DNA from: Bifidobacterium sp.
GTDB taxonomy: Bacteria > Actinomycetota > Actinomycetes > Actinomycetales > Bifidobacteriaceae
Assembly: GCA_024104275.1 (NCBI GenBank)
Contig: JAGGHK010000010.1
Coordinates: forward strand, 1 to 64,000
Reading direction: 5' to 3'
Length of the DNA stretch: 64,000 nucleotides
Below the pieces are notes generated by a model that saw only the letters and a program-made list of their open reading frames with translations, searched no databases and was not told where the DNA came from. Shown here piece by piece: positions 1 to 64,000 of the stretch. Within the stretch, counting starts at the first letter, position 1. The number at the start of each line of letters is the position of its first letter. The translations under genes and the position numbers were made by a program.

Positions 1-408
1 AACCTCGGTCACTCCGGTGACGTCGTCGAGGTCAAGCCCGGCTATGCACGCAACTACCTGATCCCGCAGGGCCTTGCCTTCGCGTGGAGCAAGGGCGCTG
101 CTTCCCAGATCGAAGCGATGAAGCGCGCACGCCTGGCCAAGTCCGTGGCCACTCGTGAAGACGCCGTGGCCGCCAAGGCCGCCATCGATGGCACCGTCGT
201 CGAGCTGAAGGCCAAGGTCTCCGAGTCCGGCAAGCTGTTCGGCGGCATCTCCGCCATGGATATCGCAACCGCGCTGGAATCCAAGGCCGCCGTCGATCCG
301 AAGGCGATCAAGGTCGAGACCATCAAGACCACCGGCGAGTTCCCCGCCACCGTGGCCCTGCACCCCGAAATCTCCGCGAACTTCACCGTCAAGGTCGTCG
401 CCGAGTAA
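1..408 (+). CDS. rplI: 50S ribosomal protein L9, 3' part
   Basis: The frame is open from the first base to the TAA at 406-408 and encodes the last 135 residues of ribosomal protein L9, a large-subunit protein that binds 23S rRNA. The fragment begins at the conserved N-domain stretch [20 protein letters not shown], followed by the long connecting helix rich in Ala and Lys. The C-domain contains the GKLFGGIS motif. L9 is usually about 148 residues, so only some 13 N-terminal residues lie outside the window. A strong hairpin follows the stop, so this is the last gene of its operon. The assignment is secure. Confidence 0.97.
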
Positions 409-454
409 TTTCGGTTTGTACTGATAACGGTTGAAAAACCGCAAGCTTAAGCAG

Positions 455-493
455 AAAATCCCGCCGCACGTCAATCGTGTCGGCGGGATTTTT
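455..493 (+). terminator. Rho-independent terminator after rplI
   Basis: CCCGCCG and CGGCGGG arms, extended by CACG/CGTG, form a GC-rich hairpin. An A-run lies before it and six T residues follow. It sits 46 bases after the rplI stop. Its 3' half overlaps the tail of the minus-strand dehydrogenase remnant. Confidence 0.85.
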
Positions 494-554
494 CATATTC
501 ATCCGAAGCGCCTCCGGTAATCAGCGCGACCTTGCCATTAAGACGATCTGCCAT
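471..554 (-). pseudogene. Remnant: first codons of a short-chain dehydrogenase gene
   Basis: Read on the minus strand from the ATG at 554-552, the first 17 codons give MADRLNGKVALITGGAS. This is the typical N-terminus of a short-chain dehydrogenase/reductase, with the start of the TGxxxGxG nucleotide-binding loop. The frame then leaves the family pattern, runs into the rplI terminator and stops at 473-471. A GAGGAGGT ribosome-binding site remains upstream of the start, at 558-566. The rest of the gene (about 230 codons in this family) is absent, so this looks like the 5' stub of a deleted gene joined to the rplI terminator. What is seen is the stub; the deletion is inferred. Confidence 0.6.
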
Positions 555-795
555 AATCTAACCTCCTCATTGTGAGGTTATTACAGCTGACAATTCTATC
601 ACTGGTATCGTTTGATGGTTAGTTATCGAAATATGATAGGTTGTAATTCGTTGTGCTCACTTTGAGCGCGCATCCATGCTGTGTGTCGTATTGTTATTTT
701 TTTGATATTTCTTTGGTTATTGCGATTATGGTCGGGAACCCGATATGTATTTTAATGCCTGTCTGAGTGCATGACGATTTCGATGTTGTTGTGCT

Positions 796-824
796 TTGAA
801 AGATCGTGATTATCGGCGTATAAT
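796..824 (+). promoter_or_regulatory. Sigma-70-type promoter for the MFS gene
   Basis: TTGAAA at 796-801 and TATAAT at 819-824 are separated by exactly 17 bases. Transcription would start near 831 and give an untranslated leader of about 110 bases. That leader contains GC-rich complementary segments (for example around 884-918), but I recognise no known riboswitch. Between the dehydrogenase remnant and this promoter (555-795) I see no gene. Confidence 0.75.
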
Positions 825-942
825 AGACAAGTTGCGTGTTCGGGGGGTCGGAGCGCGCCAACTGTTGCCACACCCCTCAAGAGCCTGATTCAAGCGCCCG
901 TTTGAAGCGCCTGAACGGCAAAAGTATATTGAGGTTTACAAC

Positions 943-2361
943 TTGCAAGAAGAACGTGTTTCCACACAGACAAAACTATCCATTGCGGCGGCGGCACTGC
1001 TTTCGTTTATCGGAATACTTACCGAGACTTCGTTGAACGTCACCTTCCCGACGATGACCCGCGAATTCGGTCTGCCTCTTTCGACCATCCAGCTGCTGAC
1101 TTCCGGCTACCTGTTGATGGTGACCATCGTCATGAGCACCTCCTCGTTCCTGCTCAAACGGTTTGACACGCGCGTGCTCTTCCGCTGCGCCGTCATCGTC
1201 AGCATCGTCGGCACAGTTTTGTGCTGCCTGCCGCTGAACTACTGGCTCCTGTTGCTCGGACGTCTGCTGCAGGCCGCGGCCACGGGCGTTTCCACGCCCT
1301 TGATGATCAACGTCATCATTGCGCTGGTGCCGGTCAGCCGGCGCGGCACCTATGTCGGCATCGCCAACATGGTCACCTCCTTCGCGCCCGCACTCGGGCC
1401 TACTTACGGCGGGCTGATCAATCACTACTTCTCCTGGCGCATCATTTTCGTGTTCACCTTGCCGCTGCTCGTCACCGCGTGGATTCTGGGTGAGGCCAAC
1501 CTGCGTTTGAAGGCTGCGGGCGCAGGTAAATCCTTTGATGGCATCGGCCTGGTGCTGCTGAGCTTCTTCATGATCAGCTTCACCGAGATTTTCGACCAGT
1601 TCGGCGCCGGCGGCGGCTGGTCGTACAAGGTCGCCATCGCCATCTGTGCTGCGGTGGTTCTGCTCGGTCTCTTTATCTGGCGTTGCCTCACCTCCAAGTC
1701 CCCGTTGCTCAATCTGCGTCTGTTCAAGCAGCCGATTGTGAGTCTGCGTGGCGCGAACTACGCCATCCTCCAGTTCATCAATATCGGCAGTTCCTTCCTG
1801 CTTCCGGTGTTCGCCGAGAACTTCCTCGGCATCGATTCACTGGCCGCCGGTCTTATGCTTCTGCCCGGTTCACTGCTCGGCGCTTGCATCGCCCCGTTTG
1901 TCGGCAAGCTTTACGACCGCCGTGGCCCGACTTTGGTGCTTTTGGTCTCCAACATTTCGCTGATTATCGGCGCCACCGCTTTGTGGTCGCTCACCGGCAA
2001 ATCGACCGTGGTCATCCTCACCCTGCTTTATATGTTCCTGCGTGCCGGCTTCAACTTCGGTTACGGCAACACGATGTCGGATGCCAGCAAGTTCGTCTCC
2101 GGCTCCCAGCAGACCGACTTCAACTCACTCTTCAACGTGTTGCAGCAGTACGCCGGCTCGCTCGGCACGACCGTGCTTTCCGCCTCGCTTTCCTTGAGTG
2201 AGGCCCACATCCCGCACAATGTCAAGGCGGCGTCAGCGGCCGGAGCCACAAACGCCTTCGCCCTGCTGATAGTCCTGGCGCTGGTCGCGCTTTGCATCAC
2301 GCTGGTTTCCATCAAGGTGCGCAAGGACCCGTCCGTCGAAATGCAGCAGGTCGAAGTCTGA
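943..2361 (+). CDS. MFS transporter, DHA2 (EmrB/QacA-like) drug exporter
   Basis: The 472-residue product is a polytopic membrane protein of the major facilitator superfamily, matching the DHA2 drug:H+ antiporter subfamily in length and in its first segments. After a short polar N-terminus come the family stretches ETSLNVTFPTM (helix 1) and TGYLL-like TSGYLLMVTIV. The loop-2 region SSFLLKRFDTRVLF and GRLLQAAATGVSTPLM follow, and a motif C-like GPTYGG lies near residue 150. The start is the TTG at 943, with weak GAGG upstream; no better ATG is in frame. It is probably a monocistronic proton-driven exporter. The substrate cannot be told from sequence. Confidence 0.85.
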   Translation: MQEERVSTQTKLSIAAAALLSFIGILTETSLNVTFPTMTREFGLPLSTIQLLTSGYLLMVTIVMSTSSFLLKRFDTRVLFRCAVIVSIVGTVLCCLPLNYWLLLLGRLLQAAATGVSTPLMINVIIALVPVSRRGTYVGIANMVTSFAPALGPTYGGLINHYFSWRIIFVFTLPLLVTAWILGEANLRLKAAGAGKSFDGIGLVLLSFFMISFTEIFDQFGAGGGWSYKVAIAICAAVVLLGLFIWRCLTSKSPLLNLRLFKQPIVSLRGANYAILQFINIGSSFLLPVFAENFLGIDSLAAGLMLLPGSLLGACIAPFVGKLYDRRGPTLVLLVSNISLIIGATALWSLTGKSTVVILTLLYMFLRAGFNFGYGNTMSDASKFVSGSQQTDFNSLFNVLQQYAGSLGTTVLSASLSLSEAHIPHNVKAASAAGATNAFALLIVLALVALCITLVSIKVRKDPSVEMQQVEV

Positions 2362-2398
2362 CCACCGGTCGTTCAGACGAATCGGCACTGTAACTTTA

Positions 2399-2497
2399 CT
2401 TTTTACTTGCTTGTGTGAGCCTACTAAGTAAAAAGACACATTTATGGCCTCTATTTGTTACTTTTTACTTAGATGGCATCAGCAAGCAAGTAAAAAG
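2399..2497. repeat. Nested perfect inverted repeats in intergenic region
   Basis: An outer pair (2399-2413 with 2483-2497, 15 bases, no mismatch) encloses an inner pair (2424-2435 with 2461-2472, 12 bases, no mismatch). The arms are built on CTTTTTACTT / AAGTAAAAAG. The central loop carries TTATGGCCTCTATTT, and the 3' flank carries ATTACGGCCTC, so part of the element is also directly repeated. Rest of 2362-2718: no gene seen. Confidence 0.8.
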
Positions 2498-2718
2498 CGA
2501 CAATTACGGCCTCGGTGGAGATGCAGCTGGCAAAGGTTTGGCGGTTTTTGTGCGCTTGGTTGCAGCTGGCATCATTAGTTGATGGAGGGTGTCACTTCGG
2601 TTTTGTTATCGTGCATAATGATGTGCGTCGATAGGGAAATTGGAGACTTGCCGCGCGTTGCCATGCGTTTTGTCTATGATAAATACTGACTGTTTACGAT
2701 ATCCGATACGAGGAGTGT

Positions 2719-4365
2719 GTGAGCTTGATCCGGTCTCAACGAGGAGACAACCAGACGCGACCCCAGCAAACGCAGCTTGGCCAAAACAACGATACGCACG
2801 TAAAACCTCGTTTACGCCGTCATCCGCACCACCATTCCCGTCGCGACCCGATTACGCTCGGCAACGCCATCGGCTATGGCATCGGCGACATCTACGGCGG
2901 CGGTCAACTCACGCTCATCGGCACGTATCTGGTGCTGTTCTGGACGCGCTTCTGCGGCATGTCCATTTCCGTGGCGCAGTCTGTGGTCGGCCTGAGCGCG
3001 ATTATCAGCGGCGTTGCAGCCCTTTCGTTTGGTATCCTCGGCGATAATCTATATCGCTTCCCGATTGGTCGGCGTTTTGGACGCCGCCATCTGCTGTTGA
3101 TGGTCGTGCCTCCGCTTATTTTGGTGGGCATCCTCCTTTGGATTCCAGGCCTGCCGTTCGCGGTCTATTTTCTGGTCTATATCCTATGGGTTACCGTCGC
3201 CCAGCTTTTTGCCTCGGCCTACAACACGTTGCCCGGCGAAATGGCGTTGGGTTTCGACGACCGCACCAAGCTTTCGACGGTGCGTCTGCTGATTTCCGGG
3301 GCCGCCGGCACGCTGATCCTGCTGATCGGCGGAGGCACGCTTTCGGTGTTCGGCGAGCACAGGCCGCTGGGTTATATGATTTTCACCATCGCCATCACGG
3401 TTTGCTTCGCCCTTGCGGTTTTCATCTGTTGGAAAAGCACGTGGGAGATGTCGCCTGAGGAAGCGGGATTCGGACAGTATGCCAAGATCAACGGTTCTGC
3501 GGACCGAACGAACGCTGACAACCATCGCTCAATGCGCGCCGAGGCCAAGCTCTGGAGGCACCGCCTGGCCGTCATGTTCCACGAATATGCCAGCACGCTG
3601 CGCATCGCGATTTTCCGCCGTCACTTGGCGCTTTATCTGCTCATGCTCACCGCCGGCGACGTCTTCAGCCAGACCTTCGTCTTCTTCGTCATCTACGACT
3701 GGAACAAAACCGCCGCGTTCGCCTCGCTGCTGTTGAGCTGTGGAATCATCACCGTGCCGTTGAACCCGCTGTTCGGGGCGGCCATGATCAAAATCGGTCC
3801 CAAACGCATGTATCAGGGCAGTTTCGCCGCGAGTATCGTCGGTCTGCTCTGGCTCTTCGCCGCATGGCGCTTGGTCGGCGTGATGCCTGAACCATGGTGG
3901 ACGGTATTCGCGGTGGCGGGTGCGCTGTTCTTCTTTATCGCCAAGGCGCCTTCCGGTTACCTGCCGTGGGCCGTTTTCCCGTTTATCGCCGACGTCGATC
4001 AGGTCGTTTCCGGCAAATACCGCGCGTCGACGTTCAGCGGCATCCAAGCCGGATTCCGCCAACTGGTTTCGGGATTTTCGGCGATAGCCGTGGGCGCCGT
4101 TCTGGGATTTGTCGGCTTCGATTCCTCGCGCCACGCGCAGACAGCGTTGGCGTGCAATGGCCTCGGAGCCTTGATGATTGGCTGGTATGCGCTTTCGATC
4201 GTGGTCTGCATCATCGTCGCGCGTCGTTTCAACCTCGACAAGCATACCGATGGCATCGCTTTGGCCGAGTCGGCCCGCGTCGCTTCCGGCGGTGACCCGC
4301 ACGACGTCGATCCGTCGGTTCGAGCCACGTTGGAGGACCTGACCGGTCAGCCGTACGGTCGGTGA
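2719..4365 (+). CDS. GPH-family (glycoside-pentoside-hexuronide:cation) sugar symporter
   Basis: The 548-residue membrane protein has the hallmarks of the GPH/MelB-like branch of the major facilitator superfamily. After a polar His/Arg-rich N-tail of about 45 residues comes NAIGYGIGDIYGGG, then VGLSAIISGVAALSFGILGDN with the conserved Asp. The loop-2 region YRFPIGRRFGRRHLLLM and AYNTLPGEMALGFDDRTKLS follow; the last is the conserved cytoplasmic loop of this family. The C-terminal 30 residues are hydrophilic. The start is the GTG at 2719, with AGGAG at 2711-2715, closer than usual, so the true start could lie slightly downstream. No glycosidase is adjacent, so the sugar is unknown. Confidence 0.82.
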   Translation: MSLIRSQRGDNQTRPQQTQLGQNNDTHVKPRLRRHPHHHSRRDPITLGNAIGYGIGDIYGGGQLTLIGTYLVLFWTRFCGMSISVAQSVVGLSAIISGVAALSFGILGDNLYRFPIGRRFGRRHLLLMVVPPLILVGILLWIPGLPFAVYFLVYILWVTVAQLFASAYNTLPGEMALGFDDRTKLSTVRLLISGAAGTLILLIGGGTLSVFGEHRPLGYMIFTIAITVCFALAVFICWKSTWEMSPEEAGFGQYAKINGSADRTNADNHRSMRAEAKLWRHRLAVMFHEYASTLRIAIFRRHLALYLLMLTAGDVFSQTFVFFVIYDWNKTAAFASLLLSCGIITVPLNPLFGAAMIKIGPKRMYQGSFAASIVGLLWLFAAWRLVGVMPEPWWTVFAVAGALFFFIAKAPSGYLPWAVFPFIADVDQVVSGKYRASTFSGIQAGFRQLVSGFSAIAVGAVLGFVGFDSSRHAQTALACNGLGALMIGWYALSIVVCIIVARRFNLDKHTDGIALAESARVASGGDPHDVDPSVRATLEDLTGQPYGR

Positions 4366-4369
4366 AAAC

Positions 4370-4404
4370 AAAAAATCCGCGGAACCTTGCGATTCTGCGG
4401 ATTT
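4370..4404 (-). terminator. Terminator of tRNA-Lys
   Basis: On the minus strand, AAATCCGC and GCGGATTT pair across a 16-base loop and run into TTTTTTG directly after the tRNA. On the plus strand it may also weakly terminate the transporter gene. Confidence 0.7.
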
Positions 4405-4410
4405 CATCTG

Positions 4411-4484
4411 TGCCCCCACGGGGATTCGAACCCCGGACACGCTGATTAAGAGTCAGCTGCTCTAACCAGCTGAGCTATAGGGGC
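4411..4484 (-). tRNA. tRNA-Lys (anticodon CTT)
   Basis: The minus strand folds as a full cloverleaf. The acceptor is GCCCCTA/TGGGGGC with one G-T pair, the D arm is GCTC...GAGC, and the anticodon arm is GCTGA-CTCTTAA-TCAGC. The T arm is CGGGG-TTCGAAT-CCCCG, with discriminator A at 4411. The anticodon CTT reads the lysine codon AAG. No CCA is encoded, so it must be added after transcription. It stands alone, with its own terminator. Confidence 0.95.
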
Positions 4485-5146
4485 GCTGGTCTAAAACTAC
4501 AAGAGCCAAGAGAACAGTATACTTGCGCGGTGGAATTTGCGCAAGGCGGTGTGTCGTCATGAGTTACGCCCCGATATCTTACAGGAATGAGGGTCGAACC
4601 GTTCTTATGCCGGCTTGCGTGGAGGAAAAATCGACGCGTTAGCCATCGTTCTTTCATGGTTGTATTCATCGTATTCCATCTATATGGCAATCGTACTTTC
4701 CTGAGCAAATCGCTATTATTATCTATAAGAACGTATGCCGCATTTTGCGCAATTTTATCATTTTTGGATAATTTCATGATGGCGGAATCGGAGAGTCGCT
4801 CCCCGCCGTGTTCCTGCTTTCTTCGTGATCCAAGGGGCTCGCTGTTGGAGATTCAAATTTTCTTGGATGGTTGTATTGGCGTAATGTAGCTGTTTTTGGG
4901 TCAAAAATCAAACAATCATTGAGTTAAAAAAGTGATTTTCGTAACAAATTCTATGGAAAAAAAGAAATAATTAAAATCGGAATGTCTCAAGGTTTCAGCG
5001 AGTTACACTTCTTCTTATCGAATATGGATAAGTTCAACGTTTCGAACGTATCTTTTTCGAGACATGACTAAGAACGATAGATGTTCTGTGCCTGAGCCAC
5101 ATGGCTGTGTGAGGGCGCCGTTCGTCGTACTCGAGAAGGAAGAATA
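4485..5146. other. Gene-free AT-rich intergenic region
   Basis: The 660 bases between the tRNA and the aquaporin gene carry short open frames on both strands. None has a ribosome-binding site, family resemblance or codon use like its neighbours. The 5' half probably holds the tRNA promoter. The 3' half (4880-5010) is strongly AT-rich and probably holds the glpF promoter, which I could not place with confidence. Confidence 0.5.
5014..5032. promoter_or_regulatory. Possible operator: CTTATC/GATAAG palindrome
   Basis: CTTATC and GATAAG flank seven bases, about 115 bases before the aquaporin start. It is an isolated 6+6 palindrome in an AT-rich region and could be a regulator site. Nothing ties it to a known factor. 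Confidence 0.25.
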
Positions 5147-5878
5147 ATGGAATTCTCTCTTACCGCAAAACTGGCGGCCGAATTTATCGGCACCGCGTTT
5201 CTGATGATATTCGGAAACGGAGCGGTGGCCAACACCGAACTCAAGGGCACGAAAGGCCACGGCACCGGCTGGCTCAACATAGCGATGGGCTACGGTTTCG
5301 GCGTCATGTTCCCGGTCATGATGATCGGCTCGGTCTCCGGCGCGCATATCAATCCGGCCATGACCATCGGCCAGGCCGTCAACGGCCTTTTCCCGTGGTC
5401 CGAGGTTCTTCCCTATATCGTCGCGCAGCTTCTGGGCGCGGCCGTCGGTCAACTCGTCATCTACTTCACCTATCTTCCGTATTACAAAATGGAAACCAAC
5501 CCTGACGCCATCTTCGCGACGTTCAGCACCACTGAAGCCAGCAACAACAAAGTCGTCTACTTCGCCAACGAGCTTCTGGGCACCCTCGTCCTTGTCCTTG
5601 CCGCTCTGTGCATGCTCTCCCTGCCCTGGGGCAAGAAGGACCCGGCCGCCGCGTCCATCGTCGTCGGCCTGATCGTCTGGGGCCTGGTGACCTCCATGGG
5701 CGGCTCCACCGGCCCCGGCCTCAACCCGGCCCGCGACCTGGTGCCGCGCTTCCTGCACTGGATCCTCCCGATTCCCCACAAGGGCAGTTCCCGCTGGGGT
5801 GAGGCCTGGATTCCGGTCGTGGCCCCGATTGTCGGCGCCATCATCGGCGCGTGGATTTTCAAGGTCTGCTTCGGCTGA
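5147..5878 (+). CDS. glpF: Glycerol uptake facilitator (MIP/aquaporin family)
   Basis: The 243-residue product is a major intrinsic protein. It has both half-helix NPA boxes, HINPAMT near residue 67 and GLNPARDLVPR near residue 187. The Asp after the second NPA (NPARD) is the usual mark of glycerol facilitators, as opposed to strict water channels. Six membrane segments fit the length. It would let glycerol and small polyols diffuse across the cell membrane. The ATG follows GAAGGAAG with normal spacing. No glycerol kinase is next to it. It is transcribed alone and closed by a strong hairpin. Confidence 0.92.
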   Translation: MEFSLTAKLAAEFIGTAFLMIFGNGAVANTELKGTKGHGTGWLNIAMGYGFGVMFPVMMIGSVSGAHINPAMTIGQAVNGLFPWSEVLPYIVAQLLGAAVGQLVIYFTYLPYYKMETNPDAIFATFSTTEASNNKVVYFANELLGTLVLVLAALCMLSLPWGKKDPAAASIVVGLIVWGLVTSMGGSTGPGLNPARDLVPRFLHWILPIPHKGSSRWGEAWIPVVAPIVGAIIGAWIFKVCFG

Positions 5879-5922
5879 TCTGAAAGGTTTTAGGCAAAAC
5901 CTGTCTTCCGTTACCCAACAAC

Positions 5923-5966
5923 AGTGGCGCGCTCTGCGATTTCGCAGGTCGTGCCGCTTTTTTATT
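5923..5966 (+). terminator. Rho-independent terminator after glpF
   Basis: An inner perfect stem CTGCG/CGCAG extends into AGTGGCGCG pairing with CGTGCCGCT (two G-T pairs), followed by TTTTTTATTTT. It lies 45 bases after the stop. Confidence 0.85.
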
Positions 5967-6090
5967 TTGCGAGTTATATTTTGTAAGAATTATCGAGAAA
6001 AACGAAAATCGCTGATACAAGATTTCTCTTCGTCATGAAGAATACCTATTATTGTCCCCATAACCATTGGAACCTGAGCGGGGAGACGAC

Positions 6091-7428
6091 GTGACACGTG
6101 AGCGACCGACGGACGCGGGATCCCCACGCCGCAAGGGGCCGGAAGACAAGCTGACAGCATCTTCGTCGAATCGAAACAGCCAGAAAAATAAGTCGCGCAT
6201 GACTTCAACGGCCGGGAAAGGTCCCAATGGTGGTCAGGCATCCGTGATTGCCAGAAAAGTCTCCAAGGGAATTCAGGCCTGTGCGCGTTGGCTTGGCAGG
6301 GTCCTGCTTGCCGCGATTCGCGGATTCAACCACGCCGTGCGACGCGGTTTCCGTGCCGTCCGTGATTTTCTGGGATTGCGCAGGTCAAAGAACGCGGGCA
6401 GATCAGTTGATTCAAGGAGCTCAAGTGGTTCGGCTCGCTCGGCTGGCAAAAACGCTTCGTCCGGGCGGCGGAAGGCACGGCAAGGCGTTCGCAATCCTGG
6501 CGTCGAGCGTGAATTCGGCATTTCCGAGATATCGCAAGGTTTCATCGGTTCGGTGCTTGGGCCCGAAACCGATGAAAGCTCCGTGCAAAAGACTTCCGTA
6601 AGAAAATCGACCGGAACCAACTCGCGTCCGGTGGCAAAATCTGTCTATCGGGTGCGTCGCATCGCCGTTTTGGTCATGGCTTTGGTGGTGGTTATCGCCA
6701 TCATTTTTGGCTGCAGGGCAGCGATTTCGGCCATCAGCCATCGTCATGATTCCGCTGCTTATCAAGATTCGTCTCAGGTCTCCCAGCAACACGGCTCCCA
6801 GAAGCCTGACGGCAAGAGCAAGCCTCCCAAGCCGAACCAGGCCGAAATGAAGCTGCAAGAGCCGCTGAGCGACCAGACCCGTGCCGCGATGCTGGCCAAG
6901 GCGCAGGCGACGGTGGCCGCGAGCGGCAAGCCGGCGCACCAGTATTCGTATTGCGTCAGCACCAAGGGCGATGTGGGCGGCTCGAAAACGCAACAGGAAT
7001 TCGAAAACAGCATTTTCCGCACCCTGAACGATCCGCGCGGATGGCCGCGTGCCGGCGCGACCTTTACGTATAGCAGCGATTCCAGCAGTTGCGATTTCGT
7101 CATCTATCTTTCGCAGCCAACGCTCATGACATCGTTCTCGGGCGATTGTTCCGACGAATACAGCTGCCGCGTAGGCGACAACGTCATCATCAACGAGGAC
7201 CGCTGGAACGGCGCCACCCCGCAGATGCTCAAGGCCGGGATGTCGCTGAGCCGTTACCGCATCATGGTCATCAACCACGAGGTCGGCCATCGCCTCGGCC
7301 ATATCGACAACGATCCCTCCTGCCCTGCGCCCAAGGCCCCGGCGCCACTGATGCAGGAGCAGTCGATGAGCCTTCGCGGCTGCAAGCCCAACGAGTGGCC
7401 GACGGATTCCGAGCTCTGGATTCAATGA
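6091..7428 (+). CDS. Membrane-anchored DUF3152 zinc-metallopeptidase-like protein
   Basis: The 445-residue protein has three parts. The cytoplasmic N-terminal ~195 residues are basic and low-complexity, rich in Arg, Lys and Ser. One membrane helix ([17 protein letters not shown]) follows, and then an extracellular C-terminal domain of about 200 residues typical of actinobacterial DUF3152. That domain contains [12 protein letters not shown], an HExGHxxGH metzincin-like zinc site, and several cysteines ([30 protein letters not shown]) suited to disulfides outside the cell. I chose the GTG at 6091 because GGGGAG lies 5 bases upstream; a TTG at 6067 is possible. The stop overlaps gluQ by four bases, so the two are co-transcribed. 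The substrate is unknown. Confidence 0.8.
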
Positions 7429-8510
7429 GCGGGCGGGTCGGCCGTTTTGCGCCCACGCCTTCCGGCCGTATGCACATCGGCAACGTCTATGCGATGCTGG
7501 CTACGTGGCTTTCGGCACATGCCGGGGATGGTTCGGGCAAGATTTTGCTGCGCGTCGAGGATGTCGATGAACCGCGGGCGCTCAAGGATGCCGACAAATG
7601 GATCATGGACGATCTGCATTGGCTCGGGCTGGATTGGGACGGCGAGCCGGTTTATCAGTCGAAGCGTACGGAAATCTACGAGGAAGCGTTGCGCTCGCTG
7701 GAATCGGTGAGGCTGGATGATTTTGCACTGGTGTATCCGTGTTTCTGCTCGCGTGCCGATTTGCGCGCGGCATCGGCCCCGCAGGAGGGTGACCGGTTCC
7801 TGATCTATCCCGGGACGTGCCGAAAATTACTGACCGAACATCCCGACGAAGTGCGCTCGCGGCTTGAGGCTGGCCAGCGCCATTCGTGGCGTATAGCAGT
7901 GCCGGAGCGGGACATGCAGGGGAGCGTCGTCACCTTTGACGACCGCATATTCGGCCACCAGCGTTTCGATTTGCCTCGCGAAGTCGGCGACACGGTGATT
8001 CGTCGTTCCGACGGCATTTTCTCCTACCAGCTGGCGGTAGTGGTCGATGACCTGCTGATGGGTGTCAACGATATCGTGCGTGGCCGCGACTTGCTACGGT
8101 CCACGGCCTTGCAGATTTGGATTCGGCGTGCGTTGGTGGTGTCCGGTTTTGCCAAGAAATATGGAATCCAACGGGTTGATAGTCCTGCCTATGCCCACCT
8201 GCCTTTAATCGACGACCCGACCGGCGTGCGTCTGGCCAAACGCAAGCGTTCGCTGGATATTGGCACGTTGCGGGCGGACGGGGTCAAGCCCGGGCAGATT
8301 ATCGGGTATTGCGCGTGGCTGCTTGGCGTCCGTTCATCCAAATCTCAAGGTGTCCACATGCCGGACGCTTCCGGTCCGGTGGCCATGAGTGCGCGGGAGG
8401 CCTTGGAATGCTTCACTTGGCGAGACGTTCGCGCAGACAAATCCGACCATATTCTTGAGGCTAATTGGGCAAGCGAATTTGACAGGCGCAAAAGCGGCAG
8501 TGTAGCCTAA
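7425..8510 (+). CDS. gluQ: Glutamyl-Q tRNA(Asp) synthetase
   Basis: The 361-residue product resembles the catalytic half of glutamyl-tRNA synthetase without an anticodon-binding domain, as in GluQ (YadB). GluQ attaches glutamate to queuosine at position 34 of tRNA-Asp. It opens with [14 protein letters not shown], holding the HIGH signature as HIGN. It contains cysteine pairs in CFCSR and GTC that fit the zinc site. The KMSKS counterpart is [10 protein letters not shown]. The ATG overlaps the stop of the preceding gene (ATGA), which indicates translational coupling. An actinobacterial discriminating role cannot be excluded without phylogeny, but the size favours GluQ. Confidence 0.82.
8479..8508 (+). 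promoter_or_regulatory. Candidate promoter of the trp T-box leader
   Basis: TTGACA at 8479-8484 is followed after 18 bases by TAGCCT (8503-8508), inside the last codons of gluQ. It would start RNA near 8515, just ahead of the T-box. The -35 box is ideal and the -10 box only partial. Confidence 0.45.
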
Positions 8511-8540
8511 GCAACAATAATTAAAAACACTACAAACCGA

Positions 8541-8812
8541 TAAAGCGGGGAAGTAGACGGAAACGCGCGATGAGCGAGCCCGGGATGGTGAGAGCCGGGA
8601 CGAGATGCGAACCGTTGAGTGGGCCGCTGAGGGCGCACCGATTGGCTGGATTCCAAGAGTTCGACTATGAGGCTGCGATGTAAGGCATACGTCAGTTGCC
8701 AAAGACGTGTTGGCGTCTGATAAGGGCACGGGAAACCGTGAACCAAGGTGGCACCGCGGGCTATAATTTTGCTCGTCCTTGGCTGTAATTGACAGCTGGG
8801 ACGGGCTTTTTT
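8541..8812 (+). promoter_or_regulatory. T-box riboswitch (Trp type) controlling the trp operon
   Basis: The leader has the parts of a T-box that senses uncharged tRNA. The stem I apical region is GGATGGTGAGAGCC (8583-8596). A specifier loop offers TGG (Trp) at 8620-8622. The T-box core AAGGTGGCACCGCGG is at 8745-8759. CCAAGG (8743-8748) can pair with CCTTGG (8777-8782) to form the antiterminator. The competing terminator is GCTCGTCC...GGACGGGC (8771-8806), ending in six T residues. Uncharged tRNA-Trp would stabilise the antiterminator and allow read-through into trpE. Transcriptional control is inferred from the terminator. The TGG specifier is the weakest element, but it fits the downstream genes. 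Confidence 0.88.
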
Positions 8813-8849
8813 AGTCCCAAAACGAGGCGAAGGCCTCCGGGAGGTGCCC

Positions 8850-10440
8850 ATGGTGACCACGAGTGTGGATGTTACAGCGGGCTCGGGCGGCAATGCGGCC
8901 GTTCACGGCGTTGCGGACAGGAACCACAGGTACGAGGGTATTCGGCCCACGCTTGATGAGGTTCGCGAGCTGGCGAAATCCGGCAAATACCGCCGTATTC
9001 CGGTGATGCGCGAACTGCTCGCCGACCGTCTGACCACCATCGAGACCATGCGCCGGGTGCGTGCCGCTTCCAACCATTGCTTCCTATTGGAAAGCGCCGA
9101 GGCCGACCAGCGCATGGGGCGTTATAGCTTCCTTGGATTCGCGCCGACGCTGGAACTGACCTGCAAAGCCGGGGATTTGAGAATCAAGCGCGTCGCTCCT
9201 GCTGGGTCGTCGGCTGAAGATGTGGTCGTTGAACACAAACACGTCGATCATCCGAGCGATGCCATCCGCAAGGTACTCGCGCAATATTCCAGCCCGCGGC
9301 TCGAAGGGTTCCCGCCATTCGCCGGCGGCCTGGTCGGTTATTTCTCCTTCGGTTATTTCGCTTACGCCGAGCCGACGTTGCGGCAGGAAACCCGCGACCC
9401 GAAAGCGCTGCCCGATGTCGATTTTGATGCTCTTCGATCAGCTCATTTCCTTCGATTCCTACCGTCAACGGCTTCAGCTTATCGCAGGCGTCGATACCAA
9501 CGATGTGGACGCCTCCTACGAGCGTGCGGTGAACCAAATCGAGGAAATGCAAGCGATTCTCGAGAACGGCAAACGCTACGACTTCAGGCCGCTGCAGCTG
9601 GATGGACCTCTGCGACTGACGCTCAACCGCGAACAATACGGTTCGATGATCAGGAAAGCCAAGGAGCTCATCTAAGCCGGCGACATCTTCCAGGTCGTGC
9701 TCTCCAACCCCAGCGTCGCGTCGGCTTCCGGCAGCCTGTTCGATGCTTACCGGTTGATGCGGGCCGAAAACCCAAGTCCCTACATGGTCTTCATGTCCAG
9801 CGACGACATCGAAATCGCCGCAGCCTCGCCCGAGACGCTGGTGCGGCTCGAAGACGGCAAGCTGTTGACCTACCCGCTCGCCGGAACCCGTCCTCGCGGC
9901 GCGACGCCGGAGGAAGACAAGCTCATCGAGCAGGATCTGCTCAGCGACGAGAAGGAACTGGCCGAGCACAACATGCTGGTCGACCTCGGGCGCAACGACA
10001 TCGGTCGCGTTTCCAAGCTCGGCAGCGTCGAAGTCGAGCGGCTGCACGATATCCTGCGCTTCTCGCATGTCATGCATATCGGTTCCACGGTCGCCGGGCA
10101 GCTTGCCAGCGGCAAGGACGCGCTCGATGTCATCGACGCGGTGCTGCCGGCCGGCACGCTTTCCGGGGCTCCGAAAATCCGCGCCTGCCAGATCATCGCG
10201 GAACTCGAGGATTCCCCGCGCGACATCTACGGCGGGGCCATCGGTTATCTCGACTTCTCCGGCAACCTCGACACCTGTATCGGCATCCGCCTGGCCTTCA
10301 AGCACAACGGCAAGGTCTGTGTGCAGTCCGGCGCGGGCATCGTCGCCGATTCCAACCCCGACAAGGAATTCGAGGAGTGCCGCAACAAGGCGCTCGCCGT
10401 CGTGGACGCCATCAACCAAGCGAACGGAGGCCTCGCATGA
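8850..10440 (+). pseudogene. trpE: Anthranilate synthase component I, broken by insertion and stop
   Basis: Two reading frames together encode almost all of TrpE, the chorismate-using subunit of anthranilate synthase. The first frame runs from the ATG at 8850 (GGGAGG at 8839-8844) and contains the feedback-site motif LLES. At 9423-9426 one extra base (GATTTTGATG where GAT-TTY-ATG is expected) shifts the frame, and the protein continues in the next frame as MLFDQLISFDS. That second frame is interrupted by TAA at 9673-9675, between KAKELI and AGDIFQVVLS. The catalytic C-half then follows intact: GTRPRG, ELAEHNMLVDLGRNDIGR, SGAPKIRA, GAIGYLDFSG. Two independent lesions argue against one sequencing error. 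The end overlaps trpG by four bases. Confidence 0.9.
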
Positions 10441-11024
10441 TCACCATCGTCGACAACTACGACAGCTTCTCCTACAACCTCTACCAGCTCATCGGTTCCA
10501 TCGAATCGGATGTGCGCGTGGTGCGCAACGACGACCTCGACGTGGCCGACCTGGCCGCGCTAGGCTCCGATGGCATCGTGCTTTCGCCGGGGCCTGGTAA
10601 GCCTGCGGACGCCGGAATCTGTGAGGACGTAGTACGTCGGCTTTCCGGAACGGTGCCGATTCTGGGTGTCTGCCTTGGTCATCAGGCCATCTGCGAGGCG
10701 CTGGGCGGCAAGGTCGTTCCCGCCGCCGAACTGATGCACGGCAAGGCCTCGCCGGTCGAACTCGACAATGATTGCCCGCTTTTCGCCGGGATGCCTGCGC
10801 GGATTCAAGCGGCTCGTTACCATTCGCTGGAAGCTGACAAGGCGACGTTGCCTTCTACGTTGCGCGTCGTCGCCCGTACCGCCGATTCCGACGAAATCAT
10901 GGCCGTGGCTCACGTCACCGATCCGACGTTTGGCGTCCAATTCCATCCCGAAAGTATCCTGACGCCGCTTGGCAAGGATATTCTTAAGAATTTTCTCGGT
11001 GTTGTCGAAAGGTTCGGCAATTGA
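10437..11024 (+). CDS. trpG: Anthranilate synthase component II (glutamine amidotransferase)
   Basis: The 195-residue class I glutamine amidotransferase is complete. It starts with MITIVDNYDSFSYNLYQLIG. It contains SPGPGKP (oxyanion region), the nucleophile motif GVCLGHQAI with the catalytic Cys, and the partner His and Glu in FGVQFHPES. It normally releases ammonia from glutamine for TrpE and often also serves PabB in folate synthesis. The ATG overlaps the trpE stop. Since trpE is broken, its retention could reflect a folate role, but no pabB is in the window. Start and stop are unambiguous. Confidence 0.93.
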   Translation: MITIVDNYDSFSYNLYQLIGSIESDVRVVRNDDLDVADLAALGSDGIVLSPGPGKPADAGICEDVVRRLSGTVPILGVCLGHQAICEALGGKVVPAAELMHGKASPVELDNDCPLFAGMPARIQAARYHSLEADKATLPSTLRVVARTADSDEIMAVAHVTDPTFGVQFHPESILTPLGKDILKNFLGVVERFGN

Positions 11025-11097
11025 GCGGATTCTTATCGATTTTAGTAATTAGTAATGCAAATGATATCTATCAATCACATACAAGGAAGTAATAACC

Positions 11098-11383
11098 ATG
11101 ATCAGTGAAGCAATCGTCAAAATCGTCAACAAGCATGACCTCACCTACGACGAAGCCTACCATGCCATGAAGGAGATCATGGGCGGGGAATCGACGCCGA
11201 CCCAGAACCGAAGCCGCGCTGTTCAACGCCGCTTGCGCGCTCTACGTTTCGGGCGTCGCCTCGTCGATTGGCGAAGGTGTTGAGATTGCTCGTGAGCAGA
11301 TTGCTTCCGGTGCCGCGATGAAGACGCTCGACGAGTTCGTCGCCGGTTCGCAGGCGTTCGCTAAGGCCGACGCCGAAAAGTAA
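11098..11383 (+). pseudogene. trpD: Anthranilate phosphoribosyltransferase, internal deletion
   Basis: Only the two ends of trpD remain. From the ATG at 11098 (AAGGAAG upstream), 36 codons give the normal N-terminus, ending in MGGESTPTQ. The sequence then jumps, in another frame, to 58 codons (11210-11383) starting [15 protein letters not shown] and ending in TAA, which is a normal TrpD C-terminus. A complete protein has about 340-350 residues, so roughly 250 codons are missing. These include the phosphoribosyl pyrophosphate site (GTGGD) and the anthranilate site. The direct product, in the first frame, would stop after 61 residues. It cannot be functional. Confidence 0.9.
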
Positions 11384-11412
11384 GGACTAAAAGTTCGTCG
11401 GGCAACTGTCAG

Positions 11413-11519
11413 TGAACGTTTTCTAGCATTTTGGTGGGTTGGTGCAGAAAACCGGTCATTTAGAGCTCAGCAGTGACTATTTTCTAGCCCAATTCATTTC
11501 GGATGCTAGAAAGTGTTCA
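11413..11519. repeat. Imperfect inverted and direct repeats between trpD and trpC-B
   Basis: The 17-base arms 11413-11429 and 11503-11519 (TGAACGTTTTCTAGCAT against its complement) match at 15 positions. A third copy, CAGTGACTATTTTCTAGCC (11471-11489), repeats the left arm directly. The rest of 11384-11614 holds no gene. Confidence 0.6.
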
Positions 11520-11614
11520 TTTGCGGTTATTCGGTGACTGGTTTCCAATGAGCTTACGACATTGTTTCGTGATTTTATGGCTGTTGATATTAATGATAAG
11601 AAAGTGCAAAGGTA

Positions 11615-12799
11615 ATGGCTGATTCCGAAAATATCCTGCAGCGCATCGCCGCGAAAACCCGCGAGCGCGTGGTCGAGGAGAAGGCGCAAACCCCGCAGAG
11701 CCTAGTTGAGGCTCAGGCTCGTGAGGTCAACTCGCGGAAAGTTGCGGCGGGGGAGAGCGGCGATGCCGCGTTCCCGTTCGAGCACGCTCTGAAGGCGCCT
11801 GGGATGAGCTTCATCTGCGAGCTCAAGCAGGCCTCGCCGAGCAAGGGCATCATCGCGCAGGACTACCCCTACCTCGACATCGCGCGCGACTACGAAAAGG
11901 CGGGCGCGGCGGCCATCAGCTGCCTCACTGAGCCGACGCGGTTCAAAGGCTCCGACGAGCATCTGCGCCAGGTCGCGGCGCTATTCGGCATGGAATGCGT
12001 GGTCTACATGGGCCAGGTGGATATGGAACGCCAGGCGCTCAACGTCTACCGCATGCGTCTCTTGGGCGCGGAAGTGCGCGGCGTGACCAGCGGCACTGGC
12101 ACCTTGAAAGACGCGGTTTCCGAGACCTTTCGCGAATGGACGCGGCGCATCTCCGACACCCATTACTGCCTCGGCTCGTGTATGGGGCCGCACCCCTTCC
12201 CGACGATGGTGCGCGATTTCCAGTCCGTGATTTCCAAGGAGGCTCGCGAGCAGATTCTTGAAGACGAAGGCAAGCTTCCCGCGGCCGTGATCGCGTGCGT
12301 CGGCGGCGGTTCCAACGCCATCGGCAGCTTCTACAACTTCATCGGCGACAAGGATGTAAGGCTCATCGGCTGTGAGGTGGCCGGGCGCGGCATTGACACG
12401 CGTGAGACGGCGGCGACCATGAACACCGGTTCGCTCGGCATCTTCCACGGTATGAAAAGCTATTTCTGCCAGAACGAATACGGCCAGATCGCGCCGGTCT
12501 ATACGATTTCCGCGGGCCTTGACTACCCGGGCGTCGGCCCCGAGCACGCGGCGCTGAAGGATTCCGGACGCGCCCAATATGTCGCCATCACCGACGGCGA
12601 GGTCGTCGATGCTTTCGAATACCTGAGCCGCACCGAGGGCATCATTCCGGCCATCGAAAGCGCGCACGCCGTGGCCTACGCCATGAAACTCGCGCCGACG
12701 CTTTCGCGTGACCAAAGTATCATCGTCACCCTTTCCGGGCGTGGCGACAAGGATGTGGCGTCCATCGCCCGTTACCGTGGGGAGGATCTTCATGACTGA
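11615..12799 (+). pseudogene. trpCB: TrpC-TrpB in-frame chimera left by an internal deletion
   Basis: The frame of 394 codons is open, but its two parts are truncated. Residues 1 to ~121 are the N-terminal half of indole-3-glycerol phosphate synthase, with [10 protein letters not shown] and ending ...GSDEHLRQV. Residues ~122-394 are the C-terminal two thirds of tryptophan synthase beta, from [12 protein letters not shown] through [10 protein letters not shown] (the PLP phosphate loop) to the normal end. The join lies near 11975. The TrpC catalytic C-half is missing. So is the TrpB N-domain with its HKTNN motif and PLP-binding lysine. As I recall, bifidobacteria normally carry a full TrpC-TrpB fusion of about 690 residues, from which this would derive by an in-frame loss of some 300 codons. 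It may be translated but cannot catalyse either reaction. Confidence 0.85.
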
Positions 12800-12899
12800 G
12801 ACAACCAAGGCCAACGGTGCGAATGGCGCAGCCGATGTGAAGGATATGGTCAACGGAAACAGTCGGAGTGGCGAAAACGTTGTGAAAGGATGCAACTGA
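12792..12899 (+). CDS. Mini-ORF overlapping trpCB, shares trpA's first codons
   Basis: A 35-codon frame begins with an ATG inside the last codons of the trpCB chimera and ends one base before the trpA ATG. Its first 14 bases (ATGACTGAGACAAC) are identical to the start of trpA at 12901-12914, 109 bases away and in another frame. The rest is Asn/Gly-rich without family resemblance. It may be a duplicated start that keeps ribosomes coupled between trpB and trpA, or simple sequence drift. A real protein product is doubtful. Confidence 0.3.
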
Positions 12900-12900
12900 T

Positions 12901-13731
12901 ATGACTGAGACAACACAGCAGGGCGCTCGCCGTTCCCGCATCCTGAAAGCGTTCACTGCCCCAGATGGCAGTCGCCGCAAGGCTTTCATCCCGTTCGTCA
13001 CCGTTGGTGACCCGTCAATCGCGCTGACCGAAAAGCTGGTACCGGCCATGATCGACGCCGGTGCCGACCTGATCGAGCTGGGCGTCCCCTTCTCCGACCA
13101 GACCGCTGAAGGCCCGGTCATCCAGGAAGCCAGCAACCGCGCGCGTTCCGCTGGTACCACCACCGATGACGCCTTCGCGCTGGTCGAGCGTTTGCGCCGC
13201 GACCACAAAATCGAGACGCCGATGGTCTTCATGACCTACGCCAACGTGCTCTATTCTTACGGCCTCGAGCGTTTTGCGCATCGTGCCGCCGAAGTCGGGC
13301 TCGACGGCGTGATTCTGCCGGACGTGCCGCACGAGGAGAAGCCGGAGTTCGACGAGCCGCTGGTGGCTGTTGGGCTTGACTTGGTCAGCCTCATCGCCCC
13401 GACCTCGCACGAGCGCATCCACAGCATCGCTTCGGACGCCAAGGGCTTCATCTATTGCGTAAGTTCGCTCGGCGTGACTGGCGTTCGCAAGGAAATCACC
13501 AGCGACGTGAAGGGCATGATTCGTGAGGTTCGCGCCGTCACCGACGTACCGGCCGCCATCGGTTTCGGCATCTCCACCCCAGAGCAGGCCGCCACCATGG
13601 CCGCCGATTCGGACGGTGCCATCGTCGGCTCGGCCATCGTGCGCATGGTCGGCAAATACGGCGAGGACGCGGTGCCATACGTCACTGACTATGTCCGTTC
13701 GCTGGCTGAAGCCGTTCACGGGTTGAACTGA
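12901..13731 (+). CDS. trpA: Tryptophan synthase alpha chain
   Basis: The 276-residue TrpA is full length. It splits indole-3-glycerol phosphate into indole and glyceraldehyde 3-phosphate, and normally passes indole to TrpB. The catalytic Glu and Asp lie in LIELGVPFSDQTAEGP (the acidic pair E and D is present; the usual ADGP is AEGP). The phosphate-binding GFGIS and GAIVGSAIV are intact. The ATG follows GAAAGGATG-rich sequence after the mini-ORF. With TrpB's active site gone, TrpA would have no proper partner. Its intactness suggests the decay upstream is recent, or that it is kept for another use. Confidence 0.93.
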   Translation: MTETTQQGARRSRILKAFTAPDGSRRKAFIPFVTVGDPSIALTEKLVPAMIDAGADLIELGVPFSDQTAEGPVIQEASNRARSAGTTTDDAFALVERLRRDHKIETPMVFMTYANVLYSYGLERFAHRAAEVGLDGVILPDVPHEEKPEFDEPLVAVGLDLVSLIAPTSHERIHSIASDAKGFIYCVSSLGVTGVRKEITSDVKGMIREVRAVTDVPAAIGFGISTPEQAATMAADSDGAIVGSAIVRMVGKYGEDAVPYVTDYVRSLAEAVHGLN

Positions 13732-13797
13732 GCAGGTTTGCGCGTGTGCGTGATGTGCTGAGGCGCAAGCGGTGCTGTGCGTATGAAGTGTGCGCGT

Positions 13798-13975
13798 AAA
13801 AGTGCATTTTAGCGACCGCCATCTTGCATGCTTTCCATGTAACTATGGAAATGTGCAAGTTACGGCCGCTATTTTGCACGTTTTTCATATTACTGCCAGA
13901 AAAGTGCGTTTTTAGAGATTGTATTTTGCATGTTTTCCATGTCAATGGTACAAAAGTGCGATTTAGCGCGAGTCG
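13798..13975. repeat. About three tandem ~51-bp imperfect repeats
   Basis: Units start near 13798, 13850 and 13900, with a partial fourth near 13952. They share AAAAGTGC at the start, TTTTGCAYG in the middle and TTTCCATGT or similar at the end. Each unit contains short self-complementary parts (GTGCA / TGCAC). The second unit has the core TTACGGCCGCTATTT. There is no spacer diversity of CRISPR type. The rest of 13732-14029 contains no gene except the yggS leader. Confidence 0.65.
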
Positions 13976-14029
13976 CGATGACATGGGCATGCATAGTATG
14001 GAGGCGGACAATCGAGTGGGAAGCGGGGA

Positions 14030-14896
14030 ATGATGACTGCTTATATGGATCACAAGGATCTCGCCAACGAGGTCATCGACGAGGCACGCACGAAGGAAAT
14101 CGCGGACGGCGTGCATCGGGTGCTGGACGACATCGCCAAAGCTGAGGCAGCTTCGGGCCGTGAATCTGGGTCGGTGAAACTGCTCGCGGCCACCAAAACC
14201 CGCGATGTCGGCGAAATCATGGCCGCCATCGACGCCGGCGTGCGCCTGATCGGCGAGAACCGGCCGCAGGAAATCTCCGCCAAGGCCGAGGGCCTGATTC
14301 GCCAATGCGCGCAGCGTGGCTTCTCGCTGGGTGCCGCCGCGAATACCCAGAATGTCAATGGTTCCAATGGTTCCAATGGTTCTGCAGCTTCTCAAGCGGC
14401 TCCGAACGGCCACATTCCGTTCCACCTTATCGGCCAGCTGCAATCCAACAAAATCGGCAAGGTGCTGCCCTATGTCGACACCATCGAATCGGTCGGTTCG
14501 CTTGAGGAAGCGCAGAAAATCGCGCGTCGCGCCATCGCACGCCACATCGTCGTCGGTGTGCTGATGGAAGTCAACGAATCCGGCGAGGCTTCCAAATCCG
14601 GATGCGAACCTGACGAGGCGGTCGACCTCGCCTATCAGATCGGTGCCATGGAAGGCTTGCAATTGCAGGGTTTGATGACCATCGGCGCCCATGTCGATGA
14701 CGAAAAGACGATACGCAACGGGTTCGCGCATCTTCGTGGCACCCGCGATACGATTTTGAAGTCAGGTGAGCCCGGAACGGCGCAATGCCGCGAACTTTCG
14801 ATGGGCATGACCCACGATATGGACTACGCCGTGGCCGAAGGCTCGACCATCGTGCGCGTCGGCACCGCGATTTTCGGCGAGCGCGCGTTCATCTGA
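14030..14896 (+). CDS. YggS-family pyridoxal phosphate homeostasis protein
   Basis: The 288-residue product is a single-domain, alanine-racemase-N-type PLP protein (YggS/PLPBP/YlmE). It binds PLP and keeps free PLP and amino-acid pools in balance. The PLP lysine sits in LLAATKTRD, and GENRPQEI and FHLIGQLQSNK are the family's signature stretches. SMGMTHDMDYAV and GTAIFGER close it. Between these lies an unusual low-complexity insert (SNGSNGSAASQAAPNG, residues ~107-124) coded by tandem AATGGTTCC repeats. There are two possible starts, the adjacent ATGs at 14030 and 14033, with GCGGGG upstream. In other bacteria this gene often sits by cell-division genes; here it is next to acylphosphatase. 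Confidence 0.9.
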   Translation: MMTAYMDHKDLANEVIDEARTKEIADGVHRVLDDIAKAEAASGRESGSVKLLAATKTRDVGEIMAAIDAGVRLIGENRPQEISAKAEGLIRQCAQRGFSLGAAANTQNVNGSNGSNGSAASQAAPNGHIPFHLIGQLQSNKIGKVLPYVDTIESVGSLEEAQKIARRAIARHIVVGVLMEVNESGEASKSGCEPDEAVDLAYQIGAMEGLQLQGLMTIGAHVDDEKTIRNGFAHLRGTRDTILKSGEPGTAQCRELSMGMTHDMDYAVAEGSTIVRVGTAIFGERAFI

Positions 14897-14927
14897 ACTA
14901 CTGATTTTTCAACGTTTGGGGAAGACG

Positions 14928-15281
14928 ATGAGAGAGCAAGTAAAAATGAGGGGAAACTCGGGCAGGAACAAGGCCAAAGGCAAAACCAACGCTCGCGTGA
15001 TTCGTGTGCACGGGGTCGTCACCGGCATGGTGCAAGGTGTCGGCTACCGCTATTTCGCGGTCAACGAGGCGCGGCGTTGCGGCGTCGTCGGTTGGGTGCG
15101 CAATTGTCTCGATGGCTCGGTTGAAGTTGAGGCGCAAGGTGAGCAAAGTCTTGTCAATGCGTTCGTCGAACGGCTTGGCCACGGCCCGCAATGGGGTGAT
15201 GTCGACAACGTCGAAACCACAGAAATCCCGCTTTCCGATAACGAAGCATTCGAATTCCGCGTTCGCCGCGACGCCATTTGA
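14928..15281 (+). CDS. acyP: Acylphosphatase
   Basis: The 117-residue protein is an acylphosphatase, which hydrolyses carboxyl-phosphate bonds such as acetyl phosphate. The domain covers residues ~27-117. It has the catalytic arginine in VQGVGYRYF and the catalytic asparagine in GWVRNCLDGSVE. The N-terminal ~25 residues are extra and very basic. The ATG at 14928 has GGGGA just upstream; a second ATG at 14946 would give a more usual length. It follows yggS by 31 bases and may be co-transcribed. Confidence 0.88.
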   Translation: MREQVKMRGNSGRNKAKGKTNARVIRVHGVVTGMVQGVGYRYFAVNEARRCGVVGWVRNCLDGSVEVEAQGEQSLVNAFVERLGHGPQWGDVDNVETTEIPLSDNEAFEFRVRRDAI

Positions 15282-15351
15282 GATTACGAGTTTTTCGTTT
15301 TATTTCGGCTTTCGGCCTACGCATGACGGGGAAGTGGCGTAGGCTGAAGGC

Positions 15352-16167
15352 ATGAGAATCGCACGCTACTCCTATAACGATGTTCCGCACTATGCCTTCG
15401 TACAGACCGACAGCAACGACAAGAAGGATTACCTGGTCGAGCTCGACGGCTATCCCTTCGGCTCTCAGCCTGTGCAGCCCACCGGCGAGCGCCATCTGAT
15501 CGACGAAGAGGGCATCCGTCTGCTTGCGCCCGTCATTCCCTCCAAGGTCTACGGCCTGGCCAAGAACTATGAGGCCCACGCGCAATATATGCATGCCAAG
15601 GGCCAGTCCGACGTCGCGCATGCCCCCAGCAAGATGATTATCTTCATGAAGCCGTCGACCTCCGTCATCGGCCCCGACGATCCGATTGTCATTCCCGATT
15701 TCTCGAACGATATGAATTTCGAGCCGGAAGTCGCCGTGGTCATGGGCCGCATCGCCAAGAACGTTTCCGTCGCCAACGCCATGGATTACGTGCTCGGTTT
15801 CACCTGCGTCAACGATGTGACGTTGCGCGACCTGCAGGGCGACGATCCGATGTGGACGCGCGCCAAAGGTTTCGACACCTCCTGCCCGCTGGGTCCGTGG
15901 ATCGAGACTGACCTCAATTGGCAAGACGCGAAGATTTCCTTCACCCTGAACGGCGAGGACGTGCCTGCCGCCTCCGGCACCACCGCCGACCTGATTCATT
16001 CTATCCCCGAGCAGATCGCCGAAATCTCAAGCTTCGCGACGCTGCTGCCCGGCGATGTCATCATGACCGGCACCCCCAACGCTTCTGGCACGCTGAAGTC
16101 GCGCGACGAGGCCATCGTCAACATCGATGGCATCGGCTCCCTGCGCAACGTGGTGGTCAAGGGCTGA
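15352..16167 (+). CDS. Fumarylacetoacetate hydrolase family protein
   Basis: The 271-residue product belongs to the FAH superfamily of metal-dependent hydrolases and decarboxylases acting on 2-oxo acids. It has the N-terminal SKVYGLAKNYEAHA region, the metal-binding FEPEVAVVMG (ExE) and the loop DVTLRDLQGDDPMWTRAKGFDTSCPLGPW. The end is GDVIMTGTPNASG. These features fit the acylpyruvase/oxaloacetate decarboxylase subgroup. The exact substrate cannot be read from the sequence. The start follows GAAGGC closely, and a clear hairpin follows the stop. Confidence 0.88.
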   Translation: MRIARYSYNDVPHYAFVQTDSNDKKDYLVELDGYPFGSQPVQPTGERHLIDEEGIRLLAPVIPSKVYGLAKNYEAHAQYMHAKGQSDVAHAPSKMIIFMKPSTSVIGPDDPIVIPDFSNDMNFEPEVAVVMGRIAKNVSVANAMDYVLGFTCVNDVTLRDLQGDDPMWTRAKGFDTSCPLGPWIETDLNWQDAKISFTLNGEDVPAASGTTADLIHSIPEQIAEISSFATLLPGDVIMTGTPNASGTLKSRDEAIVNIDGIGSLRNVVVKG

Positions 16168-16216
16168 GTGGCAAGAGTTTCGCTTATATATAAGGTAAAT
16201 ATAAGGTAAACCTATT

Positions 16217-16260
16217 AAACAGACCGGTTGGCGGATTATGTTCCGTCGACCGGTTTGTTT
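16217..16260 (+). terminator. Terminator after the FAH-family gene
   Basis: AAACAGACCGGT and ACCGGTTTGTTT pair at 11 of 12 positions across a 20-base loop and end in TTTG-TTT. A short direct repeat (ATATAAGGTAAA, twice) lies between the stop and the hairpin. Confidence 0.75.
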
Positions 16261-16262
16261 CG

Positions 16263-16291
16263 TTGACCCATTTTATTGTATGTATTACAAT
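16263..16291 (+). promoter_or_regulatory. Promoter upstream of clpB (distal)
   Basis: TTGACC at 16263-16268 and TACAAT at 16286-16291 are 17 bases apart. The RNA would carry a leader of about 270 bases with the HspR-type operator inside it. A promoter closer to the operator may also exist. No gene lies in 16292-16570. Confidence 0.5.
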
Positions 16292-16442
16292 CTGAACAAC
16301 TGCCAGTATTTGGCCGTCTGCTTTTGCGTGGTCTCGGGAACAAATCGGTACAGATTTCCGTAGGCGAATTTGCTGATATATTGGCCTGTCTGTTGGTCGG
16401 GAGTATCGAAAAAGACAACGAACTAGACAAAGCGGTCTAAAA

Positions 16443-16463
16443 GTTGAGTCGAAAGGACTCAAG
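16443..16463. promoter_or_regulatory. HAIR operator (HspR binding site) for clpB
   Basis: TTGAGT-N7-ACTCAA is a full match to the core of the actinobacterial HspR-associated inverted repeat (CTTGAGT-N7-ACTCAAG), with a mismatch only at the outer left base. It lies 108 bases before the clpB start. HspR represses chaperone genes until heat or unfolded protein titrates it, so clpB is very likely heat-inducible here. Confidence 0.85.
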
Positions 16464-16570
16464 TTTTGGGAATAGAACCTCTCCGTTTGTGGTTGTAATA
16501 AGCAGAGATTGAATAATGCCTTGAATTCCAACGATTCACGAAGGAACAGGGCGAACAAACGGAGGAACAC

Positions 16571-19204
16571 ATGGAACAACAATTTACGACCATGGCTCAG
16601 CAAGCCATCGGAGACGCGATTCAAAGCGCGTCGGCCGCGGGCAACCCGCAGGTCGATACTTTGCATCTGATGGATGCGCTGTTGCGTCAGGAGAACAGCG
16701 TGGTCACGGGGCTGATCAGCGCCGCGGGCGGGGACCCGAAGGCGATTGGCGCCGCAGTGCGCAACGCGTTGGTCGCGCTGCCCAGCGCGAGTGGGTCTTC
16801 GACCTCACAGCCGCAGGCGAGCCGCCAGTTGACGGCCGCGTTGGCTCAGGCCGAGAAGGAAATGCAGAAGATGGGCGACGAATACGTCTCCACCGAACAT
16901 CTGCTCATCGGCATCGCCGATGCCGCGCCCAACGAGAGCGCGACGATTCTGAAGAACAACGGCGTGAGCGCCGAGGCTTTGCGCAAGGCTGTGCCCAGCG
17001 TGCGTGGCGGTGCGAAAGTGACCAGCCCGGACGCCGAGGGCAGCTACAAGGCGCTGGAGAAGTACTCCACCGACCTTACGGCGCAAGCGAAGGAAGGCAA
17101 GCTTGACCCGGTTATCGGCCGCGATCAGGAGATTCGCCGCGTCATCCAGATTCTTTCCCGCCGTACCAAGAACAACCCGGTGCTGATTGGTGAGCCCGGC
17201 GTCGGTAAGACCGCCGTCGTCGAAGGCCTCGCGGAACGTATCGTGGCGGGCGATGTGCCCACGACCTTGCAGAACAAGAAGCTCATCAGCCTCGATTTAG
17301 GCTCGATGGTGGCCGGTTCGAAGTACCGTGGCGAGTTCGAGGAACGGCTGAAGTCCGTCCTCAACGAAATCAAGAGCGCGAACGGCGAAATCATCACCTT
17401 CATCGACGAGATTCATACCATCGTCGGTGCTGGTGCGGCCGAAGGCTCCATGGACGCGGGCAATATGCTCAAGCCCATGCTGGCCCGCGGCGAGCTCCGC
17501 CTGATCGGTGCGACCACGCTCGACGAATACCGCGAGAACATCGAGAAGGATCCGGCGCTGGAACGTCGTTTCCAGCAGGTCTTCGTCGGCGAGCCGTCGG
17601 TTGAGGACACCATTGCGATTCTGCGTGGCCTCAAGCAGCGTTACGAGGCGCACCACAAGGTGACCATCGGCGACGATGCGCTCGTCGCTGCGGCGACGCT
17701 TTCGAACCGCTACATTTCCGGTCGCCAGCTGCCTGACAAGGCCATTGATCTGGTCGACGAGGCCGCTGCGCACCTGCGCATGGAGCTCGATAGCCAGCCG
17801 GAGGAAATCGATGAGCTGCAGCGTCGCGAGACCCGTCTCGAGATGGAGGAAATGCAGCTCAAGAAGGCCGAGGACCCGGCCAGCAAGGACCGCCTCAAGA
17901 AGCTGCAAAGCGACTTGGCGGACACCCGCGAGAAGCTTTCAGGCCTGAAGGCCCGTTGGGACGCCGAAAAGGCCGGCCACAACAAGGTCGGCGACCTGCG
18001 CGCCCAGCTCGACGCCAAGAAGGTGCAGGCCGACAAGTACACCCGCGAGGGCGACTTGGAGAAGGCCAGCAAGATTCTTTACGGCGAAGTCCCGGCGATT
18101 CAGAAGCAACTGGATTTGGCCGAACAGGCCGCGGACGAGGAGAACGCGAAAGGCGAGGAAACCGAGCCGATGGTCCCCGACCACGTGGACGCCGATTCGG
18201 TGGCGGGCATCGTCTCCGAGTGGACCGGCATCCCCGTCGGCCGCCTGATGCAGGGCGAGAATGAGAAGCTCCTCAATATGGAAAGCTGCTTGGGCAAGCG
18301 CGTCATCGGCCAGAAGGAAGCCATCCAGGCGGTTTCGGATGCTGTACGGCGCTCGCGTGCCGGCATCTCCGACCCGAACCGCCCCACCGGTTCATTCCTC
18401 TTCCTGGGACCGACAGGCGTGGGCAAGACGGAGCTCGCCAAGGCGTTGGCGGACTTCCTCTTCGACGACGAGAAGGCCATGGTGCGTATCGACATGAGCG
18501 AGTACATGGACAAGGGCTCCGTGACCCGTCTGATCGGCGCGGCCCCCGGCTACGTCGGTTACGAAGAGGGCGGTCAGTTGACCGAGGCCGTGCGTCGTCG
18601 TCCTTACTCCGTCGTGCTGTTTGACGAGGTGGAGAAGGCGAATCCCGAGGTCTTCGACATCCTTCTGCAGGTGCTTGACGACGGCCGCTTGACCGATGGC
18701 CAGGGCCGGACCGTGGACTTCAAGAACACGATTCTCATCATGACTTCGAACCTGGGTTCGCAGTTCCTGGTGCAGCCTGGCTTGGATGACGAGGCCAAGA
18801 AGAAGGCCGTGATGGACGCCGTCCACGCGCACTTCAAGCCTGAATTCCTCAACCGTCTTGACGAGCTGGTCATCTTCCATCCGCTCACCCGCGAGGAACT
18901 GGGCGAGATTGTGGACATCCAGGTGAAGCAGGTTGCCTCTCGCCTTACCGACCGCCGCATCACGCTCGATGTCACCAAGGCCGCGAAGGAATGGCTTGCC
19001 AACGCCGGTTATGACCCTGCCTACGGCGCCCGCCCGTTGCGTCGCCTGGTGCAGACCGAGGTCGGCGACCAGATGGCGAAGATGTTGCTTTCTGGCAAGG
19101 TCCACGACGGCGACACCGTCTTGGTCGACCAGACCGGCGGCGACCACCTCGAGCTGAGCACGATGCCCGAGGACCCGCTGAGCGAGGATCACGAAGACAA
19201 GTGA
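16571..19204 (+). CDS. clpB: ATP-dependent disaggregase ClpB
   Basis: The 877-residue AAA+ disaggregase has the standard order. The N-domain spans residues 1-145. Nucleotide-binding domain 1 has Walker A GEPGVGKT and Walker [11 protein letters not shown]. The middle coiled-coil domain (about 400-540) is rich in Lys, Glu and Leu. Nucleotide-binding domain 2 has GPTGVGKTE and [10 protein letters not shown], followed by the C-terminal small domain [15 protein letters not shown]. There is no IGF/L ClpP-binding loop typical of ClpA/C, so it rescues aggregates with DnaK rather than degrading. GGAGG lies just before the ATG. The HAIR site upstream gives its control. Confidence 0.97.
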
Positions 19205-19215
19205 GTTGACGCTAT

Positions 19216-19262
19216 GAAGCCGGTTGCGGAACGCCGTTAATAAGGTGTTCCGCAGCCGGTTT
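19216..19262 (+). terminator. Terminator-like hairpin after clpB
   Basis: AGCCGGTTGCGGAAC pairs with GTTCCGCAGCCGGTT with G-T or single mismatches at two places. Only a short T stretch follows. Confidence 0.65.
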
Positions 19263-19294
19263 GTAGATAGCTGAGATAGTACTGATATCTGGCA

Positions 19295-19338
19295 TAAAGA
19301 GCCGGGCTGCCGCAGCAATGCGATGGTCCGGCTCTTTA
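19295..19338. terminator. Bidirectional terminator between clpB and the minus-strand gene
   Basis: TAAAGAGCCGG and CCGGCTCTTTA form a perfect 11-base stem. The flanks are A/T on both sides, as expected between convergent genes. Confidence 0.75.
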
Positions 19339-19423
19339 GTTGTCGGTATTCGGGTTCGCGTTGTTTGGTCCCTGCATCGAATTCATACCGATAGCAAGAA
19401 TCCTGATTGTTTGTTGAGATTAT

Positions 19424-20536
19424 TCAGTCGGCGCTGATATTGGCGCGTCGCGCTTTTCTGCGTCCATTGATAATAAGGATGAGCGCCAGAATCGCGAGGA
19501 CGAACCCGGCGATCACCAGTACCCCGACTCCGCCGAACAGCGCGAACGTCAGGCGCGGTTGCGGGCCGAACACCACCAGAAGTGCGGACGCCCAGACTGC
19601 AATGATGATGAAGGTGATGACGAAAATGCGGGTGAAATGGGAAAGTCTGCTGACGGCGCTGATCAATGTGGTAAAAGCACGGTCGGCAATGGCATGGGTG
19701 GCGGTGCCGGCGTTTATCTCGCCGTTGGGTGCGGTACCCATGTCCACGTCGTTGACAGAGGCGTCAGCGTTCGTGTTGCCGTTGCCGGTTGTGGCCTGAG
19801 CGGGTACAGAGCCATCGCTCATAGGATTTTTCATTTCCGCTGCGCCAGCTTGCGGTTCCAACGTCGATTTTTCCGATTTTTCCATATCGCGGAGAATCAA
19901 CAGTTGCACCAGTTCGATGGCCAGCGCCAAAGTGATGATGACATTGACCCCGCCGAAATAGGCGCGCCGTGAGCCTTCCGGGAACTGGCTGCCGGCCACG
20001 CAAATGGCAAGACTGTAAATAAAAGCTCCCGTGGCCCCCAGTGAAATCAGCGAATTGACATCTGGATTGCGACGCCTGAGTGCGTGCCAACCTTCGCGGT
20101 GAATCGGAGCGCCGCACCAGAACATCGTTGGTGTGGTCAGAATGGCTTGCAGCCAAGGGTTGACCAGCCAGGTGGACGCAAGGGAAGCACTGAAACGGCT
20201 CAGCAACGAAGGAATGAAAACGACCACGGTGAGCACAATCGCGAGAATCAGCATCCGGGAAATCCGCGAAATCTGGTTTTGGGTCTCGTCGGTTTTCCCC
20301 GTGGTCTGTCTGGTCTGTGCTTTGCTGTCAGTTGCGCTGTTGTTGTCTTTGCCGGTTGCATTGGTTGCCGCTACTGAGCGGTCGGCAGGCGAAGGATTGG
20401 GATTCCGCAGCCCGTGCAAAGCTATTTCGACCGACGATTGCGCTGACGTGGGCGAGCGGAAATAGAGGATGATGAGCCACGTGGCCAGCGCGGCGGCGAC
20501 CACCGCCAAACCGCCCATGAATAAGTCGAATCCCAC
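19424..20536 (-). CDS. Membrane protein resembling the membrane region of P1B-type metal ATPases, catalytic domains absent
   Basis: The 370-residue protein has about six hydrophobic segments. Residues ~100-225 read like the first membrane segments of CopA-type ATPases: PWLQAILTTPTMFWCGAPIHREGWHALRRRNPDVNSLISLGATGAFIYSL. Then follows the ITLALAIELVQLLI segment, which matches the ATPase ITLILLGRxLE helix. What follows is not the actuator or the CPC helix. It is a Ser/Asn/Gly-rich cytoplasmic stretch and two more helices ending in a basic tail. There is no DKTGT phosphorylation site. The start is GTG with AAGGAGG 6-7 bases upstream. It could be a truncated ATPase that gained a new end, or a scaffold. 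Function is unknown. Confidence 0.7.
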   Translation of the reverse strand: MGFDLFMGGLAVVAAALATWLIILYFRSPTSAQSSVEIALHGLRNPNPSPADRSVAATNATGKDNNSATDSKAQTRQTTGKTDETQNQISRISRMLILAIVLTVVVFIPSLLSRFSASLASTWLVNPWLQAILTTPTMFWCGAPIHREGWHALRRRNPDVNSLISLGATGAFIYSLAICVAGSQFPEGSRRAYFGGVNVIITLALAIELVQLLILRDMEKSEKSTLEPQAGAAEMKNPMSDGSVPAQATTGNGNTNADASVNDVDMGTAPNGEINAGTATHAIADRAFTTLISAVSRLSHFTRIFVITFIIIAVWASALLVVFGPQPRLTFALFGGVGVLVIAGFVLAILALILIINGRRKARRANISAD

Positions 20537-20666
20537 GGTTCCTCCTTGATTACCCTTTCATCATTCCAGCAAGTTGCATCGATATCCATGTCGACTCGCT
20601 GATTGACACGAGATGTACGCACGTGCCACCCCGGCTTCGTCCATAGCGTCCTGTGTAATAGAACAT

Positions 20667-22019
20667 ATGTTCGAAAATCCTGTAGTGGCAATCGTGTTGG
20701 TCATCCTCGCAGCGGCGTTGGGGCTGGTGGCCGGATTTGTGCTGGGCAAATCCAAAGGGCAGGAATCTGCGCGAGACGTCAAAAACGCTGATATTGAGGA
20801 AGCGCAGGTGCAGAATGACGAGCTTCGACGGCAGGTGGGGGAGCTTACGACGCAGGCTGCGCAATACCGCACGCAGTGCGACGGGCTGAACCAGCAGCTC
20901 GCGTTCGTCAAATCGCAGTTGGCGCAGGCCCAGCAGGCCGAGCAGTTGCGTGTGCAAAGGCAGCAGGAACAGGAGCGCGAGGCGGCCGAGCGCAAGCGGC
21001 AGGAACAGGCCAAGGCGATGGCCGAGCAGAGTAAAGTGCTTTCGGCGCTCGCGCCCGTGCAGAAGAACCTCGACGCCTTGCAGCAGAAGGTCACCCAGAT
21101 TGAGGAAGGCCGCAAGCAGGAGATGGGTTCCTTAGGCCAGCAGCTCAAGGGATTGAACGACCAACAGACCCGTTTGGACAAGGAGACCAGTTCGCTTTCG
21201 GCCGCGTTGCGCAATAATAAGGTGCGTGGCGCGTGGGGTGAGGCGCAGCTGCGCAACATCGTGGAGTCGGCGGGGCTTCTGGAGCATGTCGATTTTGATA
21301 CGCAGGTCGTCGTTACCGACCAGGAAGGCCGCGTGCAACGGCCGGATATGGTGGTCTATCTGCCCGGCGGCAAGACCATTCCCATCGATGCCAAGGCCCC
21401 GTATTCAGATTACCAGCGTGCCTGCGAGATTCCCGATACTGCGTCGGAAGACGAGCTCAAGCGTCGTGATCAGTTGCTGCAGGCCCATGCCAAGGCGTTG
21501 CGAGATCATGTCAAGACTTTGGGCGACAAGGCCTATTGGAACGCCTTCGACACCACTCCCGATTTCGTTATCGCCTTCATTCCAAACGACGCCTTGCTTG
21601 AGGCGGCGCTGAAGGTCGATCCGACGTTGATGGATGATGCCTTCGCCAAGAAGGTGGCCTTGACTTCGCCGGTCACGTTGTGGGCGGTCTTGAAATCGGT
21701 CGCCTTCGCTTGGCAGCAGCAGAGTCTCACCGACGACGCCAAGATGCTGTTCGACCTTTCGCGTGAGCTCTACGAACGTTTCGCGGTTTTGGGTGACAAG
21801 GCCAACAAACTTGGCCATTCCATCACCCGCACGGTTTCGGCCTATAACGCTTTTGCTTCGTCATTGGAATCGCGTGTGTTGGTCACCGCGCGTAAAATGC
21901 AGAAGATTGATTCGAGCAAGGTCATCGACCCGGTCGAGATGGTCGATTCCGACAAGACCGACGTCCACGAGCTGACCGCACCCGAGCTGGATCCGGAGTT
22001 GGAGGAGCAGACGAAGTAA
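20667..22019 (+). CDS. rmuC: DNA recombination protein RmuC
   Basis: The 450-residue product begins with one membrane helix (VVAIVLVILAAALGLVAGFVLG). It continues with a long Gln/Glu/Arg-rich coiled coil (residues ~30-180) and ends in the RmuC nuclease-like domain (~195-400). That domain contains KVRGAWGEAQLRNIVE, DMVVYLPGGKTIPIDAKAPYSDY and TPDFVIAFIPND. RmuC limits inversion events at short inverted repeats in E. coli. The ATG at 20667 has no clear ribosome-binding site, but TGTAAT lies 7 bases upstream, so the mRNA may be leaderless. It is divergently oriented from the preceding gene. Confidence 0.92.
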   Translation: MFENPVVAIVLVILAAALGLVAGFVLGKSKGQESARDVKNADIEEAQVQNDELRRQVGELTTQAAQYRTQCDGLNQQLAFVKSQLAQAQQAEQLRVQRQQEQEREAAERKRQEQAKAMAEQSKVLSALAPVQKNLDALQQKVTQIEEGRKQEMGSLGQQLKGLNDQQTRLDKETSSLSAALRNNKVRGAWGEAQLRNIVESAGLLEHVDFDTQVVVTDQEGRVQRPDMVVYLPGGKTIPIDAKAPYSDYQRACEIPDTASEDELKRRDQLLQAHAKALRDHVKTLGDKAYWNAFDTTPDFVIAFIPNDALLEAALKVDPTLMDDAFAKKVALTSPVTLWAVLKSVAFAWQQQSLTDDAKMLFDLSRELYERFAVLGDKANKLGHSITRTVSAYNAFASSLESRVLVTARKMQKIDSSKVIDPVEMVDSDKTDVHELTAPELDPELEEQTK

Positions 22020-22145
22020 AGGCTTGGTGTGTTGGCCGTAACGTGATTATGGAGCGTAGAAGGTAGTGTCTGCCGTTATGGTCGTTGTCGGCCGAATATA
22101 TCATTACGGTATTGAGACGGTGCGGCGAATAAGGGAAGGATGCCG

Positions 22146-22766
22146 ATGAGTAAGCCAGACGAGCAATCCGATAGGATTGCAGAGTTGCAAGGTTTGTTGC
22201 AATCCGCTGTCGATGCAAAGCCGTTCAGTGAGCTGTTTGACGTGAGTCTGGATCATCGCGGTGCCGAGTTGATTGGCGATGCCTTGCTTGATGCGCTTGA
22301 GAAGCGTGGCTTTGCGCCCGATGATTTCGATGCGGTTGGTGCGTTGACTGCCGCGGCTGTGCCCATGGTGACGGCAGTGATGCACGCGGCCCATGCCCGT
22401 GATCGTGAACTTGATGGCTTCGTGATGGATTTCGTTTACCCTTCAATCAAGGGGCCGTCGATTGCCGGTAAACGTGTGGTACTGCTGGATTCCTGGCTTT
22501 CCGAAAAGTCGTATGTGCAGACTTCGTCGCTGGTCACGTTGCGCAATGGCAACGAGCTGAGCCTCGATTTCAGCGTCGTCGAGCACGAGGGCGCGAAGGT
22601 CGTGTCTATCGCTTCGCTGATCGGCGGAGTCAGTGGTGATGCGGATCCCAACAGCATCAAGGTCATCAATCCTGTTTCCGGTGAGGAACGTAATCTGCCG
22701 TTTGTGAGGGCTTTTGACGAAGATGAATTGCGTGATAGTGCAAACGCGTCGAAGAAGGCTGACTGA
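22146..22766 (+). CDS. Phosphoribosyltransferase-like protein (PyrE-type fold, degenerate PRPP loop)
   Basis: The 206-residue product follows the order of an orotate phosphoribosyltransferase: a helical start (SELFDVSLDHRGAELIGDALLDALEKRG), then DAVGALTAAAVPMVTAVMHAA in place of the GPxxGAIPLA segment. The stretch DGFVMDFVYPSIKGPSIAGKRVVLLDSWLSEKSYVQTSS follows. In a working enzyme the last stretch would be an acidic pair followed by TTGGS (VVEDVxTTGGS); here it is LLDSWLSEKS. The PRPP site therefore looks altered, and a regulatory or different catalytic role is likely. The ATG at 22146 has GGAAGGA at good spacing; the ATG at 22140 is too close. It is followed after one base by the methyltransferase gene. 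Confidence 0.65.
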   Translation: MSKPDEQSDRIAELQGLLQSAVDAKPFSELFDVSLDHRGAELIGDALLDALEKRGFAPDDFDAVGALTAAAVPMVTAVMHAAHARDRELDGFVMDFVYPSIKGPSIAGKRVVLLDSWLSEKSYVQTSSLVTLRNGNELSLDFSVVEHEGAKVVSIASLIGGVSGDADPNSIKVINPVSGEERNLPFVRAFDEDELRDSANASKKAD

Positions 22767-22767
22767 T

Positions 22768-23559
22768 ATGCGCGAACCCAATCCCATAACCGCAGCTGCT
22801 CAAGCTTCTGGCGAGCCGGTTTTCCGTGAGATTGGCGTCGGCCCGTGGTCGCAAACCCATCCAGACGAGCCGCGCCCAGATAACCCGCAATCGCCGAATT
22901 TCGACGAACGTTATGACCCGGAACTGCTCGACAACGGCGACCGCCGCAATGTGCTCGACAGGTTCCGTTATTGGTCGGTGGCCGCCATCAAAGCCGATCT
23001 CGACCAGCAGGGCCGCCACGGTTTTGAGGTGGCCGTAGAGAATTGGACACATGATTTCAACATCGGCTCGATGGTGCGTACGGCCAACGCCTTCGCCGCC
23101 CGCAAGGTCCATATCGTCGGCCCGCACAAGTGGAACCGCAAAGGCGCGCTGATGACCGAGCTCTACCAGCACGTCGACCATCACCCCTCTATTGAAGAGT
23201 TGGTGGTCAGCTGGAAAAAGGAAATCGCCGAGGAAATTAAGCAGGCGCAAGCCGACGAAGCCAAGGCCGAATTCCGTGTGGACAAAGCCCGATACCATCG
23301 CATCGCCGAGGAAGCCAAAGCCTCCCGCATCATCGCGCTTGATATCATCCCCGGCGCGGTCCCCATCGAAACCTACCGTTTCCCGAACCGTTGCCTGATG
23401 CTTTTCGGCGCGGAGGGTCCCGGACTTTCGCAACGTGCGCTGGAACTGGCCGATGACGTGGTCTACATTTCCCAGTTCGGTTCGGTCCGTTCCATCAACG
23501 CCGGTGCCGCTGCCGCGGTGGCGATGCACTGTTGGATCTCCCAGCATCTGACTCGATAA
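22768..23559 (+). CDS. SPOUT (TrmH/SpoU) family RNA methyltransferase
   Basis: The 263-residue protein carries a SPOUT methyltransferase domain. It has motif 1 NFNIGSMVRTANAF (as DFNIGSMVRTANAF), motif 2 CLMLFGAEGPGLS and motif 3 ISQFGSVRSINAGAAAAVAMH. These form the knotted S-adenosylmethionine site for 2'-O-ribose methylation of tRNA or rRNA. An N-terminal region of about 100 residues precedes it. A charged Glu/Lys/Ala-rich insert (residues ~150-185) is unusual. Only one base separates its ATG from the stop of the phosphoribosyltransferase-like gene, so the two are one transcript. The target nucleotide is unknown. Confidence 0.87.
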   Translation: MREPNPITAAAQASGEPVFREIGVGPWSQTHPDEPRPDNPQSPNFDERYDPELLDNGDRRNVLDRFRYWSVAAIKADLDQQGRHGFEVAVENWTHDFNIGSMVRTANAFAARKVHIVGPHKWNRKGALMTELYQHVDHHPSIEELVVSWKKEIAEEIKQAQADEAKAEFRVDKARYHRIAEEAKASRIIALDIIPGAVPIETYRFPNRCLMLFGAEGPGLSQRALELADDVVYISQFGSVRSINAGAAAAVAMHCWISQHLTR

Positions 23560-23588
23560 ATCGACAAAACTGAGATATGCAAATAAAC

Positions 23589-23631
23589 CGTTGATGCTCT
23601 TATTGACAAACCATGAATAAGGACATCAACG
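23589..23631 (+). terminator. Terminator-like hairpin after the methyltransferase gene
   Basis: The 16-base arms 23589-23604 and 23616-23631 match at 14 positions around an 11-base loop. No T-run follows, so it may act with Rho or as an RNA end-protecting structure. Confidence 0.55.
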
Positions 23632-23702
23632 ACTTGAACAGAATCTCACGAAATTTAAGCCAGGGCAATTTGCTCAGCTGCTATCAGCCCACGTTTTTGA
23701 GG

Positions 23703-25156
23703 TTATTTGGCGCTGATATTATTTAAGAATATTCTGCGTTTGAGCAATCGTTCGATTGCTATGCTGATGGAAATCATTGCCACAAGAATACCGAAACGTC
23801 CGGCGAGTGTTTTCCATGGAGTTCCGGTCAGCGGTAGTCCTGCAAGTGCCGGATCCCAGCCTGCATACAAGGTCGTTTCGTTGGTGATAGGCGTGTTGTC
23901 GAAATCGAATGCATTGCCTACGCCGGCACCCGTGGTTGGGTCAACGCTGGTGTACCAGCCGGTAAAGAAGTAGCCGGGGCGTGTAGGCACTTCCGCTGGT
24001 TTGGAAGTCTTATAACCGCTATACACGGTGGGATTGGTAATGCTGGTGGAAGTCGTACCCGAATTAAGATCGAAGGTGACCGTATGCTGCGTGACCGTAT
24101 AAGGTTGGGTGATGGTTTCGCTGAAAACAGCGGAAGCGCCTCCCAGCGTTACCGAGGTACTGAAATTTTGGGAAACGCTACTGTTGGCTGCTGTTGGCAA
24201 TGGTCCATCCCATTTGGCCACGCCCGTCGTGCTGTTGACGCTGGTGTTATTCGAAGGGCTGAGACTAGAGGTTGAAGAGATAACCGGAGAGCCTGCCGGA
24301 TTGGAATTGTTCACAGTTCTGGCCGGTTGCATCGTAAGCCCGGGGTCGGCTTCCGCTGTTGCAAACGTTTTGGCCTAATCGGAAAGCGATAGGTTGCCTG
24401 AAGTGAGATTGCTAAGGCCGTTAAGCGAAGAGATGTCGGTAATGTGGTTGAACGCGAGCTTGAGCGTCTGAAGACCAGTGAGGTTTTGCAATGGCGACAC
24501 ATCTTCAACGCGATTGTGCTCTGCGTTAAGTGAGGTAAGTCCGCTCATTGCAGACAGCGGTGACAGGCTGGAAATGCTGTTATTTGAGACATTCAGCGAC
24601 TCCAGATTTGTTAATGATTCGATGCCGGACAAGTCAGAGATGGAATTATTGGCAGCCTCGAGCGTGTGCAATTGCGTGAGTGTCTCGATATTCGTGAGAT
24701 TTGTGATGCCGTCGTTATTTGCCTTGAGCGTCTTCATTTTCGTGAGATTGGAAAGCGGGTGGTAGTGACACCGCTGGTGCTGATACCGCTGATATCAAGC
24801 AAGGAGAGATTCGTCAAGGTCTGCAAGCCGTCAAGATTGGCGATGGCATGGTTGTTGACGTCCAGATCGATGATGAACAGGGCATCTCTCATGGTCCATA
24901 TTGCAGTAGTGCCTCCTACCCCAGCCTTGCTAACGATAAGCTCTGCTAGAGCAGTGTCGGGAAAACAGGTTGCTATGGTATCGATGCCCATCGTGCATGA
25001 AGTACCGCCATCCGTATATCCCCACAATGGCCATGCTGATTTTGTATAGCCATTTTGGAACGCTGTGTACGAACACATCGAGCTATTCCCAATTGCGAAT
25101 AACCGTGAATTTCTTTTTCGATATTGTGCATGAATGCGGGCAATTCGAGCGTTCAC
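23703..25156 (-). pseudogene. Decayed internalin-like LPXTG surface protein
   Basis: Three pieces on the minus strand add up to one surface protein. 25156-24734 encodes an internalin N-cap (IDTIATCFPDTALAELI) and the first leucine-rich repeat. A frameshift near 24753-24762 then moves to the frame of 24737-24375, which has about five 22-residue repeats (LTNLESLNVSNNSISSLSPL). TAG at 24377-24375 interrupts the last repeat. The same frame goes on with a Ser/Thr linker, a Listeria-Bacteroides repeat (TVTFDLNSGT...ETTLYAGW) and LPLTG, a hydrophobic helix and KRR, the sortase signal. No signal peptide is found at the 5' end, so that end is also damaged. Confidence 0.8.
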
Positions 25157-25174
25157 CTCTCGACACGCCTCAAA

Positions 25175-25183
25175 TGTGGATAA
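25175..25183 (-). promoter_or_regulatory. Perfect DnaA box
   Basis: TGTGGATAA is the complement of TTATCCACA. Twelve bases on, TATCATCCGACCACAGT (25188-25204) nearly repeats a sequence found beside another DnaA box at 55021-55037. Confidence 0.4.
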
Positions 25184-25252
25184 CCACTATCATCCGACCA
25201 CAGTACCCGTTTTAGATTGCGTTCCAACGCTTTCGTCGTGTGGAATAGAGGT

Positions 25253-25540
25253 ATGAAAAAATTCTATGGTCGAGTGACAATTGCTCCGAGAATTCATGAG
25301 CGCCATCCGGAAATAACGGACGCAGATGTGCAAGCAGCTTGGCGTGCGCAACTAGATTCTCGTTGGAGGGTAAATAACTCAAGGCAGTTGCTGGCTATCG
25401 GTGTGGATGGGAATGGCAGACAACTAGAGATGGTAGCTAAGTTGGAAAAGAATTACTGTTGGCTTGTTTTCCATGCGCAAACGCCGCCTACGAAGCGTAC
25501 ACTAAAAGAACTAGGAATTTTGCGAAGGAGGATGCAATGA
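25253..25540 (+). CDS. Predicted toxin-like protein of a toxin-antitoxin-like module
   Basis: The 95-residue basic protein reads KFYGRVTIAPRIHERHPEITDADVQAAW near the start. It continues LLAIGVDGNGRQLEMVAKLEKNYCWLVFHAQTPPTKRTLKELG. This layout resembles small BrnT/RelE-like proteins of actinobacterial toxin-antitoxin pairs: H-x-x-RHP-x-I-x-x-x-DV, then GRxLEMV, then a buried FHA and a Leu-rich end. The family name is inference. GAGGT precedes the ATG at 25253. The stop overlaps the next ATG (ATGA), which is typical of paired toxin and antitoxin genes. Codon use and the AT-richer composition differ from the chromosomal neighbours, which suggests acquisition. Confidence 0.6.
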   Translation: MKKFYGRVTIAPRIHERHPEITDADVQAAWRAQLDSRWRVNNSRQLLAIGVDGNGRQLEMVAKLEKNYCWLVFHAQTPPTKRTLKELGILRRRMQ

Positions 25541-25776
25541 ACAGCGAAGAGATTGAACGCGAATTCGGTTATACTGAACAGGATTTGGATGACATGGCAG
25601 CTGAGTACGAAAATGGCAATTGGCCAGAAGATGGCTGGGGCCCTGTCATAAAAGTGCGTGAGCCTACTGCACAAGAGCAGGCGGAGCTGGACCGAATCGT
25701 CGAAATGTATGAGCGTGAAGACGCTGAAGCTGAGAGAAAAGCTGATAAAGACCATGAATTAGTTTCTGCTCAATGA
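25537..25776 (+). CDS. Predicted antitoxin-like acidic protein 1
   Basis: This 79-residue acidic protein starts inside the stop of the toxin-like gene. It opens with EEIEREFGYTEQDLDDMAAEYENGNWPEDGWGP, which matches the TExxLDxxAxxxExGxWPG-type start I associate with antitoxins of this kind. It then becomes a Glu-rich helix (EQAELDRIVEMYERED). No DNA-binding domain is obvious. Pairing with the upstream protein is inferred from the four-base overlap and from opposite charge. It shares its layout with the next gene, so one probably arose by duplication. Confidence 0.55.
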   Translation: MNSEEIEREFGYTEQDLDDMAAEYENGNWPEDGWGPVIKVREPTAQEQAELDRIVEMYEREDAEAERKADKDHELVSAQ

Positions 25777-25809
25777 GGTGACCAAGATTGTGATAGGAAA
25801 GGAGGCATA

Positions 25810-26037
25810 ATGAATCAGGAAGAGATGTATAAGTATTTCGGAGTTACGGCCGAGCAGATAGAGCAGTGGTCTGAAGAAGCTGAAAACGGTGGAATGGAAA
25901 TTGAGCCAGGCACGCTGATTCAAATGCACCCGATAACGTCTGAAGAGCAGGTTGCGATTGACCGAGTGCGTGAATATTACCACCAGCAGGATGAGCAAGC
26001 TACTGAAAATGGTCGGGAACTCGCTACTGCACATTGA
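25810..26037 (+). CDS. Predicted antitoxin-like acidic protein 2 (paralogue)
   Basis: This 75-residue acidic protein follows 33 bases after its paralogue and has its own GGAAAGGAGG ribosome-binding site. It shares the plan MNxEExxxxFGxTxxxxxxxxEExENG, then PxTxEEQxxxDRxxExY and a Gln/Glu-rich end. The WP motif of the first copy is replaced by ME. A second immunity-like protein without its own toxin is unusual. The 190 bases after it (26038-26231) hold no further gene; gatC follows. Confidence 0.5.
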   Translation: MNQEEMYKYFGVTAEQIEQWSEEAENGGMEIEPGTLIQMHPITSEEQVAIDRVREYYHQQDEQATENGRELATAH

Positions 26038-26231
26038 TATGGCAAGAAAATCATCGAAGATTTTCAATATCGAGTGATTCGCAATAAGTTTTATCGATTC
26101 TGATTAACCGATCCATCGGCGGATTGCCTTATACGGAATTTTCCTTTTTATAAACTTGCTTTTGGTATGGGCCGAATTATGCAAGGCTACATGTCACCTG
26201 AACGTCACAGACGACTCATATAGTTAAGGTT

Positions 26232-26531
26232 ATGCCTACTTTCACAAGAGAAACAGTCGAGCATCTGGGTCATCTCGCCCAGATCGCGCTCACCGACGAG
26301 GAAGCGACCCGCATGCAAGGCGAGTTGAACGTCATCGCCGATTCCATCAACAAGGTGCAGGAAGTCGCGTCCGACGACGTCGAACCCACTGCCAACCCGG
26401 TCCCGCTTGAGGCGTATCTGCGTCCCGACGTCCCCGAGAAGCCGCTGACCCGCGAAGAGGCGCTTTCCGGCGCCCCCGCCACCGAAGACGGTATGTTCGT
26501 GGCACCGCGAATCCTTGGAGGTGACGAGTGA
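26232..26531 (+). CDS. gatC: Asp-tRNA(Asn)/Glu-tRNA(Gln) amidotransferase subunit C
   Basis: The 99-residue GatC stabilises the GatA-GatB complex that turns Glu-tRNA(Gln) into Gln-tRNA(Gln). The family start is seen as [30 protein letters not shown]. The C-terminal half has [27 protein letters not shown] and [19 protein letters not shown]. The length is normal. It opens the gatCAB operon, and its TGA shares a base with the gatA ATG. The presence of GatCAB implies that this organism lacks a glutaminyl-tRNA synthetase; that is inference, as the rest of the genome is not seen. Confidence 0.95.
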
Positions 26532-28087
26532 TGAGTGCAGCAAACGAAAACGAACTGGTGAAGCTCAACGCCGCACAGATGGCGGAGAAGATTCGCAACA
26601 AGGAAGTCTCCAGCCGCGAGCTGGTCGATGCCGAACTTGACGTGATTAACGCTGCAGAGCCGGAGCTGCACGCCTTCCTTCACGTTTCCGCCGACGAGGC
26701 TCGCGCCCAGGCCGACGAATTCGACAAGAAGAACGCAGCCGGCGAGACCGAGGGTCTGCCGGAACTTGCCGGTGTACCGATTGCCATCAAGGACATGATC
26801 GTCACCAAGGGCATCCCCACGACGGCCGCCTCGAAGATTCTCGAGGGCTGGGTTCCGCCGTACGACGCCACAGTCATCAAGAAGCTCAAGGCCGCTGGCA
26901 TGCCGTTGCTTGGCAAGACTAACCTCGATGAGTTCGCACAGGGCTCCTCCACGGAGCATTCCGCGTTCGGCCCGACTCACAATCCTTGGGACACCGAGCG
27001 CGTCCCCGGCGGTTCCGGCGGCGGCTCCGCTTCCGCGGTGGCCGCGTTCGAAGCCCCACTTGCCCTCGGCACCGATACCGGCGGTTCGATTCGTCAGCCC
27101 GGCAGCCTCACCGGCACGGTCGGCGTCAAACCGACGTATGGCGGCGTCTCCCGTTTTGGCGCGATCGCCATGGCGAGCTCACTCGACCAGATTGGCCCCG
27201 TCTCCCGCAACGTGCTCGATTCCGCACTGCTGCAGGAAGTCATCGGCGGCCACGACGTGCGTGATTCCACGTCCATCCCGATGGATGTTCCTCCGATTGC
27301 CAAGGCCGCCCGCGAAGGCTACAAGCGCGACCTTAAGGGCGTGCGCGTCGGCCTGGTCAAGCAACTGAGCGGCGACGGCTACCAGCCCGGCGTCGAGGCG
27401 CGCTTCAACGAAGCGGTCAAGCTTTTGCAGGATATGGGTGCCGAAGTGGTCGAGGTCGATTGCCCGCACTTCGATTACGCGCTCGCTGCCTACTACATCA
27501 TCATGCCTTCCGAGGTCAGCTCCAACCTGGCCCGTTACGATGGCATGCGTTACGGCCTGCGCGTGATGCCGCCGGAAGGTGTGCCGCAGACCGCCGCCAA
27601 CATGATGGCCTACACCCGTGAGGCCGGCTTCGGCGACGAGGTCAAGCGCCGCATCATCCTCGGCATCTACGCTCTTTCCGCCGGTTACTACGATGCGTGG
27701 TACGGCTCGGCGCAGAAGGTCCGCACTCTGATTATCGACGACTTCAACAAGGCGTTCGAGAAGGCCGACGTGCTGGTCGCCCCGACGTCTCCGACCACCG
27801 CGTTCAAGTTCGGCGAGAAGATGAACGACCCGCTGACCATGTACATGAGCGATGTCGCCACGATTCCGGCGAACATGGCCGGAACCCCCGCAATGAGCAT
27901 TCCCGCCGGTCTTTCCGACGACGGCCTGCCGGTCGGCTTCCAGTTCATGGCCCCGCAGAAGCACGACGAGCAGATGTACAAGCCCGCGGCCGCGCTCGAA
28001 GCGGCACTTGAGGAGCAGTGGGGCGGCCCGATCTGGCAGTCCCTCAAGACCCCGTGGCTGGGCGACAATGCCAACGCGGCAAAGTAA
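26531..28087 (+). CDS. gatA: Asp-tRNA(Asn)/Glu-tRNA(Gln) amidotransferase subunit A
   Basis: The 518-residue amidase-signature enzyme releases ammonia from glutamine or asparagine for the transamidation carried out by GatB. The Ser-cisSer-Lys triad is in place: Lys in [14 protein letters not shown], the cis-Ser in [13 protein letters not shown] and the nucleophilic Ser in [11 protein letters not shown]. The C-terminal [11 protein letters not shown] and GFQFMAP are conserved. I chose the ATG at 26531 (GGAGGTGA 8-9 bases upstream) rather than the overlapping GTG at 26528. It is followed by gatB after 24 bases. Confidence 0.96.
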
Positions 28088-28111
28088 TCGGACGGCAAGG
28101 AGCATAAAATC

Positions 28112-29611
28112 ATGCCTGAAAAATTGATGAAGTATTCCGATGCCGTCAAGGAATTTGACCCGGTATTCGGTCTGGAAACCCACGTCGAGCTGTGCACGCA
28201 GACCAAGCTGTTCTGCCCGGCGCACGAAGAGTTCGGCGCGGAACCGAACACGGAGCTGACCCCGGTAAGCCTCGGCCTGCCCGGAAGCCTCCCGGTGGTC
28301 AACAAGACCGCCGTCGATTTCGCGATCAAGCTGGGTCTGGCACTGCACTGCCAGATCAACGAGTGGAGCCAGTTCGCCCGTAAGAACTACTTCTACCCCG
28401 ACATGCCTCGCGACTATCAGATCTCGCAGTTCGACAAGCCGACCAACGGCAACGGCTACCTCGACATCGAGCTTGACGACGGCACCCCCTTCCGCGTGCC
28501 GATCGAACGTGCGCACATCGAGGACGACGCCGGCAAGAACACCCACGTGGGCGGTGCCGACGGCCGTATCGAAGGCGCCGACCATTCGCTGGTCGACTAC
28601 AACCGCGCCGGCGTCCCGCTGATCGAGATCGTTACCAAGCCCGTCGAGGGCGGCGGCGACCGCGTCCCCGAAATCGCGGACGCCTATATGCGCGCCATCC
28701 GTGACATCGTGCGCGCCCTGGGCATTTCCCACGGCCGTATGGAGCAGGGCAACATGCGCGCCGACGTCAACATTTCGCTGCGCAAGAAGGGCGAGACCAA
28801 GCTCGGTACCCGTAGCGAGACCAAGAACGTCAACACCTTCCGTGGCATCAAGAAGACGTTGCAGTACGAGATTCGTCGTCAGGCGGCCATTCTGGACGAG
28901 GGCGGCGAGATTCTGCAGGAGACCCGTCATTGGGACGAGGCCACGCAGACTACGGCCGGCGGCCGTGTGAAGTCCGACGCGAACGATTACCGTTACTTCC
29001 CCGATCCCGACCTCGTGATGCTGCACATCACACAGGATCACATCGACGAAATCGCCAAGACCATGCCGGAGATGCCGCGCGAGCACCGCGCCCGTCTGCA
29101 GAAGGAATGGAAGCTCAGTGACCTCGAGATGCGTGACATCATCAACGCCGACGCGCTCGATCTGGTCGAAGAGACCGTCAAGGACGGCGCAACCGCTGCC
29201 GGCGCACGCAAGTGGTGGCTTGGCGAGATTTCCCGCGTCGCCAACGAGCGCAGCCTTTCGCTCGAAGAGCTGCCGATCACCCCGGCCGATGTGGCCGAGG
29301 TCGAGAAGCTCGTCGCCGACGGCAAGTTGAACGACAAGCTCGCCAAGCAGACCGTCACCGGTGTGCTCGCCGGCGAAGGTACGCCTGACGAAGTGGTGAA
29401 GAAGCACGGCTATCAGGTTGTCTCCGACGACGGTGCGCTCGACAAGGCAATCGACGAGGCCCTCGCTGCCAACCCGGATGTAGCCGAAAAGCTCAAGAGT
29501 GGCAACATGAAGCCGATGGGCGCCATCATTGGTGCCGTCATGCGCGCCACCCACGGTCAGGCCGACGCCAAGGCCGTCAGCGCTCTGGTCATCAAGAAAA
29601 TGAAAGGCTGA
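28112..29611 (+). CDS. gatB: Asp-tRNA(Asn)/Glu-tRNA(Gln) amidotransferase subunit B
   Basis: The 499-residue subunit binds the misacylated tRNA, activates its side chain with ATP and completes the amide. The N-terminal cradle domain shows [28 protein letters not shown] and [29 protein letters not shown] and [14 protein letters not shown] are family signatures. The C-terminal YqeY-like tail (residues ~360-499) is present and ends with [27 protein letters not shown] precedes the ATG. A hairpin (GGAAAGCC/GGCTTTCC, 29622-29642) directly after the stop is the likely terminator of the operon. Confidence 0.96.
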
Positions 29612-29624
29612 GCCGTTAAGCGGA

Positions 29625-29814
29625 AAGCCCAGTGGGCTTTCCGTAGGCTCGGTGAGCGCGATGTACGAGCGCGAAGGCCAAACCGAAGCTTTGGCGAGCG
29701 GGTCTGAGTATGGACGTTCAGGTTCCTGTGCCCTAAGCCCAGTGGGCTTCGCGTAGCTGAGGTGAGCGCGTTGGCACGAGCGGCGAAGGCCAAACCAAAG
29801 GTTCGGCTGAGCTG
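29625..29814. repeat. Two ~80-bp direct repeats with hairpins behind gatB
   Basis: Copy 1 (29625-29702) and copy 2 (29735-29814) are 110 bases apart. They share AAGCCCAGTGGGCTT, then CGTAG, GGTGAGCGCG, CGAGCG and GCGAAGGCCAAACC. The first part of each is a hairpin (AAGCCC/GGGCTT). They do not code for anything recognisable. The remaining 29815-29978 contains only the leader of the next gene. Confidence 0.75.
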
Positions 29815-29978
29815 AAGCGTCTTATAGAGATTAAAATATGGGACGAATGCAGAAATGTGTTCGTCCCATATTTCTATGAGGCGATGGCACAATGGCATTC
29901 CAATAGCTTTCAGCGAATAGTCAGGCGAACACGATAACCTTATTGAAGATTCCAAGTGCGTTGGAGGAATGAAAGCAA

Positions 29979-31187
29979 ATGTCTGGAAACTCCGAAAACC
30001 CCAGTGTAGAGGTTAGTCCACGTCAGCTGCCCAAGCGTATCGTCATCCCGGAGATTCGTGGCGAGATGGTGCATCTGCGTCCCGCCACCCTTGACGACAT
30101 CCCCAAGCTCGACCAGCTTGAGGTCTATTTCAACGCTTCCGGCGATACCGGCAAAGACAAGCAATCCGAGCGTGCGGTGGTGCAGGCTTGGGTCAAGCGT
30201 TCCGTGGCATGGGTCAACGGCATTGCGTCTTCCGATTCCGGGGTGGGTGACCCTGAGGCCCGTCGCACCATGGCTTGGGCCATTCTGACCGACGCCGACC
30301 ATGACATTGACGGCAAAGTGGACGCCGAGGCCACCGACAATGTCATCGGCATGATATTCCTGATTGATATCGACGGCTGGGCGCGTTCCGCGCGTATCCA
30401 GGTGATGCTCGGCAAGGAGTACCGCGGCCGCGGCTATTCGCGTGACGCGATGCCCCGCGTGATGACTTACGGTTTCGCCACTCCGCCGGTTGGACTCGGC
30501 ATGCACCGTATCTGGGTGGCTGTTCCGGAGAAAAGCTCGCGTACGCTTTCGGTTTATCAATCGCTTGGTTTCATCAAGTCCGGAACTTCCCGCGATTCGT
30601 TGTGGGACGCATCTATCGGAAAGTATCAGGATTTGATAGTTCTCGATACCCTTGCCGACGAATACGACCCGATCCGCTCGCTCGACGCCTTCGGCATGCA
30701 TGTTATCGACGGCAATCCTGGTGTGAAAGAAGCCATGGCCGCCCGTGAGCATTCCGTCGAAATCAAGCAGCACAAGGTCGGGAAAGACAAAGCCGACGTT
30801 ACTGGCACGGATGCCAGTTGCGGCGAAAGCGGTGGGAATGAATCCGGGCATGCAACTAGCGGGCAGGCCAATGGTCAAGCCGGTAAGCGTGATGGACAAA
30901 ACGGCAGCGAAAATTCCGGAAAGCGATCCGCTCGCGATACTGGTTCAACGGGCGCTGACACCGCGAATAAAACTCGTTCGGATGATTTCACATCGCCATC
31001 GACAGACGGCCAAGGCCGCAAACACGATGCCGACGACGATTCCGAAACGTCATGGCCCTATTCCGCGACGCAAAGCAAGAAATCGAAAAAGGCGTGGTGG
31101 CGTAATATCGGCCACAACGGCCAGAAGAAAGACGACGCCGACAACAAGGCGGCTTCGAACGACAAATCAGGGGGTAGCGTTCGGTGA
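29979..31187 (+). CDS. GNAT N-acetyltransferase with long disordered tail
   Basis: The 402-residue protein has a GNAT acetyltransferase domain in residues ~25-215. The acetyl-CoA loop reads QVMLGKEYRGRGYSRDAM, and the C-terminal YQSLGFIKSGTSRDSLWD is typical of RimJ/RimL-like enzymes. The last 150 residues are low-complexity, rich in Gly, Ser, Asp and Lys, and end in a Lys/Trp patch (KKSKKAWWRNIGHNGQKK). The acceptor is unknown; protein N-termini are one possibility. The stop overlaps the start of the DUF2469 gene, so both are made from one message. GGAGG upstream supports the ATG. Confidence 0.8.
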   Translation: MSGNSENPSVEVSPRQLPKRIVIPEIRGEMVHLRPATLDDIPKLDQLEVYFNASGDTGKDKQSERAVVQAWVKRSVAWVNGIASSDSGVGDPEARRTMAWAILTDADHDIDGKVDAEATDNVIGMIFLIDIDGWARSARIQVMLGKEYRGRGYSRDAMPRVMTYGFATPPVGLGMHRIWVAVPEKSSRTLSVYQSLGFIKSGTSRDSLWDASIGKYQDLIVLDTLADEYDPIRSLDAFGMHVIDGNPGVKEAMAAREHSVEIKQHKVGKDKADVTGTDASCGESGGNESGHATSGQANGQAGKRDGQNGSENSGKRSARDTGSTGADTANKTRSDDFTSPSTDGQGRKHDADDDSETSWPYSATQSKKSKKAWWRNIGHNGQKKDDADNKAASNDKSGGSVR

Positions 31188-31498
31188 GCGCTGAAGATCT
31201 CGACGATTATGAGATGAACGCCGAGCTGGCGCTCTACAAGGAGTACCGCGACGTCATCAAGCTTTTCACCTACGTGGTGGAAACCGAACGACGCTTCTAC
31301 TTGGCCAACAAGGTCGATTTCAACGTCCGTTCCGCCGGTCAGGACGTCTACTTCGACGTGCAGCTCACCGACGCGTGGGTCTGGGACGTGTACCGGTCCT
31401 CGCGGTTTGTCAAGAACGTGAGAATCGTGACGTTCAAGGATGTCAACGTAGAGGAAGTGCAGAAGTCCGACATCGATATTCCTGACTCTTTGGCCTGA
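31184..31498 (+). CDS. DUF2469 family protein
   Basis: The 104-residue protein matches the actinobacterial DUF2469 family over its whole length. It has YEMNAELALYKEYRDVIKLFTYVVETERRFYLANKV and the near-invariant DAWVWDVYRSSRFVKNVRIVTFKDVNVEE. The function of the family is not known; it usually lies close to translation or RNase HII genes. The GTG start overlaps the acetyltransferase stop by four bases. The long inverted repeat 16 bases downstream may end the transcript. Confidence 0.9.
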   Translation: MSAEDLDDYEMNAELALYKEYRDVIKLFTYVVETERRFYLANKVDFNVRSAGQDVYFDVQLTDAWVWDVYRSSRFVKNVRIVTFKDVNVEEVQKSDIDIPDSLA

Positions 31499-31514
31499 AA
31501 CAATCGCTTCTGAC

Positions 31515-31609
31515 GGTCTGGAAGGGGAAGATATACTTTGTTCGGGACGCTCCTTGGCCGCTTGGCCGTGTCTTACGCCCGAAGAAAGCATATCTTCCCC
31601 TTCCAGACC
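31515..31609. repeat. Long inverted repeat (32-bp arms)
   Basis: The arms 31515-31546 and 31578-31609 begin GGTCTGGAAGGGGAAGATAT and match at 30 of 32 positions around a 31-base loop. No T-run follows, so a simple terminator is unlikely. It could be a small non-autonomous mobile element. I could not see a clear target duplication. The rest of 31610-31817 has no gene. Confidence 0.8.
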
Positions 31610-31817
31610 TCAACCTTAGAATCGGTGAAGAGAGCGACTGAGGCGATGTTGGGGTTCTGAGGGGCACTTTTAAGCGAATATTTTCAGCGAACTTGAAGAA
31701 TGTTCGTGTATGTTGTTTCACATTCATTGGTCTGGTTTGCGCTTGCGTGTAGGCTGGTTTTGATTTGTGTAATGGGGCGTATTGGCTTCAAGATAGGTAT
31801 TTTTTCGGGAGGCAGTT

Positions 31818-33500
31818 GTGGCTGAGGATGCGGATAGAAAGTCTGTGGTGATTATCGGGGGCGGTCCTGCGGGTCTCACGGCGGCTTGGGAGCTGCTGAA
31901 GGACGGCGGCGCCGGCAAGTATGATGTGACCGTTCTGGAGGCCACGCGCGAGTTTGGCGGCATCAGTCGCACGGTGAAGCACAACGGCAATCGCATGGAT
32001 ATCGGCGGGCATCGCTTCTTCTCCAAGGACGACCGCGTGATGGACTGGTGGAAGAACATCATGCCGTTGCAGGGCGCGCCGTCCTATGATGACAAGAAGC
32101 TTGGCCGCCACCACGACCTCGAGCCCGGCGGCCCGGACCCGGAGAAGACCGACGTGGTGATGTTGAAGCGTCATCGTGTTTCTCGTATTTTCTGGAACCA
32201 GCATTTCCTGGACTATCCGATCTCGCTTTCGCCGGCGCTGTTCAAGGCGCTGGGCCTGAAGTTGACGCTGAAGGCGGGCTTCAGCTATCTCTGGAGCATG
32301 ATCCACAAGCTGCCGGAAGGCAACCTCGAGAACTTCTATATCAACCGCTTCGGCCGTCAGCTTTACTCCATGTTCTTCGAGGGTTACACCACTAAGGTGT
32401 GGGGCCGCACGCCGTCGCAGATTTCGGCGGATTGGGGCGCGCAGCGCGTGCGTGGCCTGAGCGTGATTTCCGTGCTCAAGAACGCCTTCCAGAAAATGAT
32501 GCCGAAGAAGCGTGATTCCAAGGACGTGGAGACGTCGCTGATCGAGGAGTTCTGGTATCCGAAGCTCGGCCCGGGTCAGCTTTGGGAGATCGTCGAGAGT
32601 CAGGTTGTCGACAATGGCGGCAAGGTCTTGACCGATGCCAACGTGGTTGAGCTGCGTCAGAATGGCGATGGCGGCATTTCCAGCGTGGTTTATGAGGATG
32701 CCGACGGCAAGCGCGTGGAGCTCAAGGCGGATGATTTCATTTCATCCATGCCGGTCAAGGATTTGGTCAATGCCATCGACCGTGCTGCGAAAGAAGATGA
32801 AGCCGGCGAGTCCGCCGACGCTTCCGATGCCGCCGATAAGCCTGCTTCGAAGGAAGTCACGACGACCTCGGAGGACGTGCCCGCCGATATGAAGCGTATC
32901 GCCAACGGCCTGCCGTACCGCGATTTCGTCACCGTTGGCCTTCTGGTTCGTCACCTGCGTTTGAAGAACACGACGGATATGAAGACGCTGGGCAACCCGC
33001 CGATCGTGCCGGACTGCTGGATCTACGTGCAGGACCCGGGCTACAAGGTTGGCCGCGTGCAGATCTTCAACAACTGGAGCCCGTACCTTGTCAAGGACGT
33101 CGACAACACCGTGTGGGTCGGTCTCGAGTACTTCTGCAAGGAGGGCGACGATTTCTGGAACCTTTCCGACGAGGAGGCCACCGCGTTCGCCATCAAGGAG
33201 CTGACCCGCATGCGCGTGATTAACGGCCCCGAGGACGTGTTGGACTCGCACCGTGAGCACGTCAAGAAGGCGTACCCCGCCTACTTCGACACCTACGACG
33301 AGATGCCGCAGCTCATCGATTACCTCGATTCCTTCGGTAACCTCTACTGCGTGGGCCGCAACGGCCAGCATCGTTACAACAACCAGGACCATTCGATGGC
33401 CAGCGCGATGGAGGCCGTCGGCAACATCAAGACGGGCCGTGCCGACAAGAAGAACGTCTGGTCGGTCAACACCGAAAAGTCCTACCACGAAGAAAAGTAG
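31818..33500 (+). CDS. FAD-dependent oxidoreductase, UDP-galactopyranose mutase/protoporphyrinogen oxidase-like
   Basis: The 560-residue protein opens with a dinucleotide-binding fold, [18 protein letters not shown], and the second glycine motif [11 protein letters not shown]. It then has [11 protein letters not shown], which fits amine-oxidase-superfamily enzymes that act on sugar nucleotides or lipids. [40 protein letters not shown] is the most conserved central block. A Ser/Ala/Asp-rich loop (residues ~318-355) is an insertion. The C-terminal [15 protein letters not shown] is the FAD-contacting end. The start is GTG at 31818, with GGGAGG 6-7 bases upstream. The substrate is unknown; a cell-envelope glycan role is plausible. 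Confidence 0.75.
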
Positions 33501-33532
33501 CCGATAGTCGGTTCCGACTTTTAACAGATATA

Positions 33533-33564
33533 AGGCGAATGCTCCTGCTGGGGCGTTCGCCTTT
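33533..33564 (+). terminator. Terminator after the FAD oxidoreductase gene
   Basis: AAGGCGAA and TTCGCCTT pair with an inner GCTCC/GGGGC part, followed by TTTTG. Confidence 0.85.
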
Positions 33565-33746
33565 TGTGTTTTCGACACGCTGCCGCCCCAAATATCGCGT
33601 AGGTCGCACATCGGTTGTACTCTAAAGGAAAGTTCGAAAACCACATGGTGGTATCGAAATTCATACGCGGTTTGTAAAATATGCCGCATCTTTTTCATAA
33701 GTCTTCCGGGCAATGCCGTAGGAAGTCAAGGAAAGGCAACATTATA

Positions 33747-35804
33747 GTGGCAACTAGCCAGAATATTGAGGATATGAAGCTGCCTGAGCTCAAGACGCTC
33801 GCCAAGCAGATGGGACTTCGCGGTACGTCAACGATGCGTAAGCCGGAATTGCTCGCCACCCTCCAAGCCGCAAGGACAGGCGGAAAGGCACCCAGCGGTG
33901 TCACGGTCCGCGTTCCCAAAGCAGCGCCTAAAACCGCTGAAAAGAAGGGCAGCGCAGACGACGATACGTCTAAGTCCGTGCAAAACCAGGATTCGCCATC
34001 CAAGCGGGTCGACGAATCGAAGAATTCTGAAAGCAAGGAATCCGTTCCTGCTCGCGAGTCCGGCAATGCCGTGTCCGGACATGCCGAAACACGCGAAAAG
34101 TCGCCGGTCAGGGTCATCCGGCGTTCCACTTCGGAAATGAACGAAAAGCATTCGCAGAAACAGGGAAACCCGGAAGAACACGCGACTCAAAATTCCAGCC
34201 TTTTTGACGATGAAGAGCCGCTGCACCGCAGGAACAGGTCGTTCGTTGCGCATCGCCGCGGTGAACGTGAAATGGAGGAAGGCGGTGAGGAACGTACCCG
34301 TCGCCGCAATTATCGCGCGGAGCAGCAGTCCCGCCACGATTCCGCTTCCAACGAGGTCCGTGATCTTGACGATATTCTCGCCACGTTGCCCGTTCCCGAC
34401 AATGCCGAGGAAAACAGCAACGACGACAAAGAGGAAGGGCCCCGTCGCGAGTTCGTCCGTCACAACCGCCGCAACGACCGCTACAACCGCGATGACCGCG
34501 GCAACGACCGCCACCAACGCAGGATGCGCGGGCGCGATCGCAACAATAATTATGACTACAAGGATCGCGACAACCGCAACGATCGTGCCGATCGTTACAG
34601 CAACAACGATGCGGTGAACGAAGGAGATATGCGCGACCGCCGCGGCAGCGACTCCAAAGAGGGGCTGGTTCCCGTCGCCGGCATCGTCGACGTGCTCGAT
34701 TCCTATGCGTTCATTCGCACCTCCGGCTATCTGCCGGGGCCGAACGACGTCTACGTCTCCATGGGCCAGATCCGCAAGTACGGCTTGCGCAAGGGCGACG
34801 CCGTGCAGGGCTCCATCCGTGAGCCTCGCGAGGGCGAACGCCGCAACCAACGTCAGAAGTTCGTGCCGCTGCAGTCCATCGATACCATCAACGGCATGAG
34901 CGTCGAGGACGCTGCCAACCGCAAGCAGTTCTCCAAGCTCACCCCGCTGTATCCGCAGGAACGTCTCAAGCAGGAGACCACGCCGGGCAACATCATCGGC
35001 CGCCTGATCGACCTCGTATCGCCGATCGGCAAGGGCCAGCGTGGCCTGATTGTCTCCCCGCCGAAGGCCGGCAAGACCATCACTTTGCAGAACATCGCCA
35101 ACGCGATTACCGCGAACAACCCCGAAGTGCACCTCATGGTGGTACTCGTTGACGAACGCCCGGAGGAAGTCACCGACATGGAGCGCACCGTGCAGGGCGA
35201 GGTCATCTCCTCGACCTTCGACCGCCCGGCCTCCGACCACACCACCGTCGCCGAACTCGCCATCGAACGTGCCAAGCGCCTGGTGGAGCTCGGTCAGGAC
35301 GTGGTGGTGCTGCTCGATTCCATGACCCGTCTGGCCCGTGCCTACAACATCGCAGCCCCGGCTTCCGGCCGTGTGCTTTCCGGCGGTGTCGACGCGCAGG
35401 CGCTGTACCCGCCCAAGAAGTTCTTCGGCGCGGCCCGCAACATCGAAAACGGCGGATCGCTCACCATCGTCTCCTCGGCGCTGGTGGAGACCGGCTCCAA
35501 GATGGACGAGGTGATTTTCGAGGAGTTCAAGGGTACCGGCAACATGGAGCTGCGCCTTTCGCGCGACCTGGCCAACAAGCGCCTCTTCCCGGCCATCGAC
35601 ATCAACGCCTCCGGCACCCGCCGCGAGGAGCTCATCACGCCGAAGGACGAGTTGGCGGTCATCTACCGCCTGCGTCGTCTGCTTGGCGGCCTCGATGCGG
35701 AAAAGGCCTATCAGACCATCGTGCCGAACCTGAAGAAGACCGCGACCAATCGCGACTTCCTCCAGGCCATCATCAAGCAGAACGCCAACAATATGAACAA
35801 CTGA
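33747..35804 (+). CDS. rho: Transcription termination factor Rho
   Basis: The 685-residue Rho is an RNA-dependent ATPase helicase that ends transcription. It begins with a SAP-like Rho N-domain (MKLPELKTLAKQMGLRGTSTMRKPELLATL). Then comes a long disordered region (about residues 55-300) crowded with Arg, Asn and Asp (for example RDNRNDRADRYSNND). The cold-shock RNA site reads GYAFIRTSGYLPGPNDVYVSM, and the ATPase core has GLIVSPPKAGKT and VVVLLDSMTRLARAYN. The GTG at 33747 has AGGAAAGG about 9 bases upstream; an ATG at 33681 in frame has none. A strong terminator follows. Confidence 0.95.
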   Translation: MATSQNIEDMKLPELKTLAKQMGLRGTSTMRKPELLATLQAARTGGKAPSGVTVRVPKAAPKTAEKKGSADDDTSKSVQNQDSPSKRVDESKNSESKESVPARESGNAVSGHAETREKSPVRVIRRSTSEMNEKHSQKQGNPEEHATQNSSLFDDEEPLHRRNRSFVAHRRGEREMEEGGEERTRRRNYRAEQQSRHDSASNEVRDLDDILATLPVPDNAEENSNDDKEEGPRREFVRHNRRNDRYNRDDRGNDRHQRRMRGRDRNNNYDYKDRDNRNDRADRYSNNDAVNEGDMRDRRGSDSKEGLVPVAGIVDVLDSYAFIRTSGYLPGPNDVYVSMGQIRKYGLRKGDAVQGSIREPREGERRNQRQKFVPLQSIDTINGMSVEDAANRKQFSKLTPLYPQERLKQETTPGNIIGRLIDLVSPIGKGQRGLIVSPPKAGKTITLQNIANAITANNPEVHLMVVLVDERPEEVTDMERTVQGEVISSTFDRPASDHTTVAELAIERAKRLVELGQDVVVLLDSMTRLARAYNIAAPASGRVLSGGVDAQALYPPKKFFGAARNIENGGSLTIVSSALVETGSKMDEVIFEEFKGTGNMELRLSRDLANKRLFPAIDINASGTRREELITPKDELAVIYRLRRLLGGLDAEKAYQTIVPNLKKTATNRDFLQAIIKQNANNMNN

Positions 35805-35831
35805 ATTTTCTGTTTGTTGTTTACTGAATTC

Positions 35832-35870
35832 ACGACAAGAGCCCTACCGCAGAGGTGGGGCTCTTGTCGT
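35832..35870 (+). terminator. Terminator after rho
   Basis: ACGACAAGAGCCC pairs perfectly with GGGCTCTTGTCGT across a 13-base loop. Few T residues follow, and the chorismate mutase start is only 11 bases on. Confidence 0.75.
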
Positions 35871-35881
35871 ATGGTGAGTAC

Positions 35882-36313
35882 ATGACTGATTTTTGTGAGA
35901 ACGATGACGCTTCTGTAAACGATGACGCTACGCAAGCCCACGGCTGGTGCGACACCACCATCGACGATGCTCAGGAGCAGGCCAACCCGCAGGCGGCACA
36001 GGCCGTCGAACGCATCAAGCGGCTGCGCCAGTCCATCGACAATGTGGACACGGCCATCGTTTCCTTGCTTGCGGAACGCTTCAAATACACCGCCGAAGTC
36101 GGCGTCTTGAAGGCCCGGGCCGGGTTTGCCCCGGAGGATCGGAATCGTGAAAGCCAACAGGCCGAACGGCTCAAAGAGGTCGCCGTCAATGCCGGACTCG
36201 ATCCGAGCATCGAGGAAAACTACCGCGAATTCGTGGTCACCGAAGCCAAAAAGCGTCATCAGCGCATCGCCCAAGCCGGTGGCGACCCGGGCGTGCTCGA
36301 CATTTACGCGTGA
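35882..36313 (+). CDS. Chorismate mutase (AroQ type)
   Basis: The 143-residue protein has an AroQ-type helical chorismate mutase domain in residues ~45-125. The core is RIKRLRQSIDNVDTAIVSLLAERFKYTAEVGVLKARAGFAPEDRNRESQQAERL. It contains the expected Arg, Lys, Asp and Glu residues. It converts chorismate to prephenate for phenylalanine and tyrosine. A 40-residue acidic N-terminus precedes it. The ATG at 35882 lacks a good ribosome-binding site and lies right after the rho terminator, so the start is less certain. The aromatic branch to Phe/Tyr thus seems kept while the Trp branch upstream is broken. Confidence 0.85.
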   Translation: MTDFCENDDASVNDDATQAHGWCDTTIDDAQEQANPQAAQAVERIKRLRQSIDNVDTAIVSLLAERFKYTAEVGVLKARAGFAPEDRNRESQQAERLKEVAVNAGLDPSIEENYREFVVTEAKKRHQRIAQAGGDPGVLDIYA

Positions 36314-36336
36314 AAGGCTCGAGGGTTTGTTTGAGG

Positions 36337-36376
36337 TTTTGCATATTAATTTTGCGGTTTTGCACAATTAATATGG
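36337..36376. repeat. Two short TTTTGCA-AATTAAT direct repeats
   Basis: TTTTGCATATTAAT (36337-36350) and TTTTGCACAATTAAT (36358-36372) are separated by TTGCGG. The motif recalls the TTTTGCAC parts of the 13.8-kb repeats. Confidence 0.4.
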
Positions 36377-36503
36377 AATCCCCATTTCGGTGAATACGTG
36401 CGAGTCAATGACGATCGCCGCTCTTGTTACGCTCGGAAAGCTAATTTCCAAAATGATAGAATGCGTGATATCGGGTTTAAAAAATGTCGGCAAGGAGGCT
36501 GAT

Positions 36504-37478
36504 ATGAGCAAGAAGCACGGCAAGAAAGTCATGAGTAGGAAAAAATTCAAGATTGTCGATAATCTGGACACCAACGAAAAGCGGCTTGAGGACCGGCTGT
36601 TCCTGATGCAGTTGGCGATGGACGAATACGACGAGTTTCTCGGTGGGACTTTGGAGCATTCGGTTTCCTGGTACTTGATGTGTTCGTGGCAAGGGCTTTC
36701 GAGCATGCAGAGTGCGCTGCTAATCGCTCGTCTTGCCACGCTACTCGACGCCTCGCAAACCGGCCACAAATGGACTCCGTTCGTCCACGCCCGTCAGGGC
36801 AAGCACGGCTTGGAAATCTACGGCAAGAAAGACAAGTCGAAGCGTGAAAAGGGGCCGGCGTTCGACGTTGCGCATATCCGTATGGTCATGCGTTCGGTGA
36901 TGACCAAGGAAAAGCTGCGTACCTTCACCGATGAACAGGTGATGCGTTTCGCTCGCACGCTGCAGGATATCGCCGCGCGTGAGGAGGAACGTGAGGCGAA
37001 GGATGACCGCAAGGATTCGCCGAGCTCTCCCGGTGCCGTCGCGTTTGAGGATGCCAAGGAATACGCCGATCCGGACGCATTGGATGATGTCGATGAAGTT
37101 GATGAAGATGGCGACAATGAGGCTGGCGAGGCCGGTCTTGATATTGATGCCATCGCCGATGAAGAAGCGGATTTCGAAGCATCCGATGATGACGAAAACG
37201 AAGTCGAAGATGAAGAAGATGCCGGGGTTCTGGCCGAAACCGGTCCGCTGAATGAATCGGCGGCGGCAGAGGAATTGTCTGATCACGGTGCCATTGCCGG
37301 AGTTGATGCTGGCAGTAAGGGGGAGGAAAACGAAACGGATTCGGACGAAAGCAACAGCACTGTAGGCGGCACCGAGAACCACAAAACTCATGGAAAGCAC
37401 GCTCAAAACAAAGACCCGTTGATGGATGTCCCCGAGCTCAAGCGGCTTGATTTGGGCAAGAGCGGCAAAACTAAGTAA
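36504..37478 (+). CDS. Hypothetical protein with strongly acidic C-terminal half
   Basis: The 324-residue product is not one I recognise. The N-terminal ~160 residues look folded: RLEDRLFLMQLAMDEYDEFLGGTLEHSVSWYLMCSWQGLSSMQSALLIARLATLLDASQTGHKW, then a basic patch KKDKSKREKG. Residues ~165-324 are disordered and rich in Asp and Glu, with short runs of both. AAGGAGG lies 6 bases before the ATG at 36504, which makes this start better than the ATG at 36390. The basic-then-acidic layout suggests binding to RNA or a basic partner, but that is a guess. Confidence 0.65.
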   Translation: MSKKHGKKVMSRKKFKIVDNLDTNEKRLEDRLFLMQLAMDEYDEFLGGTLEHSVSWYLMCSWQGLSSMQSALLIARLATLLDASQTGHKWTPFVHARQGKHGLEIYGKKDKSKREKGPAFDVAHIRMVMRSVMTKEKLRTFTDEQVMRFARTLQDIAAREEEREAKDDRKDSPSSPGAVAFEDAKEYADPDALDDVDEVDEDGDNEAGEAGLDIDAIADEEADFEASDDDENEVEDEEDAGVLAETGPLNESAAAEELSDHGAIAGVDAGSKGEENETDSDESNSTVGGTENHKTHGKHAQNKDPLMDVPELKRLDLGKSGKTK

Positions 37479-37561
37479 AACATCATTTGGTGTGTGCCAC
37501 GGTGCTGGCTGGAAATGATTTATCTGGATGACAGTACTATTAGTTGTGTAATACGTCTGTA

Positions 37562-37655
37562 ATCCAGCGCTGTCGATCTGAGGAATAAACCGACTGCCAT
37601 GTTCAGTATTGCGTACTGATATTGACGCAACGGGAGCGGCAGCGCTGCTGGCAGG
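37562..37655. other. Possible structured RNA or hairpin region
   Basis: CCAGCGCTG near 37563 is the complement of CAGCGCTGCTGG near 37641-37652 (one gap). A smaller inverted pair (CAGTATTGCGTA / TATTGACGCAA) lies between. No reading frame fits. It lies between a plus-strand gene and the valS terminator. Confidence 0.3.
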
Positions 37656-37678
37656 CAGATATCGCAGCCAAGAACGCT

Positions 37679-37715
37679 AAGAGGGGTTGCACTTTCAATA
37701 AGTGCAACCCCTCTT
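37679..37715. terminator. Bidirectional terminator between the acidic protein gene and valS
   Basis: A perfect 16-base stem (AAGAGGGGTTGCACTT with its complement) encloses a five-base loop. It lies 36 bases past the valS stop on the minus strand. Confidence 0.85.
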
Positions 37716-37750
37716 GCTGATGTTCTGGTTATCGGCCTTGCGCCAAAAGC

Positions 37751-40501
37751 CTACTTCTTCTTGGGCTTCTTGGCCGGCGGCTCGCCGAGTTCGGCGTCGC
37801 TGACCTTGACCACGATCTCGTTGTCGGCAACGTCAGCCGAATCGTCGACCGCGACCGTGAGCGGACCGGTGACCTTGCCGGCCTCGGCGATGTCGATGAG
37901 GCTTTCGTCGATGGCCTTCTTGCCGGCTTCGGGCACGTTCAACGTGGCCTTCAGAATCGGGGTCTTCATCGAGACCTTCGCCTGAGACTTCAAGCCACGC
38001 AGCTCGGCCAGCGCCTTGCCAGCCCAGACGAGCATGTCCGGATCGGCGTCACCTGCGGCGGCCTCATAAGGTTCGGCCTTCGGCCATGCGGCGGTATGAA
38101 CGGAACCTTCACCGGCGTGCATCCAGTGCCAGACCTCTTCGGTGGCGAACGGCATGTACGGCGCGAAGAGACGCGCGAACGCCTCAAGGCCCAAGCCCAA
38201 CGTGGTGCGAGCGGACTTCACGGCGGCGGCAGACGGCGTCTTGCCGGTGGAATCGGCCGTGCCATAAGCGCGGTTCTTCACTAGCTCGATATAGTCGTCG
38301 CAGAACTGCCAGAAGAACGTCTCGATGATTTCGAGCGCCTTGGAGTGCTCGTAGCTATCCATCGAAGCAGTGGCCTCGCGAATTACGGAAGCCAGACGGG
38401 CCATCACCGCGCGATCGAGCGGTTCGGTGACATCTGCCGGGTTCCAGGCTGCGGTCGCGGCGGAGCCGACGTGATGGTTGTCGTCCTCGCGGCCGATGGC
38501 CAGCGCGAACTTGGTGGCGTTCAGAAGCTTGATGGCCAGGCGGCGGCCGATTTTCATCTGGCCTTCGTCGTAGGTGGCGTCGAGGCCGAGCTTGGCGGAG
38601 GCGGCCCAGTAACGCACTGCGTCGGCACCGTACTTGTCGACCGGCTCCTTGGGGACCACGACGTTGCCCTTGGACTTCGACATCTTCTTGTGGTCGGGGT
38701 CGAGGATCCAGCCGGAAAGCGCGGTGTGCGCCCACGGCAGGCAATGGTTCTCGAGATGCGCGCGGTCCATCGTGCTGAAAAGCCAGGTGCGGATGATGTC
38801 CTGGCCCTGCGGGCGCAGGTCCATCGGGAAGGTCGCCTTGAAGAGGTCCTTGCTCTCCTGATCCGGCTCCTCCCAATGAGTGACGATCTGCGGGGTCAGC
38901 GACGAGGTGGCCCAGGTGTCCATGATGTCTTTTTCGGCCGTGAATCCACCGGGCACATCACGCTGGTCTTCGCTGTAGCCGGCCGGCACGTCGTTGGTCG
39001 GATCGATGGGCAGCTGGTCTTCGCTTGGGGTGATTGGATGGTCGCAATCTGGCTCGCCGTCGGCCTTCACGGGGTACCACAGCGGGAACGGGACACCGAA
39101 GAAGCGCTGGCGGGAGATGAGCCAGTCGCCGTTGAGGCCGTTGACCCAGTTCTCGTAGCGCACACGCATGAAGTCGGGGTGGAACTCGAGTTCCTTGCCG
39201 CGCTCCAGCAGCTCGGCACGCAGTTTCATGTCGGTGCCGCCGTTCTTCAGGTACCACTGGCGCGAAGTGACGATCTCGAGCGGCTTGTCGCCCTTCTCGT
39301 AGAAGTTTGTCATACGTTTGGTGGGCTTCGGCTCGCCGTCGAGGTCGCCGGACTCACGCAGGTGGTCGACGATGATCTTGCGGGCCGTGAAGGTGGTCTT
39401 GCCTTCGGTCTCCTCGAAGATGGCCTTGCCGCCCTCATCGGTGATCCAATCCGGCACGCTCATGATGATGCGGCCGTTGCGCTGGATGATCGGGCGGGTC
39501 GGCAGGTTCAAATCGCGCCACCACTCGATATCGGTCTGGTCGCCGAAGGTGCAGCACATCGCGATGCCGGCGCCCTTGTCCATCTCGGCGGCCGGGTGCG
39601 CGAGAATCGGCACCTTCACCTTGAAGAGCGGGGAGCAGACGTACTGGCCGAAGTACTTCTGATAGCGCTCGTCGTCGGGGTTGGCGATCAACGCGCCGCA
39701 CGCGGCCAAGAGCTCCGGGCGGGTGGTCTCGATGTAGATCGGGGTGCCGTCCTCGAAACGGAAGGCGACGCGATGGTAGAAGCCGTCGTATTCGCGGCTT
39801 TCCAGCTCGGCCTGGGCCACAGCGGTCTGGAAGGTGACGTCCCAGAGGCCGGGAGCGTCCTTCTGATAAGCCTCGCCACGCGCGAGATTGCGCAGGAACG
39901 CCTTCTGCGCCACACGCTGCGGGTGCTCGCCGATGGTGTGGTAGGTCTGGCGCCAGTCGATGGACATGCCCAAGGAGCGCCACAACGCCTCGAACTGCTT
40001 CTCGTCCTGCGCGGTGAGCTTCTCGCACAGTTCCACGAAGTTCTTGCGGCTGATCGGCACCTGGTCACGGGCCTCGAGCTTCTTACCCTGCGTGCCCTCG
40101 AACGGCGGCTTGAAATCAGGATCGTATTTCAACGACGTGTCGACGCGCACGCCGTAATAGTTCTGCACGCGGCGCTCGGTCGGCAGGCCGTTGTCGTCCC
40201 AGCCCATCGGGTAGAAGACGTGCTTGCCCCGCATACGCTCGTAGCGCGCCACCACGTCGGTATGCGTGTAGGAGAAGACGTGGCCCACATGCAGATGGCC
40301 GGAGACAGTGGGCGGCGGGGTGTCGATGGAGTAGACCGCCTTGCGGTCCGGCTTGCCGTTGCCGTCGCGCGGAATCTCAAAATCGTAGGTGCCGTCGTTG
40401 TCCCATTCGGCACGCCACTTGTCTTCCAGGCCGTCGACGCCGACCCTGTCGGGAAGCGGCGAGAGGCTTGCATTGATGGTGTTATTGTCCTGATCAGTCA
40501 T
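37751..40501 (-). CDS. valS: Valyl-tRNA synthetase
   Basis: The 916-residue class I synthetase charges tRNA-Val. The HIGH motif is seen in TPPPTVSGHLHVGHVFSY and KMSKS in DPDHKKMSKSKGN. The CP1 editing domain lies between them (VAFRFEDGTPIYIETTRPELLAACGAL). The anticodon-binding domain follows at residues ~680-850. The C-terminus is short and basic (PPAKKPKKK), without the long coiled coil of many ValRS. The start is the ATG at 40501; no clear ribosome-binding site is visible, and upstream GTG codons in frame (to 40561) lack one as well. It is the last gene of a minus-strand run that starts with nth. Confidence 0.96.
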   Translation of the reverse strand: MTDQDNNTINASLSPLPDRVGVDGLEDKWRAEWDNDGTYDFEIPRDGNGKPDRKAVYSIDTPPPTVSGHLHVGHVFSYTHTDVVARYERMRGKHVFYPMGWDDNGLPTERRVQNYYGVRVDTSLKYDPDFKPPFEGTQGKKLEARDQVPISRKNFVELCEKLTAQDEKQFEALWRSLGMSIDWRQTYHTIGEHPQRVAQKAFLRNLARGEAYQKDAPGLWDVTFQTAVAQAELESREYDGFYHRVAFRFEDGTPIYIETTRPELLAACGALIANPDDERYQKYFGQYVCSPLFKVKVPILAHPAAEMDKGAGIAMCCTFGDQTDIEWWRDLNLPTRPIIQRNGRIIMSVPDWITDEGGKAIFEETEGKTTFTARKIIVDHLRESGDLDGEPKPTKRMTNFYEKGDKPLEIVTSRQWYLKNGGTDMKLRAELLERGKELEFHPDFMRVRYENWVNGLNGDWLISRQRFFGVPFPLWYPVKADGEPDCDHPITPSEDQLPIDPTNDVPAGYSEDQRDVPGGFTAEKDIMDTWATSSLTPQIVTHWEEPDQESKDLFKATFPMDLRPQGQDIIRTWLFSTMDRAHLENHCLPWAHTALSGWILDPDHKKMSKSKGNVVVPKEPVDKYGADAVRYWAASAKLGLDATYDEGQMKIGRRLAIKLLNATKFALAIGREDDNHHVGSAATAAWNPADVTEPLDRAVMARLASVIREATASMDSYEHSKALEIIETFFWQFCDDYIELVKNRAYGTADSTGKTPSAAAVKSARTTLGLGLEAFARLFAPYMPFATEEVWHWMHAGEGSVHTAAWPKAEPYEAAAGDADPDMLVWAGKALAELRGLKSQAKVSMKTPILKATLNVPEAGKKAIDESLIDIAEAGKVTGPLTVAVDDSADVADNEIVVKVSDAELGEPPAKKPKKK

Positions 40502-40569
40502 AACGACCAATTTTAGAAAGCAATGGTGACATAGGTGCCGCAGCGGTTGGCATGCGGGCACCGGTTTTT

Positions 40570-42096
40570 CTACCGCGTCCTCACGTCGCGCAGCGGCAGA
40601 TATTCGTCGGTCATGTTCCTCGGGTAACCGGTGACATTATTATCCGCGACCACCATGCTGCTTTCGGTGTAAAGCCAAGCGCTGCCGGCATCGGCGCTCA
40701 CGGTTTTGGCGTAGCTGCGCAGGTTCTGCTGGTAGTCGATATCGTTGGTCGAAGCCAGTGCGTTGCGATAATCCTCTTGAGCTTGGCTGTTCTGATAGCC
40801 GAACCTGTCGTTGGCGAACGCACCCAGATCATCGGGGCCCTGCATAGTGGTGATGGCCATTTTGTAGTCGCCGTTGGCAAGTCGCTGGGAAAGCGCGTTG
40901 TCGTCGACTTCTTGCATGACAAGATTGAAGCGGGTTGTCTTGAACTGTTCTACGATCTGCTGACCGAGCGAAGCGTACTCGGGAGGCACCAGGAAGGTGA
41001 CGTCGCCGATATAGCTGGGCCCGAAATAGTTGATGTCGTTCTTGCCCTCGTCCAGATTGTGCGGGAACATAACGGAAAGATCGTCATACCCCGGTTCGAG
41101 AGGGCTGATCGGCCCGTTCAAGACGGAGGCGGCGTTCGGCTGCGCTTTGGTGATCGCCTCGTTATCGAGGATATAGCGCACGGCCGCACGGGCGCGCTGA
41201 TCGGAGAAAATCGAATTGGCGTTGTTGTTGAGCGCCAAGGTCACCTTGGAAGTGGTAAGGCCTTTGGAAACGCTGTATTTTTTGCTGTTTGCAAAGGCCT
41301 TCGGGGAATCTGACGGCTTGAGCACGGCAAGCTGGATCTGGCCGTCTTGCATGGCCTTGTTCAACGATTCCACCGAGTCGAAATAGCGCATGGTCATCTG
41401 CGAGGCGGCTGCCTGCTGTTTCCAATACAGGGGATTGCGCGCGAAAACGATCGAACTTCCTGGGGTGAAATTGTGCACGGTAAAAGGGCCGCTGCCGCTG
41501 GACTGTTTGGCGTAGTTTACTTTGGAAGTCGAATCATAGACGATTCCGGCGCGCGAGGAAAGGGCGCGCAAGAGCCTCGGGTTGGGCGAGGAAAGGCTTA
41601 TCTGCACCGTTGACGTGTTCGGGTTTTTGACGGCTTTAAGCCCGGCCAGTTCCTCAGCGCCCACGTAGTTGTTGTTGATGACCTGCTGAAGGGAATAGAC
41701 CACATCGGTCGAATCCAGCGCGTCGCCGTTGGCGAAACGCATGTCGGGATTGAGCGTGAACGTGTAATTGAGGCCGTCTTTGGAGACGTCCCAGCTTTTG
41801 GCGATGGACGGAACGAGTTTGTTGTTCTGGTCGCGGCCGACGAGGGTTTCGTAGACATTGCCGATCAGCGCCTGGTCAAGCTCCTTGCCTTGTACGCTGC
41901 GGATGTCAAGCGATTGCGGGGCGGGCGCATCCAGGCCGACAGTGACTTCCGAACCGGAATGAAGCAGGGTGGCATCGCCCGGACGATGACCGAAATGAGC
42001 CCAGCCGACACCTACGGCGGCGAATAACACTACAGCAGCGCCGAGGAAGGCGAGACCCCTCATTGGCCCGCTCGTTTGCTGCTTATGCCGTGACAT
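40570..42096 (-). CDS. ABC transporter solute-binding protein, family 5 (oligopeptide type)
   Basis: The 508-residue protein has a membrane helix near the N-terminus (GLAFLGAAVVLFAAVGVGWA) but no lipobox cysteine. It is therefore a signal-anchored rather than a lipid-anchored binding protein. The family 5 fold is seen from SLDIRSVQGKELDQALIGNVYETLVGRDQNNKLVPSIAKSWDVSKDGLNYTFTLNPDMRFANGDALDSTDVVYSL onward. KVTLALNNNANSIFSDQRARAAVRYILD follows. Peptide, nickel or dipeptide uptake is typical. No permease or ATPase genes adjoin it, so it may serve a transporter elsewhere. It lies 68 bases after nth and 68 before valS on the same strand. Confidence 0.8.
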   Translation of the reverse strand: MSRHKQQTSGPMRGLAFLGAAVVLFAAVGVGWAHFGHRPGDATLLHSGSEVTVGLDAPAPQSLDIRSVQGKELDQALIGNVYETLVGRDQNNKLVPSIAKSWDVSKDGLNYTFTLNPDMRFANGDALDSTDVVYSLQQVINNNYVGAEELAGLKAVKNPNTSTVQISLSSPNPRLLRALSSRAGIVYDSTSKVNYAKQSSGSGPFTVHNFTPGSSIVFARNPLYWKQQAAASQMTMRYFDSVESLNKAMQDGQIQLAVLKPSDSPKAFANSKKYSVSKGLTTSKVTLALNNNANSIFSDQRARAAVRYILDNEAITKAQPNAASVLNGPISPLEPGYDDLSVMFPHNLDEGKNDINYFGPSYIGDVTFLVPPEYASLGQQIVEQFKTTRFNLVMQEVDDNALSQRLANGDYKMAITTMQGPDDLGAFANDRFGYQNSQAQEDYRNALASTNDIDYQQNLRSYAKTVSADAGSAWLYTESSMVVADNNVTGYPRNMTDEYLPLRDVRTR

Positions 42097-42164
42097 AGGT
42101 CAGAAGTCTACTATTCGGTGCTGAATGATTCCTGAAAATGCGGAAAGCGTTGGAATATCAAGAA

Positions 42165-42833
42165 TCAGAGCGGGTGGAATGCAGACGGGCATGTGTCGTT
42201 CAATGGGCAGGATTCACAGTTCGGATTGCGCGCGCTGCATACGTTGCGTCCGAAGAGGATGAGGCGGTGAGAAAGGTTTGACCATTCTTTGGGGTCGAAA
42301 TATTGTGTGATTTCCTTTTCGACCTTGACCGGGTCGGGGTGCTTGTTGCGCCAATCCGTACGCCAGTGCAGGCGTCCGGTGACGCGGATGACGTGCGTGT
42401 CGACGGGGAAGCCGGGCACGCCGAACGCGTCGCCCAAGACGACGTTCGCAGTTTTGCGGCCGACGCCGGAAAGTGTGGTGAGCTCTTCCATTGTTCGTGG
42501 CACCACGCCGTCGAAGTCTCGGACGATTTGGGAGGCGAGCTCGATGATATGCGCGGATTTCGTATGGTAGAAGCCGAGCGGATGGATGATGTCCTCGATG
42601 CGCTCGGGGTCGGCCACCGCCAGCGTTTCCGGCGTGCCGTAATCGCGGAACAGCTCGGGCGTGACGCTGTTGACCCGCACGTCCGTGGTTTGCGCGCTCA
42701 GGACGGTGGCGACGAGCAGATGGAACGGGGTCTCGTAATCGAGCGTGCACATCGCATCGGGGAACATGTCGCACAGCACATCGTATTCGGCGTGAATGCG
42801 TTCGGCGCGTTGCGCTTTGGTTTCCCTGGGCAT
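42165..42833 (-). CDS. nth: Endonuclease III (DNA glycosylase/AP lyase)
   Basis: The 222-residue enzyme removes oxidised pyrimidines and cuts abasic sites. The helix-hairpin-helix and catalytic Lys are in LSGVGRKTANVVLG. The catalytic Asp is in PVDTHVIRV. The [4Fe-4S] loop is C-x6-C-x2-C-x5-C at the C-terminus (CSARNPNCESCPLNDTC). The length is normal. The direct repeats at 42903-42959 lie in its upstream region. Confidence 0.96.
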   Translation of the reverse strand: MPRETKAQRAERIHAEYDVLCDMFPDAMCTLDYETPFHLLVATVLSAQTTDVRVNSVTPELFRDYGTPETLAVADPERIEDIIHPLGFYHTKSAHIIELASQIVRDFDGVVPRTMEELTTLSGVGRKTANVVLGDAFGVPGFPVDTHVIRVTGRLHWRTDWRNKHPDPVKVEKEITQYFDPKEWSNLSHRLILFGRNVCSARNPNCESCPLNDTCPSAFHPL

Positions 42834-42902
42834 CGGCTTTCCGCTCCTCGTTTATCGTCCGTTATGGATGTTGATATACGTTTCCTTATTATCGAATCAT
42901 AT

Positions 42903-42959
42903 GTGATAACAAGGTGATTCACCTGCCACTATAGGCGTGATAATAAGGTATTGTCACCT
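42903..42959. promoter_or_regulatory. Two operator-like direct repeats upstream of nth
   Basis: Copy 1 (42903-42924) and copy 2 (42937-42959) share GTGATAAYAAGGT and end in TCACCT. Copy 1 contains the palindrome AGGTGA-T-TCACCT. They lie 70-125 bases before the nth start on its strand and just past the stop of the regulator gene. Confidence 0.45.
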
Positions 42960-42971
42960 GTTTTGCGGATT

Positions 42972-43760
42972 TCAGGCGTTGTTTTCGTCGGCGGTGTCTT
43001 GGCTGTTGGCGCCTTCATCGTTTTCGTCGGTGTCGTGGTCGCCAGCGCCATTGCCGTCGTTGTCCGGCGGATCGAAGCGATAACCGACGTTGCGCACGGT
43101 GCCGATTATGTGCTCGTATTCGCCGCCGAGCTTGGCGCGCAGACGACGCACGTGGACGTCGACGGTTCGCGTGCCGCCGTAATAGTCGTAACCCCACACT
43201 TCCTGCAGTAGCTGGGCGCGGGTGAAGACGCGATGCGGATGCTGGACGAGGTACTTCAGGAGCTCGAATTCCTTGTAGGCCAGATTGACCGGTTCGCCGT
43301 TGAGCGTCGCCGTATAGCCCTTCGTGTCCACCACCAGATCGCCGGAACGGATCTGCCCATCATCGCGATAATTGTCACGTTCCACGGACGTACGGGTGGT
43401 GGCCGGGGCTGCCTGCCCGCGCTCGCAGACCAAACGCAACCGTCCTTCCACTTCGGCGGGGGAGGCGTTGCTCACCACGACATCGGCTACGCCCCATTGA
43501 ATGTTGATGGCAGTGAAGCCACCTTCCGTGATGATAGGAATGATCGGAATGGAAAGGCCGGAGGCGTGAATCAGATTGCACAGCGTCTTGGCGTTGGCGA
43601 GGTCGTCGCGTGCGTCAAGGAAAAGAATGGTGTTTTCGGGGAGTTTCACCAGGCTTGCGGCATCCATCGGCAGCACGCGCACGCGGTAGGAGAGCAGGGC
43701 CAGACTTGGCAGCACGCTCGCGGGATTGGGGGCCATCGTCATCAATGTCAGATCGGTCAT
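42972..43760 (-). CDS. GlnR-like OmpR-family response regulator
   Basis: The 262-residue regulator has a receiver-like N-domain (residues 1-110) and a winged-helix DNA-binding domain (about 145-235). The latter reads NGEPVNLAYKEFELLKYLVQHPHRVFTRAQLLQEVWGYDYYGGTRTVDVHVRRLRAKLG and ends YRF. The receiver keeps one acidic residue (LFLDARDD) but lacks the usual acidic pocket and conserved Lys, as in orphan GlnR proteins of actinobacteria that control nitrogen genes. No histidine kinase adjoins it. The ATG at 43760 has GGGAGGG 4-6 bases upstream. A 30-residue Asp/Asn-rich tail closes it. Confidence 0.8.
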   Translation of the reverse strand: MTDLTLMTMAPNPASVLPSLALLSYRVRVLPMDAASLVKLPENTILFLDARDDLANAKTLCNLIHASGLSIPIIPIITEGGFTAINIQWGVADVVVSNASPAEVEGRLRLVCERGQAAPATTRTSVERDNYRDDGQIRSGDLVVDTKGYTATLNGEPVNLAYKEFELLKYLVQHPHRVFTRAQLLQEVWGYDYYGGTRTVDVHVRRLRAKLGGEYEHIIGTVRNVGYRFDPPDNDGNGAGDHDTDENDEGANSQDTADENNA

Positions 43761-44009
43761 TGAACCCTCCCTCCCAATCGTGGCCCTGTGAGTTTTCGTA
43801 AGTCCTGGCGTTTCCGGCTTTAGCCTACGCATAGCTCGACATCGTGTTTACGACGTCATTGGGGTTTAATTCGATTATTCATATTGTAACTGCTGGTTGT
43901 GGACACTGGCCGCTACCATATTGCTTATGGAAACCCCTGTTTATGTCGGCAGTGTTACGCCGGAGTTTCCGCGGTTTTGAAGCCGGGTGAACAATTAGAC
44001 AGCAAGGTT

Positions 44010-44038
44010 TTGATTGACGGGATTTTCGTGGCTAAAAT
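44010..44038 (+). promoter_or_regulatory. Promoter for the membrane protein gene
   Basis: TTGATT (44010-44015) and TAAAAT (44033-44038) are 17 bases apart. RNA would start about 44045, very close to the ATG at 44053. Confidence 0.5.
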
Positions 44039-44052
44039 GGCATGAAATGTGA

Positions 44053-44952
44053 ATGACGCGAAACGGAACGGGGTTACGGATGGCTGCTGCGGCGAATGGT
44101 GACAATGAAAAAGCTGCGGGTATGGTGGATTCTCAATCGCTGAAGGGCTCCACCAAGCAGATGGTGTTGTTTGAAGTCGGCGCGTATGTCGTCATCGCCA
44201 TCCTGATGATTGCCGCGTGCTTTGTCGAGGGCCGGATGGAAGTGGCCCTTTTTACGGCAGTGGCCGGGGCTCTGGCGATTTTTGTGTTGGTTTCCTGGCC
44301 GTTGCATAGCAGTTTTTTCGATGCCATGGTGGGGGCTTTTGGCGGATTTGCCATGATATATGGTACGCAGGTATGGTTGGCGGACGCGTTGCCGCCGACC
44401 GATTGTATGACTGGTCCGCATGGACTGCGGCGTCACGTATCTGCTCGATTCGACGCGTTGTCGGGCGACGCATTGCTGCATTGGTGCACGCTCTGGGCGG
44501 TTGCGTTGCTGGTCGTGCTGGCGGCGTTCGTCATCCTCGGTTTCCTGCATCAGATGCTGCGCCGTGAACGGACGAATATGGTGCTTTCCCTCTCGCACAG
44601 CCTGATGTTCGACGTCGCGATGGCAGGGGCTTCGGGCTGGGTGTTCGCCCCTGTCTTGCTGCGTTATTTCGGCGTCGGGAATCTGGGCGCTCGCAAGCCG
44701 TATCTTGTCGCGTTGGTTGCGGTGATTGCTGTGGCTTTGCTGGTCGCTTTGTCGTGGGCCTCGACTAGGTGGGCGAGGGATTATCGGGCCTCCGGAAGCT
44801 CCCTTCCGCGTTTCAAGCTCGAGGCCGGCAATTCCAATGACGTACGGAGCTTCCGTAGTTATGCTTTTTATTCCTTGGGGCTCGTGCCGGTGATGTACGG
44901 CGGCTTCGTCGTCTATCTCGTGTTGGTTTCCCTGCTTGTTTTCGTCGGCTGA
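44053..44952 (+). CDS. Hypothetical polytopic membrane protein
   Basis: The 299-residue protein has about seven hydrophobic segments, for example VGAYVVIAILMIAACFV, VALFTAVAGALAIFVLVSW, WAVALLVVLAAFVILGFL and LVALVAVIAVALLVALSW. I do not recognise a family. The loops are short, without metal or nucleotide motifs. The first ~35 residues are polar and cytoplasmic. Two starts are possible: the ATG at 44053, almost at the RNA start, or the ATG at 44080, with G-rich sequence ahead. It converges with mntP, with 15 bases between the stops. Confidence 0.6.
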   Translation: MTRNGTGLRMAAAANGDNEKAAGMVDSQSLKGSTKQMVLFEVGAYVVIAILMIAACFVEGRMEVALFTAVAGALAIFVLVSWPLHSSFFDAMVGAFGGFAMIYGTQVWLADALPPTDCMTGPHGLRRHVSARFDALSGDALLHWCTLWAVALLVVLAAFVILGFLHQMLRRERTNMVLSLSHSLMFDVAMAGASGWVFAPVLLRYFGVGNLGARKPYLVALVAVIAVALLVALSWASTRWARDYRASGSSLPRFKLEAGNSNDVRSFRSYAFYSLGLVPVMYGGFVVYLVLVSLLVFVG

Positions 44953-44967
44953 GCGGGCGTTTTAGAC

Positions 44968-45537
44968 TCACCAGGCGATGATGCCGAGGTGTTCCAGCAG
45001 GGTTTTCAGACCGATGTGGATGAGGACGATGCCGCCGACGATTTGAGCGGTCTGCTGCCAACGCACGCCAATGGTGTGGCCGAGGTAGAGGCCAGCGATC
45101 GAGAAGGCACCCGTGATGACGCCGATGATGACGGCCGCGCCCCAGATGTTGAGCGGCATGAACTGGAAGCTCACGCCTACCGCGAAGGCGTCGATGCTGC
45201 ACGCGACGGCCAGCGGTGCCATGTGCCGCCAGTCGAATTGGGCGGTTTCCTTGGCGTCCTCCTCCGGTTCGCCGAACGCTTCGCGGATCATGTTGCCGCC
45301 GATCAGCGCGAGCAGTCCGAAAATAATCCAATGGTCGATGGCCTCGACGTAACGCCCGAAGAGCGAGGCGAAGAAATAACCCAGAATCGGGAACAACGCT
45401 TGGAACCCACCGAACCAGAGTGCGGTTTTGAGTGCGTTTATCGGCCTGACATGTTTAGTGGCCAGTCCCTTGCCGATGGCGATGGCGAAGGCGTCCATGG
45501 AGACGGACACCGCGATAAGCAGAATTTCGACGATCAT
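44968..45537 (-). CDS. mntP: Manganese efflux pump MntP
   Basis: The 189-residue six-helix membrane protein exports Mn(II). It has the repeated acidic motif of the family, MDAFAIAIGKGL in the first half and CSIDAFAVGVSFQF in the second, plus GGNMIREAFG. The start is the ATG at 45537. Its leader (45538 to about 45810) is long. In other bacteria such leaders often carry the Mn-sensing yybP-ykoY riboswitch; I could not prove one here. Confidence 0.93.
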   Translation of the reverse strand: MIVEILLIAVSVSMDAFAIAIGKGLATKHVRPINALKTALWFGGFQALFPILGYFFASLFGRYVEAIDHWIIFGLLALIGGNMIREAFGEPEEDAKETAQFDWRHMAPLAVACSIDAFAVGVSFQFMPLNIWGAAVIIGVITGAFSIAGLYLGHTIGVRWQQTAQIVGGIVLIHIGLKTLLEHLGIIAW

Positions 45538-45814
45538 AAGCTTGCGTCTGCACTTTCGTGTTCATCCGCAGCACGATGTCGGGAACGGTAACGTTGATTT
45601 GTCGCCGTCACAAGTCGCATGCGGATGGGCCTCGACGGTTGCCCGCCTACGCTTCGTGTTTCGGCATTGAGAACTGCCGGCAACTCCTTACTTTACTGTT
45701 CCGGCTTTGAATTCCCGATGTGAATACCGTTCGCATGCCACAATTGTTGAACTTCAGTATAGTACCTGGCCGATGATCTGATTGGCGGTTTGGCGTACTG
45801 CGAATCCGGCAAAC
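45538..45814 (-). other. Long mntP leader, possible regulatory RNA
   Basis: No coding frame of note is present. On the minus strand the sequence AAAGTAAGGAGTTGCCGGCAG (about 45679-45699) recalls the GGGGAGUAGC stretch of Mn riboswitches. I could not find a convincing partner for the second conserved loop, so this is only a hint. Confidence 0.25.
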
Positions 45815-45850
45815 AAAAACCGGAACGATGCATGATGCATGTTCCGGTTT
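45815..45850 (-). terminator. Terminator after ppa
   Basis: AAACCGGAAC and GTTCCGGTTT pair around an ATGCAT palindrome. On the minus strand the stem is followed by TTTTTGTTTG. It lies about 80 bases after the ppa stop. Confidence 0.85.
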
Positions 45851-45931
45851 AAGCAATGACGAATGTCAAGTGGCCATTCGGCTGGTGGCTGTCAACTAGA
45901 AAGCCGGTTGTCAGCCAAGATCGGCGATCGC

Positions 45932-46426
45932 TCACTTCTTGGAGGCGGCGAGGCGCTCGCGGGAGGCCTTGATCTGCTTCTCGGCTTCGGCGACGTTGGT
46001 CCAGTAGTCGCCGGGCTTGACTTCCTTGCCGGGCTCCAGGGCCTTGTACTGCTCGAAGAAATGCTTGATTTCGGCCTTGTGATACTCGTTGACGTCGTCG
46101 ATGTCCTTGATGTCATCGAAGCGCACATCGGCGGGCACGCACAGCACCTTGTCGTCACCGCCCTCTTCGTCCTCCATATGGTAGAGGCCCACGGCGCGGC
46201 ACTCGATGACGCAGCCGGGGAACACGGAGTTCGGGATCATGACCAGCGCGTCGAGCGGATCGCCGTCCTCGCCCAGCGTGCCTTCGATATAGCCGTAGTC
46301 ATCGGGATATCCGAAGGAAGTGAACAGGGTGCGGTCGAGCTTGATACGGCCGGTCTCCTCGTCCATCTCATACTTGTTTTTCGATCCGCGCGGGATTTCA
46401 ACGAGAACGTTGAATGTTTCAGCCAT
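45932..46426 (-). CDS. ppa: Inorganic pyrophosphatase
   Basis: The 164-residue enzyme hydrolyses pyrophosphate and so drives biosynthetic reactions forward. Family I motifs are all present: VEIPRGSKNKYE, YPDDYGYIEGTLGEDGDPLDALVM with the metal-binding Asp cluster, and DVNEYHKAEIKHFFEQYK. AAAAGGAGC lies before the ATG at 46426. It is monocistronic, with its own terminator. Confidence 0.97.
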   Translation of the reverse strand: MAETFNVLVEIPRGSKNKYEMDEETGRIKLDRTLFTSFGYPDDYGYIEGTLGEDGDPLDALVMIPNSVFPGCVIECRAVGLYHMEDEEGGDDKVLCVPADVRFDDIKDIDDVNEYHKAEIKHFFEQYKALEPGKEVKPGDYWTNVAEAEKQIKASRERLAASKK

Positions 46427-46599
46427 GTTTGCTCCTTTTGAACGTCTATTGAACGTAGTGTTTGGTTACCGAATCCAAGTCTAGCGCAGATACCCGCCGA
46501 TGCGGGTTGGACAACCATATCGCTCTTCAGATACGTGGTGTGGTCCGGTTCTCGTCGACCCCTTGAATTGTGAATATTTCCGAGAAAAGCCATCCCCGC

Positions 46600-46628
46600 T
46601 TGACAGAAGCATGGCCAGCGTCTATAAC
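46600..46628 (+). promoter_or_regulatory. Strong promoter of the Amadori-compound locus
   Basis: TTGACA (46600-46605) and TATAAC (46623-46628) are separated by 17 bases. The predicted RNA start, near 46635, touches the palindrome that follows. 46427-46599 contains the ppa promoter side and no gene. Confidence 0.8.
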
Positions 46629-46637
46629 TCTTACTAA

Positions 46638-46653
46638 GACGTTATATAACGTC
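46638..46653. promoter_or_regulatory. Perfect 16-bp palindromic operator
   Basis: GACGTTATATAACGTC equals its own complement. It sits 9 bases after the -10 box and 25 bases before the SIS gene start, a position for repression at the RNA start. The GntR-type regulator encoded in the same locus is the obvious candidate to bind it. Confidence 0.7.
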
Positions 46654-46678
46654 ATGTTGATAAACAAGGAGGATATCA

Positions 46679-47647
46679 ATGGAAGTGCAGACAACGGCAA
46701 AGAAGATTGTCAAAGCCAGCGAAGGCAAGCTTTCTGAGGTTTATTTCGTCGCTTGTGGCGGTTCACTGGTCGATATGTATGTTTCTGACTACTTCATCAA
46801 GGCGGAATCTAAGAAGCTGACCAGCGGATGGTACACCGCCAACGAATTCGTCCACGTGCCTCCCGCCAGACTGGGCAAGACCTCGGTGGTCATTCTCTGC
46901 TCGCACAGTGGGAGCACGCCGGAGACGGTCGAAGCTGCGAAGGTCGCGCATAAGGCCGGAGCACAGACGGTTGGCTTGACCTACAACAAGAAGGCCGCGT
47001 TGCTTCCTGAGTCGGACTACTCATTCGTGTACGAATGGGGCAATGAACGTGAGGTCCGCAACAACCCGATGGCCATCATGCTTGATCTGACGGTTTCCAT
47101 CGTCCATGAGCTTGAGGGCTATGGGCATTATGATGTGTTCCGCAAGGGAATGGACATCATCGATACGGTGGTGGGCAACGCGGAAGACGAGGTGCTCCCG
47201 CGTACAAAGGAATTCGCCGAGAGATACAAGGACGAGCCGATGTTCTATGTGTTGGCATCCGGTGCATCCTACGGCCATGCATATGGCTTCGCGATTTGCT
47301 CCTTGATGGAGATGCAGTGGCTCGATGCCGCGCCGATCCACTCCGGAGAATTCTTCCATGGCCCGTTCGAGGTCACCGACAAAGACACCCCGTTCATTAT
47401 GGCAATGGGCTTGGGCCGGACTCGGGATCTGGATGAGCGTGCGCTGAAGTTCCTTGGCAAATACGCCGAGAAGGTCGAAGTTGTGGACGCGAAGGAACTC
47501 GGCTTGGATCTGATCGATGATTCAGTGAGCGAATACTTCAACCCGATTCTTTTCTATAGCGTTCTGAGCAAGTACCGCTTTGCGCTTTCCCAGGTTCACG
47601 ACCACGATCTCGATGCGCGACGTTACATGGGAAAGGTTGAGTACTGA
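46679..47647 (+). CDS. SIS-domain fructosamine-6-phosphate deglycase (FrlB/FraB-like)
   Basis: The 322-residue protein has two SIS sugar-isomerase domains. The first has VACGGSLVDMYVSDYF and ILCSHSGSTPETVEAAKVAHKAGAQTVGLT, where the phosphosugar binds the SHSGSTPE loop. The second has LASGASYGHAYGFAICSLMEMQWLDAAPIHSGEFFHGPFEV, with the Glu and His used by FrlB/FraB enzymes. FrlB-type enzymes split phosphorylated Amadori compounds (fructosamine 6-phosphates) into glucose 6-phosphate and the free amine. AAGGAGG lies 6 bases ahead of the ATG. The adjacent kinase and regulator support this reading over GlmS-like isomerases. The amine partner is not known. Confidence 0.8.
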   Translation: MEVQTTAKKIVKASEGKLSEVYFVACGGSLVDMYVSDYFIKAESKKLTSGWYTANEFVHVPPARLGKTSVVILCSHSGSTPETVEAAKVAHKAGAQTVGLTYNKKAALLPESDYSFVYEWGNEREVRNNPMAIMLDLTVSIVHELEGYGHYDVFRKGMDIIDTVVGNAEDEVLPRTKEFAERYKDEPMFYVLASGASYGHAYGFAICSLMEMQWLDAAPIHSGEFFHGPFEVTDKDTPFIMAMGLGRTRDLDERALKFLGKYAEKVEVVDAKELGLDLIDDSVSEYFNPILFYSVLSKYRFALSQVHDHDLDARRYMGKVEY

Positions 47648-47648
47648 A

Positions 47649-48476
47649 ATGGTATCCAACAAGAAGGTCCTTGGACTGGGCGATCAGGTCGTCGACGAAT
47701 ATGTCAACCTCAACGTGATGTATCCTGGCGGCAACGCAATGAACTTCGCCGCATTCGCCAAAAAGCTCGGTTATGATTCCGCGTTCATGGGCGTGTTTGG
47801 TGACGACAAGCAGGCGCAACATGTCGAGGACAGCATCGACAAGCTGGGCGTAGACCGTAGCCATAGCAGGACCGAGCGTGGCGAGAACGGTTGCGCCAAA
47901 GTCAATATCGTCGCCGGCGATAGGGTGTTCGTCGGCAGCAATGAAGGCGGCATAGCGGGCGAGAAGCCGCTGCGTCTGTCCGATGATGACGTGGACTACA
48001 TTAGATCATTCAGCTTGATCCATATGGGAATCTGGGGTCATTGCAACCATTTGTTGCCAAGGATCAGCAAGCTGGGCATTCCGATCTCCTATGATTTTTC
48101 CGATGAATTCACCAATGATACGTTGGAGGAAGCGATAGGGTATGTCCAATACGGGTTCTTTTCGCTGGATATGCCGGACAACCAGGTCAAAGTGTTGCTG
48201 AAGCACATATTCTCGCCTTCCAACAAGGTGCTGATGGCCACTCGCGGATCGCGTTCCACCATCACTTACGATGGCAAGGAATTCAATGAGGTCGCCCCGC
48301 ATGTCGTCAAGGCGGTCGACACGATGGCTGCCGGGGATTCGTTCCTGACCGCTTTTCTGTTGTCCTATGAAATCGAAGGAAAGGGGATGAAGGAAAGCAT
48401 GGAAGACGGTCAACGCTTCGCTGCGCAGGCGGTTCAGCTTGACGGGTCTTTCGGCTTTGGCACGCGGATTGAATAG
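47649..48476 (+). CDS. PfkB-family kinase, fructosamine kinase-like (FrlD/FraD)
   Basis: The 275-residue kinase belongs to the ribokinase/PfkB family. It shows LGLGDQVVDEYVNLNVMYPGGNAMNFAAFAKKLG at the substrate end. VDTMAAGDSFLTAFLL holds the catalytic Asp and anion hole (AAGDSF in place of GAGDSF). As FrlD in E. coli, it would phosphorylate an Amadori compound on C6 for the deglycase. Its ATG starts one base after the deglycase stop, so the two are translated together. The substrate assignment rests on this pairing more than on the sequence itself. Confidence 0.78.
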   Translation: MVSNKKVLGLGDQVVDEYVNLNVMYPGGNAMNFAAFAKKLGYDSAFMGVFGDDKQAQHVEDSIDKLGVDRSHSRTERGENGCAKVNIVAGDRVFVGSNEGGIAGEKPLRLSDDDVDYIRSFSLIHMGIWGHCNHLLPRISKLGIPISYDFSDEFTNDTLEEAIGYVQYGFFSLDMPDNQVKVLLKHIFSPSNKVLMATRGSRSTITYDGKEFNEVAPHVVKAVDTMAAGDSFLTAFLLSYEIEGKGMKESMEDGQRFAAQAVQLDGSFGFGTRIE

Positions 48477-48561
48477 CTGACATTTTAAAGAATGTGGGTT
48501 GAGTGATCAAGTCCACCGCTTGGTAATATGGACATATATGAAGCAAGGCGGAAGGCGAACG

Positions 48562-49275
48562 ATGCTCGAGGGCAACACTACAATACCGATGTACCTTCAG
48601 CTGAAGACGTCTCTACTTGCCGCTCTCCAATCGGGAAAGTATCCGAAAGGGTCGCAAATTCCCCCGGAACCTGAGTTGTGCAGACAATACGGTGTTTCCA
48701 GGATTACGGTTCGCAAGGCCGTGTCCGAACTGGTGAAAGATGGCTATCTCTTCAAAAAGCAGGGGAAAGGCACCTTCGTCAGCGGTCATACCATTGATCG
48801 GCAGATCAAGTATGTTTCTGGATTCACCGATAGCGTCGAACAGGCCGGGTTCAAAGCGACATCGGTTCTCTTGCAGAGAAAGCGGATACCCGCCCCGGAC
48901 GATGTCGCCCATTATTTTGGCATCAAGCCGGAAACGGCGGTTCTTTACACCAAGCGAAAGAGGATGGCGGACGGTCGTCCCGTAATGCTGGAAAACAATT
49001 ATTTTCCGCTGGAACGGTTCAGCTTCCTTGGAACTGAAGACCTATCAGGTTCGTTGTACCACCTGCTTGATGAGAAATACGGAATTGAGCCCATCCACCC
49101 GAAAGAAACCTTGCTCAGCATGGTTTTGGCCGATTCGAAAATGGCCAAGGACATGGATGTTGTGGTAGGAACCCCATTTTTTAAGATTGATACATTCATC
49201 TGCGATCAGCACGATGACCCGGTTCATGTGGGTCATCAATATTTCTTAGGTGAAATCTACACGTTCAGCATCTGA
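48562..49275 (+). CDS. GntR/HutC-family transcriptional regulator (FrlR-like)
   Basis: The 237-residue regulator has a GntR winged helix-turn-helix (residues ~8-70: IPMYLQLKTSLLAALQSGKYPKGSQIPPEPELCRQYGVSRITVRKAVSELVKDGYLFKKQGKGTFV). A UTRA ligand domain (about 90-235) follows, as in FrlR and FraR. It probably senses a sugar-phosphate intermediate and binds the palindrome at 46638-46653. I chose the ATG at 48562 (GGAAGG 5-7 bases upstream; the protein then begins MLEGNTTIPMY). It lies 85 bases after the kinase gene, in the same direction. Confidence 0.85.
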   Translation: MLEGNTTIPMYLQLKTSLLAALQSGKYPKGSQIPPEPELCRQYGVSRITVRKAVSELVKDGYLFKKQGKGTFVSGHTIDRQIKYVSGFTDSVEQAGFKATSVLLQRKRIPAPDDVAHYFGIKPETAVLYTKRKRMADGRPVMLENNYFPLERFSFLGTEDLSGSLYHLLDEKYGIEPIHPKETLLSMVLADSKMAKDMDVVVGTPFFKIDTFICDQHDDPVHVGHQYFLGEIYTFSI

Positions 49276-49412
49276 TACAGAGGTCGGGTGCCTGATCGGC
49301 TCGACATATTTTTCGGTCGGACAAGTCATTTCCTTAGCCAGACTATGCCTGGTTGATGTTTTTGTCCCCACGAAGCTGAGGGATTTCGCTTCCTCGTATC
49401 AGGAGAATCGAA

Positions 49413-50888
49413 ATGAAAACAATAGTGCGATCCCGCCATATTTTTGACGGGGTTGACTCAAAGCCCTATCGGGGTTATTTGCTATTTGATGGCCCGAAAC
49501 TGATAACCGTCGAAAAAGGTTGGAATTATGGCGACCTTGACGAAGGGACGACCATTTTCTGCGATGATGACAATTTCATCATGCCCGGTATCCACGATAA
49601 CCATGTTTTTTTCTCCGGTTGGTTGTCTGCCAATTGCGGGATTGATCTGACGCCGTTTTCTGATTTTTCAGCGGCTGTTGACCTCATCGCGCAGGCGGTC
49701 GCCAAGAATCCGGGTCACCCCGTATACGCTCACGGTTGGGATAGTGAATCGTGGTCGGCGCAGGCGACTCGGGCGGTCTTGGACGGTGTCTCCACCACTG
49801 TCCCAATCACCGTCATCGATAAGGGCAGGACGCGGTACTGGATGAATACGGCGGCGGTGCGTCGATACGGTTTCAGCGAAGGCGATCTTTCGGCGGAAAA
49901 ACGTTGGAGGCTGATTCGCGAGATGACCTCCGACGAAACCATTGTCGGCGATGGCTGGCACCGATTCCAGCAGCTGTTGCTTTCGCGCGGTGTCGTTTCG
50001 TGCAAGGACATCGTTTTCGATGATTGCTCGGTGCATGAACTCATCGATGACCATGTTCTTGACGTGAGCATGTATGTTGAATCCGTATCCGAGCCTTTTG
50101 ATGTTCCCGCGTTGGTCAAAGCCCGGCAAAACACTAACCGGAAAAGGGTTCGTTTCGGCGGAGCCAAGGTCATGGTCGATGGCGTGGTGGCCGACGGCAC
50201 CGGTGATATCTACGGAGACTATGTTGCTGGTGGCGCCAAGCCGTCAGTCGACTACCACAGTATCGGAGAGACTGTCGCCAGGCTTTCCGAAGCGGGGATC
50301 TCCTGCTGCCTGACCGCGGAAGGCGACAAGGCGATTGATATGTCCGCCGACATCCTTTCGCGTCACCACCTGCCTGGAACGCATCATTCGATGAGCGATC
50401 TGGAAATGATCACCGAACGTGCCTCGAAAGTCATGGCGAAGTCAGGGATCACCGCGGAAATCTACCCGCAGATTCTGGGTCTGAATCCTTCGAAGGCGCA
50501 ATCCTATATGGGTAAGACCATCAAGGGTGATGATGGCGGTGATTTCTATCGGTATACCAACCTCACCCGATCCGGGACGACAGTGACATGCGGCACCGAT
50601 TGCCCGTTGTTCATCACCTCAGTTCCCGATTCGCTGTTCAGGGCCACACGACGCCGTTTCGACGAAAACGATGGCAACTGGTTCCCTGAATATGCCATGT
50701 CCGCCCCGGATCTGCTGAAAGCTTGGAGCCGGGAGGGCGTGAGCGAGGAGCAACGGACGCTGGCAAGCGGCAAGCCGGCAACGTTTACGGTTTTTGATCG
50801 TGATCTGATTTCAGCCGATGACGATGCGTTGAGAGACGCGAAGGTCATCCGCACGGTCATAGATGGCAACGTTGCTTATCAACAATAA
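49413..50888 (+). CDS. Amidohydrolase-fold protein (YtcJ-like) with altered metal site
   Basis: The 491-residue product follows the amidohydrolase 3/YtcJ family. It has an N-terminal beta part and the first metal block PGIHDNHVFFSGW. The lysine block reads VRFGGAKVMVDGVVADGTG, then ISCCLTAEGDKAIDMSADIL, and near the end CGTDCPLF. In YtcJ-like enzymes the first block is DxHxH and the third HAxGD. Here they read DNHVF and TAEGD, so two usual histidine ligands are changed, while Lys and the final Asp remain. It lies in the Amadori locus between the regulator and the permease. There it could hydrolyse an amide or peptide in the substrate. AGGAGA precedes the ATG. Confidence 0.7.
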   Translation: MKTIVRSRHIFDGVDSKPYRGYLLFDGPKLITVEKGWNYGDLDEGTTIFCDDDNFIMPGIHDNHVFFSGWLSANCGIDLTPFSDFSAAVDLIAQAVAKNPGHPVYAHGWDSESWSAQATRAVLDGVSTTVPITVIDKGRTRYWMNTAAVRRYGFSEGDLSAEKRWRLIREMTSDETIVGDGWHRFQQLLLSRGVVSCKDIVFDDCSVHELIDDHVLDVSMYVESVSEPFDVPALVKARQNTNRKRVRFGGAKVMVDGVVADGTGDIYGDYVAGGAKPSVDYHSIGETVARLSEAGISCCLTAEGDKAIDMSADILSRHHLPGTHHSMSDLEMITERASKVMAKSGITAEIYPQILGLNPSKAQSYMGKTIKGDDGGDFYRYTNLTRSGTTVTCGTDCPLFITSVPDSLFRATRRRFDENDGNWFPEYAMSAPDLLKAWSREGVSEEQRTLASGKPATFTVFDRDLISADDDALRDAKVIRTVIDGNVAYQQ

Positions 50889-50911
50889 AGATCATTAATA
50901 GAAAGAGGCGA

Positions 50912-52402
50912 ATGATGAAGTTCGCAAAGAAAGCCATATACAACATTGAAACTGAGAGCGCGGGCGGGGGCAGTGATACCCAGACTGCAAAGAAAGATAA
51001 AAAATTCCATTTTCATTTCCCTCATAGTTATGCCCTGATGTTTCTCCTGCTTGTCGTCGCGGCTGTGCTGACGTGGATTGTCCCCAGCGGTGAGTTCAAG
51101 ACCAAGACCGTCAGCGTCGGAGGCGATTCCCGGACGGTGGTCATTCCCGGAACGTTCCATGAAATCGCGAAAACGGGGCATGGACAAGGATTGTGGGCAG
51201 TCCTCAAAGCCCCGAGCGATGGTATCGCGGCGGCGGTTGACGTCATCGCGTTTGTGCTGATTCTTGGTGGCGCTTTTGGCATCATTCTAAAGACCGGTGC
51301 CATCGACCGCGGCTTGCGTGCCCTTGCCGATTTTCTGGGAAGCAAGGGTGTGCTCGTCATACCTTTGATGATGATTTTGGTCAGTATCGGTGGCTCGACA
51401 TACGGAATGAGCGAGGAGCTGATCCCGCTGTTCATTATTTTCATCTCGTTCATGCTGACGCTCGGTTTTGATTCCATAACGGCGATCCTGACGCTGTTCC
51501 TGGCAAGTCAGGTGGGGTATATCGCCTCGACGATCAATCCGTTCAATGTGCTGATCGCGCAGGGCATCGGCCAGGTCCGCGGCAATCCGTTGCTGTGGCT
51601 GCGGCTCGTCTATTGGTTCATTTTCACTGCCATCGCCATCGCGTTCACGATGCATTATGCTCTGAAAGTGCGTAAGGATCCGGAATCTTCCGTGTCGTAT
51701 CACTCTGATCTACAACTACGCGTCAAATTGAGTGGCGCGGGCAAGACTGATGGGAAAGAAGCCGAATTCACCGGTCGCGATAAGGCCGTTATCGCCGTCT
51801 TCATTATCGGCTTGGGCGTCATGGTCTATGGGATTCTCGCCCAGGGCTGGTATATGACCGAGATCGCCGCCCTGTTCCTTGCGGTTGGCCTGATCATCGG
51901 CATCATCGCGCGCTTCAGCGTCAACGAGATGTGCGAAAGCTTTGTTTCCGGTTGCGGCGATTTCGTGTATGCGGCCGTGATCATTGGCTTGGCTCGCGGC
52001 ATCCTGGTCCTTCTCGAGAATGGCGCCATCATCGATACCATCCTCAACGGCTTGGCCCAAGCTCTGGGTGGTTTGCCGAAGGCGTTGTTCACTACGATTC
52101 TGCTCGCGGTGCAAAGCCTGATTACGCTGTTTGTGCCGTCATCGTCCGGCTCCGCGGCTTTGACCATGCCGGTTATGGGGCCGCTCGCGGATTTGGTGCA
52201 TATCAACCGCGATGTCATCGTGCTCAGCAACCAGTTCGGCAATGGCTTGATGAACATCATCAATCCCACCGGCGGCGTGCTTCTTGCGGGCTTGTCTGTC
52301 GCGGGAGTCAGCTTTGGCAAATGGCTCAAGGTCGGCACGAAGATATTTGCGATCCTCTTCGTTGTGGCTGCAGTCTTGCTGTGGGTTGCTACCTTGGTGT
52401 GA
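50912..52402 (+). CDS. YfcC/DcuC-like membrane transporter
   Basis: The 496-residue protein has about 12-13 membrane segments and matches the YfcC family of anion or amino-acid permeases. It contains HFHFPHSYALMFLLLVVAAVLTWIVPSGEF, GGAFGIILKTGAIDRGL, STYGMSEELIPLFIIFISFM and FVPSSSGSAALTMPVMGPLADLV; the last is the conserved substrate loop. It ends the Amadori locus and is probably its uptake system. Relatives move dicarboxylates, arginine or ornithine, which would suit an acidic or dipeptide Amadori compound. The substrate is inferred. There are two adjacent ATGs, at 50912 and 50915, with AAAGAGG ahead. Confidence 0.8.
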   Translation: MMKFAKKAIYNIETESAGGGSDTQTAKKDKKFHFHFPHSYALMFLLLVVAAVLTWIVPSGEFKTKTVSVGGDSRTVVIPGTFHEIAKTGHGQGLWAVLKAPSDGIAAAVDVIAFVLILGGAFGIILKTGAIDRGLRALADFLGSKGVLVIPLMMILVSIGGSTYGMSEELIPLFIIFISFMLTLGFDSITAILTLFLASQVGYIASTINPFNVLIAQGIGQVRGNPLLWLRLVYWFIFTAIAIAFTMHYALKVRKDPESSVSYHSDLQLRVKLSGAGKTDGKEAEFTGRDKAVIAVFIIGLGVMVYGILAQGWYMTEIAALFLAVGLIIGIIARFSVNEMCESFVSGCGDFVYAAVIIGLARGILVLLENGAIIDTILNGLAQALGGLPKALFTTILLAVQSLITLFVPSSSGSAALTMPVMGPLADLVHINRDVIVLSNQFGNGLMNIINPTGGVLLAGLSVAGVSFGKWLKVGTKIFAILFVVAAVLLWVATLV

Positions 52403-52429
52403 CGATTGTCGCGATCCGCTTGTGCTTGC

Positions 52430-52478
52430 GTTTGCGAGTGGCGGCAATGAGTGTTTGAAATTGCCGCCACGCGCAAAC
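52430..52478 (+). terminator. Terminator hairpin after the Amadori locus
   Basis: GTTTGCG-A-GTGGCGGCAAT pairs with ATTGCCGCCAC-G-CGCAAAC. The stem has 18 paired bases with one internal mismatch and an 11-base loop. Confidence 0.8.
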
Positions 52479-52523
52479 AGGGCATGGGCCCAGACGGCTG
52501 GTCCTCGACGGGCTTTTATTGTG

Positions 52524-52580
52524 GGTGGTCTCCAGTTCGGCCATGTTGTGTATTGTGAATGGCCAGATCGGAAGACCACC
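52524..52580. terminator. Second hairpin between convergent genes
   Basis: GGTGGTCTCC pairs with GGAAGACCACC (one gap), and GGCCAT pairs with ATGGCC inside it. Placed ahead of the glgE stop on the other strand, it may serve both directions. Confidence 0.6.
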
Positions 52581-52637
52581 TGTTGTTTCCGGTGGTTGAA
52601 TTGAAGTGAGCGGATATTTTATTGGTAATGCAAATGG

Positions 52638-54788
52638 TTATTGCGCAATGCTGAAGATATAGGCCGGGTGCTCGGTGGGATCGAGTGTGACCTTGTTGTT
52701 GCTTGACCAGGTGAAGGTACCGCCGCCGAGTTCGTCGCGGACATTGAAGGCATGGTCGCGGGGCAGGCCGAGCAGTGCCGGGTCGAAGTTGACCTCCGAG
52801 GTGTGAACCGCTTGGCAATCGAGGTTCACCACGACAATGAGGGTATCGTCCAAATGGCGGTCACCGGTATTGCCGTTTCCGTCTTTCATGGGCACGTGTC
52901 CGATACGTGAACTTGCCGGAATATGGCGTGCGAAGGCGACGACGTTCGGGTCGCTGGTCCAAAGCATGGTCAAGTCGTGATAACTGCGGCAGGCGGGATG
53001 CGCGCGACGGATGCGGTTGAGATCAGTCAGCAGCTCGGCGATGCCGTATTCCTGGGCTTCGTTCCAATCGCGGACCTTGATTTCGTACTTCTCGTTATCG
53101 GCCTGCTCCTCGCGGCCTTCCTGCTGACGGTTCTCCACCAGCTCGTAGCCGTTGTAGATGCCCCAGGAAGGAGAACCCATGGCGGCAAGTACCGCGCGAA
53201 CCTTGTGGCCTTCCGGGCCGTTGTCGCGCAGGTAATCGGTGAGGATATCGGGCGTGGTGGGCCAGAACGTGTTGTGCTGGTAATAGGCCTCGTCGCTGTT
53301 GGTGGTCTGCAGGTATTCGGCGACCTCGTCCTTGGTATTGCGCCAGGGGAAGTAGCTGTGCGACTGGGTGAAACCGGCGAGGCTCAGCGCCCGCATGATG
53401 GCCGGGCGGGTGAATGCCTCAGCGAGGAAGAGGATTTCGGGATGCTTGCGCTGCACGGCTTCGATGACGTCCTGCCAGAAACGGACCGGCTTGGTGTGAG
53501 GGTTGTCGATACGGAATATCGTGACGCCGGCGGCAATCCAAAGATTCATGATGCGCTCGGTCTCGCGCTCGATGCCGGGCATATCGATGTTGAAATCGAT
53601 GGGGTAGATGTCCTGGTACTTCTTCGGTGGGTTTTCGGCGAATGCGATGGTGCCGTCGGGCTTGTGGCGGAACCAATTCGGATGCTCCTTGACCCACGGA
53701 TGGTCGGGCGAGCATTGCAGTGCGAAGTCCAGCGCGATTTCCAAGCCCAATTTGTGGGCGTAGGCGCAGAACGCCTTGAAATCGTCCATCGTGCCGAGTA
53801 GCGGGTCGACCGTATCGTGCCCGCCGAGCGACGAGCCGATGCCGAAGGGGGAGCCGGGGTCGGTTGGGCCGGCGCCCAGCGCGTTGTTGCGTCCCTTGCG
53901 GTTGGTGACACCGATGGGGAAGATTGGGGGCAAGTAGACGACGTCGAATCCTTCGGCTTTGGCCCGGTCAAGTCCGGACAGTGCGGTTTTCAGCGTTCCC
54001 TGCGTGATCTCGCCGGTCTGCGGATTGCGGGTGGCACCTTCTGATCGCGGGAAGAACTGGTACCAAGCGGTGAAGCCCGATTCGGGGCGTTCGACTTTGA
54101 AACGTTGCGGGGCGCTCGCGGTCAGTCCGTCGCGCAACGGGTTCGAGCGATGCAGCTCTTTGATAGCTGGATTGTCGGCGGCGGAAAGCCGTTCCTTGAT
54201 ATCTAAAGAATCATTCGCAAGTTGCCGGGCAGCTTCTTGCAAGGTGTCTCGTTGAGTGTCGTTGAGTTTTGCGTCCTTGTTTTCTGCCCAGCGTACGAAA
54301 AGCTGCGAGCCGGAAATCAAGGCGTTTTCGGCATCGTCGTTCACGTCGACCTTGATTCGGGCGTCGGCGAGCCAGGAAGCGTACGCGTCTTCCCAGCCTT
54401 CCAGCGTGACCGTCCATTCGCCGAGCTGCCGCTGGACTTTGTCGAAATCTTTATCCCAAGGTTCGAGATTGCTGGGCCGCCCCGCAGTGAGTTCCGCTTT
54501 CCACAAGTCAAGGCCTGGATTGATGCAGGTCATAGCGAGACGTTGCCTGACTTCGCCATGTGGGTCACGCAGAATCGCGGTGGCGCCGGTATGGCTGCGT
54601 CCTTCGATGAAAATCTGCGCGGTGATGGTGAACATCTCGCCCAGCTCGACGCGGGCGGGGAAGACTCCTTGCTCTTCGCACGGTGTGATGGACATGATGA
54701 CAATCCGCCCGAATTGATGAGGCGTGGTGACGGGAATGCTGGGCGTGGCGGGCTCGCTGATTTTTTTATGGGTTGTGTTGGCTGCCAT
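52638..54788 (-). CDS. glgE: Alpha-1,4-glucan:maltose-1-phosphate maltosyltransferase
   Basis: The 716-residue GH13 enzyme transfers maltosyl units from maltose 1-phosphate to alpha-glucan chains. An N-terminal domain (about 1-180) and a helical stalk precede the barrel. The barrel shows DVVYLPPIFPIGVTNRKGRNN, GHDTVDPLLGTMDDF and EIALDFALQCSPDHPW. The nucleophile Asp is in IFRIDNPHTKP and the acid/base Glu in ILFLAEAFTRP, both typical of GlgE. The ATG at 54788 has GGCAGGAG 5-6 bases upstream; an ATG at 54842 has none. No treS or pep2 gene adjoins it, so the source of maltose 1-phosphate is not seen. Confidence 0.93.
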   Translation of the reverse strand: MAANTTHKKISEPATPSIPVTTPHQFGRIVIMSITPCEEQGVFPARVELGEMFTITAQIFIEGRSHTGATAILRDPHGEVRQRLAMTCINPGLDLWKAELTAGRPSNLEPWDKDFDKVQRQLGEWTVTLEGWEDAYASWLADARIKVDVNDDAENALISGSQLFVRWAENKDAKLNDTQRDTLQEAARQLANDSLDIKERLSAADNPAIKELHRSNPLRDGLTASAPQRFKVERPESGFTAWYQFFPRSEGATRNPQTGEITQGTLKTALSGLDRAKAEGFDVVYLPPIFPIGVTNRKGRNNALGAGPTDPGSPFGIGSSLGGHDTVDPLLGTMDDFKAFCAYAHKLGLEIALDFALQCSPDHPWVKEHPNWFRHKPDGTIAFAENPPKKYQDIYPIDFNIDMPGIERETERIMNLWIAAGVTIFRIDNPHTKPVRFWQDVIEAVQRKHPEILFLAEAFTRPAIMRALSLAGFTQSHSYFPWRNTKDEVAEYLQTTNSDEAYYQHNTFWPTTPDILTDYLRDNGPEGHKVRAVLAAMGSPSWGIYNGYELVENRQQEGREEQADNEKYEIKVRDWNEAQEYGIAELLTDLNRIRRAHPACRSYHDLTMLWTSDPNVVAFARHIPASSRIGHVPMKDGNGNTGDRHLDDTLIVVVNLDCQAVHTSEVNFDPALLGLPRDHAFNVRDELGGGTFTWSSNNKVTLDPTEHPAYIFSIAQ

Positions 54789-54996
54789 GATTGCTCCTGC
54801 CTCGTTGTCTTCGACGTCGGTGAACCGTTCCGTATTGTTCATTGTAAAGGCAGGTTTGATGAGGCAGAATATTTTTGGGCAAAATGGTAAAATTTGTGTA
54901 TAACTATTTTTTGTATGACGAAATGGTTAACAATCATGTGGACGATTTGGTCGAGGGCGACCCGAAAACGGCGAAATGTGGATAGTGAAAATCGAG

Positions 54997-55005
54997 TTAT
55001 CCACA
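54997..55005 (+). promoter_or_regulatory. Perfect DnaA box
   Basis: TTATCCACA lies in the 326-base divergent gap between glgE and the coiled-coil gene. TATCATTCGACCACAGT (55021-55037) follows and nearly repeats 25188-25204. The rest of 54789-55114 holds promoters not resolved here and no gene. Confidence 0.4.
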
Positions 55006-55114
55006 ACACGCCGAGACCCCTATCATTCGACCACAGTGCCTGAAATCGACACGGAAATTTGTCGAATTGTGCGACGATGGCACTATCAGTTTGCAAACGG
55101 GAAGTGAGAGAACG

Positions 55115-56179
55115 ATGAACGATGAAACAAAATCGAAGCAAATCGTCGATGAACACGGGGAGAAAGATGTACCGCCTCCCGCCGAAATGGATGTTCAAAC
55201 AAGCTTGCTCAGCGTCAGTGATGACGAACCGAGTGAAGAAGACGCTGTTGCCGATGACGGCACGAAGCCATTCTGGAAACGGCGTGCGGTTTGGATTGCC
55301 GTTATTGCCATAGTGGTTATCGTCGTGGCAGGTCTTGTCGGCGGATTGATTTGGAGCGTTCGGACCCGCGAAGAGGCGCTCTCGGATTGTCGGCAATCTG
55401 GAGTGCAGATTCGAAAGCTCGCAAAAGCGCCGCTTGGCGAGGACATCATTGAGGCGGAGGACATAGAGAAAGCGGATGTTGCAGACGCCAAGACTTGGGA
55501 AGCGTTGCAGAAGGATCAAAAGAGGCTGACCGGGTTGTCGCAGAAAGAAGTGCCGGTTTGTAACGCCACTTCCCATGGAGGCGCCCAGAAGCAACGAAGC
55601 GGGGCCGAGGCATCGCTTGCGTCGTGGAAGTCAGCTCGTGCGAGTGTTGAAAAATCAGCGAAAGCGGTTGCAGCTAGTCGCGATGCGAAAATCTTGAAGG
55701 ATAATCGTGACGGGCTTACAACGAAGACAGCGCAGGCAAAGCAGCTCCTGGATTCATCGTCCGGCAAAGTGACCGACGATGCCACCCGCACGGCACTTTC
55801 GCAGCAGATTGATGCGGCGAACGCGTTGCTGGGCAATCAAAAGGCCAAACTCGCTGATTTGCAACAGGCTTCGCAGGCGCTTGATGGAGCGGTCAACGGG
55901 GTCAATGCCAGCGTGCAGGCGAAGGCGGATGCCGATGCACAGGTTGCAGCGCAGGCTCAGGCGGCGGCTCAAGCGGCTCAGGCTGCACAGGAGGCGCAGC
56001 AGCAGCAAATACAGGCACAGAATCAATCGGCTGGCGGTGGCTCGTCTACTTCATCCCAGAATGGTCTGGAGCCGGGACGCATCCACTTCGGTGGCTATGG
56101 CAGCTTTGAGGAATGGATGGCCCATCAAATTCCATTGGGCAACGGTTGTAATGCTGCTGGCGTTTGTGGTATTGGTTGA
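55115..56179 (+). CDS. Single-pass membrane protein with extracellular coiled coil
   Basis: The 354-residue protein starts with an acidic cytoplasmic part (about 1-65). One membrane helix (AVWIAVIAIVVIVVAGLVGGLIW) follows, and then an Ala/Gln/Lys-rich coiled coil (about 105-290) outside the cell. The end of the coil is almost pure Ala and Gln (AQAQAAAQAAQAAQEAQQQQ). A short C-terminal module follows, HFGGYGSFEEWMAHQIPLGNGCNAAGVCGIG, with two cysteines. Such proteins are often annotated in bifidobacteria as colicin-transport-like. I cannot assign a function. Being just ahead of the adhesin gene, it may belong to surface assembly. Confidence 0.7.
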   Translation: MNDETKSKQIVDEHGEKDVPPPAEMDVQTSLLSVSDDEPSEEDAVADDGTKPFWKRRAVWIAVIAIVVIVVAGLVGGLIWSVRTREEALSDCRQSGVQIRKLAKAPLGEDIIEAEDIEKADVADAKTWEALQKDQKRLTGLSQKEVPVCNATSHGGAQKQRSGAEASLASWKSARASVEKSAKAVAASRDAKILKDNRDGLTTKTAQAKQLLDSSSGKVTDDATRTALSQQIDAANALLGNQKAKLADLQQASQALDGAVNGVNASVQAKADADAQVAAQAQAAAQAAQAAQEAQQQQIQAQNQSAGGGSSTSSQNGLEPGRIHFGGYGSFEEWMAHQIPLGNGCNAAGVCGIG

Positions 56180-56194
56180 TTTATAAGTAACGCT

Positions 56195-56238
56195 GTTGTC
56201 CTTCGTCTCTTTCTTGGCGGATCGGAACGAAGGACAAC
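56195..56238 (+). terminator. Hairpin between the coiled-coil gene and the adhesin gene
   Basis: GTTGTCCTTCGT pairs perfectly (12 bases) with ACGAAGGACAAC. No T-run follows, so read-through into the adhesin gene is possible. A second small hairpin (GAAGAGG/CCTCTTC) lies at 56252-56275. Confidence 0.6.
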
Positions 56239-56297
56239 GGCTCCAATAATTGGAAGAGGGCAAACCGTCCTCTTCCTCAATGATAGCGGAGGGCTAT

Positions 56298-59200
56298 ATG
56301 AGGATGCAAAACAACGAATCTAGGATTTCTAGGCTCCTGACTTGTGCGCTTGCCAGTGTCATCGCTTTGGCGACGTTGCTTCCGGGCACGGCAAATGCCG
56401 GTGGGGGTGGCGGGGCGGCCGGCGGTGGCGGAGGCGGAAGCATGGACGTCTCCCAACAATGGGCCTACAAGGATAACAACGACGGCGGTTTTGGTGGGTA
56501 TGACATGTCGTCCATCACTGCGTCGTTCGAGCAGATGGGTGTGACGATGGGCATCGGCACCGATGTGGCTCAGCAGGCGTTGGATGAGGCGAATACGAAT
56601 TGCACCGACCGGTTCCATGAGGCTCATCCCGGAGAAGGTGACGGCGACTGCCGTGTGGTGGCTGTGGGCACCATGACCGGTCCGAGCAAAGAGTTCAGCG
56701 GGCTGGTCCATAACCCCAAAAGCATATGGACCGATAACTGGGGCGCTCAGGTTGCCGGCGGTACCTATAGCAATGGTGGAGTCGCATATACTACTGCAGA
56801 CCCTTTTGCCGATCAGCCTGATACTTCGGTGAATTCTCTGGTCGATCAGTATGCCTCGGACGATGTGTCGATTGTGGTGATCATGCTCAACAAGTTCGAG
56901 CCGATGATTCCAAGCTATGACTTGTCGATTTCCACTTCTCAACAGGCTCCGGCAGGCATGGTCGTCGGCGCGACGAATGCGGTCCGCGACACGATTCATG
57001 CCAACAACCACGGTTCGCCGATTGCCGAAGATCTTTATGCGGATGTGGCGATGCTGTACCAAGGTCAGCCCGATGGTTACGTTTCGGCGAAACAAGCGAC
57101 GAAAACGGGATTGATTCACAACAATGGCGATTCGTCGTCGCCATCGTTCACGCCGGGCGATTTGGGCATGAGTCATTGGCAGGAAGGTGTCTACTGGTTC
57201 GTTGTGTTCGTTGGTAAGCAGGGCAAAATGAGCGATGCCGCGGGTGAGGATGGAGCCAATGAAGCGTCTGAGCGTTGGAATGTCGCTTCATTGCCCCCGC
57301 CCGCTCCGTCCAAATCCATTCAGGAGGGGACGAGCGCCGACTCCATGGCCAACACGACCGCTATCGAATCGAGTACCGGACGTGGTGGCTATGAGATGCA
57401 TTTCAGGGATGCCATCTTTGCCAACGGCATTAACTACGACGTCTCTGATATGAGGGTCACCGACTCCACTGCAGACGAGGATGTGTCGAGTCAGTTCGTA
57501 ATGAACTGGGATCGGTCCGCAGACGCCGTGACCGCGGACCGCTCGAATGATATCGGAGAAATGCCTTTGGACCATACCTTCAGGTTCACGTTCAAGGTTG
57601 CGGTACACAATCCGAACACGAACGCCATAGGCGATACTGCTTCGGTTGGGTGGAATAAAAAAGCTGCCGCATTAACCCCGCATTATGAATTCCCGACGCG
57701 CAATCCCGACCCCAATAAGGCGTGGACCACGGATCCCAACGAATCCCTCGCCACAGCCGACCCGAACCATAGCGACCAGGTGGGCAGCGACACACGTGTA
57801 TTCGTTCCGGGAGACCGGGTCTCCAGCGTGGTCAATGGCACGTTGCCGAAGGATTTGACGGAAGATCTTTCGCAATATTCGTTGACCGACGACTGGTCCG
57901 ACGCCTCAGGTTACCTGGATTTCCCCAACGAAAACGCGAAAGTGTATGTGGATGGCGTTGACCATACCGCTGATTTTGATGTTGTAACTGACGGGTCGAA
58001 GACCATCGCGACCGCGCGGGCCTCCATCCTTACCGGCAGTGCCCATCAGCCGGGCGACCGTACGGTGAAACTCGTGTTGGACGGTTCCTTCAAACTCGAG
58101 ACCACGGCCGCCGATGCGATATCGATGACCAATTCGGGCGGCGAAAAGTGGAACGGACAGAATGTCGCCACCAACAAGCCGCCCGTGCTGGTCCGCAGTC
58201 CGAACCCAGACAAGGCCTGGGTCAAAAATGGTCAGGAGGCGCAGGAAACTCGCGACCGCGACCATACCAATAGCGTGGCCGCCGACAACAAGACCTACGT
58301 GACTGGAGACGATGCGGTCGTAGTGGTCAACGGAACCCTGCCCAAGAACCTGGCCAAGGATCTGAGCCAATATGCCATTGTGGATGATTGGTCGCAAGCC
58401 GCACAATACGTTGATTTTCCCAATGACCAAGCGAAGGTTTATATCGATGGCGTCGATCGCAGCGCCGATTTCAGCATTGAAACCAACGGCCATGTCACCA
58501 CGGCCATTGCCAAAACCGAGATTTTGGCCGGTAGTGGAAAGCAGGCGCAGGACCGCATAGTCAAGCTCGTCCTTACGGGTGCCATGTTCAAAGATGTCGA
58601 TGCACATGCCACCGCCACCATCGTCAACAAGGGTAGTGAGCAATGGAACGGGAAAACGGCCGCGACGAACATGCCGCAAGTGCATGTGTGGAGCCCGAAT
58701 CCTGACAAAAGCTGGGTGAGGCTTGATTCCAATGGTAAGTGGCGTCTGGTGATTGATCCGGACAAAACGAATGCAACCGGAGCCGACAATCTCACCTTCC
58801 TCGACGGCGACGAGCTGGGTGCCGTGGTGAATCTGCCGATTACCGATCCGTCCATGTTGGAATACGGTATCAACAAGCTCTCGCTCAGCGATGACTATGA
58901 GAAGGCGGATTATCTCGTCGATCCGCAGGGGATTTCGAAGGTGCGCCTGTACATGACCTCCGCTATAGGCAGTGCGTTCTCGAGCGTCGATGCCATCAAC
59001 GATGTGGCCGATGCCGATGTCACTTCACATTTTGATATTTCGCAAAATGGAACAAAAATCATCGCAACCGCGAAATCGGATTGGCTCTCGGAGCTTTCCC
59101 GCCATGCCGGTGGGCTGCAGGTGACGATGCTTGTGCCGTTCATCGCCAACTATGCGAACGGCAAAGGCGCGAAGCAGGTGCGTGAGGATTTCCATAAACA

Positions 59201-61652
59201 GCCGGGCGACGAGGTTGTGTTCAGCGTCAACCCCGACGGTTCGGATTTGCTCAATTCAGCATCCGTCACGGTCAATCGGCAGGACAAGGCCACGAATCTC
59301 CCGAAGGTTTGCGGCTATGTTCCGCCAGTGAAAAAAGACGTCGTCAGTGAGGCTTCGCAAGGCGGTTCGCAGGAGTCCGTAAACGGGAAGGTCGTCTATC
59401 CCGGCCAGAAGGTCGAATACAACCTTGACACCCAGCCGCATCTGCCGTCGCTAGCGTACGCGGTCAAGACCATCACTCTGACCGACCAATACGACCAGTA
59501 CCTCAAACCTGACAAACAGACGTTGGAGCTCATGGACCTCACCAGTGGTCGTGTGATTTCCAAGTCGAAGTATGGGACGAAATGGGACGACGGTGCGCAT
59601 CAAGTCGCGGTGAACATCACTGATGCTGTGCTTATCGCGCAATGGCGGGCCGAAGGCTCCCCGAGATTGCAGCTTCGTTTCGAAGGCACGGTATCGCTCG
59701 ATGCGCCGGCTGATCATCAAGTCGACAATCAATGGACGCTTTTGCTGAACAATTCTCTTACACCAAGCAACGAGGTGTTCAACATTCCGCCCGCCCTGAA
59801 CCCTGCCAAGCATGACTTCCAAAGCCAGAAACCAGGTGAGGCCGCGGTTTCCATCAATGGCAAAGCGATGTTCAAGGGCGATGCCGGTAACTATGTCATC
59901 GATCTGGATGCCACACAGACCGGCCAGGCCTACAACGTGTGGAAGCTTGGCGTCGTCGATGATTTTGACGAGAAGTACCTCAAGGTAGATCCCACCGGCA
60001 TTACGGTGGTCGGCGACGATGGGCGAGACTATACGTCGAAGTTCAACATTCAAGTGCTCGACGGCGTGCTCTATGTCTTCGCCAAACAGGTCGATACGTT
60101 CGTGGCGGCTGCCGGCAAGACCATCAAGGGCGATCCCCAGCCTGCCGATCTCAAAGCGTATTCATCCTCGGACGCCCATGATCCGCTTAGGGACCCGGCA
60201 ATTGACCAGATGCTCTTGGGTCAGTACTACCACATCACTTTGCCCTACATCGTCCAGAAGGTCACCGACGGCTATGTGGTAAAAAACAAGGCCACGCAGA
60301 TCGAGAACAATGTGCGTCGGGAAACCAATGAAGTGTTCGACCTCTTGAAGTCGATGAACCCTGCCAAGGATGTGGTGGTCAAGGTAGGCGGAAAGAGCGC
60401 GAACGGTTCGAGCATCTACAAGAACCATGTGTTCCTTTATCGCCTTGATAGCACCATTCTGCCGGCGAACCGTGCCTATCCGTCTGTCGATGAGTGGAAC
60501 ATCGTCGATGACCTCGACCCGGCCTATGACCAATACACCGGCCAATGGGCCGTATACGCAACGCGTGATCTGTATGCGCAGGATGGCAGTGTGCTGGTTC
60601 GTAAAGGAGACAGAATAGCCGGCAGCGGTTTCGATGCGATCAGCAAATTCGGCGATGACCTGTTCACGCTTGTCGCCGATGACGGTGGCATTTCCTTGCG
60701 CGACAAAGGACCAGAGGCAGGCCAACCCGATGAATCGGGGGCGTCGCAATCCGAGGGACGGATGAAAATTAGCGTCGCCGCCACTGATTTCTACCGAAAG
60801 CTCGTTTCCGACGACACTATGCACGAGCAGGGCTGGAGCGTCTACATCCAGGTCAGGCGTGTGAAAGCCAAACAACGTCATGAAAACAGGTTCACCGAGA
60901 CGTTCAACGGGCGCGCAGCCGAGTCGAATGTCGTCTGGACGCGTACGCCCGAGCTGACCCCGTCATTGCATATCGAAAAGTGGGACAAGCCGAGCGGCTG
61001 GTCGAAAGGCGATCGAGACGATCCTGACGATGCCCTCGACTTGAAGTCGGATACCGAAATCGTCTTCACCATCACCAATACCAGTGAGGATGAGAACGGT
61101 CATGGAGCAATGTTCAAGGCCAGTGACCTGAAGATCACCGACACCACGCTTGCCGGCGATGGCGTGGTGACGGGCTTCAGATATCCCTCCGGATGGTCAA
61201 GCCTTGTGTTGAAGCCCGGCGACCATGTCGATGTGGTCGGCACGCTGAAAGATGTTACGGCAAGGCATATGGACCGGGCCAAAGTCACAGGAATCCCGCT
61301 CCTCGATTTTGAGGATATGGATACGGATCTGTGGCCGGACGGTTCGCACGACAAGGAGAGTGCTGTTCCAACGGGTGCGGTAGATGAGCACAAATCCAGT
61401 AGTTCCATCGCTGCGCTTCCGCATCTGGATCGTGCGGGACAAACGAAGATTGTCGATGTCGAGGGACGGGCCATGAGCGTCGTACAGCCGGTCGATTCCA
61501 ATCTTGACGATTGGAACGGCCGGAGGGAAGAGCCGTTGGTGACTACCGGAGCATCCATTATGGCGGTGCTGTTGTTGGCTGGTGTGTTCCTCTTCGGAGC
61601 CATTGCGTTCATGTGGCTATCCGGGAAGCGCTATTGTCCGCAGCATTGCTGA
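56298..61652 (+). CDS. Large multidomain surface adhesin
   Basis: The 1784-residue protein has a signal peptide (RLLTCALASVIALATLLPGTANA, residues ~11-34), followed by a glycine-rich spacer. The first globular region (about 60-340) resembles a bacterial adhesin head. From about residue 470 come repeated modules, each introduced by NPDxxKAW/NPxK (near DNA 57703, 58198, 58691, 59799 and 60355). They contain DLSQYxxxDDWSxxxxYxDFPxxxAKVYxDGVDxxADF, typical of isopeptide-linked C2-type domains of streptococcal antigen I/II. It ends with PLVTTGASIMAVLLLAGVFLFGAIAFMWLSGKR and six more residues. This has the shape of a sorting signal, but LVTTG replaces LPXTG. The ATG at 56298 has GGAGGG 5 bases before it. 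Confidence 0.8.
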   Translation: MRMQNNESRISRLLTCALASVIALATLLPGTANAGGGGGAAGGGGGGSMDVSQQWAYKDNNDGGFGGYDMSSITASFEQMGVTMGIGTDVAQQALDEANTNCTDRFHEAHPGEGDGDCRVVAVGTMTGPSKEFSGLVHNPKSIWTDNWGAQVAGGTYSNGGVAYTTADPFADQPDTSVNSLVDQYASDDVSIVVIMLNKFEPMIPSYDLSISTSQQAPAGMVVGATNAVRDTIHANNHGSPIAEDLYADVAMLYQGQPDGYVSAKQATKTGLIHNNGDSSSPSFTPGDLGMSHWQEGVYWFVVFVGKQGKMSDAAGEDGANEASERWNVASLPPPAPSKSIQEGTSADSMANTTAIESSTGRGGYEMHFRDAIFANGINYDVSDMRVTDSTADEDVSSQFVMNWDRSADAVTADRSNDIGEMPLDHTFRFTFKVAVHNPNTNAIGDTASVGWNKKAAALTPHYEFPTRNPDPNKAWTTDPNESLATADPNHSDQVGSDTRVFVPGDRVSSVVNGTLPKDLTEDLSQYSLTDDWSDASGYLDFPNENAKVYVDGVDHTADFDVVTDGSKTIATARASILTGSAHQPGDRTVKLVLDGSFKLETTAADAISMTNSGGEKWNGQNVATNKPPVLVRSPNPDKAWVKNGQEAQETRDRDHTNSVAADNKTYVTGDDAVVVVNGTLPKNLAKDLSQYAIVDDWSQAAQYVDFPNDQAKVYIDGVDRSADFSIETNGHVTTAIAKTEILAGSGKQAQDRIVKLVLTGAMFKDVDAHATATIVNKGSEQWNGKTAATNMPQVHVWSPNPDKSWVRLDSNGKWRLVIDPDKTNATGADNLTFLDGDELGAVVNLPITDPSMLEYGINKLSLSDDYEKADYLVDPQGISKVRLYMTSAIGSAFSSVDAINDVADADVTSHFDISQNGTKIIATAKSDWLSELSRHAGGLQVTMLVPFIANYANGKGAKQVREDFHKQPGDEVVFSVNPDGSDLLNSASVTVNRQDKATNLPKVCGYVPPVKKDVVSEASQGGSQESVNGKVVYPGQKVEYNLDTQPHLPSLAYAVKTITLTDQYDQYLKPDKQTLELMDLTSGRVISKSKYGTKWDDGAHQVAVNITDAVLIAQWRAEGSPRLQLRFEGTVSLDAPADHQVDNQWTLLLNNSLTPSNEVFNIPPALNPAKHDFQSQKPGEAAVSINGKAMFKGDAGNYVIDLDATQTGQAYNVWKLGVVDDFDEKYLKVDPTGITVVGDDGRDYTSKFNIQVLDGVLYVFAKQVDTFVAAAGKTIKGDPQPADLKAYSSSDAHDPLRDPAIDQMLLGQYYHITLPYIVQKVTDGYVVKNKATQIENNVRRETNEVFDLLKSMNPAKDVVVKVGGKSANGSSIYKNHVFLYRLDSTILPANRAYPSVDEWNIVDDLDPAYDQYTGQWAVYATRDLYAQDGSVLVRKGDRIAGSGFDAISKFGDDLFTLVADDGGISLRDKGPEAGQPDESGASQSEGRMKISVAATDFYRKLVSDDTMHEQGWSVYIQVRRVKAKQRHENRFTETFNGRAAESNVVWTRTPELTPSLHIEKWDKPSGWSKGDRDDPDDALDLKSDTEIVFTITNTSEDENGHGAMFKASDLKITDTTLAGDGVVTGFRYPSGWSSLVLKPGDHVDVVGTLKDVTARHMDRAKVTGIPLLDFEDMDTDLWPDGSHDKESAVPTGAVDEHKSSSSIAALPHLDRAGQTKIVDVEGRAMSVVQPVDSNLDDWNGRREEPLVTTGASIMAVLLLAGVFLFGAIAFMWLSGKRYCPQHC

Positions 61653-61666
61653 TTCGTGATGAGCGT

Positions 61667-61728
61667 ATCTCTGGTGTTCCGCAGAATCGGGCAAGGTCGG
61701 TAATTGCCGGATACGGAACGCCGGAGAT
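61667..61728 (+). terminator. Terminator-like hairpin after the adhesin gene
   Basis: ATCTCTGGTGTTCCGCA pairs with TACGGAACGCCGGAGAT at 14 of 17 positions (the rest mostly G-T), with GGCAA/TTGCC inside. The rest of 61653-62024 shows no gene. Confidence 0.6.
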
Positions 61729-62024
61729 GCGGCGGTTTTCAAAATGCAGGCTCTTCGATAACCATTTCCGATACGACGTGGCGCGAAGCCTGATGTGCGT
61801 GCAGCCGTAATGGAAAGAAGTAATCGATTTGATTTCAGGATGACCTCGGTTTTGCAACCGGGGCCGTCTTCGTGTCATTTTCATAAGTCGGTTTCGACAG
61901 AGACCCACCGTTTTATCATATTCAGATAATGCTCAGCAAACTTCCATAGTATTGGTGACAGGTTTCGGGCTATGTCCCACGATCGCCCGAGGATATCCCC
62001 AAAATCGTTGTGTGTATTGTCATT

Positions 62025-62918
62025 ATGACAACACAACAACAGCCGCAAACGGCACAACACAGTCTTCATTCCGTCAGCGCTTCCCACGATTCCGAGCATG
62101 ACCTGCCGAATCAGCCAGAGCGCTTCTCCATCGCCGAGCGTGTGGGGAAGCCCGCATATGTGGATGCCGACATCGTCATCCCTGTCTATAACGAACGCGA
62201 GCAGCTCGCCGATTCCGTGCTCGCGTTGATGCGATTTTTGAGTTCCTCGCGCCATAGCCGGTTCTTGGCGCAATCACAACCGCCTTATTTTCCGCTATAC
62301 AGCTGGAACATCGTCATCGCCGACAACGCGAGCACCGATGACACCTGGCCGATCGCGATCAGCCTGGCTCGGCAATATCCGAAATTCATCCGCGCCGTCC
62401 GCATTCCGGCAAAAGGCCGCGGACGCGCGCTGAAATTGGCATGGGGCGAATCGCACGCGAAGGTCCGGGCGTATATGGATGTCGACCTATCCACCGATAT
62501 CCGTCTGACCGATGTGCTGGTCAATTCGATTCTGCGCGGCCAGGCCGAAGTGGCAAGCGGCTGCCGTCTGCTCGACGAGTCCCATGTCACCCGATCGGCC
62601 AAGCGCGAGTTCATCTCCCGCAGCTATAACGCGCTGTTGCGCACAACCTTGGGTGTCACGTTCGAGGATGCGCAGTGTGGCTTCAAAGCGATCAGCGCCA
62701 GAGCCGCGCAATTTCTTCTGCCGAGAATACGGGACAACGAGTGGTTCTTCGACACGGAGCTCTTGACGCTTGCGCAGACTTACGACCTGCCCACCTATAT
62801 ATTCCCGGTGCGCTGGGTCGAGGACACGGGCACGACCGTCGACATTCCCGACACCGTTCGCAAAGACCTTGCGGGCATCAAGCGGATGCGGCGTGAACTT
62901 GCCGCTCCACTGATTTAG
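62025..62918 (+). CDS. GT2 family glycosyltransferase (polyprenyl-phosphate sugar transferase-like)
   Basis: The 297-residue protein has a GT-A fold like dolichyl-phosphate mannosyl- or glucosyltransferases. It shows DADIVIPVYNEREQLADSV, NIVIADNASTDDTW, RIPAKGRGRALKLAWGES and the metal-binding AYMDVDLSTDI. EDAQCGFKAISARAAQFLLPRIRDNEWFFDTELLTLA follows. There is no membrane domain, so it probably makes the lipid-linked sugar donor at the inner face of the membrane. The start is the ATG at 62025; no good ribosome-binding site is seen. It is followed by a GT39-like gene that would use this donor but is broken. Confidence 0.85.
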   Translation: MTTQQQPQTAQHSLHSVSASHDSEHDLPNQPERFSIAERVGKPAYVDADIVIPVYNEREQLADSVLALMRFLSSSRHSRFLAQSQPPYFPLYSWNIVIADNASTDDTWPIAISLARQYPKFIRAVRIPAKGRGRALKLAWGESHAKVRAYMDVDLSTDIRLTDVLVNSILRGQAEVASGCRLLDESHVTRSAKREFISRSYNALLRTTLGVTFEDAQCGFKAISARAAQFLLPRIRDNEWFFDTELLTLAQTYDLPTYIFPVRWVEDTGTTVDIPDTVRKDLAGIKRMRRELAAPLI

Positions 62919-62922
62919 CCCT

Positions 62923-63799
62923 ATGAAGAAGGACGAATCCATGAGCGAAAGATCAAATCAGTTTACTCGCATCAAATCGGCGCTCGCCGGTGTGTGCATC
63001 GGCCTCGGCTTCCTCACTAAGCAGATGCAGGTGTTCCTTGTTCTCCCTGGCTTTGCGCTCGCTATTCTGATCGCATCGCCGACGAAATTCTGGCGGCGTT
63101 TGGTTGATGGTGTTGTCGCGCTCTCCTCGATGGTGGTCAGCGCCGGATGGTGGGTCTTGCTCACCGTCATCGTCCCCGCCGGTTCCCGCCCGTATATTGG
63201 CGGCTCGCAGAACAATTCGTTCCTTGAACTCACGTTCGGTTATAACGGCTTCGGACGTCTGACCGGCAATGAAACGGGCTCTGTCGTTCCGGGAGGTGGT
63301 GGCGGCCGCGCGTCCGCTGGTCACGCTGGCACCGGTTCCACGGGCGGCAAGATTACCGAAACCCTCGGCAACGCTTACGGCGCGATGACCGGTGCTATAG
63401 GCGGTGGCCCCGGTGGAGCGCCGGGTGCCGGCGCCGGTCAAGGCGGTCATGCCGATCGGCGGTTTCAACGGCTCCGACCCGAGTCCGACGCTCGCGCAGT
63501 TCAAGCGTTACGTCAAGCAAGGCAAGATCCACTACTACATTGCTGGCGGAGAGATGGGCAGCGGCAGGATGGGTACCGGTGACGGGCAACAAGATGGCGC
63601 CGGTGCACAAAGCGACAGTGAGGCGCAAGATATCGGCAACGGGCTAAGCGGCAACAGTATAGGTGGCATGGGCGGCAACCAGATGGGCGGTTCCAACGCT
63701 TCCAGCGAAATCGCCACGTGGGTCAAGTCCAACTTCAAGTCCCAAACGGTAGACGGCGTCACCCTCTACGACTTGACCGGCCCCAAGGCCACAAAGTAA
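62923..63799 (+). pseudogene. GT39/ArnT-like membrane glycosyltransferase, deleted and frameshifted
   Basis: Parts of a GT39-family membrane glycosyltransferase remain. After a short N-terminus (MKKDESMSERSNQFTRI) the sequence goes straight to an internal segment, ALAGVCIGLGFLTKQMQVFLVLPGFALAILIASPTKFW. SAGWWVLLTVIVPAGSRPYIGGSQNNSFLELTFGYNGFGRL follows. A Gly-rich linker comes next, a frame change occurs near 63441, and the C-terminal soluble part continues to 63799 (VMPIGGFNGSDPSPTLAQFKRYVKQGKIHYYI ... VTLYDLTG). Full-length proteins of this kind have 600 residues or more, so the N-terminal catalytic region and several membrane helices are lost. It cannot be active. Confidence 0.8.
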
Positions 63800-63843
63800 A
63801 GAAGGCAGTCGCACCGACAGTAAAGTAACCAAGCCAAGTATTC

Positions 63844-63891
63844 AAACAGCCGGACCATTGGGTTTCAACCCCCCATCGGTCCGGCTGTTTT
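63844..63891 (+). terminator. Terminator after the GT39-like pseudogene
   Basis: AAACAGCCGGACC pairs with GGTCCGGCTGTTT, followed by TTTTG. The last 109 bases of the window (63892-64000) contain GTATA-CTAGT-TATAC (63951-63967), perhaps part of a promoter for a gene beyond the end, and no coding sequence I can support. Confidence 0.85.
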
Positions 63892-64000
63892 GTGGTATGG
63901 AACAGAATATGCTGCCCTGTTATTTATTGCAGAACAAGAAATTGTAATCCGTGTATACTAGTTATACGATACTTGTGCCATTACCGGATGGGTTTGTGGT

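Follow-up and report, generated by a model that had tools for sequence, protein, structure and literature searches.

What has become of a trp operon that still stands behind a tryptophan T-box riboswitch in Bifidobacterium, and how did such a leader come to be in this genus? We addressed this question for a stretch of 64,000 nucleotides (the window) from the draft genome of a Bifidobacterium species, and compared its operon with those of the same genus. A T-box-trpEGDCFBA operon is present in 13 of 112 genus genomes, the window included, and a scrap of trpE is left in a fourteenth (G012). The 12 other operon-bearing genomes provided the sister sequences used below.

The T-box leader of the trp operon

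A Trp T-box before the trp operon had been proposed in a preliminary description of the locus, and this identification was borne out. In a covariance-model scan of 401 nt, the leader matched RF00230 at positions 8531-8783 of the plus strand (68.2 bits, E 7.3e-15). The Rfam gathering score of 93 bits, a curator's threshold and not a structural feature, is reached neither by this T-box nor by the rest of the 13 that precede trp operons in the genus (64-78 bits for all 13), nor by those before three Bacillota trp operons (48-82 bits). For this group, that cut-off is set too high: a scan of seven relatives at the gathering score returned no T-box, whereas an E-value scan of three relatives, two of them from those seven, found one before trpE in each.

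Alignment with the 12 sister leaders places the specifier UGG at 8620-8622 (+); it is UGG in all 13 operon leaders and CGA in the G012 remnant. The T-box bulge UGGC at 8749-8752 (+) is complementary to the 3' end of the genome's own tRNA-Trp (anticodon CCA, 3' end GCCA). In the energy fold, an antiterminator pairs 8743-8748 with 8777-8782 and 8756-8761 with 8771-8776 on the plus strand (-20.3 kcal/mol; equal stability in 9 of 200 shuffles). It is followed by an intrinsic terminator with a U6 tract at 8771-8812 (+), the stem of which (8771-8806) is identical in 13/13 leaders and folds with a z of -5.4, a stability equalled in none of 200 shuffles. Positions 8771-8782 are paired in both structures (8780 is unpaired in the terminator), which are therefore mutually exclusive. 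In the working state, uncharged tRNA-Trp would bind the leader by specifier and bulge, so that the antiterminator would be favoured and transcription would continue into trpE.

Leader, terminator and antiterminator had been said to look functional. This is true of the specifier, the bulge and the terminator, but Stem I carries a changed base. At 8542 (+) the window has an A where 12/12 sister operons have a G. The Rfam alignment places this private G>A change at the foot of Stem I, in its unpaired 5' loop; by our own reading, the site is position G1b of the kink-turn. The assignment of Stem I comes from the covariance model and finds no support in energy folding, as the Rfam Stem I is absent both from the minimum-energy fold of this part alone and from the consensus structure that RNAalifold gives for the 13 leaders. 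Because the kink-turn base differs from that of all sisters, antitermination may be impaired, and we infer a weaker T-box switch in the window. The three private changes in the leader as a whole are no excess: B. commune has 14, and the other 11 sisters have 0-3 each.

Lesions in the trp genes

Downstream of the leader, five of the seven trp genes (trpE, trpD, trpC, trpF, and trpB) are broken or gone. The trpE pseudogene (8844-10440, +) has a run of four T at 9422-9425, and all 12 sister operons are one base shorter at this place; the insertion noted earlier is real but had been placed one base off (9423-9426). The in-frame TAA described at 9673-9675 was confirmed as well: all 12 sisters have a sense codon there, TAC or TAT in 11 and CAT in the twelfth. 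As described, trpD (11098-11383, +) is reduced to its ends, although these comprise 37 N-terminal and 59 C-terminal codons instead of 36 and 58. The two pieces meet at about 11208/11209 and are out of frame with each other, with a net 761 nt missing relative to L003. The second deletion, of about 1807 nt relative to L003, had been read as the loss of the central part of trpC-trpB. It does exist, but it spans three separate genes and removes all of trpF, the loss of which had not been named. Its junction lies inside a 9-nt direct repeat, GTCGCGGCG, at 11972-11980. Altogether, at least four separate lesions had been described, and we confirm four of three types (insertion, stop, and deletions), none of which was seen in the 12 other operon-bearing genus genomes.

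The larger deletion leaves an in-frame ORF of 394 codons (trpC'-'trpB, 11615-12799, +), in which TrpC residues 1-122 are joined to about residues 128-399 of TrpB. Such a chimera could be taken for a working fusion through which part of the pathway survives, since in 80 of the 112 genus genomes the open frame that holds trpB spans at least about 700 codons (fused trpCB), with trpC preceding trpB in the same frame in the four of these that were fetched. We regard this as extremely improbable: nothing of TrpC beyond its first 122 residues is kept, the PLP lysine of TrpB is gone, and the trpB part has accumulated 10 private amino-acid changes, compared to 0-6 in seven sisters.

The two remaining genes keep their frames. 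The description of trpG (10437-11024, +) as intact stands: it is whole with 195 codons and encodes the catalytic motif GVCLGHQ. For trpA (12901-13731, +), said to look intact, this is true of the open frame but not of the protein, which carries P67Q and L82R at conserved positions; the proline is kept in 94/94 and the leucine in 91/94 other rows of an alignment of relatives. Judged from these residues, TrpA function has probably been lost through missense changes, and trpG is the sole gene of the operon that looks whole.

The organism's own draft assembly yielded no trpF, nor any other copy of trpB, trpD, trpC or a trpE-type gene. One further trpB match reached 18.7 bits only, and trpE, with its one internal TAA, was the sole match for a chorismate-binding protein. 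This genome, the only one of its species, comprises 2.16 Mb in 19 contigs at an estimated completeness of 94.85%, so that further copies might lie in gaps; but this value looks normal for the group, as the single-contig relatives G083, G085, and G088 score 96, 94, and 95. The confirmed lesions and the lack of other copies in the draft assembly speak strongly for the proposed loss of tryptophan synthesis. Since five of seven trp genes are broken or gone, the cell very probably must take tryptophan from its surroundings; at minimum, tryptophan from chorismate should be beyond it. A search of the genome for the Trp transporter TrpP gave no match. That a second T-box (C11:673071-673281) controls a tryptophan transporter was considered and rejected, as this T-box precedes an ileS-like gene (IleS recognised by eye).

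Relaxed constraint and the timing of the loss

Private nonsynonymous (N) and synonymous (S) changes were counted in the eight closely related genomes among the 13 with the operon; codons with gaps or with fewer than four sisters were dropped. The damaged genes of the window showed 27 N : 32 S, compared to 125:399 in the seven sisters of this set (Fisher p 5e-4). No excess was seen in the flanking genes (15:13 vs 135:151, p 0.56), nor any significant relaxation in trpG and trpA taken together (6:15 vs 29:102, p 0.58). Constraint on the broken genes is therefore relaxed, and the damage is not due to chance, because private amino-acid changes are in excess in the damaged but not in the flanking genes. 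For the constraint-free share of the terminal branch we obtained point estimates of 0.19-0.25, with intervals spanning 0.06-0.52, suggesting that the loss is recent and falls into roughly the last fifth of this branch.

These data also bear on whether the operon is in fact whole in the organism and merely misassembled or missequenced. The draft state of the genome would allow for this, a single trpE frameshift is likewise found in G085, and the one insertion and the one stop could be sequencing errors, which the 0.8- and 1.8-kb deletions hardly could. All four lesions, though of three types, lie within one contig, 8.5-13.7 kb from its end, and the larger deletion joins inside a direct repeat, as real deletions often do. 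Moreover, neither the excess of private amino-acid changes nor the two missense changes in TrpA are explained by assembly. An artefact is accordingly very unlikely.

Selective retention appears somewhat less remote, but still improbable. Leader, trpG and trpA would then be useful even now, for example with trpG serving as the amidotransferase in folate synthesis, or with the T-box regulating trpG. The full-length trpG with its catalytic motif, the lack of significant relaxation in trpG and trpA, the unchanged terminator stem and the unexceptional number of private changes in the leader are all in line with such a role. On the other hand, a use of trpG for folate was rejected because no PabB partner, that is, no second chorismate-binding protein, was found in the organism's own assembly, and B. 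commune has lost part of trpG. In TrpA, a proline and a leucine conserved among its relatives are gone, and the leader has lost its kink-turn base. In addition, trpG may have escaped damage so far if decay took up no more than about the last fifth of the branch.

Stages of decay across the genus

Judged by reading frame, nine of the 13 operons are whole and four are damaged. In three of the latter one gene is missing or broken, as in G085, and the fourth is the largely destroyed operon of the window. That of G012 is nearly erased, and its remnant has a damaged specifier and terminator, both of which are still whole in the window. Strong matches to trpF occur in 12 of the 112 genomes, namely in 11 of the 13 with the trp T-box and in G045. 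As for the other T-boxes of the genus, 18 of the 25 listed were read, and these precede an ileS-like gene.

Probable foreign origin of the operon

The reading of the locus from its sequence was partly supported overall; its probable import could not be seen from the window. The TrpA proteins of the 13 operon genomes cluster as a single clade (100/100) amid those of Bacillota, at a great distance from four native bifidobacterial TrpA. Lachnospiraceae, suggested as the direct donor by a first TrpA list, were rejected because two Coriobacteriaceae MAGs are nearest in a TrpD+C+B tree (SH-aLRT 95), inside the Bacillota radiation. This tree was built by a quick method without bootstrap and covers 63 of 75 loci; the remaining 12 were without sufficiently long matches to all three genes. 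With TrpA alone, the two MAGs fall into an unresolved set with many Bacillota. A T-box core lies upstream of the trp genes in both; the gene it precedes is trpE in L007 and trpD in L059. More generally, a T-box core is found no more than 600 nt upstream of trpE in 40 of the 47 relatives that have this gene, although no more than 57 such sites occur in the 1.12 Mb of that strand across 67 loci. The 47 were drawn from these 67 loci, which are those longer than 8 kb among 77 non-bifidobacterial ones (L004-L080). The phylogeny thus conflicts with that of the host, while the gene arrangement is common to the presumed donor group, and operon and T-box look imported together by horizontal transfer. 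Our literature search found no paper on horizontal transfer of a trp operon with its T-box in Actinobacteria.

Taking together the lesions, the absence of second copies from the assembly, the foreign kinship and the relaxed constraint, we are confident that a complete T-box-trpEGDCFBA operon was imported and is now being lost in this lineage. It would have passed horizontally from gut Coriobacteriia or Bacillota to the ancestor of a small bifidobacterial group. In this genome, small mutations along with two deletions would then have destroyed trpE, trpD, trpC, trpF, and trpB, while trpA would have been inactivated by its missense changes and the leader would have been left with the kink-turn mutation.

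PriA and comparison with known systems

Of 26 genomes searched for the resident PriA, three had none, and the other 23 entered the comparison. In the recipient clade PriA has diverged at 22 alignment columns. Ile47 and Ser79, with residue numbers matched by eye to those of PMC5404923, are unchanged in 23/23 PriA, so that the Ile47Leu and Ser79Thr exchanges that define SubHisA2 are not found. Tentatively, the imported operon may have relieved the dual-function PriA of its TrpF duty, after which PriA of the recipient clade could have moved closer to an enzyme with HisA function only, making loss of the operon hard to reverse. G093, a genome seemingly outside this clade with PriA still of the native type, might have taken the operon second-hand and been able to shed trpF.

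Tryptophan synthesis has also been lost in Actinomycetaceae, as here in a host-associated actinobacterium. There, trp gene loss was accompanied by PriA becoming SubHisA2, with Ile47 and Ser79 changed, according to the account in PMC5404923. In contrast, the genes lost here were imported, their loss is caught part-way, and both residues are unchanged. Corynebacterium acquired a whole trp operon by horizontal transfer and its PriA became SubHisA (Noda-Garcia 2013, as cited in PMC5404923). In both cases an actinobacterium received a whole operon and the resident PriA diverged. The donor was a different one, however, several operons are damaged here, and a T-box takes the place of the classical attenuators predicted for Corynebacterium in PMC1262725.

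The RNA family itself is familiar from the ileS T-boxes of Actinobacteria, described in PMC1262725 as translational and acting on initiation. One such T-box precedes an ileS-like gene in the organism's own genome (L153), whereas the trp leader of the window has a terminator. In this respect it resembles the transcriptional Trp T-box of Bacillota, with which it shares the UGG specifier, the UGGC bulge, the antiterminator/terminator pair and the position before trpE. It differs in its Bifidobacterium host, the wrecked downstream genes and the one changed kink-turn base.

We found no literature on tryptophan biosynthesis in Bifidobacterium commune, and among the papers listed on tryptophan auxotrophy in Bifidobacterium, including that of bees, titles and abstract openings held nothing on this locus. 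A match in the bee-gut tryptophan-auxotrophy literature concerns Frischella.

Significance

Operon decay and tryptophan auxotrophy are common, and the mechanism itself, import followed by erosion, is ordinary. The setting is informative, as one imported operon can be followed at several stages of decay within a single genus. This allows asking which trp gene goes first, whether the regulatory RNA outlasts its genes, and whether acquisition of trpF re-shapes the dual-function enzyme, as reported for Corynebacterium.

Lesions of the trp operon

The assignment of the window's own genome (2,164,548 bases in 19 contigs, estimated completeness 94.85%) to Bifidobacterium is supported by named relatives among the TrpA matches. 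A T-box leader at 8531-8783 (RF00230, 68.2 bits) lies 5' of the trp genes, which follow in the order trpE, trpG, trpD, a trpC-trpB chimera and trpA. The closest named relative by TrpA (95%), Bifidobacterium sp. ESL0784 (locus L003), follows the same order with seven separate genes, all of them whole (trpE, trpG, trpD, trpC, trpF, trpB, trpA). Comparison with this locus and with the 12 other genus genomes sharing the operon (the sisters) bore out the lesions listed in the preliminary description, namely an extra base and a stop in trpE and deletions in trpD and trpC-trpB. The T run at 9422-9425 in trpE contains one T more than in the 12 sister operons, and the TAA at 9673-9675 replaces a codon for tyrosine in 11 of the 12 sisters and for histidine in the remaining one. 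Relative to L003, trpD lacks 761 nt net, with a junction near 11208 across which the frames differ. A second deletion of ~1807 nt runs from within trpC to within trpB and removed the whole of trpF. Its junction falls inside a 9-nt direct repeat, which suggests that the segment was lost by slippage or by recombination between short repeats. The repeat reads GTCGCGGCG in the window and at either side in the ESL0763 locus (L002); in L003 one side has GTTGCGGCG. trpC and trpB are thereby fused in frame into a chimeric ORF of 394 codons, TrpC 1-122 followed by about TrpB 128-399; residue 90 of L003 TrpB, the PLP lysine, is missing from it.

An imperfect 26-nt inverted repeat (77% complementary) lies in the spacer that separates the trpD remnant from that of trpC (11404-11528), and a 20-nt unit occurs three times at a spacing of 50-52 nt between trpA and the next gene (13821-13964). 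The upstream glutamyl-Q-tRNA-synthetase-like ORF (7089-8510, named by eye) opens well 5' of its likely start at ~7430.

Remaining genes and relaxed constraint

The own assembly was searched for back-up copies, a check that the preliminary description had proposed. No second trpE, trpC (PF00218), trpD-family (PF00591) or chorismate-binding gene (PF00425) was found in it, nor, by the latter search, a PabB partner for trpG. Neither trpF (PF00697) nor a second trpB was found in this assembly, the trpB search giving one further match of 18.7 bits. Eight single-contig T-box relatives have completeness values of 94-99, so that ~95% is usual here.

Within the operon, trpG is whole. The view that trpA is likewise intact holds for its open frame but needs caution at two conserved positions. 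At residue 67, beside the catalytic aspartate of the FSD motif, the window has glutamine and all 94 other rows have proline; residue 82 is arginine, which occurs in none of these rows (leucine in 91).

We counted private substitutions, meaning those that a single genome has in a comparison of eight close relatives. In the trpE, trpD, trpC and trpB remnants, the ratio of amino-acid to silent changes was 27:32 in the window versus 125:399 in the seven others (p 5e-4). The corresponding values were 6:15 versus 29:102 for trpG and trpA (p 0.58) and 15:13 versus 135:151 for the flanking gluQ and yggS, named by eye (p 0.56). Point estimates for the share of the terminal branch without constraint were 0.19-0.25 (intervals 0.06-0.52; neutral ratio 2.4-3.1), and therefore the loss in this lineage was probably recent, although recombination may have influenced these counts.

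State of the T-box leader

The leader had been described as looking functional, and several of its features agree with this. The specifier is UGG in all 13 operon leaders, the genome's own tRNA-Trp (anticodon CCA) has a 3' end, GCCA, that matches the UGGC bulge, and the terminator, whose stem sequence is the same in 13/13 leaders, is strong by folding (z -5.4). At otherwise invariant columns the window has three private changes versus 0-3 in 11 sisters, which is no excess; B. commune has 14. One private change lies in the antiterminator loop, and a C-to-T change preserves a pair (C-G in 12 leaders, U-G in the window). Caution is needed because of position 8542, where G is replaced by A in the window only. 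By our assignment from the Rfam alignment, the tandem G.A pairs in the kink-turn of Stem I would begin with this base; energy folding did not reproduce the Rfam Stem I. According to a review of kink-turns, ion-induced folding is prevented if either guanine loses its amino group, but a riboswitch can tolerate A.A in place of the other pair (PMC5061560). Work on T-boxes reports a much weaker second binding step once the kink-turn is removed (PMC6197855); a T-box review regards the motif as likely required in T-boxes having Stem II, but adds that it may be stabilised by proteins and that its absence has been proposed for one T-box (PMC7583486). Impaired function of the window's T-box is therefore plausible.

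Origin of the operon

Comparison of T-box with trpE positions placed a T-box 5' of trpE in 13 of the 112 genus genomes; among 25 other T-box matches listed, all 18 inspected precede an ileS-like gene (by eye). In 80/112 genomes the open frame that contains trpB spans roughly 700 codons or more, and trpC is 5' of trpB in the same frame in all four of these that were fetched. For trpF, 12/112 genomes gave strong matches (147-160 bits), namely G045 and 11 of the 13 that have the T-box 5' of trpE; nine further genomes gave weaker ones (45-57 bits). G045 (L117, 3480-9927) has a whole trpEGDCFBA operon of similar general kind with no T-box match.

In a TrpA tree of 95 sequences, those of the 13 operons fall into a single clade (100/100) surrounded by Bacillota and well separated from the four native TrpA of bifidobacteria in the tree. 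A TrpD+C+B tree (63 rows, quick method, SH-aLRT support only) groups the seven bifidobacterial operons included with L059 and then L007 (95 each), both Coriobacteriaceae MAGs, within the Bacillota radiation. A T-box core precedes trpE in L007; in the L059 segment 6132-10777 one lies directly 5' of trpD-C-F-B-A, with a second core site at 14331, and trpE and trpG were not found in the fetched stretch. Overall, among the 47 relatives whose fetched stretch includes trpE, 40 carry a T-box core ≤600 nt upstream of that gene, compared with 57 core sites in the whole 1.12 Mb of the 67 loci on that strand, and cmscan (by E-value) confirmed the T-box 5' of trpE in 3/3 scanned. Because of these distributions, both trees and the upstream cores in relatives, the simplest account is that leader and genes were imported together.

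The PriA frame is open in the window's genome. Twelve PriA from T-box genomes cluster in a clade of their own (100/99; stem 0.25). At 22 columns, several of them near what we take for active-site loops, these twelve have no residue in common with nine native PriA from bifidobacteria. Differences include D12G, G128S, R/K170H and S/T175D (window copy G000:C11:915941-916657, L168). As in a published Corynebacterium case, import of trpF may have freed PriA here, an idea with which this divergence agrees. However, plain divergence along the PriA stem would look the same, and the marker changes of SubHisA2, a PriA derivative of Actinomycetaceae, are absent from the PriA compared.

The ESL0763 genome (G093) seems to stand outside the T-box clade, since its PriA has the native residue at 19 of the 22 columns and its HisF identity to four clade members is 0.82-0.83, compared with 0.94-0.98 among those four. 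But its TrpA falls within the clade, and its trp locus (L002, about 2900-11900) shows 88-91% DNA identity to the genus genome G086. Its operon was therefore probably acquired second-hand, between bifidobacteria.

Stages of loss in the genus

Nine of the 13 operons are whole by frame. In the window five trp genes are broken or gone, G093 lacks trpF in its operon, and G085 has a single frameshift in trpE that could be an error. In B. commune (G025), trpG carries an in-frame internal deletion of ~92 codons (L001, 5744-5980) that includes the glutaminase cysteine motif, and the remaining six genes are open. The genome G012 may represent a leader outliving its genes: its T-box adjoins a trpE scrap at a different chromosomal place, 3' of rpsO-pnp (named by eye), the specifier reads CGA, and the terminator is weak, with a short U run and a fold no more stable than that of shuffled sequences (187/200 as stable). 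The T-box and trpE scraps (L135, 8139-8907) have pnp on one side and tad-pilus-like genes on the other (named by eye).

No trpB match was found in 10/112 genomes and no trpE in 14/112, a few of which are incomplete (G056 74%, G079 78%, G078 88%), so that loss of tryptophan synthesis is not rare in the genus as defined in this set. Taken together, the decay of the operon is real, probably recent and an ordinary kind of event; what is unusual is its setting, a T-box trp operon that bifidobacteria apparently imported, and the organism very likely needs tryptophan.
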